A DNA stretch of 64,000 bases, taken from the NCBI RefSeq assembly GCF_003073045.1, contig NC_037591.1, forward strand, positions 42,359,883 to 42,423,882, written 5' to 3'. Origin of the DNA: Pomacea canaliculata. Lineage: Eukaryota; Mollusca; Gastropoda; Architaenioglossa; Ampullariidae. Below, piece by piece: positions 1 through 64,000 of the stretch. Under the pieces are notes generated by a model. The model had not been told where the DNA came from. It searched no databases and saw only the letters and a list, made by a program, of their open reading frames with translations. Position numbers and translations under genes: made by a program. Within the stretch, counting starts at the first letter, position 1; every line of letters starts with the position of its first letter.

Positions 1-142
1 TGAAGCACGAGATGATGTTTTCATTCAACTTTCATGTGTAATATCTGTTGTTAATCTCTTTGTCTCATACTTGATCTCCCACAAACATAATATTTCCTTT
101 TGACTTCCTTATTATACTTGAGCATCCGTGTTGTTCTATCAG

Positions 143-2866
143 ATACTCGCCTTGGAAATCTCGTATGGATGCATCAGTTCACGTCACGCGGAGCGAGACC
201 TCGCGAGATACAAGCGAGCGTGGCACAGAGTGCAGTGCGGTCTTGGCAAATGTCTGCTGGTGCTGGCCTGCTGGGTCTACGGCAACTCTCTCAACGTGTT
301 CATTACCGAGGTCTTCAAGTTGAGCTTCGGGGCCTTCGACCCAACTTCTTGGCGGGCTGTCAACCGGAAGTGGACCTGACGTCCATGGAGAACTGCTCAA
401 TGCATTACATCGAGAATGTCCGGTGTACAAACCCAGACACCGCGCTGGTGGAAGAACTGAGGTAAGGGTACATCTGTCGTTTCTTCCAGACTGAATTTCT
501 AGAACTTTCTGTGACTGGGAATGGGAAGTGGGAGGGTGGATGTTGTCACATTAGTTAAGAAAAGAAAAAGCAAAACTTTTGTCTCTTCTTCTTCTAGCGC
601 CATTCACTGGTTTGAGAATACGAATACAGATGGTTTATTTTGTTAGTCCTTGGCCATTCAAAAGGATTAGCATACAGCATATTACAGGGTTAATAATACA
701 CAAAAATATATACTATTATATAAATATATAGTACACAATAGGTGAAAATACTTTTAGCGCAGAATGGCATTTCTTTTCTTTGTTGTTAAGTAAAACACTT
801 GGCAAAGTTAGAATATTATTTCATTTGTTGTTGACATCAGTATCAGCAGTAGAAAGTTGCTGGGTCATAGTATAAATAAGTTTTCGGAATGAAATTTTTC
901 TGATATCTATCAGACATGGACAACATAATATCAAATGAAACTCATCCTCTTCCTGCATGTGACACATAGGACACATCTCACATATAGTATTGTCAGAATG
1001 TCTAAGGCATGGGACAGAACATCGGAAATTCCAAATCGAAGTCGCACCAGTCGATTTCTAGTAAATCTATTATTAAATATCAAAATTGAAATACATCTCC
1101 CTGTGTGTCACACATTTAATAAACTAAATCTGTCACTGCTATTGACAGTTCCATTCTTGCCAATGACAATCAATTATTCTTTGTTTAAAACATTTAATAA
1201 AATTACTAATTGCTTCCACTGCTCGAGTTAGGATGAACCTGTCCAAAACCAAACCTAAAAAGAATAAGCCTGGACACCCAGTTTTGCTTCCATTATTGTC
1301 CAATCGTTCTAACATTTTGTGAGAAAAAGAGAGAGAAATTAGTTATTCTTCAGTTTCAAATATATTTATTATATAGCCTAAGGATAATATCACATCATAT
1401 GACTGCAGTCGAGTTAAAAATGATTTGATACACCTGACACTTACAGGTAACAGTTATAATTGTTGTAGAAAACAAAAATTAGTGAGTCATTTACCGAAGG
1501 AACAAATGTGAGAGAGGAGGAGGGTCAAAGGAAAGAGATTTAGAATCACAATATTGAAATAGCAGATCGTTTAATCTTTGTTTAAATATTCTTCTAGAAC
1601 ATTCACAGCAACACCTTTTTTCCTCTGGGTCCAGTCTTTTCAATTGTGAATGCTGATAGCAAAATAAAAAAAAGTGGCTTTAATGATAATTCCTTTCTTT
1701 ATCCACTCATATTCTATCAAAATCCTTACATTTTCTTTATATGATAAATACATATATATATATATAAACACATTTACTAATTTATCATATTTTTTCTTCA
1801 GAAAATCTTTTGTCTCTGGTCACGCGACGACTGCATCATTCAACATGGTTTCATCATGGTGAGATTTAGCATCTTACTGAATCGTTTCTTGAACTGAAAT
1901 ATACTTACTCTGAGTGTACACATTAACAATTCTCATCAGAAGAAAGCAAATAGACATTCTGTCAACTTGTGCTCTAGACACAATTTATGTATGAGCAATG
2001 GCTAGCATCCAATCGAAATAAAATCCACGAAGACTGTGTCGAAAAGAATTCTTCACTTGCAGAATGTACGAGTGTTGTTCATATCTATGTTGTGTGAAGA
2101 CAGGTGCAATAGGAAGTCAGAGGTTGTTGTTGTTGTTGTTTTCAGCTCTACCTCCAGCTGCGACTGCCGGTGTCCTCGCCACGGTTGGCCAAGTATTTGT
2201 TCCAGACCATGGCATTGGCCTGGCTCATCTTCATTGTTGCTTCCCGTGTCCGTGACAACTACCATCATTCCTCTGACATCGTGTGGGGCTGCATCCAAGG
2301 CTCAGTCTTCGCGTGTGTCACGGTCAGTCTTGCCAGCCTTGTATTCACATAGTCCATGCTTGTTTATGTTTACCTGCTCACAGTTTGCATGTGAGGACAT
2401 TTGCCTACAGCATGCAATCGTTATGCATGCGTCTACGTATGTCTAGTATGTGTGTTCATGGGTGTGCACGGGTATGTACCTATTAGTGGTATGTGTGTCG
2501 TGTTGTACATGGATCTTTGTGTTTTATTTGTGTTTATCTTTGTGTGCTTAGAGACGGACTTCAAAAATGATGGGCAGACTTCAAACTTTAAAAAGAAGTG
2601 AAATCAAATTTGATCAGTGCTTTGAAAAAATGCTTCAGAAACCATTTGTTTTCCAACTTCATCTTTCATTCGTTCCTTCACTCATTTCAAAAAAGAGAAT
2701 GAAATCATCACGTGTAAATCCATTTGTTCATTTTTTCTTTCAGTTGTACAAAATCTGTCCGAGGTTTGCTCGATGCCCTCTCCAGTGCAGTCACGACATC
2801 CTGCCAACAACTGCGATGACGAAACACCCGGTCACCACCACGTCATCCACCATCTCCAAGACGTAA
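143..2866 (+). CDS. Phospholipid phosphatase (PLPP/PAP2 family), 3' part, two apparent frame breaks
   Basis: Integral-membrane lipid phosphate phosphatase; family members dephosphorylate phosphatidate, lysophosphatidate or sphingosine-1-phosphate at the plasma membrane. Exons read as 143-461, 1802-1858, 2146-2322 and 2744-2866, each bounded by AG and GT. All three PAP2 catalytic motifs are visible: K-x6-RP (KLSFG, then GLRP), SGH in FVSGHATTASF, and SR-x5-H-x3-D in SRVRDNYHHSSD. Residue spacing between SGH and the following LYLQ equals that of vertebrate PLPP1. Because catalytic residues are kept, this is a PLPP rather than an inactive PLPPR. The N-terminus and first membrane spans lie left of the window. 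Two oddities: motif 1 is split across two frames at the G-run 329-332, and the splice from 1858 to 2146 loses one base at the GG of 1858-1859. Each is consistent with one missing G. The C-terminal exon frame (stop at 2864-2866) is less certain. Confidence 0.78.
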
Positions 2867-3960
2867 CAACAGCTTCTACCCAGGCGGCAAGGTATCTCCA
2901 CACTGGTGTAGGCAGATGACAGTTTTTCTGAATGGATCCGTGTACCTGTGCACAACTAGAACACACACCTGTTTGTAAAGGACGAGAGCTCACCGAGCTC
3001 CAGCACTCAGTGGAGGAGGAGACAAGATGTCAGCAGCGCAGTTATTCACTCCTCTCTTCTGTATTCCAATAGGACATAGGTCTTTCCTACCAGGAAATAG
3101 CAGATTTGGTTAAACGAAAAAAAAAAAAATCTTTGTACTTCGTTAACTTGATAAGTTTCTAATTAATCACTTCTTGTACAAAGTTCTTTTCGACACCTGT
3201 CGGCCAACAGGTAGAACATCGGACTCTACTCCTGTCTGTCGCTCCCCCGTGAAAACTCTTCCAGCGGCTGTAGAAAACACAACACGAGTTGTGACGTGAA
3301 ATAGACGAAGAGTGTGAAGTGAAATGTTCGCCAATGTGAAGTGAACTGGACGGACACTGTGACGTGCAATGGACGCGTCACGTGACGTATGATCACGTCG
3401 CGCGCTGGACGCCGCTCGTGGTCAACAACAGGAACATTCGTGGCGGCTGGAACGTACGCGTAATATATTCCTCACCTGGAACACCTGAGACTGTACAAAT
3501 AACTATTTAACTAACCCACTGCACGACACCCGACACGTAGTGAATGTCGTATACACAGTAATTAAATATATTAGCTCTGTGTTCTCCTTGTAGTCTGTTG
3601 TCGAGACTGACATTGATGTTCAGTCATCACTGGTGATTGTTTATTTTTATACAGCATTTTGTCTTTTCCGGAATAAAATATATTGATCTTAACAATTGCT
3701 TTGATCTTCGTCATATTTTCACAATATTCATTAAAATATTTGTGCATTAGCAGTTGCTATTTCTCTTGGTGTGTTGTCACGTCTTATATTAAAGATGCCT
3801 GAATATTTGTAATACTGATTGTTTAGTGTGCAGTAGTACAGTTTCAAACAAGTCACCTACCTGTGCTACCTGGAATGTTTTGTCAGTCACACCTGTGTTT
3901 ACACTTTACTCTCTCGGTTCTCTTTAGGCTTCAAAGCCAGAATGGAATGTAATAAACTTT
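2867..3960 (+). other. Probable 3' UTR of the PLPP-like gene
   Basis: Non-coding sequence downstream of the PLPP stop. It holds candidate AATAAA poly(A) signals at 3672-3677 and 3951-3956 and a short degenerate tandem repeat near 3290-3380. No other gene is seen. The end of the transcript is inferred only from these signals. Confidence 0.45.
3290..3380. repeat. Degenerate ~23-bp tandem repeat with ACGT cores
   Basis: Four imperfect units begin TGTGA(A/C)GTG(A/C)A at about 3290, 3313, 3335 and 3359, spaced 22-24 bp. The last runs into a TCACGTGACGT stretch. It lies in the inferred 3' UTR of the PLPP-like gene. Seen directly; function unknown. Confidence 0.6.
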
Positions 3961-6770
3961 CTATGAGACAATATTTTATTTTCTGCTCTAAAATAAGCAC
4001 TTTAAAAACTATAGAATTTGAAAATAATATTTAATATACAACTACCATCTTGCTTCGCTTTGAACTGAGTGACCAGAAAGTCAAGGGCGGTAATCTGAGA
4101 GACCTGATGGCAAGGGTTGTTGAGGTCAAGTTTGTTTGTTGTCTCGCATGTTTGTCTACACAATGGCCCCATTATGACAGCCACGTGCTGCGTCTGCATG
4201 ACATAATCCAGGGCTTTGAACGCGCCGCCCGCCAGCAGCCAGGGTGTGAGGACAGATTAGCCCCGGATTATCGTCCCTGTGAGAGGGTTAATGTTGCACA
4301 CAGGCGACAAAGTGCCAGGTCTTACGAGGTCTTCTTATGACAGGGGAGGTTTATGCTTTGTCGGAGAATGGAAATAAAATATACACCACACACTGTAATG
4401 CACACATGTCTATAAACATTTACAACTAGGCACGCACACAACAATATATATATATATTACACATACATACTCACGCATGCACGCACAGAAAGTAAAAGAA
4501 AAAAAGAAAGAAACGCAATCGTGTGTGTGTGTGTGATTCTGTGTGTGCGTATGTACGTGTATGCATGTGTACACATTCCTGGAAAGACCGCATAAGCAGA
4601 TCCTGTGATCCCCAGCGTCCAGAACATCTGAAAAGTCTGAGGACGAATCACTTCAGGACTCAAGGACCATCCCGGTCACTACATTCGCTACTCACACTTC
4701 GCGTGTTCCGAAAGTTGTGGCTCAGATATAAAAAAACAAATCATGAAGTTTACATTACCCAGACTTTCTTTTGCTTTCCAGGAGCGATTTTATGTGAGCC
4801 ACGCCTGCAAATCGCAACATTTTGTGATTGCGAATGTGCCCAAAGAATTCTCTATATTCTATAACCAAGACATGACCTCCCCGTCTGTCTGTGACCCTCG
4901 CGTCCTTGGCGCGGCCTTGACAGCGACACCCAGTGGCGCCACACCTCGGTCCCACGCCGCGAAATTAGGTGAATATGTTCATTTCGTGATGGCTTCCTTA
5001 CCGTCTCCGCCTGCTCTATTATATCGGCAAACCTTGCCCGCGCCCAGGACCTTGAGCAAGGGAGACTATCAAGCTGTCTGCATGTTTGCCATGTTGTTAG
5101 CGACCACACGGCGCATGCGCAGCAGCTGCCTGCCCTGACCTTCCCTTTGTTGCTCGGTCGTGGATGTGGCAGACATGCCGCCTGCATCGGCGATCGCTGC
5201 CAGGTCGATATTCCTCCTGGATTAGCGAATTTTCACTGACAGATATCTGTTTGATCCCTTTGTCAGAAGAGGGAGCCTGGAGAGCGCCAGATACCTGCGC
5301 ATGCGCCGTCGGTCTGCACAACCATCACAAACAGGGAGGAATTATCCGGGGTCTCCATCTTGTTGTTCCAGTGAATATGAATGAAAGCTGCAAATCCAAA
5401 CCATCCAAGCGTTGGTTTACTCGAAAGATTAGAATAAAGAGAGCAAGGTCACGTGTTATCCAATGTCACGTGGTTGTTCTGTCAGTCGGTTTTGAGCTTT
5501 CTGAAGATTGTCCTTTCCTCACAACTTCTTTCCTTCCTCTGAAGCTTAACTTAAAAAATCATTTCTGATCCCTGTTGTGTCTAGCAGGTGTCTTTTCTTC
5601 ATCACGTATTTTATCGAATGATGAAAACGTTCTCTAGCATGATATCTGACATTATCTGACCACGAATGTCTGAATTGTCCTTTATAGTTTTGTTTTCGTT
5701 TGTTTGTTTATTTTTTGTCGTTTTGCTTTTTTTTTTTTAAGCTGATTGCCTAGTCTGAACAATGCTTGCTTCATTTTTATTTGATGTATTTTCCATTCAC
5801 GATATTTGTCCTCAGTTTCATTAATATTCAATGATGTCATTGCGTTTCTTTTTTCTCTCTGTTATATATATATTGCAGGATATATGTATATACTGCTCAA
5901 AACAACGGAAAGACCACAGACTCATATTCATGTACATTTTTATCACTCGCGTTCGTACCAACAGAGAGCAATTACTTCAAAGTCGCTTTTAAGGAATAGA
6001 TGTGGGTGAACAGTCAGTGAATTCGATCTTGTGTTTGTTCTTGTGCTTGTTAACATCTGCAGAATTTTGTTTTACCCTTTGGGCACAAGGCATGGTTGTC
6101 GTAAGTCACCTATTACATATATAATTTAGAATATATATATATATAACAAATTATAAGAAAACCTCATAAGATTGTGGTGCATGAATCGAGCTTAATCAAT
6201 GTGATTAGCGGCGGTTTGTTGACATGCAAGTTAAAGTAATTTTAGTTAGGACGAGCGCTGAACGAGAGAACTATTTACAATTACAATTACGTACGACAAA
6301 AATTAACTCTCTACTCTGTTTTACATGGTCTTCACCAAAACGAATCAGAATCAATTTGACGAGCCACTATTTTAAACATCAACCACAAACCCAAAAGATG
6401 TATATAAGTATGTTTCAGAGATAAAGGACCTTCAAGAAAACAGTCATAATGACCTCATTACTTGTGGACAAAAGATTTGAGCTCTGCCACCCACCGCTGT
6501 TACAAGCCGTTGACAAGAATGATGTGAGGAAGTGGAGGAGAAATGTCACGGTGAAGGTAAAGCAGTCTCCCTCCTCCTCCCTGTGGGACCAGCACGGAGG
6601 CGAGGAAATACCTGTCGCCTGCATGAACAGCGTGTGAACAAGCCTACAACAAAATAAACCGGAAGTGGCCAAACTAATATGGCGCAGGAAGTGGCAAGGT
6701 CTCGACTGCAGCGTGACTGGGCTTGGACTTCTCTCTTCCCAGTTTAGAAACAGAGCATCAGGGTTTGTCC
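3961..6770. other. Intergenic, no gene recognised
   Basis: No open frame here resembles a known protein and none pairs with convincing splice sites. The stretch 4.7-5.4 kb is less AT-rich and has overlapping open frames on both strands, which is what base composition alone would give. Short (TG)n and (TA)n runs occur near 4520-4570, 4445-4455 and 6130-6145. Confidence 0.5.
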
Positions 6771-6944
6771 TCCTACACACAGCTATTTAAACACTCCTAC
6801 ACACAGCTATTTAAACACTCCTACACACAGGTATTTAGACATTCCTACACATAGGTATTTATAGACTTCTACACACTAGTATTTAAACACTCCTACGCAC
6901 AGGTATTTAAACATTCCTACACACAGATATTTAAACACTCGTAG
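6771..6944. repeat. 24-bp minisatellite, about 7 copies
   Basis: The unit is about 24 bp, of the form TCCTACACACAG followed by (C/G)TATTTAAACAC. Copies start at 6771, 6795, 6819 and so on, with a few substitutions and small indels in the middle copies. The array ends at ACTCGTAG near 6944. Read directly from the sequence. Confidence 0.9.
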
Positions 6945-9900
6945 CAAGTCCTTTGTTCTGAATTGTTGATACAAGCATATAGTCACACTAAATCATTTGT
7001 CATTATTGTCTCTTTATAAAGATTTCAATCCAGCTTCATTTAAGCAGGGTGTTATGTAGACTGTCTAGTAATATTTATACTTGCTAAAGATACTTTAATA
7101 ATTACATTTATTATCACAGAACATTATTTATATTTATGAAATATAAACGACATGTCTTTATCTCACTATTTCAGTAACTGTGTATTGTATTATTGTTACA
7201 TCAAGTTAATATTAAACCTAATAATCCCTCATAATAAAGAGTAGCACTATGGCTATTCTTAATTAACGAGGCGCATTGCGAACTGGATTAACTCACACAA
7301 ATTTATTTTACATGACTATAATACATTTCCGAACCTTTTACAGTCTGCAGATTATTTAGTGCACATAAGTTTTGTTATCTTACACCTAAATTCTGTAAGT
7401 TGTAAATAATGTTACACAGTTTACAGTCCGTGATATTTTTATTTATTTTCACATGTTTTGTGTAGGAGCAATTTTAGTAATATTTAAACGTAGATTAATT
7501 GGTGTTCATAATTTTATTGTCTGACAATTGAATTTTTTCATTTTTATAAAGTATAATCTGATAACTTTTACACTCTTCTGTTTACTTTTGTGTTGTTTTT
7601 TTTTTTTAGGAGCAATATCAGTATGTTAACGCATTTCATTATTACGTACATTGTAATTGTTATTTAATCTTCATTTAATGCCTCCATTATTTCTCGTCTT
7701 TATTTTCTTCTGTCTATGATGAACTCATGTCTATCGCGTCATCGGCACTACAGACCACATCACGTAAAATGACGTGAGAGCGACGTGACAACGCGACTCT
7801 ATTTTTGTCTGCAGGGAAGGTGGAGCCTGTGTTTGCTGTGTACAACATGCACCTCCCGTGTGTACTGATGATCTATTGTACTATTTGTACTGACACAGCA
7901 GCCACGCCGGCAACGAACCCAGCCCCATCGGTGTTGTCATGAGCTTTTAGTTTGGCATTCACATCAAGGCCCGAGCTGCTTTGATGCGGGGAAATAACAA
8001 ATATACACAGAAAGGTGAATACAGCTGAGCAGGCAGGTGACTGAGCGGCATCGCACGTGTGCAGGTACACGAGGAGAGGAGAGGAACAGGGGGGCGGCAG
8101 GGAGAGGGAACGAGGTGTGTGGAACAACAAACACACAGAGAACCTTGTGGGATTTTTGTAGTTCTTTGATTTTCCCTTAGAGAGACAGGTAGTTGTCTAG
8201 ATGCTGCCATCTTGTTGCTGCTGTAGATAGAGTGTCATAGCCTCACGCTGTAATGTTTTAGCTTTTATATATATACACACATACACACATATATATTTAT
8301 GTACATATGTATCGTTGAGGTGGTGTGACGACTTATTTACAAGTTCAGTTGTATACAAGTAATGTATATCCATAAATCTGTCAGCAAAAATGAAATAATG
8401 GCATTCAGTTTAGTAAGTGTAAAAACAGATGAACTGGCAGCATGCAAAACCCATTAGCAGTGTGAGGTTTGGAGGATCTTGTTTACATTTTTTCTTTGTC
8501 GGAAGCTTAAAGTGCAAATGTAGTTTGAACCACGATAAAACAACATTCTACACATCACACGTCTTGTGTCTCACAGTCTTCCAGCCACAGCTGCAGCATG
8601 TCTACATCTTAAACTGCTTTTGTAAAAGTAAATTTAATATTTTTGGGGGTAAATTGTTTCTAATCCACTTACACGTCAACGCGTTTTAAAATCGTTTTAA
8701 AGAAGAGTTTATTTTCTAAATTTAGAGCAGATCCAATCTGGCTTAAACCGTTTTAAAAGTAACGACCATGGTTCTGAGAATCAGCTTTAGATAAGAACTA
8801 AGGATATGGTCCAGTAAACATGGGATCCCAGAATAAAATAAAACTACGAAGAACTATTTCAGCTGTTTGGATTTCAACAAACCGGAGATGTGTAACTCTC
8901 TCTACAGACCTCTGGTCAAACTGTCATCACCAGAATTATCGAAGAGCCCAAAGGATGACTGACGAAAGCACAGATCGTCCGCGATTTACAGAAACTAAAT
9001 TAATACTTGTTAATGTTTGTCGATTAACATGTATTTAAAAAAAATTCCGCTGTCTAGGAAAGGTCGAGTAGTCTCATCGTGGAGGTCGAGTTTGCCTGTT
9101 GCGTCACATGGTTATTTGTACAGACACTGAGGAGCTTACACCCCTCCCTACTTACCGTCTGACACATCGGCCATACATTTATTTATTATACTATTATTGA
9201 GTTTAACAAGTAAACAATCCATTCAGTAATTCTGCTTCCACTTGGCATGGTTAGCCGCCATTGGTGACGTAGCATGTACCTACGGAAACAGACACCCGGC
9301 TAAAAACACTTTTATCTTATTTCAAACTAGTTTAGTTCAAAGTGCTCTAAAATTATGCGCTATGCTTAGAAGCCCTCTATAAAACAATTTGAATAAATAT
9401 TTTTAAGATCTTAATGTGTTTAAAATGTGTTGTGCAATAGGCGCCAGGAGTGTTTACGTCATCCCACGTGTTTGTTGGTCTCAGGTGTGCAGACAATAAT
9501 TCAGGATCATTTGAAAAAAAATAATGCATGTGAAAGTTGACTTAAAGATTTTATAATTTCCGTCCGCGGGTAGCCAGAAATTTGTCCACATTCAAATTTA
9601 TTCCAGTTACCATCTGACAATGATAGTATCGTCTATCGCCGAAGGAAGAAAATTTACAGCTCAACCTGAGGACGCTGCAGTCTAATGTGTGATAACTCGT
9701 AAACAACAATATCACAATCATGATTAATCTCTCCAGTAGAAGACAAATTCCTCGGAGAAATTCTTTGCATAGCCTCATTCGTAGCCAACATAATAAAATT
9801 GTAGATACTTCACGCTCATCCTTTCTAGAACCTACCCCTCCTTTCCACTACTTAGTTTTTACTTTTTCATTATTTTTATCTCGAACTGACTAATCAACGG

Positions 9901-10449
9901 GTTGTCACACCCCACACGTACAGGATAACAAAATTGGTCTTCTGTAGCAAACTTTGGTGGCTCCATGAAGAAAGAAGATACGTTTCTCTTTACGTAATAA
10001 AACAGTGCTCACACATTTATTCATCTCCATTGTCTGTCGGCCTGTCTGTCTCTCTAAATCTATTACTCTTTTCCTTCTCCGTCTCTCTCTCCATCATACA
10101 TCTTACGGCTTTTGAGGCTGATTTTTTTGTTTGTTTTTCGTTTTTCCGTTGATTTTGACAGCTGGCTGTTTAAGAACCTTGCCCCTCCCTGGTCATGATG
10201 GAAAAAAACACCGCCGCCAACGGCTGTGTCCTCAGTTGTCAGCATCCTCCCGACACGAAGAATGCTGGGAGTGTTCACACCCTCCGTGCACTGTTAATAG
10301 CGCCATTCCAGCCGCATTCCGCGCTCTCCCAGCGACAAATCCTTCCTTAGCAGCACTTGCCGGTCACTCTCGTCTCCCTCTACGACAACCTCACTCACCC
10401 AGGGCGTCGCCATTGCTCGGCCCGTCCTCCGGTGTGCTTGTGGAATTGT
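6945..10449. other. Intergenic AT-rich sequence, no gene recognised
   Basis: Mostly AT-rich single-copy-looking sequence with homopolymer and (TA)/(CA) runs near 8265-8300. Open frames in the 7.9-8.2 kb and 8.8-9.0 kb stretches match no family known to me and lack splice support. Nothing else can be supported. Confidence 0.5.
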
Positions 10450-10601
10450 GAGGCACGGTCACACGGAATGGTGGAGAGTAGACATCATGTGATATGTAAA
10501 TGCACATTACGTGATATCACGTAATGTCTACTCTCCTATCACGTAATGTGCATTTACATATCACATAATGTCTACTCTCCACTATTCCGTGTAACTGCCT
10601 C
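10450..10601. repeat. Foldback inverted repeat (MITE-like)
   Basis: Two arms of about 65 bp, 10450-10516 and 10537-10601, are inverted copies with only a few mismatches. Both begin GAGGCA, continue through CACGGAAT(A/G)GTGGAGAGTAG and end in ATTACGTGAT. Around the centre, 10505-10526 is itself a perfect 22-bp palindrome. A further partial copy of the ACATTACGTGATAGGAGAGTAG segment follows at about 10609-10640. The structure could extrude a long hairpin. It fits a foldback element or MITE; no clear target-site duplication was found, so the family is open. Confidence 0.8.
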
Positions 10602-10640
10602 AGAGAATGTACATTACGTGATAGGAGAGTAGACTACGTA

Positions 10641-13600
10641 ATAGGCGATAGGATAACAATATTACGTGATACCATAAATTTCATTACGGGTGGATAAGGG
10701 GTGGCGAATGCAAGTGTTACTTTTTAATGAAGACGGCGTGAAAGGTAGCACTGCCTGTAGTGAAGGGGAAATAACACATTACATTGTTGTAAGGGAAATT
10801 TTTAAAAAACACAGTCTGTTGTGAGGGTCATGAGACAAGACTCACGGAAACAACTTTACTCGAGTTGTCAGCGGTAGGATGAATGCTTTCTTTAAGTTAT
10901 TTGAGACCTTTCTTTGTATTATTATCTACTAGGCTATTAAAAGTCCTTATTTTTCACTTGACATGTGTAATGCTTTGTTTTCCACTTTTTCTTGTGTCCC
11001 TGGCGAACTGATTTTTTTTTTTTAATAAGCTGCAGCCGACATGGCGCCGACTGCTTCATAGCTCTGGACTGAATCGATGGAGGAATATCTAACGACACAA
11101 ATATTCTCTTCCTTTTTTGCCACCCCAGTTCATAAACATATGATATTTCTGCTATCGCTTGACTGTGACTCTCGATGAAGTTAAGCCGAGCCGCGCGCTA
11201 TGATGTTGACACAAGGATGAGCCGCGGCTTTTCGCGTCTCCGCCTCCAGCTTCCGGTCTTCTCAAGGCCCGCCACTCCTACTGAAATTTGCCACAACCCT
11301 CGGTGAACCTAACTACACAGCTACAGTGATGTTTGCTGTATTGATATAGAGTGTAGCTATATTCTATCTAAATATGTGGTGTCGTGCTGTAGTGATAATG
11401 TAGCTACATAGCGGGGTACCACCTGACCTGTCATTTTTTTTAAAAATTTACAACGAATAAAACTGCTCGTTAATAAGGCAACCAAGACATGTCTACGACA
11501 CCAGCCATGATGAATAATTATGTTAAGGAAAATGTTGGAAATTATACAAGTGCGTGAAAGTGTGGACAGAAAGAAATATAGCTAACATAAGATGATGAAA
11601 CGGAGACAGGCAACAGGATTATGTTTGATGCAGAGGATGAGACACTCGACTGATTAAATGTTCTTTTGTGTGTAGAAACCAGTACACCACACCATTGTGA
11701 CTGTTGTTTGCTCAGAGACGGAGACACTGTTACAATGTTGCTCTTGTTTACTCACAAAGGATAAACAAAAGATATTGACACTATAGTCCACTCATAAATG
11801 CAACTCTGCCAATATTTACTCAGTGTTGACGAACCAGCACACCCTTGAACACTAAAAGATTCAAGAGACAGATATTGTAAACGTAGAAAACACGATAACA
11901 TTGTTATTTATTAGTAAACAATAACATGACACGTTGGACCTGGCGCTGTGAACAATGTCTGTATGACTTCCCTGTGTCACGACTGACAAGTGTCCACTGA
12001 CAGCCTGTGGAGGGTGTGGCCCCAGTCAGCCCCGAGTATAGATCTGCACCACTCACCTGGCCAGGTAGTGCCCACAAGGCGTGGGTGGCATGGCTCGCGG
12101 ATTAAAGACTTGCGCCAGGAACTCTGTCTGCGGACAAGAAAGGCAGTGCACGAGCACTTCACGTGCGTCACCCCGATGTCTTGTTTATGTTTATAAAATA
12201 ACTTAAATGTTCCAGCCAAGAAATGAATGTTGGCAATGTCTCCTTATGACTTTGCAATATACACCAAGGAAATCATTTGCGTGTTCCGCAGGCCTACAAA
12301 CCAACAGCTATTTCTAGCAGACTTTAAAATCTTCTTCTATATTTGTCTATCTGTCCATCAATACCCTCAGACTGTCCTGCTCTGTTAATGCCGAACCACT
12401 GTGAAAATGAAAGTTATTTTAAAATATAGATTATAAACAAATTTAAACAATTCACGATGTTATTCTCTGAATTTGTTTGCTCAAAAAGTATACCTTCAAT
12501 GTAATAAAAATAAGATGTTTTAGTCTGGCAGAAATGCTAAACCTTAGTGGTACAGGCTGTGGAGGGTTTGCTGGCTCTGGCAATGGTTGCAGCCATCAGA
12601 CAAGAGGCGGGTGCTGCCATGCACCTGGTCCCTGTTTTTGTCGTGTGCGACAACCGGTCTTTGTGTGGCAACAATGGTGCTGACGGCACGTGCGGTCACC
12701 CTGACCACCGCACACAGGACACTCTGTTGTGTCTCCTCGTGCAGGACATGCCCTGGAGGTGATGTTAAGTGCATTCACGCCACATCGCTGGCCTTCTGCA
12801 CTCGCTTGACATCATTTTCTTAAATTTATTTTCACATGTCTTCCATTCCCTGCCATCAGCTCCCTACTATGGCCGCATACTCACCTCCCCCTCCCACACA
12901 TACCACCACCACCACCACCATAACATCCATAGAATCTCTTGATTTAAATGGAATGTACAGAAAATTTCGTTCCCCTTTAACTACTGTTCATCTTTATTGC
13001 ACTTACAAGGTTTGTGCAGTCAAGACAACCTCAGCATCTCTGTCGCTTGGCTTACGAAACTGTCGTCAATATTTGTTGGATACAATGCAAAGGTTCAGTC
13101 AGGAGCTCTAAACTAAGCACAAGTTACCTGCAGTCTGTTTGTGTGATCGTGAACGGTTGACGTTTTTCAAGTTCAGGCAAGAAATTCTCGTTTCATCCAT
13201 AGCCATAACGCTGTCAGTGTTCAATCTGTCTAGATAGAACATGGACCATCTCTCACGTGCATATTTTTCTTTATATCTTATGGTGTTTTCGTTGCCTCCA
13301 AATTCTTAAAGATGAAGCAATGTCTTTTTTATATTATAAAATTAACAATCGTATTTGTATACATTGAAAAACAGTTTTAAAACAGTTTTAAACATTGCAC
13401 GCTAGTACTTCAGAATAAAGCAATGTCGTTTTTAAGTATGGATTTACAATAAAATTCTTGTTCTGTGGATCATTGTTAAATTTTGAACAGCCCTTTGTCG
13501 CCAGGGATCGCCGCTAGGTGTCCTTCCTCTCAACAGACCAAGAGAGGAGGCCGGTGACGTCATGGCACTCAAGGAAAGGCTTGTGGTCGCTCCACGCAGG

Positions 13601-16600
13601 CACCTCCAGCACGTCCTCTGCCACCGCCGAGCGTCAACAATTGACGCCTCCACTGATCGACTTCTACATTTCACAGATTGACCAACCGACCTCACCCCTT
13701 CCCTCTCCCCGGCCACCCGCGGGTGACGCGAGCGAGAGAGTGCAGAAGGACAAAGAAAAGCTTTCTTTTGGAGGAAGAAGTAAAACAGTCCTGACATGGC
13801 TGTGCTTCTTCGCATCTAAGGTCGAGATGTGGACAACGGAGTTCCGACATAGTTTTGCACACTCTGGGGTTTGTCTCCAATGTTGTTGACGTGTGAGGTA
13901 TTGTGAGCAATGAGAGGAGGCTCTATAATTGCTTGAAATTAGAGACATTTTTTTGAGGAATTGCCAGCATTGACCTCTTTGTCTCGTAATATAAACACTG
14001 GAAAGAATAAACAGGTTTGGAACTTGCAGGCTTAAAGAGTTTAAAATTAAAGAACTGTGTCCTTCAAAACTTTATGTCTGCGCTTGAGTAATGTCAAAAG
14101 AAAAAAAAAAATTAAAGAAAAAATGAAAGAAAAAAGACGTTGGTCGGATTTTTTCCACATCTTCTAAAGGTTGGGTCACACGATGCGAAAAAAAAGCTTT
14201 ACTCAAACTAGTGTTTTCTAAAACCCAAGAAGAGCCGTCTTGGAAAATGTTCCCAAACAGTTTTAATCCCTTTGCAATGCCTTACAATGCTACCCTTACG
14301 AACTTTATTTTCTGAAGGATACTTGTAGCCAGTGTTCCTGAAACACTTGCGATTTCATGGTATGTCAGTGACAAAGGAAATGCTGTCAAAACTTATTGTT
14401 TTTATCGAATTTGACTGCAAATAAAGGTATACACTTTTATTTTTGTTCCTGTTGTTGACAGTAATGCTACCTGCACGGAGACCAACAGACGATTTAAATT
14501 TGTTGTAATACTTGGGTCCCTATGTCCCACAGTTCGTGCTGGCTGTATAAAATTTCAATTATATATGAGGTACCTCAAAGTTTGCAAGGTCCCTTTTTGC
14601 TTAGAGTAAAAGCGAAAATAAAAAATGCAATAAGCGTGCAATATTTTAAACTGTTTTTAAACTTTTTTTTAATGTACAGAAATATATATAGCATGCTAAA
14701 GATTGAAAAACGCCAGGAAAACAATTATACAGACATATTTGGGAAACATGTTTTTGTTGCCACATTCTAATCAGTGAATGTCAGTAAACGTTTGAGTCGC
14801 TACTTTTTTCCTGTTAGTGAACATCTTCAATGAATTTCGTAAAGTCGGTGATTCTCAAAGATAGGAAATACAAATATACTGGTTTACAAAAAGTAAAATT
14901 CCAAAAGTTATTCAAGTTGCTGGTTATAGCAAGAGACTGACAGTATATGAATAAGATATTTCTGAAGCATGGTCACTAATCATTTTATTGTTGTTGCTGT
15001 TGACACGATGACAGACGCTGAGTAATTCTGTTCACGTCATTAATTGGCTAACAACCAGTGCAATTAACCCTGGCGACCTCCGCCTGTGTGCGATGTCGGG
15101 CTTGATCAATCAAAGTGTCTCACACAGACATGCGACAATGTTTTCAAAAGGTTCTGTCAACTTGTTGACTGTCAACCATGCTTTTATTTTTAAAGCAATT
15201 AGAATCAAGGTTGCTGGAACACCGTTCTCCATTTTGATCATGACACTGCTCTTCAGTGTTGTGTTTGAATTATAAAAAAAACATAATGTTTACAAATGAG
15301 TGCCGTTCACATAATAAAAATAATAAATGTAAAATGTGTAAAGCGTATACTCACACTCCTAAGCAGCATGCTCTTAGCGCCTAAGAACGAAAAATGGACA
15401 GCATACGAGGGACAGGAACACAAACAAACAACATATGAACTATAAAAGAATAAACAACCGTACTAACGAAGAATAAAATCAAATACAGAAAACACAAAGA
15501 GGAACATAATAACAAGAGCAAGAGCTGAGAGCAGCATGATATTGCACATAAGAAAGCTGTGAAGGTATATAACAGTACATTTATTTATGACAAACTAGAG
15601 ACATGCAAAAATTACAGCAACAACATTAATATATATATAGGCATATTTTCAAAGCAAGAAATATATGTTTGAGAAGTACGTATAGTGACAAATTTCTTAA
15701 GTAATAATATCTAATGTTGATGTAACAGTCTTTTAACAACACTGATTAACAGTTAAGAGTTGTGAGAAAAGATTTTTAAAAAAGAGTTGATTAGCCAGTC
15801 TGCTTTTTTAAATTTTATTATTATATTTTTATTTATTTATTTTTTTTTTTTTTTTTTTTTTTTTGCAGTGCGGTGTTTAAAATGATTTAGATCACGTGGG
15901 AACAGAAAATATCAAGATAGATGTCAATAATAACGTGGATGCTGTAGAGGACATATTGGTGAGGAATGGTGATGACTTGCTGACAACTCTTCCTTTGATT
16001 CCGAGAAGAAAGCATGGAAGGTCGCTACAGGTCAGCGCTTGACTTTGTCCCGTGTGTCGCACTTATACCTAGATAGAAAACAACAATAAAACTCGTAACA
16101 TTTTAACACTAGTTTAGATAGTCGACAAAATACTCTACTATAGAAAAGCTGAACTCTAGGAATAGAGCCGCTTGCAGTTGAATATACTAATATGCAGATT
16201 CTGTGAGTCCCACATTAACTTTCAAGAACGGCAACTCGTTTCTACCGAAGGACATGGGAAGACAACTCGCCTGGCAGGCAGCGACAACACGACGTCGCCC
16301 TGTGCGACAACAATGATGTTGTGGGAGGGAGGGGTACCATGTGGGAGAGTGGAGGTGAGCGGAGGTGCAAAAGGTGGCGTCCGCGCGCTGTTTGCTGGTT
16401 CCGTGTTTGGCCAAAATGGCAGAACAAACAGGCTGCTGCAGGGCAAACGGAGAGCTAAGGGAGGCAATTCTAGCTCTTCTCCCCCCACTAGCACCCCGTG
16501 TGATACAAGAGGGTGGGGGCGGGGCGGAGCTCGTCTGCTCACTACGCCGCCTGTCGGCTGCTATGTACCAACTACGGTCCGACAACCTGCCAAGCTAGGG

Positions 16601-17160
16601 AGGAGGCAGCAAAAAAACCTTTCATCTCCACCTTCTGTAGGAAGTCTTTGGTGGAGGTAGTTTGATGACAGAGGGAGAAATGAAGTACAAACATCGTCTT
16701 CTTTTTACTGCCAACATCTTTTTAAGTAAAGTCAGGGTTAACCCTAACCATAACCATGAAAAAAAGATATCTGATAATGATATATATATATTTAACTTGA
16801 GCTCTTCTACCTCGCAGAACGTTTGCTCAATAACTCGCTTTGGAAGGGAAACGAAACTATAGTATATTAAGAAAAACAGGTGTCATACCCTCTTTTGTGA
16901 AATAAAGGCTTATAAAATTTTATTTACATTCGTGCTTTGATTTTTTTTTATGTCGATGCTGATCTGAACACTCTCCTGCCCTCGTCCTGACAGCATTTGG
17001 CGATTCTGAGTCGCATGCAGCGTTTTGAACACCTGTCGTAAGTTCTCGATGTTTATGAACACCGCCCTGGTCAGTTGGGCCTAGAGGAGGCGTCTGTTGG
17101 TCTTTAACAACTCTTCCTTTTCGTCGCTTCCCCGCTAACAGGTCTCCTCAACAGGTTCCC
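10641..17160. other. Intergenic sequence, no gene recognised
   Basis: No protein family was recognised. Islands of higher GC at about 12.0-12.8, 13.45-13.9 and 16.25-16.6 kb produce overlapping open frames on both strands, typical of composition-driven frames. A poly(T) run of about 27 bases lies near 15839-15864. The stretch may hold distal regulatory DNA of the chitin-binding gene downstream, but nothing in the sequence shows it. Confidence 0.5.
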
Positions 17161-17585
17161 CTCCCTAATGAACCCCCGCCTCTTAGCATGTCACTCCCCT
17201 CCCCCTAATGCCTCCCTTCTCCTCCCCTCTCACCCTCGCCGCTGGACGCTTTTCATCTTTGATTTGTCAGAAGCTCAAGCTCCCGCCCCGTTCTTGCCCC
17301 CCTCCCCTACTCTCTTGGCCTCTTGCATACCGGCCCCTGCTCCCCATCCCTCACAAACTACCCTCCCTTTGCTCATTCCAAGTGTCACCTTCCCTTCTAT
17401 GAACACCGTTGTTATCCCTTTTGAACTTTTACGGCAAAACAAATTGAGCCTCTTTTTCCTTGTTCCCCCCACCAACACACCACCTACACCCCACCCAGCC
17501 CAGTACTCCCTCGTATCTCCATCCACCCTCTGTCTCTGCATTGCTGAGGTCCCCACTGGCATGTCGTGTCTTCGACCGCTCACCT
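17161..17585. other. Pyrimidine-rich tract upstream of a TATA promoter
   Basis: The plus strand is strongly skewed to C and T over about 400 bp, with runs such as CTCCCCTCCCC and CCCCCCTCCCC. It ends just before the TATA box at 17587. Such tracts are common near promoters and can form non-B DNA. The skew is seen directly; the role is inference. Confidence 0.6.
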
Positions 17586-17586
17586 G

Positions 17587-17594
17587 TATATAAG
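17587..17594 (+). promoter_or_regulatory. TATA box of the chitin-binding mucin-like gene
   Basis: TATATAAG sits about 30 bp upstream of a TCTCAGCT initiator-like sequence near 17610-17620. The transcript would then run to a good GTAAG donor at 17955/17956. The next good acceptor, CTACAG at 19604-19609, directly abuts the start codon of the secreted protein. Confidence 0.6.
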
Positions 17595-17616
17595 GGTGAC
17601 ACTCACGTCTCAGCTG

Positions 17617-17955
17617 GCATGAAGTTCCAGACCTCTGCGAACAGTCGTCACAACGAAGCTGAGAGAGAGAGGAGAGGACGAAGATTTCACCTTCGAGACA
17701 GAAGCTGAAGTCGTCTAGGCTACTACTGGTTCTCATATGAGCTTCTTCGATAAATGTGATCTGCAAGTGAGGAAATAATTTCTGCAGGAAGGTGTCGGAA
17801 CATCATCGGACTTCCCTACTCGAATATTCTGTAAAGGAACATTTTTAAGGCTTGAACCGCAAAATACGTTTCGACAGAAAATTTCAAAGCAAGCCCGCCA
17901 TCCCAGATAGACGATAAGGCAGACACATTACCTTCAGCCCTCCGGGATCGTAAAG
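17617..17955 (+). other. Probable non-coding 5' exon of the chitin-binding gene
   Basis: Inferred from the TATA box upstream and the AAAG|GTAAG donor at its right edge. The intron would span 17956-19609 and includes the (GTCT)n run at 19406-19488. The exact 5' end is a guess from TATA spacing. Confidence 0.45.
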
Positions 17956-19403
17956 GTAAGCTCTGATTATTATTCACACCATCGACTTTGACTTATTGTT
18001 TTCTTTAAATGATTTTCCTCTTTTCTGTTTTCTACTCCGTAAAGAAATGTATTCGACATTTTTACAACTCAAAGTATGCAAGTAAGAACTGTCATTAACA
18101 GTGAAGAAATGTTGAGAATTAACCACCTCTTAATGGGTAGGGGGCTGTGTAACATTGTATTGTTCAATTTACATTAAATAATATTCTGAAAGACAAATTA
18201 GTTTCTTACCTAGATATTGCTTTAAATACCTCATCATTACTTTAGACAAAGCGCTAAGCATCTAAAGCTATTACTTGCTATATAGGCTGAATGCCAGAGT
18301 CAGTAATTTACGAGAAAAGAAAAGTAGTTCTTCTTGTACACAAACAAAAACTAATCAACATGTTTAGCTATTAAATTCCCTCAAGCGCGGTAGAAGAGTG
18401 AGAGAAACACTGAGCAAAACCGTCAGCGCCTACAGTTGGGTTTGAATCTCTGCCCTGCTCCACGCTTTCCATCGGCATTCAGTACACGTGTCCTGACAGT
18501 CTTCCAGAATTTATGCTTGTTTGCGGTATTTACGGACACCCCCAAAAAAGGTTTACTTCTGGATTTCCTTTCCTTCGAGAAGCGATGTTTGAATGTTTGG
18601 GACAGACTGGACAATACCCCGGCATCCGGTCTCTGCGAGCAACTGCGAAGGCCCCGCATCATCCTTCTCTCTTTCACTGGGTTTTTTTCCCTACCTGCTC
18701 ATGAGAAATAATTTGCCACTGTTTCTTTCTCAAATATTTTGAAATCTGTTTTGTTTTCTGTTTAACCTGATTTCTCATACACGCGTGAATTTTTATACTC
18801 AAAAAGATATTAATGGCGTGTTTGTCAGCGTGTACCACATGGACTTGGTGCATCCGAAATGCTTGATAACAAATTTGTATCAATTTATCTACCAAAAATA
18901 ATACCAAAAAAATAAATAAACAAATAATAAAAAGGCTCGTGACAAATGAAAATAAAATACTCAAATATTTAGGAGCTCAAAAGTAAAAACTTATTCAGTG
19001 TTTAAACCTGTTCATCAATAAAATAATGTCGGAAACAATAAAACAAAAATGAACCTAAGCCCTTCTTTAACAAACTTATTCTGCACAAAGGCATCCGACT
19101 ACCAGCTGATTGTTGGCTGTGGACACTAACTTGGTGCTGTAGGAAGGAACAGACTTTTGGTGCGGAATATCCAGAAAGAAAAATAAGTGCATTTCAAACA
19201 GGAACTAGTCGTGTGATTGTCAAATAAACAAGAGACAATCAGGTAGGTATTAATGGCTTCCTTTAGATAGAGAGCAACTATGAAGATTGCTTTCTCAGTA
19301 TATCTGATCCCCAAATATTCCTTAGTACAAATTGTTACTGCTTTGTATGATGAGGTTTTGCTCTGTTTCTGTGAGCAGGATTGTCATTACTGCTGTCTCT
19401 TTC

Positions 19404-19405
<2 letters not shown>

Positions 19406-19488
<83 letters not shown>
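19406..19488. repeat. (GTCT)n microsatellite, about 20 units
   Basis: An uninterrupted tetranucleotide run, TGTC repeated about 20 times, inside the inferred 5' UTR intron of the chitin-binding gene. The open frames across it (poly Cys-Leu-Ser-Val and its complement) are artefacts of the repeat. Confidence 0.97.
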
Positions 19489-19609
19489 GCGCGTTTGTTC
19501 GCGCTAGACGTTTGTAGCCCCCGTTTTTCGATGTAATCTTTCCTATTATTTATTTTCACTGCTATCTAGTATAATTCAAATGATTGTTGCCTATGTTGTT
19601 GTGCTACAG

Positions 19610-22600
19610 ATGCGGCTGTGTGTAGTCCTGCTAGCCGCGGCGTTGGGCTGTTTGTCCCAACAGACCGCCGGCAAGCCCATCGGCATGGAAGACACCATTG
19701 CAGATGTTGTCAGCAGAATTCTGGAAGGTTCTGACAAAGGTGTGTGTTCTTCATGAAAGAAATCGTGCGATATTCTTTCTGGTTATAAAACAAATATTCC
19801 AGAGCTTTTTGTAAGTTCAGAAGATAGAGAAAGAAATGGATATATAAACAAAGTATTATTCCATTGTTAACAGCCGTGCTGCGAAACCCGACTTTGTCTC
19901 GGTTGATTTCTGCCGCTTTTCCAGCTAGGATTTTACTCTCAACTTTCAAGTCCATCGTTTCACCTGAGTCAAACTTATTTGTGTGCGGCATCAGTGTAAC
20001 AAAATAGAGAAACTGCTGTACTCTAGACTTACCTTCACATCTCATACTAACAAACGGTGTACGACGACTCCAGTGAACCTACCACCTGACTCACTTGCTC
20101 GCTCAAAAGTCTGTTCTTCCTCCCTCCATCTCTTCTCATCTGTACCACTTTAAATTACAATGTTTTTATGTTTTCACTGCGCGACAGAAATACTTCTTTA
20201 TCAATTTCTTCTGCGACGTATTTTTTTCCATTTTGAGCCTCTAGCAACATCTTAGAAAGGAAAAAATAAACATCAAAACAAATATACTTTGGAGCAATGT
20301 GTATCTAAACCTAGCCTCTCACCGAGCCATAATCCAGGAATATTCCTGTCAAATTTGTTAAGGATAAACAGAGTTGATTTTAAGGGATGCCGGTCCGTCA
20401 CAAATAAGACACATCATCACACTGTACTTTATTTATGTCAGTTAGAGAGTATGTCTACAAAGTCTACTTCGACAGAGAAGCTCAAATGTCTTTTTTATTC
20501 TATATGACAATAGACTTTCACTAAATATTCCTCCTCTTCTGAGCAGTGAGCCACTGAGCAGACTTTCCAAACAGACTAATGGGAATACTTGCCCAGGGCC
20601 GTGCATCACGTGCCGAAAAGGCGCCATCTTGTTTTCTTCAATGTGAATTGTGGGAAAAGCCTTACAATTCATTTGTTTTCTTTTAAGCAGAAAAAACAGA
20701 GGCCATAACCTTAGTTCTCCAGCTGCTGACAGAGATTGACCTCCCGTCCCTGTGCAAGTCCATTGGAGACGACCCCACCGAAATGACTTCTGTTGATGAC
20801 ATCGTCGCTCGAGCGGCCACCGCCAGACACACGGAGGCTACCACTGCCCCGGTCATGGGTTAGCATATACCCACAGTTTTCACAGAATTTATTTTTATTC
20901 GCCTAAAGGTGTTCACATAAGTCTCTAGAGTCATTTTCAATTTATACGATGACTTGTTTGTTTGTTTGTTTGTTTGTATTTTTTTTACTGTTCTTGATTG
21001 CGAATGCACGGTTCTTACAAGCCTTTAAAAAAAAAATAAGACGTACAGTCAGGTCTGAACGGCAGGTCTTACTCGAAGGATACACCCTCTTGAGATTCAG
21101 CTTGTTTATTTACTGTATCTCCTAAAATATTATTTGACAAAATGAATGATGATAGTCATCTTAAAATTCGCGTTCTGTTTACGATGGAAGTTTTACTCCA
21201 ATTATTTTTTAAGTTTCAGACACGGATGTTGATCTTGCAGAGCAGAATAACACAAATATGAATTGGAAAACAGATTCTACATCAACATTAGATGTGGCCG
21301 AAAAAGAATTCACATCGACAGATGAAGCGCTTGAGGAAACAAAAGACGATATGACCGAGGCTGCCTCCAAAGAAGTGGAACTTAATGCAGAAGTTGAAGT
21401 GTTTCAAGAAATAAGCCTTACAGCGACTGTCCAAGCCCACAGAAACAGAAATCTCAACAGTAGAACCACCTACAGAAACAAACATCACGACAACAAAAGC
21501 ACCAACAGAAGCCAAAATCACATCAGCAGAACTCCTTCAGGAAACAAACCTCACAGCAACAGAAGTATTCACCGAAGTCGAAGTGACAACTGTAGATCAA
21601 CCTACCGAAGCAGAAACAACAACAACAAGTAGAAGTAGCCACAGAAGCCAAGGTGACAACAACAGAACAACCTACAGAAAAAGAAATACCAACAATAGAA
21701 GTAGCCACAGAAGCCAAAGTGACAACAGTTAATCCACATACAGAAAAAGAAATAACAACAATGGAAGCCAAAGGGACGACAGTAGAACAACCTACAGAAA
21801 ATGAAATAACAACAATAGAAGTAGCCACAGAAGCCAAAGTGACAACAGTAGATACACCTACAGAAGAAGCAATCACAACGACAACAGAAGTAGCCCCAGA
21901 AACTGAAATATCAACAATAACAGAATCGTTTACAGAAGGAAATCTCGCGACCAAAGAAGCACACACAGACGTGTTGTTTGAAACAAAGGAGCAAACAGCC
22001 ACAGAAGACATTTTACCTACAGAGACACACAACCCAGCCACTAGCATGCCCTCAGAGAGTTCTCTTTCCTACGATGCTTGGAATGTGGATGACAGCACCG
22101 ACTACATTGCCAGAATCAAGTCTCTTTACGATGACTACCTCCATGTGCCTGACTACACCAGCTCTCGTCTGCTGCCGCCGAACCCGGGTTATGACTATTT
22201 TGACCTCACCGATAATCTCATCTACGACATCGCTGCGGCAGCGGAAACATCGAAGACAGATGTCCTGCATCGCCTCGAGCAAGCCCTTCACAACGGCAAT
22301 GAAGAGATGCTGCATTTCCCAGACAGCATCCTGACTTTGAACTCCTTAGCTTCTCAGCTCAAGCCAGAAGACGACATCGTTTACATCGAAGAAAGCAAAT
22401 CTCTGAAACCTAAACCGGTTTTGTCGTCGGAAAATTTTCAAAGGGAGGAAGGACTACCTCTTGATTCCCAAATGGTACTTCAGGAACCTCAAGCAGCTGA
22501 CTTCCTCTGAACACTTGATGACTCCTCTCTCACCCGATGCACAGGTTTCGCATGTCACCACAAACTTTGTTGATGATATTGTCAGGTCTGACATTAAAAT

Positions 22601-25031
22601 TGATGTTTCTGATGTCATCACTGAAGCTCCGTTGACTTCGAATCTTCCTCCCAGTCTTCAGTAGTCCTTCTCAATAAAGTGAAGACATTTTGGGTGACAC
22701 TGAGGTGTCTTTTATAACCAACCTCATCGAGTCGTCTGCGGAGGGTAAAAAGGAAATGGTTTACATAGTTGATTCATCCACAAAACCTACCACTAACTTA
22801 TCTTCCTCAGGTCTGTCTACGCCTACCAATGGTACAAATATTTCTCCTGAAGAATTGTCCGGGTGCATCAAACTTAGAAGAAAATGCAACGATATATGGG
22901 GAAATATTTGTGACAACTGTAAAACAACTGGAAACAAGAGAAGTTACACAATCAGACAACCTTAACACCACAAACAGGTATGCTGATGCAGAACCGGAAA
23001 TACAGGTTAACGTCTCGAAGGATGACGAATTTCAAGAGAAGATGCCAACAGTCGCTGAAGTTTTCCCCGTGGCTCGGGATTATCCCTGACTTCCATAATT
23101 CTACTAAAACGACTTTCTAGGAGAGAGCCAACCCTCCTCTTTAGCACCGTCACATCTCGCTCCAAGCTTAAATAAAACTGCTTCGATCGAGATAAATAGT
23201 GAGAATAATTCATTCGCCAGTTCCACTAGTTTTCCTCCAGAACTGATCCTAACTGAAGACAGTAGCATCCTGAACACCAGCGCTGGAGACACAGAAGAAA
23301 AGATATTTACGGTGACTACTTCAACATTACTATCATCTACAACTGAGACAGATATTTCCATTTAACTATACACCAAGTGTTCTAACGACCCAAGATTCTA
23401 ATACAACATTGAATACTGAAGGTACCAATGGCACAGATCATAATTTGGAAAATGGCAGCATTTCATCAGAAAAAATTCGTTTACGACTCAGCGTTTAGAA
23501 CCAGTTTCCGCAGACTTTGAAGGAAATGACACAATAATTGAAGCCGTTCTTTTGAAGGAGGAATTCTCAACAGCCGAGAAGACGAGCACAACAGAGCAAA
23601 CAACTTTCTCGACATCCCAGACTTCTCCAATGACAAAGGCAAGCTCTCAGACATCGGCAGAGGGAAGCACATGGACTTCGGAGACTCCAACACAAGAGAG
23701 CAAGAGAAAATCGCCAATGTTGTCTCTCTCCAGAACACTTGAACAACACCTTCGGTCACGTGAATGGTGGCAACCTAAAGCGGATGCCAGAAAATTCCAT
23801 CTCCAGTGATGTGTTTTCGCACTGGTCTGGGCAGGAAGTCGATGACAAGTGGACTGTCATAGGAAAGAAGCGAGACGGAATACTAGAAAATGAAGCTGCC
23901 ATCCCAGCAGCCAATGACAGGGATGATGAGAACAGATACGTCGAATACAAGCTTGACTCTACCCCCTTCGAAGGCAATAAGGTCTGGAGCAGTCTAACCG
24001 ACGCTCGAACCTATGAACCCAGGTGGGACATCCGTCACAACGTCAAAGAAAGTGATGTTTCGGGCACAGAGGATAGGTCTCTCACCACACCTGAAGCCTC
24101 CACTACAGCGAAGTACATCGTCGATCCCTCCAACGCCATACAAGACACGCAGAGGGTCAAAAGTGAAACTTTCCCTCCTGTCGTTCGTGACTACTCTCCT
24201 CGGACGTGGTCCCCTTTCAACCCTCATTTCGCTAGCCCGAATCTTGGGTCACTGTGGGGCCTTAACCCCAACTTTCAACACAATACCCACCACTTCGCTC
24301 CTGAGAAATTCAATGACATGGGCTCCTATCCTGAATTTCAATTTGGGCGACCTTCGCCCTGGAAGCCATCAGACATTAGCTACCATGTGAAGAACGCCAA
24401 GCCTAAGGTTAGCAGCGAGGTTTTGAAAACTCTGGGAATAAAGCAGAAGACTATCCTGTCAGAGGAGACATTACCAAAATTCTTGCACTTTAACGGTGAG
24501 AACACATTAGTAGAAAGATTGACACTTCATGGCGAAAATATATTTTTACTGTTTAATTAGCGTTTCACGTAGAAACTATGGTGACAGGCTAACATCATGA
24601 GGCAGCATTCTCCATCTGTATTTTACATTTTCATGCTAAGAATTGTTCTCCCATTAGTAAACAGTACTTTACATTTTTATACGGGAGCTACACATAATGT
24701 AACAATGATCGCAGTTACATGAAAGTTGATGTATTTTGGCTGAGAACTTTTTTTGTTATTTTGTCAACAGCTGAGATTTATTCAAAACGCTTGTTTGTAA
24801 GGTAACATATTTACTAAAAAATTGAAAACTTTTAAAATAACTTGTCATGCTGTTACAGGCTACCTATGTCCCGGCCTTTTCGGATATTTCGGAGACGTCA
24901 TGGACTGTCGCAGCTTCTTCATCTGTAGCTGGGGTGTTCCTTACCGCTTCTACTGTCCATCCGGAACCTTGTGGAACCCCGTGGAATCCGTGTGTGACTG
25001 GTCAAGGAATGTCAAATGTAGCAAAAAATAG
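19610..25031 (+). CDS. Secreted mucin-like protein with C-terminal chitin-binding type-2 domain; frame broken many times
   Basis: Exons: 19610-19739 (signal peptide, MRLCVVLLAAALGCLS), 20691-20858, 21220-24495 and 24859-25031. All junctions are phase 1 with consistent GT-AG sites, including TTTAACG|GTGAG joined to ACAG|GCTAC. The last exon encodes a CBM14/peritrophin-A domain with six cysteines, starting YLCPGLFGYF and including the CDWS motif. The central exon encodes a Thr/Glu/Ser/Val-rich stalk with 22-residue repeats, then a less repetitive half. Peritrophin-like proteins bind chitin in extracellular matrices such as gut lining, radula or shell matrix. In 21220-24495 the coding frame moves about nine or ten times, roughly at 21.42, 21.63, 22.50, 22.67, 22.87, 23.08, 23.12, 23.36, 23.50 and 23.73 kb, while coding-like composition persists. 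Splice sites and both ends look intact. It may be a recent pseudogene, a null allele, or a mis-assembled low-complexity exon. Confidence 0.75.
21628..21895 (+). repeat. 66-bp coding repeat (22 residues), about 4 copies
   Basis: Four units of the form (I/V)EVATEAKVTT followed by VxxPTE(K/N)EITT lie in one frame. The third unit lacks four codons. A degenerate earlier unit precedes 21628 in another frame. The repeat builds the Thr/Glu-rich stalk of the chitin-binding protein; the many Thr residues suggest O-glycosylation. Confidence 0.85.
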
Positions 25032-28000
25032 ATGAGCTAATGCAAAGAATACTTGTCAAAATCATTGCTAAAATGCGTTATTTCCAACACATTTTAAGAA
25101 CTCGTTTTCAAATAACTCGTGATATTGGTTTATAAACGATTCGAATAATGCAGAAACTGTGGACCATTCAATGAAACGACTGAGTTGACACGAAGCATCT
25201 CTTGGATGTCGATGTTTTCTCTCGGTGTAGGAACCGTGTCTGTCAATAAGCGAAATTTGTTCACTCGTCGACGATAGGCCGTAAGTCCTCAACACAAAAA
25301 CGCAGCTTGAAGTGAGAACAGATCATGGATGGCAGTCCACTGGCGCATCTGGGTTTGTAAACTTTTATCTTTCTGTCAAAAGAAGTACCCCGACGATGAC
25401 GTCCTCATTCTTGAGAGAAAATAATATCGCTGCGCCACGTTTATGATAACTGCTATTTTTAGCTGTATTGTTTATGTGTATTTTCAATTCATGTTTAAGA
25501 CTATATTTATATTTTTGTTTTGGGTGCGTATTAAACTGCAAGAGGCCACACCGATTTGCAGAGCTATGCAATGTTTACCTGCAATAATGCAATTCTCGAT
25601 AGCGTGAACAAATAATTTGCATCAGTATTTTTGTACTTATTGTTTATGTATATGTGTATAAAGCTAGAATCTTATTATATTGTAGTATTATTTGGAGACT
25701 GGCTATCTGTGGTATCATTTCTTTTATTATAAAGCTCTCGCTGTTTCAAAGCCTAAATTATATATCATCACACAGACAATACTTCAATGGTTTAATAGTG
25801 TTTGTTGGTTAGGTCATCTAGCTGATCAAGAACACACTGTGAAAACTAAAATATTCGATCGCCAAGCCATCGTTTGTTGGGTTCGATGACATCTCATCGA
25901 ATGCAACTGGCACTTGAGCGCGCTAGTGTGAAAGAGCTACTTCTGGTGCATCTGTCATCGAAATCTTTTATCATCGTTTGAATTTATGCATTCTGAAGTA
26001 AAAATAGTACTCAAACTGTTATCGGTAAAATAATGAATTTGGAGTTTCACCTAAAAATCGTTAGTGTGTTCAGTTTATTTACCAGTAGAAGCGACATATT
26101 TGCCTTTATTTGTTTTTGCAATTAAGCCTATTGAAAACTGTAAATTATGTAACAAAGATACTTTTATATTTTTATACCTTTTGGAAGAGAATGCGTGGTC
26201 GTATGTAAATAACACCGTTTGCATGTTTCGTGAAATAAAAGTATTCATTGACTATATGGTTATTGTGTCTATTCATTCATGATCAATATATATGTATTGA
26301 AACTACAGAAGCTAAAATACCTATATCCCTTCATCCATTGCTTTACGTTCTACTCGTGTACCTCATGTTTGTTGTCCACTGGCTGTTATCTTTCATTTAT
26401 CATTATTAGTCTTGGCAGAGAGTGTGATCTTACTCATGATGCTGCGAGTTTTAAGTTCACATTATTATTACTTGAGGTGTGAGTTTGTATTATATTCCAC
26501 ATCTGACGCATTCAGCTCTCTATACAAGTCGATTACAATATTTGAATACACTTCTTGAGCACGACCCCCCTCAGAGATTTCCTTCCCTTTATAAAATTTA
26601 CTATCCGTGGTACGGATAGTTTGCAGACTCCAGCAATGCTATTGTCAACTATTGATTTACCCCAGCATCTGCATCAAGCTTGATGAGTAACTGACATGTG
26701 CCAACTTGAAAGATTGCCGATGAACACCCATAGCTATGGTCCCCAAAAGGGGGTGCTGCTGTGTTAAGCGACTACATACAATATGCATTGACACATCTGT
26801 GTGTGTGTGTGAGAGAGAGAGAAAATCTATACAATATGCACGGATATTTGTGTGAGAAAGAGAAACAGCATGAGGGTGTGCCAGGTAGCACAATCTTCAC
26901 CACCGCAGTAAGACCAACCCTAACCATTGATTTCTACACCTGACTCCTCCTCCCCTACCCCCAAATAAATGAAATTACCGCTAGGTGGTAACACTTTCAA
27001 AGTAACCAATCAACCTCACACCGCAGGGGTTTGGGGGGGTGGGGTGGAGAAGTGTAAAATCATTCTTTAATGGGAGAACCTAATTTTTTTAGAATACAGT
27101 AAGACTGGCTGGAAGGGAGACCTCCAGACAGAAGGGTAGAGAAAACAAATTTAAAGTTCTTCCAGGGATGTGACTGTTACTACAATTGCAGCAAATGCTC
27201 CTCAGACAAGAAGGGGGTGGAGGACAAAGCCACATGTTGATTACTTTTAGTAATCATCCTACAAGTTATGTTTGCTTGTTCCGAACTTCTTGCCACACGT
27301 GTACCTACCTTAACTTTTAGTCAGTTTTTCTTTGGGTTAGCTCCATGTGAGCTTCTGTGAACTGCTATATGCAAGTGTTTCATTAGTTTTTCATGTACAT
27401 GTTAAACAAAATCTTAAAGTTACATTTCAACTATATGGGGGGGGGGGGAAATTGTGTTTTACGCCGTGTCAGCAGCTAAGGCTATATTACGGCAAGGCAG
27501 CCAGCCCTGGGACAGGGCAGCAGCGCTAACAACAGCTAAAGATGGAGAAAGTAGACTGAACTATATACTCATTAAACATACAAGCAATGCTTTGTTTCTT
27601 CATCAATCTGGAGGATCCTGACCCTCTTAAAATCTTAATTTACTCCTGCCACTCTTCTTCTTGTTCCTTTCTGCACCCAGTGAAGGATAGGGCAGCACTC
27701 TTGCCATGCTCTCACTTTAAACAGTGATATCACATCTGGCCTAAAATTAAAATCTACAAGTTTTCAAAACAGCCACCTAAAACAGATTGCTGGCCAAAAT
27801 ATTCCAAGACCTGTTTTGTATTCTCATATCATACAAGTTCAAAACAGTTAACTGTCAAATAATCATCAAACACCTCGCACCACGAATTGCATTTTCTCAT
27901 GGATATTATTTACAAGTATGATAAAACACAATTCCATGTATCCAAAGATTATAACATCAAAGTTTATTCAGAAACTACTGCCTTTAAAAATCTTTACTAT

Positions 28001-28686
28001 GTATTATGTAGTGATGTTCAACATTTTCAAATGGTGGACCTGTTTTCTTGCACTAAAATTACAATCTACTTGTAGTTTAACAAATGTTTTAATGCATAAC
28101 AAAATTCACGTAACATGTACTCTGTTTGACTTGTCCATCCACAACATATAAATTCCTCTCTATTATGATTAAGCAAGAAATCTTAATATATTTACTAATA
28201 ATACATCAAGCTGAAACTCTAGAATATAATATGAAGACAACATAGTCTTTACTTCTACACCTCATCTTGAAGTATAATTCCCCAAAATGAGGAAAAAGAG
28301 AACCTTGTTATACCTGCCACTCGAGGAGTAATAAGGAATAAATTAACTAAACTATACCTGCCACATGCTTTTATAGTTTCCTAAAAAGATTTTTAGGAAT
28401 GGTAGCATGCCGATACTGAACATTTTCAAAACAATTTCATGAATGGTTGCATCTTAGCAATATTCTAGATCACCACGGCTGGCACATACTCACACACACT
28501 TTTACACAGTTAAGTCTGAATATTCACATTGCAGGTGCCTCGAATATGACTTAAATATCTCTCCAGAGTTGGAGATTTTCCTCTGTCACAGTTTGTTGAT
28601 TGTGCAATACACTTCATGCATTTCAACATCACACAGGCGCTGAGCAGACTCGGGGGAGACAGCCATACAGGCAACAATGGATTCAA
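25032..28686. other. Gene-free stretch; 3' UTRs and a LINE tail fragment
   Basis: The left side probably includes the 3' UTR of the chitin-binding gene (candidate AATAAA near 26232). The right side should hold the 3' UTR of the minus-strand COA3 gene. Other contents are a LINE 3'-tail fragment at 26329-26470, a compound (TG)n(AG)n run near 26797-26822 and a 12-G run at 27437-27448. No protein-coding gene is recognised. Confidence 0.5.
26329..26470 (+). mobile_element. LINE 3'-tail fragment, related to the copy in the MCM6 intron
   Basis: Matches the 3' part of the LINE remnant at about 51.75-52.08 kb. Shared blocks include CTTCATCCATTGCTTTA, GTTATCTTTCATTTATCATT and AAGTTCACATTATTA. Only the tail is present, as expected for a heavily 5'-truncated non-LTR copy. 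Confidence 0.6.
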
Positions 28687-29671
28687 TCACTTTTTGTCTG
28701 GTACCTTGTCAAAATCTTGCAGGAATCTCTCTTGCTTCACAGCATAAATGGTATAACAATCTAGTAAAACTGTCAAGGAAACATTGTGAAAAGCAATTTT
28801 CAAAAAAAAATTTTTTAAAAAAAATTCAAATACAGCAAAGCAGAAAATGTGTGCACAAGATGTGTCATTAATAAAAAATGTATTGATTTTTCATTGTTGT
28901 CCATGACACCAGTAAAGCAAATTAATTTTTTAAAACAATTTACCACTGTTTAAATTCTACAAACATTTGATTCTATGTTTAACTGTTGCTTCTGAGCATC
29001 AAAACCATTTTGACTAAAAGTGATTTCTATTATTATGAAGTATGACTACTAACATTACCAGTGTAATTTTAGTGTATACTGATGTGTAGTAAGTTCAAAC
29101 CTTATGAAGGACACTATCTTATATTATTATACTCATTAGTATGACTCCTAACAAAGCATGTTTACAAATAATGCAAAATAATATACAAAAAATGTTGGTT
29201 ACAATTTTTTAAAGCTTTTATATGCTACAGTTTTTCTCTTTCAAATACTGAACTTGCCAATATTATTCACATAAACAAACTGGTGTACATCGAAAATTTC
29301 GTCTTTTTATCCTATAGCCCTACTTTTTTTTTTTTTTGCTTAGTTTTGCCTAAATTTGGAAACTATAGAATAACTGAAATACTTTAAAACATTATTTATG
29401 AGTCATGCTAGTATGCGTGTTAGTGAAAGAGAAGCGCAAGAGAGAAATTGTCCTTACCACAGAACTGTCAGCGTACAAGGATACATATTGAAATAACACC
29501 AGTGCCAATCACAAGGGCTGTTAACCAGTTTTTTCTTCTAAGCGTTTTCAATTCTTTAGCTCGATCCTTGTTCATCTGTTCTAATTTACGAACAAAATAC
29601 TGGTCAGTGCCGGACAATTTGGCAAACTCTTTGGACATGTTCACCTTTTCCATACGACTTTCCCCCGCCAT
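28687..29671 (-). CDS. COA3: Cytochrome c oxidase assembly factor 3 (COA3/CCDC56), complete
   Basis: Small inner-mitochondrial-membrane protein that stabilises newly made COX1 during complex IV assembly. Two exons on the minus strand: 29671-29485 (62 codons plus one base) and 28760-28687. The junction AATAT|GTATCC to ACTAG|ATTG restores one frame through SIYCYTIYAVKQERF. The 86-residue product has the family layout: basic, charged N-terminal helix (FVRKLEQMNKDRAKELK, LRRKNW), one membrane segment at about residues 48-69, and the conserved YxxxAVKQERFLQDFD tail matching FYSISQERFLDEL of vertebrate COA3. The start is the first Met in a good context. The second exon is only 74 bp. It is arranged head-to-head with the SOCS-box gene. 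Confidence 0.88.
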
Positions 29672-31503
29672 GTTGGAATATGTACGCTATGTGAGACTTA
29701 AAATAGGAACTATTTTTTTACACTTTACACTTGTCTCTTTTTTACTTAATTAAAATTGTAATATTATTGTTTAATTCGATATTATCTATAAAGGTTCCCT
29801 TACATTAAAAAAAAAAAAAAATACTGTAGCTGGTGCAGAAATTGATCACGTGATAATAGCAGACGGCACAAGGAACAACAAGCCTATGAATCTTTGTTTA
29901 CATTTGGTAGACGATGTACATCTTAGATCGCTGATTGTTGTTACAGAAGAAAAGGAACTAAAAGGTATATCTTTATTTAGAGAAAGAGCAAACATATTTG
30001 TTATCAGCAAAGGCTTTGACAAAAATTGTTTCTTAAAGAAAAGTGCAAGGCATTCCTTAGATTTTGACATGCGCACATAATTTGGTAGAAATCAATGCAG
30101 TAGATGTGCGTTGTTTACTTAATAGATTCTGCGTAGAATGAAATTTGCGTGGGTACAGGTAGAATAGTGCTTTTTTTAAAAGAAGTGGAATGAATCCATG
30201 TAAGCTACGAATTGTAAACCATCATACTTGTGCAAATTGCGACGTCACTTTTTCGCCATTCCGCTTTTATAAAATTAAAGGGTCTGAACATGTACTCTCA
30301 CGAACTGTTGTTTGGTTAACGACTTTTTGCGGTTTACAGAAGACGAACATTAAAAAAACATTATCTAAAGAACAGTTATTAATATAAGCATATTAAAGAA
30401 TTTCAGAAATATTTAACAATATAGGTTGCAATTTTAGCATTTGATTGATGTAGCATTCCACTCTAGAAATTTGCCCAAAACTATAATTTGATTTTCAGTT
30501 TTTTAACAAGAAAAATTAAAAATGTTAAAGAACAGATAACTTATACAATTTGTGCGAAATTCTTGAATCTTTTAATAATTTATCATGGTCCATTTACAGT
30601 GTATAAATATTTATTGGAAGTACGTATTTAACTAAACAATACATAGAGAACGCTGAATCTTTTAAGGGATGCATGGTGAGTAGTGCTTAAAGCGATGACT
30701 TTTGTGAAGAGAGAACGGTCAATTATATATTCAAAAATCCATCTGCATCCTTGCAAAATGGTACAAAAGCTACTAATATTTGATGTATACTCCCCTACCA
30801 CCATGCTACCAAATTAAGAATAAAAAATGTTTATCTTATGAGACAAGTTAATAATACACACCTACTTGCCATATCTACAGCTTATAATAACAATAATTTT
30901 ATGCAATGATATTGTAAGTGTAGTTGAATGTGACAACCATTTCACTCTTACACACACACACAGATATTGTGTAGCAAAGGATAACTAAACAATAAGAGAT
31001 CGTGTTGAGAAGTTTGACAAACTGATATCTTTTTGTTGTTTTTTTCAGGTGAATATGATCCTGATCTATGTTCAGTAAGTGGAGTTTGAAGACATTTCTA
31101 ACATACACTAAATGAACATTATTTCAAGAAAATAAGTATGCCTGCAAAAACTACTCTTAAATTAGAAAACTGTGTGCAGTAAAAATGGGCCAGTTGACAA
31201 TGAGAATCAGATGTGACATGTTGATATCTCAGCTCCAGCAAACTTCCCTCTGGATAAGACATTAGTTAATAGGGCTGGCTGTTGGTAGTGTCTGAATACA
31301 CCAGATACCCGTGGGCTTGTGTGTATGTGTGTTAAGTACATTGAGCTTGGCTTGCACTGGAAAAAAAAGTGCTATTAAATATATGCTGTATTATTTATTT
31401 TAGAAAATCTTATAATATTATATAAATATTTACATTGTTTTGTCCAAAAGTAGATTTGTTTCTTAGTTATCAAGTGCCCTGACCTTTCTTATTTATCAAA
31501 CAG
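29672..31503. promoter_or_regulatory. Intergenic region between divergent COA3 and SOCS-box genes
   Basis: Holds the COA3 promoter and, by inference, the promoter and non-coding first exon and intron of the SOCS-box gene, whose coding exon starts after an acceptor at 31503. A poly(A) run lies at about 29807-29820. Open frames at 29.85-30.08 kb on both strands match nothing known. No TATA box is convincing. Confidence 0.4.
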
Positions 31504-31530
31504 ATGGAATAGCAGTGACTTAAAGAGATC

Positions 31531-32811
31531 ATGGGGATATCTTGTTCACATGATACACTGACACACTCATCCAGAGAAGCTGACCAGAAAGACTTCTACC
31601 AACAGATGTGTTTAGGGAAGCGAGGCCAGTTACTCCATGTCTGCTCTTACAGCAAGTGGACTCACACTCGCCGCATACAATGTGGTTTCACTGATCGAGC
31701 TGACTACACAACACCACGTGATTCTCATCATCGTTATGGCATCCTGGTTAAGCCAGATACAACTAATGGACGATATTTCTCTGTCACATGGAAATCAAAC
31801 ACAGAAGTTCAGCTGAAAGAAAAGTCTGTACTTTCCTCATTTTCGGTAAAAGTTCCACGTATACCCTCCGCTGGTGATCATAACAGGCACCACCAGTGGT
31901 TTCATTCTCGCAACAATAGGCGACACAGAGAATGCAGTATTGTAGCCTGTTATGGCAATATGGCTGTCATGCAGGTCAATTCAGACAGACATTTTGTAAC
32001 AGGAAAGTTTTATATCTTGGACCTGCATAAGCAGATCTGCCTTGGCTATTTCTTAGTTTTATACCACACGCGTAGGTGGTATGAAGTGTACATATCACCT
32101 TCCAAGATATGCATTCTTTTGCGCCCTGATCACCTTACACGCATAGTGGTTCATCCTGATATTTATGTGATACAAAATGTTCATGTTTTTGAGGGTGCTG
32201 GACTTTTAAGGATCTCTCATATACCTAGTTTTTTGCGGGCTCACTCTTTGGCTTTTAATCCAATTTTGGGTGATGGTGCCATGATTCTTGGGCTAGGTCG
32301 TGACATTGAGGTTCGATCATGTCATGGTGACTGGCCCATTCTTCAGCAACACTCCAATCTCAATTTACCTGCTGACATACAGCAGATACGAACTAGTGCT
32401 CATGGCAACTTCTTAGCTGTTCGCTGTGTACATCCTGTGCATAGTAGAGAATACTTGACCAACTATGTAGTGGTGCTGAGCTTTCCACAAATCTCTGTTC
32501 TCATGCAGCTAGATGCTCGTGGATGTTATTGGCCAGTGTCAGAAGTGATCAATCTTCAGGTGTTTCCACGGTTTTCCCCAAGTGAAGCCTGTGTGGCAGT
32601 TATGCGTAACTGTCACTACAAGCGGAGAGTGTTTGTTTACAAATTACCAACATTGATCAACAGCCTGCAGGAGCTGTGTCGACGTGCTGTACTTCATCTT
32701 GTTTCATTGCAAGACCTGAATAAGTTGCCACTGCCTATAAAGCTGCTTGAGTACATTCAGGGTGGAGCAGAACCCAGCATTGTATACCGATCATCAGACA
32801 GTTTAGAGTGA
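31531..32811 (+). CDS. SOCS-box protein with putative N-myristoylation signal (426 aa, one coding exon)
   Basis: Uninterrupted 426-codon frame. The C-terminus is a SOCS box at about residues 378-409: the BC box SLQELCRRAV fits (S/T/A/P)LxxxCxxxV, and the Cul5 box contains LPLP at 399-402. In known proteins this recruits Elongin B/C and Cullin-5, making the protein a likely E3-ligase substrate receptor. The N-terminal 370 residues are beta-rich and His/Arg-rich; they may form a propeller-like domain as in WSB proteins, but no clear WD repeats are seen. The start MGISCS fits the myristoylation pattern (Gly2, Ser6), with Cys5 as a possible palmitate site. An in-frame TGA at 31516 precedes the Met, and an acceptor at 31503 suggests a 5' UTR intron. 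ATGGAATAG at 31504 is a two-codon upstream frame. The substrate is unknown. Confidence 0.8.
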   Translation: MGISCSHDTLTHSSREADQKDFYQQMCLGKRGQLLHVCSYSKWTHTRRIQCGFTDRADYTTPRDSHHRYGILVKPDTTNGRYFSVTWKSNTEVQLKEKSVLSSFSVKVPRIPSAGDHNRHHQWFHSRNNRRHRECSIVACYGNMAVMQVNSDRHFVTGKFYILDLHKQICLGYFLVLYHTRRWYEVYISPSKICILLRPDHLTRIVVHPDIYVIQNVHVFEGAGLLRISHIPSFLRAHSLAFNPILGDGAMILGLGRDIEVRSCHGDWPILQQHSNLNLPADIQQIRTSAHGNFLAVRCVHPVHSREYLTNYVVVLSFPQISVLMQLDARGCYWPVSEVINLQVFPRFSPSEACVAVMRNCHYKRRVFVYKLPTLINSLQELCRRAVLHLVSLQDLNKLPLPIKLLEYIQGGAEPSIVYRSSDSLE

Positions 32812-32999
32812 ATGCATATGTACTGCACTTTAGATCATCACAACTTTGTGTGTACATGGATAAACCACAATTTCAAAGGTCTCTTTTACTTATCAAACTA
32901 TGTATACATTTTTTCCTATTAAAATTAACTTTTAAAAAATACTCATTTTAAACCAGTTCCAGCAAATGATGCATTAACCTTGTATTCCTTGTTTGGAAC

Positions 33000-33330
33000 A
33001 TCAAATCAAATCAAACTTTATTGTCTGTCGAGGAAGCCCAAGACAGAAATTTTTCTTTTGCTTACAAACACCTATAATAGGACAGGCAGGCATACATACT
33101 CATACAGACATTTAACACACATGCGCACCTACCCATTCTCACACATAAATAGGTAACTTCACAGGATGCCAGTAGACCTACTAGCCTTTGAGTCTTTTTA
33201 AGATGGTGATGGTGCTGGCACGAAGGACCTTTGGTAGGCAGTTTTTCATACACGTGGCACTTTATAGTGCCTGCCTGAGGGCAACAGCTGGAAGTTGGGA
33301 TGGAGAGGGTGCGTTAGGTCCGAAACGATG
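33000..33330 (-). mobile_element. LINE (non-LTR) 3' end
   Basis: On the minus strand the sequence ends AATAAAGTTTGATTTGATT, a poly(A) signal followed by a short TTTGA-type tail. Upstream, the fragments LLPSGRHYKVPRV and AYQRSFVPAPS resemble the conserved C-terminal end of non-LTR retrotransposon ORF2 proteins (LPSGRRYR..R..N.F.PS). It is heavily 5'-truncated and decayed. The clade is not resolved. Confidence 0.6.
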
Positions 33331-36300
33331 TTATATGCCATAATAATAATATACATTACTGTTGGTGAATAGGTTGCTTTGTTTTATTGTATTGTTTTTG
33401 GTTGAAATTTTTAACTAAAGTTTAGTACAGTAAAGAAAACCTTAAGTATCTTGGTATATTGTTTTTTTAATGTTACCTCTTGTAGTAAACATCGTTTAAT
33501 ATTGTGCTTTATAATCTGAAAATGGTAGTGCTAGGTTGTCAGTGTGATTTAAGATTTTAGTTCATTGCATGTTTGGAATGTTGTATTACAAAAGGTGAAG
33601 CAACTTCATTCTTTTCATCGTATTTTCAGGGAAAACAAGAACTCACTGCAATGAAATTGGTTGATTAAGATTTGTTTATAATTTTATACTTAATAGTTTA
33701 CTTCTAGAACATGTATAAAAAAAGAATTAGATCCATAAATACATACTTTGTAATACCCTATCAGTTGTAGTGAGCACCGTTAATTTCTATCAATGCCATT
33801 GGTTCACATGGGGAGTAAAGTAGCAAGGGAAGTAAAAAAGTAGTGAGGGAAGTGGTTTCTGAAGCTGTCTAAACAATAATTTTGGCCAAGGTACTCAGTC
33901 ACTAATGGTTAACAAATTTGTCTTGGTAACAGGGTCTTTTCTTGACCACTTGACACCAGAAATGACTGCCTGCCATTGTAAATAAGAAGCTTCTTATTGT
34001 TTCTTGATGGGAAGTATGTTTTCAACTGAGAGATGTTTAACAGATTCATTACAGATCTTGGGTGTGAATTAATCAGTAGCTTCACTTTCTGCCTGCTCAA
34101 AATCATTTTAGAGCTTTGTAACAAAAACTTGAATCTTTCTACTATATAATAGTTTATAATATAAGCACTGCTATTTTTTAGACCGTGAATCACTTGGTTA
34201 TAATTTGAAATGTTGAAAATGAAAGGACGATGTAAGGCTACAGAAGTTTTGATGGACTCATAAATCAAGTCACAGGCCGTTAAGTTTCTGCGCTGATTAT
34301 CAAAATCTTAACTCTTCCTAGACAGTCCGTGCCTGCAAATGCGAATGTCATCATCACTATAGCTCAGATGCATTGATACCCATATTGAATGACCAAACTA
34401 TGCCACATTAATTACAGAATTATTGTTTCCAAAAGACATTTGATTGTTTTAGTATCTCCATAAAGCAGTTTGTCACCATGCAAAATCAGCCTTTCTTGAC
34501 ATTTCTTTGGCATGGCTGATGCCTGTTGGATGGAGGTGGCAGGAGAATGGGGAAATCAAGTCTTCCAAACTCCAGCATTAATCTGAAATAGACCTTTTGT
34601 CAGAGCAATTGTGTATGTCTTTAAACAAGTTAAAGTGTAGTGCACTCTAATGAGGCTTTTATCTCTCTTAACCATGCTTTTCTTTACCATTAAATTATTA
34701 AATTCAAAAATATTTAGGCATCAGCATAAAAACACAGAGCTTTTAAGTTCAGTTTTTAACTGTTGTGTGTATTTATGCATGAAGGTTAATTTGATGTCTA
34801 CTTTTAAAAAATAGTGTGTGTGCTCTTGCACTTGTATGTTTGTGAAACGTTTTGAGCCTGGCTAATGATGCAGAAAGGTGTATATAACTGTGCCATTTAT
34901 TCATTATGTACATTTATAGTGTATAGATCAAGGACTCACAACTACACACACTTACCGAATAGAAACTGAGATGATCAAAAATTATATTTATCCTTTTTTT
35001 TTCCTGTTACGTAGCTGTGCATTTAAACTTCGCTTCTTGGGCATTTCACTGTACCTTTGCTTGATCCTTGTTACAAGGTTGTTTGCACTTTCTAAACTTC
35101 TAGCATAATAAAAATATATATCATTTATTATTTATCCTCACAAATTTTTGTGATGAGGTCTCACATGAATCAAAAATGCCAATTATCTGGAATGTCTTCA
35201 AATATGCATAAATGTTAATGAGACAACAGATAGTGGTGAGAAATGTTAATTTTTCTTGCATGTCAATAGATGCTGTGTCTGTAATCTTGAATATAGTTCA
35301 GACAAAATTTGTTAAGCACACATTTATGTGCATGTTCATGCACAAGAAAAAGTACATATCCTGCTATGGACTGATGGGTTTCATGGATAGTGAAGCAGCA
35401 AAACTCTTCACTCATTGGTATGTTGTTCTTTTAACTTTTGTTCCCCCTTTTAACTTTTTTTTTATTGCATTGTCTTTTTGCTGGGGAATGCTTAGACACC
35501 TTGCTTCTTATGCCTCTTGGGAGGAAATACAAATTATACACTTAAGTAGTGATGCTATTTTCTGCATTCAGATATTACATTTTCAACATCATTTTCCTAT
35601 GGTGTTACAGTTTAATGTTTTAGCACATGATTGTTTTAAAGCAATGTTTGCATTTGAACTTGATAGTTATTTATGCGTTTAGCTTTTATATGTGGACTGT
35701 TGCATCTTAACTTTGTTTATAGACCTCCCTCCTCTGCGAAGGTTTCAAGTTTATGTTGAGAAGGGTGGCAACATGCAAATGCATTTATTTTACAAAGCTT
35801 TCAGAACTTGTTTCCAGTTGCAAATGTGTCATTAAAGTTCAAGTTTCAATAAGACTGGTCATTTTTCTGGTGCTTATGTTGGTCAGTCATTAGTGGTAGG
35901 TGCTTACAATTTAATGGTTTAAGTCCTATATGGCAGATTTCCTAAAAGGGATAGCATGCCTGTCCAGCCATTAAGATTGTTAAAAATATATCCCACCATC
36001 AGCATTCCACCCTTTAATAATCTTCCCTTAGAGTCGAACCCAAGATGGGTAGGAAATACTTTCACGCTTAAACTTCTTAGAAAACACCTTACAGTTGTAT
36101 TTAAATGTTTGCAATGCTACAATAATTGGCATGATCTTTAGGGCAAGTTCTGCCCTAAGATTCCATGTACCCAGATGCAGAACCAAGTGAGGCTGTTTTC
36201 TTTAGCTGATTTTTGAACGCTATAAATTATTGAAGGTAGTGCTGTACTGTGTAACTCATTCCAGAAAAAAAAAATCACCTGTGTAGACCCATTTCTTTGG

Positions 36301-36606
36301 GCAGTGCATTTGTAGATAATGCAATTTTTTAAATCTTAAAAAAAAAAAAAAAAAAAACAAACATGTCCATTAGTAAGTCTTTTAGACATTTTCTTTTAAT
36401 GCAAATATTGTTTTACAGGATGCCAACAGCATGTTTTCTGCAAACACCAAAAACATTTCTTGGGGAAATCTTTGACCTGTGAAATTAGTTTATCTTGTTC
36501 CTTGGATTTTTCACCATTTAATTGCTATCCAGAATACTTGAAAAAAAAAGTCACAAAAGTACTTGTATCACATAAAGCTAAGGGTTTCCCCCCTAGAGAA
36601 GTCTCT
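33331..36606. other. Intergenic sequence and HSC70 3' UTR; no gene recognised
   Basis: AT-rich sequence. A 156-codon open frame at 35212-35682 is Phe/His-rich, has no recognised domain and no splice context, and is treated as chance. The right end should hold the HSC70 3' UTR (minus strand); a candidate ATTAAA-type signal reads at 36400-36395. A poly(A) run lies at about 36338-36357. Confidence 0.45.
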
Positions 36607-39600
36607 TTAATCAACCTCTTCAATTGTTGGACCACCACCGCTGCTTCCTCCATGAGCTGCTCCACCAGCACTTGCACTTCTGGGGTCGAAATTGGGCATT
36701 CCACCAGCACCACCAGCAGCCTGATACATCTTTGTAATTATAGGGTTGCAAACCTTTTCCAGTTCTTTTTGTTTGTCATCAAATTCTTCCTTCTCTGCAA
36801 GTTGGTTGGCATCCAGCCAGCGAATGACTTCATCGCACTTGTCCAAAATGGTCTTTTTGTCTTCTGCAGATATCTTGTCCTTAACCTTCTCATCCTCAAT
36901 GGTCGACTTCATGTGGAATGCATAAGACTCCAGTGAATTCTTTGATGAAATTCGATTCTTCTGCTTGTCATCATCTTCCTTGTACTTTTCAGCATCATTG
37001 ACCATTCTTTCGATTTCCTCCTTGCTCAAGCGACCTAAAAAGAATGAAATTAAATTACTGTCTCATGTCACCAGTAGACTTGGTTTTACATGAAGTAACA
37101 TGAAACAAACAATTCAAATATCAAAATCTGTGCAAAGCTTTAAAATTTGTAATGTAATGATCTTTTTAGTGTCAAGAAAATTACCTTTGTCATTTGTGAT
37201 AGTGATCTTATTTTCTTTGCCAGTACTCTTGTCTACTGCTGACACATTGAGAATGCCGTTTGCATCAATATCAAAGGTGACTTCAATTTGCGGCACACCA
37301 CGAGGTGCTGGTGGGATACCGGTGAGCTCAAACTTGCCCAGCAGGTTGTTGTCCTTGGTCATTGCACGCTCTCCTTCATACACCTGCACACCACAAAAAT
37401 CTTTTTCACAAAAAAGCATATTTGTAGAATTTATACTTGTATACTTTCATGCAATCATTTGCCCCCCCCCCCCCCCACCAAAAAAATAATGCCACAACTA
37501 GAACTCAAGGTGTGGGATATGGTCCCTGCATGCGTTTGTGGATCTAACTGAAGTTTTTTCCAACAAGCTACAAACCTGAATGAGCACACCAGGTTGGTTG
37601 TCTGAGTAGGTTGTGAAAGTCTGAGTCTGCTTTGTAGGGATGGTAGTGTTTCTCTTGATCAAAGCAGTCATAACACCACCAGCAGTCTCAATGCCAAGAG
37701 AAAGGGGGGCAACATCCAGCAAAAGAAGGTCCTGCACCTCCTCAGACTTGTCTCCATGCAAAATGGCAGCCTGGACCGCTGGAAATAATCATTAAAACAT
37801 TAAAAGCATATAAACCTTTTTGTGACAAAAACCTATTCATGGTGTCCCTACACTGTGCGCATCTTAAGGTGCAAAATATCTTCATGGCAACAGCTTTAAA
37901 AAAAAAAATTGTGACATCACAACACTTCTGCCCTGAGCTATTTAAAATCCATAATGCTGTGAATGCAAGCATGTACTTAAAGCAGTTGAAAACTTAATAT
38001 TTGCAAGAAACAACAGAATATTTTTTAAAGCTAGTGTCAGCTGAATTGGAAAATTCCTGTAAAATAAACTGCTCACTCACCAGCACCATAAGCAACAGCT
38101 TCATCAGGATTGATGCTTTTGCACAACTCCTTGCCATTAAAGAAATCCTGAAGCAGCTTCTGAATCTTGGGAATGCGAGTTGAACCACCCACCAACACAA
38201 TCTCATGGATGGAGGCCTTATCTAGCTTAGCATCCCGCATGGCTTTTTCAACTGGCTCTAGTGTACCACGGAACAAATCGGCATTCAACTCCTCAAATCT
38301 AGAAAGAAATAATATTCGATCATAAAACTTACCCAGCACACCTTTCAAAAGTTGAATTGAGTACCACCTCCCAAACCCCTACATACAGGACTTAGGTTTC
38401 CCAATATTTAGCATAGGATATGCATACAGCTGTTGTAAATTATATATATGCATTCTTTTATTTGGACGTATGGTTCTCACTTACCACCCATCATACTTAA
38501 GCGTATCGGTAGTGATAAGACTACCACAGCTTAAAAACAAAGCTTATAATGGGTAAACTTTACAGGATTACAACAAAGCATGTGACAACAACAGCTGCAA
38601 AATTTATATGTCTTATGTGTACAGGAGGGGGGAGGGGAAAGAGAGAGACAAATTCTTTACACTATTAAGCTTTTCTCAAAACAAAATGAAAAATCATACC
38701 TAGCTCTAGTAATGCTGGTGTAGAAATCAATGCCTTCGTATAAAGAATCTATTTCAATATTCGCTTGAGTGGATGATGACAGGGTTCTCTTTGCTCGCTC
38801 ACATGCAGTACGCAATCGTCGTACAGCACGTTTATTGTCAGATATATCCTTTTTGTGCTTTCGTTTGAACTCTTGCACAAAGTGGTTGACCATACGGTTG
38901 TCAAAATCTTCACCACCCAGATGTGTGTCTCCAGCTGTAGACTTTACTTCAAAGATGCCATCCTCAATTGTCAGGATGGAGACATCGAAAGTGCCACCAC
39001 CCAAATCGAAGATGAGAACATTGCGCTCACCGCTAGCCTGCAATAATGGTGTAGTAGTAATTTAGTACACTTTGTTAATATTTCCCACATAAAGGTGGGC
39101 TTCATGCACTTGAAAGAAAGTGGGCAGGAGCGAATGAGGTGCAAAAGAAGTATAACAATCAAGCATAACATACAACTACAAGCACTGTATATGCAGCACC
39201 ATGCTCCACTTGGGAAATTAGGCATAGCTACGAACGCAAACACAAATTCTGACATGTAGTGGATGAAAGTCCAGATCAGGATACATGTAGGGAAGATGAA
39301 GGCAGGACCAGGTCAGGGAAAAACTGGAAATTGGTCTTCTGCAAAGTCAGCCTCCTACAAATGATACATGGGCCACAGCAAAAAAAAGTACCCGAAACAA
39401 TATCTGAACCCCATATCCTCCAACCCTCTCAAAATAAGCAAAAGGCACCACTAGATCACCTACCAGAAAAAGAGAATGAGTAAAAGCCATCCAGCCTTCC
39501 TACGTTTTTTATATTCACTGAAAATGTGGAAAATTCACAAAGCGCAGTAATTGGATATGCTGATGATACCTTTTTATCAAGACCATATGCAATAGCTGCA

Positions 39601-40648
39601 GCAGTAGGTTCATTGATAATACGCAGGACATTCATGCCAGAAATTGTACCAGCATCCTTTGTTGCCTGGCGCTGAGAATCATTGAAGTAAGCAGGGACTG
39701 TGATGACAGCATCAGTAACTTTCTGTAACATACGGAACAAGCCTTTTCAATGCAATGATGTTATAATCAGAAGTTTAAATTTAATATGACTCAGACATCC
39801 AACATCAACAAAATCGAATTGGAAAGTTCATCCAAAGCACAAATTCTTTTTTAAACAATGACCTACCTTTCCCAAATATGCCTCTGCCGTTTCCTTCATT
39901 TTTACAAGAACCATTGATGAAATCTCCTCAGGAAAAAAAGTTTTTGACTCTCCTTTGTACTCGACTTTTATCTTGGGTTTGCCACCATCATTGGTTACAG
40001 TAAAAGGCCAGTGCTTCATGTCTGATTGGACTGCTGGGTCATCAAAGCGACGTCCTATCAAGCGTTTGGCATCTGGAAAATTGTAGAAATAATACCTGAA
40101 GAATCAAAGGTGTGGCCCAAATAACTGCAAATCAATCACTTTTCCAACTGCCTATTTATGGTTCGAAGTACCAATGTGACTCAGACATCCAAGGAAGGAC
40201 AAGAACCATCTTTGAAACAAAAGTTTCTCTGGTGGAAACCGCGAATGAATGGAGAATAAATCATCATAGTCACCATTACACATGCACAGTGTGGGCTTTT
40301 CATGCCAGCTATTTTTAAAGCGGCTGCTACTTGCAGCAAAGTACCCATTCACAGGAAGAAGCTAAAAATTACTTAGCTTCATACTTAAGTACATAGCAAA
40401 AAGCTGTTATTTATGCAAATTGGAGGACATATTCAATGCTTACCAAAAACGGTGTTTTCAGGATTCATGGCAACCTGGTTTTTGGCAGCATCACCAATGA
40501 GGCGTTCTGTGTCTGTGAACGCAACATATGAAGGTGTCGTGCGATTGCCTTGGTCATTTGCAATGATCTCCACCTTGCCATGTTGGAAAACTCCAACACA
40601 GGAGTATGTTGTACCCAAGTCAATTCCAACTGCAGGAGCCTTTGCCAT
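36607..40648 (-). CDS. HSC70: Heat shock cognate 70 kDa protein (HSC70/HSPA8-like), complete, U14 host gene
   Basis: Cytosolic/nuclear ATP-dependent chaperone. Eight coding exons on the minus strand: 40648-40444, 40072-39867, 39722-39570, 39037-38700, 38298-38081, 37778-37576, 37383-37185 and 37034-36607. All have GT-AG borders and matching phases, giving 649 residues. Signatures are IDLGTTYS (9-16), [12 protein letters not shown] (199-210), [13 protein letters not shown] (335-347) and the cytosolic C-terminus PTIEEVD. A Gly/Ser-rich tail precedes EEVD. The Met sits five bases after an acceptor (TTTTAG|TCAAG), so a non-coding first exon lies upstream (42123 and beyond). Introns plus this sequence type indicate a cognate HSC70 rather than an intronless inducible HSP70, yet heat-shock elements are present upstream. 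The intron after coding exon 1 and the 5' UTR intron carry U14 snoRNAs. No frame break. Confidence 0.97.
39788..39834 (-). ncRNA. Truncated U14-like snoRNA fragment
   Basis: In the HSC70 intron between coding exons 2 and 3, the minus strand reads TTGGATGTCTGAGTCA, identical to the 3' D-box end of the full U14 copies nearby. Upstream are GGATGAACTTTCC and AATTCG, which loosely match the C-box side. The central 18S-pairing block (GTTTCCACCAGAG) is missing. It looks like an internally deleted U14 copy rather than a working guide. Confidence 0.5.
40176..40273 (-). ncRNA. SNORD14: U14 box C/D snoRNA, copy A
   Basis: Lies in the HSC70 intron between coding exons 1 and 2, in host orientation. On the minus strand: terminal stem GTGAC/GTCAC, C box TGATGA (40266-40261), the 18S-pairing block TTCGCGGTTTCCACCAGAG, the block CCTTCCTTGGATGT, and D box CTGA (40184-40181). 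These blocks are those of U14, which acts in 18S rRNA processing and 2'-O-methylation in the nucleolus. Vertebrate U14 genes also sit in hsc70 introns. Confidence 0.93.
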
Positions 40649-40725
40649 CTTGACTAAAAGAAAAAGTATTTTTTTTAAATACCAACAATTTTACTTATGT
40701 TTCACAACTTCTAAAAAATATAATA

Positions 40726-40826
40726 AGTGACTCAGACATCCAAGGAAGGACAATGAACCATCTTTGAAACTAGAGTTTCTCTGGTGGAAACCGCGAATGA
40801 AGTTGGAACAAATTCATCATCGTCAC
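40726..40826 (-). ncRNA. SNORD14: U14 box C/D snoRNA, copy B
   Basis: Lies in the 5' UTR intron of HSC70, starting about 80 bp upstream of the acceptor-side exon. Minus strand: stem GTGAC/GTCAC, C box TGATGA (40819-40814), TTCGCGGTTTCCACCAGAG, CCTTCCTTGGATGT and D box CTGA (40735-40732). The distance to the 3' splice site is in the usual range for intron-processed box C/D snoRNAs. Confidence 0.93.
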
Positions 40827-41051
40827 GTTAAGTACACAGCTTGCCTTTGCGCAAGACATCTATTAGGTTCTACCTATATGAAAATGCCATGCAATTGGTG
40901 TTAATGTATTCATCTATGAGACCACAAACCACATAAAGACGTGAATAGATAATTTAAGTTTAAAATGCAAAATCTCTAGAACTTAGCTTTTCCCTACCCC
41001 TATCCTCCTTAACTGGTACACAATAAACTAGACTGAGCTTGCAAGTCAGTA

Positions 41052-41153
41052 GCATGATTCAGACATCCAAGGAAGGACAATGACCCATCTTCGAAACAAG
41101 AGCTTCTCTGGTGGAAACCGCGAATGAAATGGAAATATTCATCACCATCATAC
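41052..41153 (-). ncRNA. SNORD14: U14 box C/D snoRNA, copy C
   Basis: In the HSC70 5' UTR intron, minus strand. C box TGATGA (41144-41139), 18S-pairing block TTCGCGGTTTCCACCAGAG, CCTTCCTTGGATGT and D box CTGA (41062-41059), closed by a stem of about 7 bp (GTATGAT with AATCATGC). It is closest to copy D in both body and flanks. Confidence 0.92.
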
Positions 41154-41448
41154 TCACTGACAAAATCGCTGTCAAGTAATTATATTCTTGAATTGTCTGA
41201 TAAATCTTTATAACCCAACTATCCCACCTTATCACAATGCCTCGTGACCGTGTCAGTAGTGCGGTAATCGTAGGGGAAACGCGTATCACATATACGAACA
41301 TTCACGATATGATGAAGCGAATTAGTTACAAAATTTCACTTTAAATGTAAGCAGGAATACCACCAACCCCCTACCTCACAAAAGAACTAATGCAATAACA
41401 TTATTTGCTGGTTTACTCTAAACTAGGTTTAAGTTTGTTAAGTCAGTG

Positions 41449-41551
41449 GTACGATTCAGACATCCAAGGAAGGACAATGACCCATCTTCGAAACAAGAGC
41501 TTCTCTGGTGGAAACCGCGAATGAAATGGAAAAAAATCATCATAATCATAC
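41449..41551 (-). ncRNA. SNORD14: U14 box C/D snoRNA, copy D
   Basis: In the HSC70 5' UTR intron, minus strand. C box TGATGA (41542-41537), TTCGCGGTTTCCACCAGAG, CCTTCCTTGGATGT and D box CTGA (41459-41456), with an 8-bp terminal stem (GTATGATT with AATCGTAC, one G-U pair). Its flanks (AAGTCAGT on one side, ACTCACTGACAAA on the other) are shared with copy C. Confidence 0.92.
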
Positions 41552-42122
41552 TCACTGACAAATTACTCTATCCAAATTACTTAATTCATCTATGCCCTAC
41601 ATATTATTCACGACATGCTATGCCACGTGATGGACACGCCACCTACCATACACCACCACGTGGCGAAAGAGCCAACTGATCTTCAAGCGCTAACAAAGGT
41701 AAATTAAAAACAAAATAAAATTCAATATATAAAAATCTAATGCAATTATGAATGAACAATGTCCCAAATCTAGCAATCGCACAAAGAACATGTCGCACCA
41801 TGTTATCGCTTAATATTCTTAACCGGCTTCGAGAGCATTCCAACTGAACAATAGCTATATGAAAGGGAACAATGCGTAATCCTGGGAGCGTTTCAAGCTT
41901 GAATCAATTTTAAATATAATCCCATCTATGCATTACTTAACATTTTCTTGTATTACTAAAAGTGTCAAAAACTGTAAATGAAATTTTATTTCGCGATGAA
42001 CACTCGACCGAGTCTGATCCAAAATAATTAGAAAACCGAGAAACGTTAATAAAATTGAATACAGATGAAAAAGACGTTTAAAATCTCATTAGCATAGAGT
42101 TCCTGGTTATCTAAAATCTTAC

Positions 42123-42195
42123 CTGATCTTTTTTTTGTTACAAAATGCTACACCTCGACGGTTGCGACCTTACCCGCCTTTGAAGGACTAGTGTG
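42123..42195 (-). other. HSC70: Non-coding first exon of HSC70 (5' UTR)
   Basis: The minus strand reads AAAAGATCAG|GTAAGATT, a good donor at 42123/42122, which pairs with the acceptor at 40654 just before the start codon. The 5' limit is an estimate from a weak TATA-like CTTAAAC at about 42225-42217. The intron 42122-40654 carries three U14 genes. Confidence 0.55.
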
Positions 42196-42243
42196 TAGCA
42201 GACCGGTCGGTCGGGCGGTTTAAGAGGAAGTGGCGGCTCGATG

Positions 42244-42410
42244 AGAACTTTCTAGAATAAGGAAAAATAGACCAATAGTAAGACGAGGAGAATGAGCATT
42301 AGCCAATCAAATAGTTAGAATCTAACGTCACTTCCTTGGCAGCGACAGAGACGTTTCTCGAAAGAACCAACTAGAAAACGGATTACCGTATAGCGTTTCT
42401 CGAAACTTCG
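42244..42410 (-). promoter_or_regulatory. HSC70: HSC70 promoter with heat-shock elements and CCAAT boxes
   Basis: Three HSF-type sites: 42245-42257 is a perfect GAAnnTTCnnGAA, 42397-42409 is a perfect TTCnnGAAnnTTC, and 42355-42362 holds TTCnnGAA followed by a poor third unit. CCAAT lies at 42272-42276 and 42303-42307. All are upstream of the inferred HSC70 start on the minus strand. HSF1 binds such arrays, so some heat or stress induction is expected. Confidence 0.75.
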
Positions 42411-45207
42411 ACATTTTTCTCAGCACAGCAAAGCGTATTCATGGACATTGAAGCATTCAACAGCCACATATTTGTTTTCTACATTACAGTGGACAGTGCG
42501 GGCTCTTTTTTTGTTTTTCCTTCCGCAGGTTATTCAACGATTTCTGTTACGGTTCTTTTGTCGCCATTAAACAGAACACATATTTCACATGAGACGAATT
42601 TCAGTGCTCACAGCTATAGCAGAATATGGGCGTTCGCTTCTATGTAATAAAAGATGTTAATTAGAATCTTATGCTGTTCCGCGCGGTCATTTGTAGGTAT
42701 AAAATGATTCGCTCATGAATACACAAAAAGAGCACGTGGCGGATCCCAGAATATACCCACATATTACCTAAAAACACGCCATTCGCACTATAAATAAACC
42801 TGTTGAATAGAAAAAAGGGTTTAGCAGTTTTTAAAGCAGAGTAAGCATAAATGGGAATAGAACGTCGCCTCGTCCTGTTTGTATTTTTGAAGACTCGAAC
42901 AGGCCTGATATAAGTTAATATTTATTTGCATATCTTTGTACACCAGTCAAGCCAATGTTAAATCCTGCCGTTTTAAGTTCTCGATCAGTCCACAATATTA
43001 TTTGTGCGTTCATTTACGCACGTGCTTTTGTAAGACTTCAAAGATCTCTCGCACTTTAGACATTATATTTATCTCTATCACATGATTCATATCTGTGATG
43101 TAACAGTTATATATCTTGCCCAGCACCTACGTACTCTACTTCACCTACCTCTACTACACCTATACCTCTTGCTACACTTACAAGTTCACGGATAGGTACG
43201 CCTAACCTCTTTCCTTAACTCTTGAGTCACTTGATTCTGTCATTGAAGCTGCTCATGTTGTTGCCTAGAGCATGTATATATTCCTGTGTGTAGCAGTTTA
43301 TTTGTACCTATCGTTTTACCATTGGTGCAATAATTCATAGTAATATTTTGACAAGGTTGCTGACAGTAATTTTAATCAATGTTTCCACGAACTTATATAA
43401 CTTAATTACACATCCATGATGTTTCCATCCACTGAGTGGATAGATGAGTGCTGACATCAGCTGCATTTGTTGGGAGATGTCATAAAGGGTTATCATGGTG
43501 GGCTGGTTGAGACCTATATTTTTCCATATCTTTTTGTAGGTTGCAAGAAAAAAAACAACTGTATGTGATGATTACATATATTAAAAAAGTTTCAACACAT
43601 TCTGATAAGTCTTTTTGGGAAAATATTTCTTAAGGTTTTCATAGACGACAATCAATACCCTTAACTCCGTGTGTTTCTCAGTATGAGGTGGAAAGCAGCG
43701 ATTCTGTAAAGCTCAAAGCAGCATGAAGGCATAAATACACACATGGGTGATGACTAATCACAGACATGAACTGCCACAGTAATCACCTTTGGCGTCACAA
43801 ATGGCAAGACTGTTTCACAGTGATAAAGCATTGCAGAAGTTGCATGCTGTAGAACATTTTATTGCTTACTTTCCTGCGGGCGCATAATTTACTTTTTCTC
43901 ACACACATAACAAAAACTATAGTCTTGTGTTGCTGATGCATACGTAATCCAAGTATGCTGGTAAGGGAATGACTACAGCAAGCAGAAGAACCATGGAAAG
44001 CAGAATGGGTTCAAAAACAATGCTCTTCCCCCCCACCACCACCCAGAATGCTACCTCATTCTTAGTGAGAGATACAGTAGACATTTTTTTCATCTTGCTT
44101 AGTGACCCATATTCCTATTCTGTGTGTGCGCTACTGTAAGAAGAGCAATACATTCTCTGGGGTCTGCGGGCCTATCTTGCATAGACAGGTATGTGCCAAG
44201 ACAATGAAGACTGCATGGTTAGCAGCATACAGGTATCTGGAATCTGATTTTTTTTTTTTATATAAACTATGATTTTAAGAAATAAGGTCAAGGGAAACTG
44301 AGCCTTCCTGCAGCAACAAAGTAAAATGATCAACTAAGTCTTTTTTGTCTTGTTCTGGTTATTATTGAAATTTTAAAAAATCAAGGTACCGCGCAGTACA
44401 TTTAGCGCGAGGTCATCAGCTATTTAAGAATTTGAAACATACATTCTTCTTTTGTACACTGAAGTGTCTGTTGGTTCATTCGGCATGGTCTTGATCCTCC
44501 TTCTTCCTCATCTTTAAGATTCTGTGTGGTGCAAAAACTGTTATGTCAGCCAACTTCAGACCATCGCCTCCTTTAATAAAGTTGGCATAATATATCACCA
44601 CGACATCACGGTTGCCAACAACATTCTACGGCCTATACTTATCAGAGCACAATTCACAGCTAAAATTAGAAATGGCATGGCAATAACGTCACTGGAATGG
44701 TGAAATGTTTATTCTTTTTAGCGAAAACTATTTTTCTGAGGTTGACGAAATTGCAATTTCGCAAACAGAAAACGTAGTTCTGATACGCATACAGTGTCTA
44801 TATTTTAAACAGCCTATGCATAATTTATTGAAACGAACGTTCTATAACCCCTACCCTTACAGCGGAACAATATATCTTGCCTAACTGCATTGCTGTCATG
44901 GATTCCAATTTCATATACACCACATATCGTATACTCTGTCTCAATGTACATGGAAGCGGTCTCCACATGAACACACGCGTAAGCAACACAAGTAAACGGA
45001 GAACAATCTCGATCTCTGAAGTTCCAGACAGATATAAAAAGATACAATAAACAAAATTTAAAAATTATCGTTGTTTCTCTCGGTCTCACACAAAATCCCA
45101 GCAAAAACTTTCGCAGGTCCCCGCGATTTGGGTTATAACAGACACCCCAAACTAAATTTTCATATTTATCCAAACCTAACCACTCCTACAGGTTCACAGT
45201 CCAGTGG
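42411..45207. other. Intergenic sequence, no gene recognised
   Basis: AT-rich DNA between the HSC70 promoter and a DNA transposon. Short open frames only; none resembles a known protein. A minus-strand open frame at 44.8-45.2 kb has no domain and no splice support. No tRNA or snoRNA motif was noticed. Confidence 0.5.
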
Positions 45208-45246
45208 CGTGTTGCATAGCACGTAGCGAATCGAGCGAAGCTAGCC
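45208..45246 (+). repeat. Left terminal inverted repeat of the DNA transposon
   Basis: Reads CGTGTTGCATAGCACGTAGC and then GAATCGAGCGAAGCTAGCC. It pairs with 48565-48602 in inverted orientation with one 2-3 base difference. Confidence 0.85.
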
Positions 45247-46687
45247 TAGCGAATCTAGCGGTTAGCGAAAGCTAGCGGTCCCTGTGCAACGCAGTGTAGC
45301 CGGAAGCCAGAGTTTCAAGATGGCCGACTTAAGGCGAGGTTTGAGTGAAGTCTTTGTTTTGCAAGCTACACTCCGCCGTGCTGTAGCCAAGCCGTCGCAA
45401 ATAAATATCAAGCTTGCGGCCCACCTGTCCACTGAAAGTAAATCAGGACAATAATGAAAATTCCAATGCCCACATGATCGGTTTCGTCGAAGTCATCGTT
45501 CCAGGATACTCAACATGCCAGGTTCAAATCTCACTTCGAATGTTCCGGACGCCTTTGATGTAAGTTAAACGTAATAAAATAAAGTAAAATGTAATAAACT
45601 TAATGAAATATAAATATAAATGCAAAATCAATTTTAAGGAATGTGAACGTCCAAGATATATATATATGCATAAATGTATCCACTAAACATATCTATAATA
45701 ATGCTCACACACTTAAACTTTCATAGAGATCTTTTGTGAAATTTTTCAGGCTCTCCAGGCTTGGATTGAGCCTCATCTGCCACAGCAACGTGTTCACAAT
45801 AGAACAAACCTGCTTGCCATCTTGTGGTTACTGGCACCAAAATCACCCTCCAGAATATATTCACCTATATTTGCCATACCACGTCTATAGCAAAGCATCC
45901 ATCATCAGTGTCTGCTTTTCTCTTCCACCAACATTTATTATTTCATTATATAATTTGAATATTTTGCATAAATATATCTTGCATTTGTATCAACACCCAT
46001 AATTTCTTTCCCATGCAAATTGAGTTCTACATGTCTTTGTGTCACCATCATTAATAAGTTGTCCACCATGTGCATATATTATATGATATGTGCATTTATA
46101 TTTATGGTTGGTGCGATTTGCAGTTGTGCTTATATGTTGTCTACATACTGAAGTTGACACAGCAGCAAAGTATTGTCATACCACATATGGCTGTGTATTT
46201 TTTCATCACTGTGTACAGTTCTCTCCAGCAACCTTTATTATTTCCATTGCATAATTTGAATTTTTATACATATCTCTTGCATTTGCATCACCACTATGAT
46301 TTGTTTTATTCGTGTAAATTGAGGAGTGTGTGTGTGTTTAATTCCTGTCACCATCCTTAATAATTTGCTTTGTCACCAGATGCATGTCATGTTCTGTGCT
46401 TTTCAAATGAACTAGAGTGTCACTTTTGTGTTTAGCTTTGATGCAACACTTTTCCAGTTATAATTTCTCATTTGATTATCATGTAATGTGTTTATCATAT
46501 AATAAATTTTCATTTGATTTTACTAATTTCATGGTAGAAACAAGTGTGTTTCATTGTGTACATGATTATCAGGTAAATCAGGATTTTTTGGTTTTAACGG
46601 TCACAGTGAAAAAGAATAAAGACATTTGTAAGGGCGTGTAAGTTTTTTATTTAGTACTAAAATCAAGACAGTGACAATATTCTTTAT

Positions 46688-48459
46688 TCAGTAGGGTCGT
46701 ACTAATAACCGATACTGGGAGAGGTGAGGAGTCTCCTGAGACATTCCTTGCTGTTCTTGCTTCTTTGTAGGGGTGGCACATTGCTGGGTATTGGAGATCT
46801 CGGAGAGAGTGTTTACTGAAAAATAAATATTAATGAATTATGACCAATATATGGGCATGGAAAACCCAAATATGTCTAGCCTGTATGCCCATGGTAACTG
46901 CTCTTGCTGGAACAGTGCATGAATACAAAAAGTTCCTAACTGAGCTTTTTACATATCTACTCATCTCTTTGTGGCAGAACAGACTTTTGTCACTACCTCC
47001 CCAAATACCTGTAGGAAAAGAAGCATTAACAATACTTGAACTGTCAAATGTTTTACTAAATATGGCTATAAAAAATTATGCTTTACTTGCTTATTTATGT
47101 TATAAATGGTTCACTCACCTTTTACACTCCCCAGTGATGATGATGTCAGTGGTGGGATGAACAAAGGGTCTCCTTCCAAGATTTCAGCCATTCTGGAATA
47201 GAAATTCCATCGTGATCTTCCCTGGCCCGTTTTCTTGTTGAAATCTAATATAGCTTTGTACCTGTTGGGATACAAGTACCAAAACATGCTTACATATCAT
47301 TATGTCTCCAGACTAATTTCACACGGCTACCAAAAAAATCTCTACTAAAGCTTGGTTTGATACTGGTGGGGTCTTGTTTACAGGTTAAATGAATGAATTG
47401 TGGTAACAAATAAATAAGAACTTGCACAACCTTAAAAAACCTGCGATGTTTTGTTTCTCAGATCTATGGAAAAATGTTGCACTCTAAGACAGAAAGCCCA
47501 ATGATTTTGTAGGAACTCACCATATTTTTCATATTGCTCCATTTTTTTCTCAAGTGCTGCTGGAGCAAAGTGGCATCCTGAGGATGCCATTTCCGAAGCA
47601 ATCCTCTTCCATACCTCTATTTTCAAGTTGGAATTGCAAATTGCTCCTTATGTTCAGCATAAGTGTCCATGAGGAAAAGTACTGCCCCTTGGTCCATTGA
47701 TTTCCCACATTCGTTTCTGTTAAAATATGAAATCAATTAATCAGGAATAAAAACAGGAAAATAAAAACCAGAATAACATAGTGATATGTTTAGTAAATGC
47801 AACAGTATCAGATTCAAACTTAAAGCTTTGATTCTAAACATCAAAGAATAGGGTAGTTGTACTATTTTATTCTGTTGGAAGGATAGTTCAATAATGTGCA
47901 CAATATGTTCATAGCTGGGTTATTTGTGAAAATCATTAAAGCCTTCCATTATAACAGCTCTTCATGGCATTTATAACACTGAAAAATTACCTTTATCACC
48001 ACCTTCAGCCTTTTCATAACTTGAGATAATAAATTTTGGAACTAGAAAGCAGAAAACTAAACTTTAAACACACACACAAGAGGCCGGTACACGCGGAGAC
48101 TGCAGATTGGAGGATACTGTCGGGGCTACAAGTTGTTATAAAATTACTCTCGCTAAACATGTGAATATTTTGTCAACCTTGATAATAGGGTATTTTAAAT
48201 AGCAATCGTTAAAAGACACCACTTTGTACACGGCCTTAATCGTAAAGCTCGTACTCGGCAAACGCCAATCCGACTACACATTGTCTAAAATTGCTCCCGC
48301 TACACAAATAAATATGTTTCCACATAAATAATAGAGTATTTTTATTACTTATCATTAAAAGATACTTACCACTTTGTATCCGGTCCAATACTCCTTTTTA
48401 ACGGGAGCATCAAAGAAACTCTCATCTGCAAACTTGAAACCGACAACAAAGTCGGCCAT
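46688..48459 (-). CDS. Transposon-encoded Myb/SANT-like DNA-binding protein, degraded
   Basis: Spliced gene inside the transposon, minus strand. Recognisable exons: 48459-48370 (30 codons, MADFVVGFKFADESFF), a middle exon from 47716 to about 47515, then 47261-47119 and 46815-46688 (stop TGA). The middle exon has GAVLFLMDTYAEHKEQF and then, in another frame, KIEVWKRIASEMASSG, the usual helix layout of Myb/SANT-like (MSANTD) domains. The next exon has YKAILDFNKKTGQGRSRW and MAEILEGDP, also typical of that family. The frame changes at least twice in the middle exon and does not match across its 3' junction, so the gene is probably dead. In Harbinger elements the partner Myb-like protein helps bring transposase to the ends. 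Confidence 0.6.
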
Positions 48460-48564
48460 TTTGAATAGCAAGCGTAGGACCTCCAAAGGCCGCTAGCTTT
48501 GCTACGCTAGGGGTCTAGGTTCGCTAGCTTGTAGGGGCGCGCTCTTTACACTTCCGGCTAGATT

Positions 48565-48602
48565 GGCTAGCTTCGCTCGATTCGCTACGCCTATGCAACA
48601 CG
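48565..48602 (-). repeat. Right terminal inverted repeat of the DNA transposon
   Basis: Reads inward on the minus strand as CGTGTTGCATAGGCGTAGCG and then AATCGAGCGAAGCTAGCC, the inverted partner of 45208-45246. Confidence 0.85.
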
Positions 48603-48992
48603 TCTCAGTGCATGAGGTGGGTGGGGTGGGGAGGAATGTCACGTGACTTAAAAAAAAAAATCTATATATACGTTTATTTGCAGTGTTAATGATTATTTCT
48701 ATCCGTTAGGTAATAAAAATTCTCTTGCAAGAAATTAAGTAATAATTTAGTCCGTTCGAGGACAAATATGGCTACATGCCTCGATCGTAATTTTACTCAA
48801 TGCATGACTATTATAATGTTTGCGCGAACCTGCATTTCTGCGTGCGTGCGTGCGTGTGTATGTATCTGTGCGTGCGTGCATGCATTCATATACTTCAACA
48901 TTAAAATAGTTTTTCTTCCTTTTCATGTTTATTCTGATAATTGTAGAGTACAAAAAAATAAATAAATAAGCAGACGACGGAAATATGGATGT

Positions 48993-49016
48993 CACGTGAT
49001 GCAACTTGGCGCGAAA
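48993..49016 (+). promoter_or_regulatory. MCM6: MCM6 promoter: E-box and E2F-type site
   Basis: CACGTG at 48993-48998 is followed by TTGGCGCGAAA at 49006-49016, a strong match to the E2F/DP consensus, 41 bp upstream of the MCM6 start codon. MCM genes are standard E2F targets at the G1/S transition, so cell-cycle control is likely. Confidence 0.75.
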
Positions 49017-49056
49017 AGTTTTGTTACGCTATTGTCGTAGGAGCTTGCATATTAAC

Positions 49057-61521
<12,465 letters not shown>

Positions 61522-61860
61522 AATATTAACTGAAGACTGTGTACAACATGAATGCTGCAGGAGAAAATATTAGAGAAGATTGTGATGGAATATGAAAACT
61601 TGCAATAAAAATGGAAGGTATTTTGTTTAGTTGAGTCCAAAGCTTTGTTTACTGGGATGTTGATAATGGCATTTCTAATACGTCTACAGTCTTAGCTGTA
61701 CACAGACATTTATTATTCAACAGCTATGGCATATCTAAATTTTCTCCAAATGATCAGCATCTTCAATACCACATATAACCTTTACTTCAGAAAGTTGTTC
61801 AATTTCTGCACAACAGCAAATAGTTTCATATTTGCATCACTCTCACAATGGCACACAGAT
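61522..61860. terminator. Convergent 3' ends of MCM6 and GTPBP4
   Basis: Only 339 bp separate the two stop codons. AATAAA at 61604-61609 serves MCM6 (plus). The complement of TTTATT at 61709-61714 gives AATAAA for GTPBP4 (minus). With these signals the two transcripts would end close to each other and might overlap slightly. Confidence 0.75.
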
Positions 61861-63715
61861 TTATCTGCGGGTGGTCTTTCCTTGTTTGCGCTTCCCAGAG
61901 AATAAGTGCTTTGGCTTCATGTTCAGAATTACACGATCACCCTCTCCCTTCTTGGCACTCAGATTTTGGGGATGCTGAGCCTTTCTTGCAACTTTCTTAG
62001 CTTTCTTCACCATCTGCATATAGTAAATGTTTGAATAAATTTCTCCTAATCAAAAAGCAAGACTAAATAATTAAGTTTTTATGTTGCTACTTTAATCTTG
62101 ACAAAATAATTTAGATTCTACTTTTTAGACCTGTAAATTGATGGCTTTCTCATTACATTTTCCTTTTAACTCACAAGTCTTTTTTTAAAAAAAAAAAAAA
62201 AATATTGCTGAAACTTGGTGGAACCTAGTAACGATCCGTAAACTAGCATGTGTCAGATGTGAAAATGTTCCAATGTACTTACCACTTCATCTCTCATGCC
62301 TGACTTGTCACGTGGTGGCCGTGAAAGGCTGCGTGTCTGAGACCTTGGTTTTGCTGATTCTTCACGTTTGCGTTTCAGAGCTTTCCTGCTAGCACTTCTT
62401 GACCGCAAACGTGCAAAATTTGTCTGGGAAAAAAAAAAAGGGTGTGTGTGTGTGAATAATACTATGCAATCGCATCAGGCAGTTAAAGGACAAATTGCCA
62501 CAAACAGTCTGTGCTGCAGCTGTGGCATTTATGATTTTAGTTGCAAGATCTTTTATCTACTACCACGAGATATTTGATTAGCACTAACCTCCTTAGATGA
62601 GTCAAAGTCCACACCAAGTTTTCCCAATTCTTCTTCCATTTCATTTGGATTGACCTTCCTCCCTGTGCGTGGCATGCGAGATTTCTCCACACGACGTTTT
62701 TCACGTGACTCCATAACTATGATCTGTCGCTTTTCACGGATTCTGTTGAAACACAAATATAGTCCCTGAAGAGCTGAAACTTTTATTGCTTGTATGGAAA
62801 ACAGGACAGAACAGTATCTTGGGTTAAAAAAACTAAAAAAAAAAAACAAAACACAACTTAATTTCTATGGGGGCCAAAGCTTTACTTGTTTGACACTCCT
62901 GATGATCTTGAGATGATGCAGCTAAAATGAATTACAATAATAAAAAGGCTCTACGCTCCATTGGGAGTGAATAGAAAGAAGATAAAAAGAAATTAAGAGA
63001 AACTATCTTGTTGCTAATGTTTTCCTGTTTGGTACACAGATAATTATTTTTGAACCTACACTTCATTCATTACAATCCCACAATTTATGAATTTATATAA
63101 ATGCTATAGCTCCCCCGCCACACACATACAAAATAAAATTCAGACACAACTACTTGGTGACCTTCAGATTAAGGTACACTTTCATCAATATGGGAGTTTA
63201 ATATTTTTTGCCTTGTGACTTACTTTCTGGCAGTTTTTCTCAATTCTTTCATGTCATCGTCATCACTTTCTTCATCATTGTCATATAATCCTGCATTTTC
63301 CCTCAGTTCCTCTTCTTTTTCTAACTCCTCGAGTTTCTAAACAGGAAAAGAAAAAGCATCTAGTTTCTGAGTGAGCACATAAGCAGACCTAAAAAAAACT
63401 CAAAGGTAAAGGACATATTACAATAACTTGATACACACTCTGCTGTACAAAACAAAAACTTCATAAGATATTTTTGACTTTGGTAAATGGAAGCAAAGAA
63501 CAAATCCAATAAATCTTTTTAGCAAATAAACTGGTTTATTGTGCACAAACTAGTAACAGAAGGTAACTTTTTTTTTTTTTGTCTAAAAGACCCAAACTAT
63601 AAAATGAAACTAACCCGCATGATTTCAGGATCAATAAAATCAGCGATGTTCTTTCCATTCCAAATTTCAGGAATGACATCGTACTTCTCCTCTGGGTTGT
63701 GTAGATCCCATGTTT
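61861..63715 (-). CDS. GTPBP4: Nucleolar GTP-binding protein 1 (GTPBP4/NOG1), C-terminal 220 residues
   Basis: NOG1 is a nucleolar GTPase needed for late 60S ribosomal subunit assembly. Five 3' exons on the minus strand: 63715-63615, 63336-63224, 62742-62589, 62423-62283 and 62013-61861, with matching phases. Visible family blocks are [55 protein letters not shown] with LGVDFD, a basic Arg/Ser/Lys-rich segment ([12 protein letters not shown]), and the end MVKKAKK through [19 protein letters not shown]. Human GTPBP4 ends with the nearly identical MKPKHLLSGKRKAGKKDRR. The GTPase domain lies beyond the right edge, so the gene is cut by the window, not broken. It shares a short 3' intergenic gap with MCM6. 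Confidence 0.95.
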
Positions 63716-64000
63716 CTGTATTTGCAAAATTCAAACCACCCTTTACCTAAACTTGGGTTCTAATAAGTCAACTATTTTATTCTTAAGAAAATGAGAAAAT
63801 ATCCTAAATCACACGGCATCTTTATTTATTTCTGTAATGTGTATAGCATATGGTTGCATTCATAGATTCAAATGTGTTCATAGGATAATTGTCAACTCAG
63901 CTTTCTCAATGACATGGGCATTTGATGCCATGACAATAAAGACAATAAAGTCACCTGCAGTGCCGTTATAGAAACCTAACCAAATAATTTTTTTAAAAAA
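63716..64000 (-). other. GTPBP4 intron, unassigned
   Basis: Upstream (on the minus strand) of the leftmost acceptor of the last recognised GTPBP4 exon. No further GTPBP4 coding block was found before the window ends, so this is read as intron. A 12-bp direct repeat (GACAATAAA twice) occurs near 63930-63950. Confidence 0.5.

Follow-up and report, generated by a model that had tools for sequence, protein, structure and literature searches.

In the gastropod Pomacea canaliculata, four genes for the small nucleolar RNA U14 (SNORD14) are carried in the sense orientation by introns of a gene taken as HSC70, three of them in its predicted 5′ UTR intron and the fourth in its first coding intron, and, as far as the genome searches described below extend, this gene is the only U14 host detected in the snail. 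The residence of U14 in the hsc70/HSPA8 genes of vertebrates is already known; the snail gene departs from this pattern in the phylum concerned, the introns that are occupied, the occurrence of three copies in a single 5′ UTR intron, the external stems, and the finding of no other U14. Among the titles and abstract openings of the matches listed from the openly licensed literature, none referred to U14 in an invertebrate HSC70. These observations are combined in a model which we consider likely as a whole, and in which a sole detected host, one transcript, two routes of release, turnover of the copies within the gene and inheritance from a bilaterian ancestor are brought together. The likelihoods given below for other explanations concern single parts of this model, and are not to be added to that of the whole.

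The host gene and its U14 copies

The host gene occupies the minus strand of the window, i.e., the whole 64 kb stretch of DNA that was analysed, and extends over 36607..40653 from the start-codon exon to the stop codon. Eight exons (40653-40444, 40072-39867, 39722-39570, 39037-38700, 38298-38081, 37778-37576, 37383-37185 and 37034-36607), delimited from the splice sites and the reading frame, encode a protein of 649 residues, and the same evidence gives eight introns, one of which lies 5′ of the start codon. The latter, the predicted 5′ UTR intron (gene intron 1, 40654..42122, minus strand), has a CAG/GTAAGA donor and a TTTTAG acceptor, both read from the sequence, and holds the U14 copies c2, c3 and c4. 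The first coding intron (gene intron 2, 40073..40443, minus strand) holds c1, and the second coding intron (gene intron 3, 39723..39866, minus strand) holds a putative degenerate copy. The positions of the coding introns are presumably those of vertebrate HSPA8.

With respect to the identity of the host, an EEVD ending is the criterion for cytosolic members of the HSP70 family, and the snail protein terminates in IEEVD. It was matched end to end by phmmer to solved chains of HSP70 1A (7kw7_C, 1201.8 bits) and of a heat shock cognate protein (3c7n_B, 1126.1 bits), the top row being a human-type HSP70 1A in a structure set whose cognate chains are shorter constructs. All three paralogues without introns that were compared (two of which encode the same protein) carry the ATPase-domain serine of lineage A, which is absent from the host protein; the host is therefore regarded as an HSC70-type gene, i.e., a cytosolic HSP70 of lineage B. 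An extra serine in this domain marks the invertebrate HSP70 lineage A in the portion of PMC8423806 that deals with it.

A search of the whole window with the Rfam families at their gathering thresholds returned four matches only, all to the SNORD14 family (RF00016) and all on the minus strand, like the host gene. They comprise c1 (40177..40272, 96 nt, 70.1 bits) in coding intron 1, and c2 (40728..40825, 98 nt, 73.8 bits), c3 (41055..41150, 96 nt, 69.0 bits) and c4 (41452..41548, 97 nt, 67.1 bits) in the 5′ UTR intron. All four scores (67.1-73.8 bits) exceed the gathering score of 64; in this search, which covered 64 kb and 4227 families, the E-values range from 3e-12 to 4.3e-14. The copies fit the 111-position model except for deletions located in its variable middle stem. 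Every one of them possesses box C (UGAUGA), box D (CUGA), the closing stem and both 18S-pairing blocks. The preliminary description of this locus had named four U14 genes in HSC70 orientation, endowed with these boxes, stem and blocks, and had assigned three to the 5′ UTR intron and one to the first coding intron; the covariance model, with its four matches over threshold between 40177 and 41548, and the reading of the splice sites bear out these points. A permissive Rfam scan of positions 33000-46000 added four weak matches, all below threshold, and a search of the HSC70 introns for box C/D motifs gave no candidates beyond the four U14 copies.

A degenerate fifth copy, absent from the preliminary description, appears to lie in coding intron 2. 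It extends over 39787..39839 on the minus strand, the upper limit of 39839 being that of the model and uncertain, and its well-kept part is the 3′ end only (39787-39802, box D and the closing strand). There the intron carries TTGGATGTCTGAGTCA, 16 nt identical to the box D ends of both c1 and c2. In local alignment with the U14 copies, the score of this intron was reached by 1% of 300 shuffles. As a whole, the fragment scores 11.1 bits (E 0.37) with a local model built on the four copies, the next chance match in the gene scoring 11.0 bits, and it lies below the gathering threshold, with no Rfam match. We read it as a decayed U14 copy for the sole reason that the three places of the 16-mer in the genome, namely c1, c2 and coding intron 2, all fall within HSC70 (the reversed control pattern has two places).

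Genome-wide searches and the 18S target

The P. canaliculata genome that was searched comprises 440,159,624 bases in 24 contigs. A family search with RF00016, which scored 120 out of its 8,379 first-look candidates, gave four matches, and BLAST with c1 as a query gave four places at E-values up to 10; in both cases these are c1-c4. The exact 18-mer made of block B and box D, as well as the exact 19-mer of block A, are likewise found at four places each, all of them c1-c4. With mismatches allowed, the 18-mer occurs at no place with one mismatch, at 30 places with two, and at 523 places with up to three (against 289 for the reversed control), many among those listed being 18S-like sites; the 19-mer occurs at three more places with two mismatches. 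Eight of the 30 two-mismatch places of the 18-mer were examined as possible U14 genes, none being significant with the local model (best 16.9 bits, E 0.16), and two of the three additional block A places were examined and gave no Rfam match.

A second U14 host of vertebrates is RPS13, in which SNORD14A and SNORD14B reside. The same snoRNA was sought at the snail RPS13 locus (9.5 kb, with RPS13 coding pieces at ~4.4-5.8 kb and the first exon unplaced), but no Rfam match over threshold was found there, and the local U14 model reached 15 bits (E 0.52). A survey of the HSP70 genes gave 58 matches in the genome, 20 of which were provided with loci; two of these correspond to the U14 host, and the scan of the 18 others gave at best 18 bits (E 0.077), which was not taken as U14. 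The viral contigs have no place for the U14 18-mer. It occurs in six bacterial contigs, which is about the chance expectation estimated for that much DNA. With the local model, a place in Peribacillus reached 27.4 bits (E 7e-5), but it had been chosen for its 18-mer and block A is absent from the alignment; with an Rfam score of 22.8 bits against a threshold of 64, it was taken as chance.

The target letters for the pairing of U14 with 18S are well supported by the genome's own sequence. Block A (TCATTCGCGGTTTC) of each of the four copies forms 14 contiguous pairs with the 18S-like sequence of the genome (13 Watson-Crick pairs and one G-U), and block B (CCTTCCTTGGATGT) forms 14 Watson-Crick pairs with it and ends next to the CUGA of box D. 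Block A of the snail U14s reads CGCGG where the Rfam consensus reads CGCAG, and the C that matches this G is present in 44 of the 45 18S-like sites of the genome. The 18S-like loci used as targets are partly truncated dispersed copies, which give the target letters and not one proven active gene. In a first set of four such loci, the exact block B site occurs in all four, the block A site in two and both sites in two, and one of two scanned loci of this set matches the eukaryotic 18S family. Among eight loci centred on block A sites, three contain the exact sites of both blocks together. These three, picked for carrying both sites, were matched by the eukaryotic 18S model at 573-850 bits, none of them being clearly full length.

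According to the D-plus-five rule, the fifth base from box D guides methylation. The base opposite the fifth base of block B is an 18S cytosine which we take to be equivalent to human C462 and yeast C414. In the mature U14, pairing of block A with 18S would serve 18S maturation, and pairing of block B would probably direct the 2′-O-methylation of this cytosine. Human C462 and yeast C414 are listed as methylation positions in a table of PMC3511168. In yeast U14 (snR128), base-pairing with 18S is essential for 18S maturation, and a Y stem-loop is present which is absent from vertebrate U14, as far as the account given in part of PMC7277114 goes. The capacity to pair with 18S is common to the yeast and the snail RNAs, the snail copies being 96-98 nt in length with deletions in the variable middle stem as compared with the model.

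Splice-site distance, external stems and release

The end of U14 is separated from the 3′ splice site by 104, 74, 401 and 798 nt in c1, c2, c3 and c4, respectively. Both distant copies are enclosed by long external stems on the minus strand, c3 with its stem covering 41045..41161 (~14 bp, with one bulged base) and c4 with its stem covering 41442..41559 (~14 bp). Cofolding of the flanks, using 15+5 nt as in the procedure described in PMC10234308, gave energies of -10.1, -8.8, -18.5 and -19.9 kcal/mol for c1-c4. For 2000 control placements made within these introns, the 1% point is -14.4 kcal/mol, and energies as low as those of c1, c2, c3 and c4 were reached by 8.5%, 14%, 0 and 0 of them, respectively. 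Stricter shuffles restricted to the flanks were as low in 68%, 95%, 0.95% and 2.65% of cases for c1-c4, a support weaker than that of the cofold test. Within the stem, c3 and c4 differ at three positions, all of which are switches between Watson-Crick and G-U pairs that keep the pairing. Stem strength follows need, the stems being weak near the 3′ splice site and strong far away from it. The agreement between the stems of c3 and c4 comes partly from common descent, since both copies form a recent pair.

In vertebrates, a location ~50 nt upstream of the branch point is the optimum that favours splicing-dependent assembly of C/D snoRNAs, according to the relevant section of PMC8162545. Where a snoRNA lies far from the branch point, this is often offset by a terminal stem, and the expressed human snoRNAs are mostly located farther from the branch point than the assumed optimum, as reported in the excerpted text of PMC10234308. 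In the snail, a single RNA polymerase II transcript would give rise to the HSC70 mRNA and to up to four U14 snoRNAs. Most likely, c1 and c2 depend on splicing: the snoRNP would assemble 74-104 nt upstream of the 3′ splice site, and trimming would follow once the intron has been debranched. For c3 and c4, the long external stems could hold box C and box D together and thus permit a stem-aided trimming. The occurrence in one transcript of copies near the splice site and of distant, stem-sealed copies represents a natural test of the two release routes.

In plants and yeast, snoRNA genes are clustered in introns or in polycistronic units, and stems help their release from one precursor. The snail array resembles these clusters by the presence of several snoRNAs per precursor and, presumably, by a release that involves stems. 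It differs from them in its location, a 5′ UTR intron in a chaperone gene of an animal, and in consisting of members of one family only.

Turnover, ancestry and the supply of U14

Between the U14 bodies of the four copies, 85-91 bases match in alignments of 94-97 positions, whereas the flanks situated 21-120 nt away share 50-61 matches, which is the level of shuffled sequences (mean 56, largest 65). The pair c3/c4 has in common the stems and a further stretch, the local alignment extending over 181 columns, and is for this reason regarded as the youngest pair. Since a recent pair coexists in the gene with the putative remnant of coding intron 2, births and deaths of U14 copies have probably occurred within HSC70. 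Both c3 and c4 differ from c1 and c2 at several positions.

Among the explanations that depart from the joint model, a chance or repeat-derived likeness to U14, in favour of which no evidence was found, has a practically negligible probability and is refuted by the E-values of the four copies over 64 kb and 4227 families, by the restriction of U14 sequences to four places in the searches of the 440 Mb genome, and by a pairing block that follows the base present in the genome's own 18S-like sites. It is more conceivable, though still improbable, that just one or two of the four copies yield U14 and that the distant c3 and c4 are recent duplicates devoid of any product. Distances of 401 and 798 nt, far beyond the optimum of ~50 nt mentioned in the consulted section of PMC8162545, would fit such an idea, as would the shared flanks which designate a recent pair. 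However, the boxes and both pairing blocks are unchanged in c3 and c4, which also possess the strongest external stems of the four copies, with three stem differences that all preserve the pairing.

Another question is whether U14 entered HSC70 once or twice. Three copies of U14 reside in the hsc70 gene of human, mouse and rat, as stated in the part of PMC7277114 devoted to it, and chicken U14 is located in introns 5, 6 and 8 of HSPA8 in the corresponding part of PMC2653536. The snail genes resemble those of vertebrates, as far as these two accounts describe them (PMC7277114, PMC2653536), in belonging to the RF00016 family, in having a host of the same gene family, in being intronic and in occurring as several copies per gene. 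In the snail, in contrast, the copies occupy introns 1 (5′ UTR) and 2, three of them being grouped in one intron, and intron 3 retains a remnant; the layout is further distinguished by a distant pair with long external stems and by one base of block A that follows the snail 18S. The preliminary description had anticipated a layout unlike that of vertebrates, and the occupation of the 5′ UTR intron and coding intron 1, compared with the chicken introns given in PMC2653536, agrees with it; the chicken type of placement was not found in the snail. In introns 4-8 of the snail HSC70, no trace of U14 rises above the shuffles, the best local scores being reached by 12-73% of 300 shuffled sequences. 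As introns 5, 6 and 8 are among those without such a trace, it is the shared gene, and not a shared position, that speaks for common ancestry.

It could be assumed that U14 entered HSC70 separately in the lineages leading to snails and to vertebrates, HSC70 being a highly and broadly transcribed gene endowed with introns and hence a suitable host, and we hold this to be unlikely, albeit to a slightly lesser degree than the absence of products from c3 and c4. Two arrivals are possible because snoRNAs are known to change hosts among broadly expressed genes, and the positions of intronic snoRNAs are unstable over large timescales, a constrained drift having been proposed by Hoeppner and Poole (both points from passages of PMC3511168). 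The discrepancy between introns 1, 2 and the remnant in 3 of the snail and introns 5, 6 and 8 of the chicken (PMC2653536, in the portion cited above), together with the lack of any U14 trace in introns 4-8, speaks in the same sense. Against it, many broadly expressed genes could have served as hosts, so that a repeated arrival in the same one is, in our judgement, unlikely a priori; moreover, duplication and decay among neighbouring introns of HSC70 explain the shift in position without any departure from the gene. Deep ancestry accompanied by movement from intron to intron is, as a matter of judgement, clearly preferred to two independent arrivals. The partnership between U14 and HSC70 would probably go back to the common bilaterian ancestor, and would have been kept at the level of the gene while the intron positions changed. 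The idea of the preliminary description that this link is older than the split between vertebrates and molluscs is accordingly to be considered as plausible, on a comparison of the snail with vertebrates only. The host genes of snoRNAs are thought to drift, and here the same snoRNA is found with the same host gene in a mollusc and in vertebrates, in other introns. If the same holds in other phyla, U14 and HSC70 would clearly exemplify a snoRNA and a host gene that have stayed together for hundreds of millions of years although the position within the gene was not conserved.

Since the sole detected U14 genes of the snail sit in introns of HSC70, the supply of ribosomes and that of chaperones may be linked. 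The proposal, already contained in the preliminary description, that stress control of HSC70 also sets the supply of U14 is plausible in view of the heat-shock elements given below, and the snail array makes it testable whether HSC70 induction has this effect. A broader and rather doubtful view, which we offer tentatively, would be that U14 has been kept in HSC70 since before the split, hopping from intron to intron, that transcription of the chaperone and maturation of 18S are coupled in both lineages, and that in the snail this tie is total and promoter-proximal, with three first-intron copies located behind heat-shock elements and with two release routes that lend it robustness. If this were true, the copies close to the splice site would depend on splicing, but those sealed by a stem could still be set free in a stressed cell in which splicing has failed. 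Two perfect three-unit heat-shock elements (42245..42257 and 42397..42409) occur upstream of the 5′ UTR intron. Six such elements are present in the window, compared with 1.0 expected in shuffles, the opposite strand giving these six again; all but the two mentioned lie at a great distance from HSC70.

Heat-shock elements and other open frames in the window

The window contains six perfect three-unit heat-shock elements, against 1.0 expected from shuffled sequence, two of them located at HSC70 and the other four occurring away from this gene, at positions 497-509, 1592-1604, 19719-19731 and 53999-54011. Near HSC70, on the plus strand, open frames judged by eye at 53133-58346 read like exons of a candidate MCM6, a DNA replication helicase. 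Long plus-strand open frames with Thr/Glu-rich repeats at 21213-24560, also judged by eye, perhaps encode a mucin-like or secreted protein.

Intronless HSP70 genes

Elsewhere in the snail genome, two HSP70 genes, both devoid of introns, occur on contig C1 (39326666-39332899). They encode identical proteins and diverge in opposite orientations, separated by about 2.6 kb.

Dispersed 18S-like copies

Copies resembling 18S rRNA are numerous and scattered over the Pomacea canaliculata genome, as seen from the 45 sites recovered with an 18S pattern, e.g., on contigs C2 (18324500-18328500), C10 (15526292-15535204) and C13 (13788719-13801887). Eleven of the 45 sites match exactly and 34 differ by one base, the same T-to-G change occurring in 32 of these 34. 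Some copies are regularly spaced, at 4.3-4.5 kb on C13 and 2.8-3.1 kb on C10. The scattered copies look like an 18S-derived repeat that spread, or a pseudogene family.
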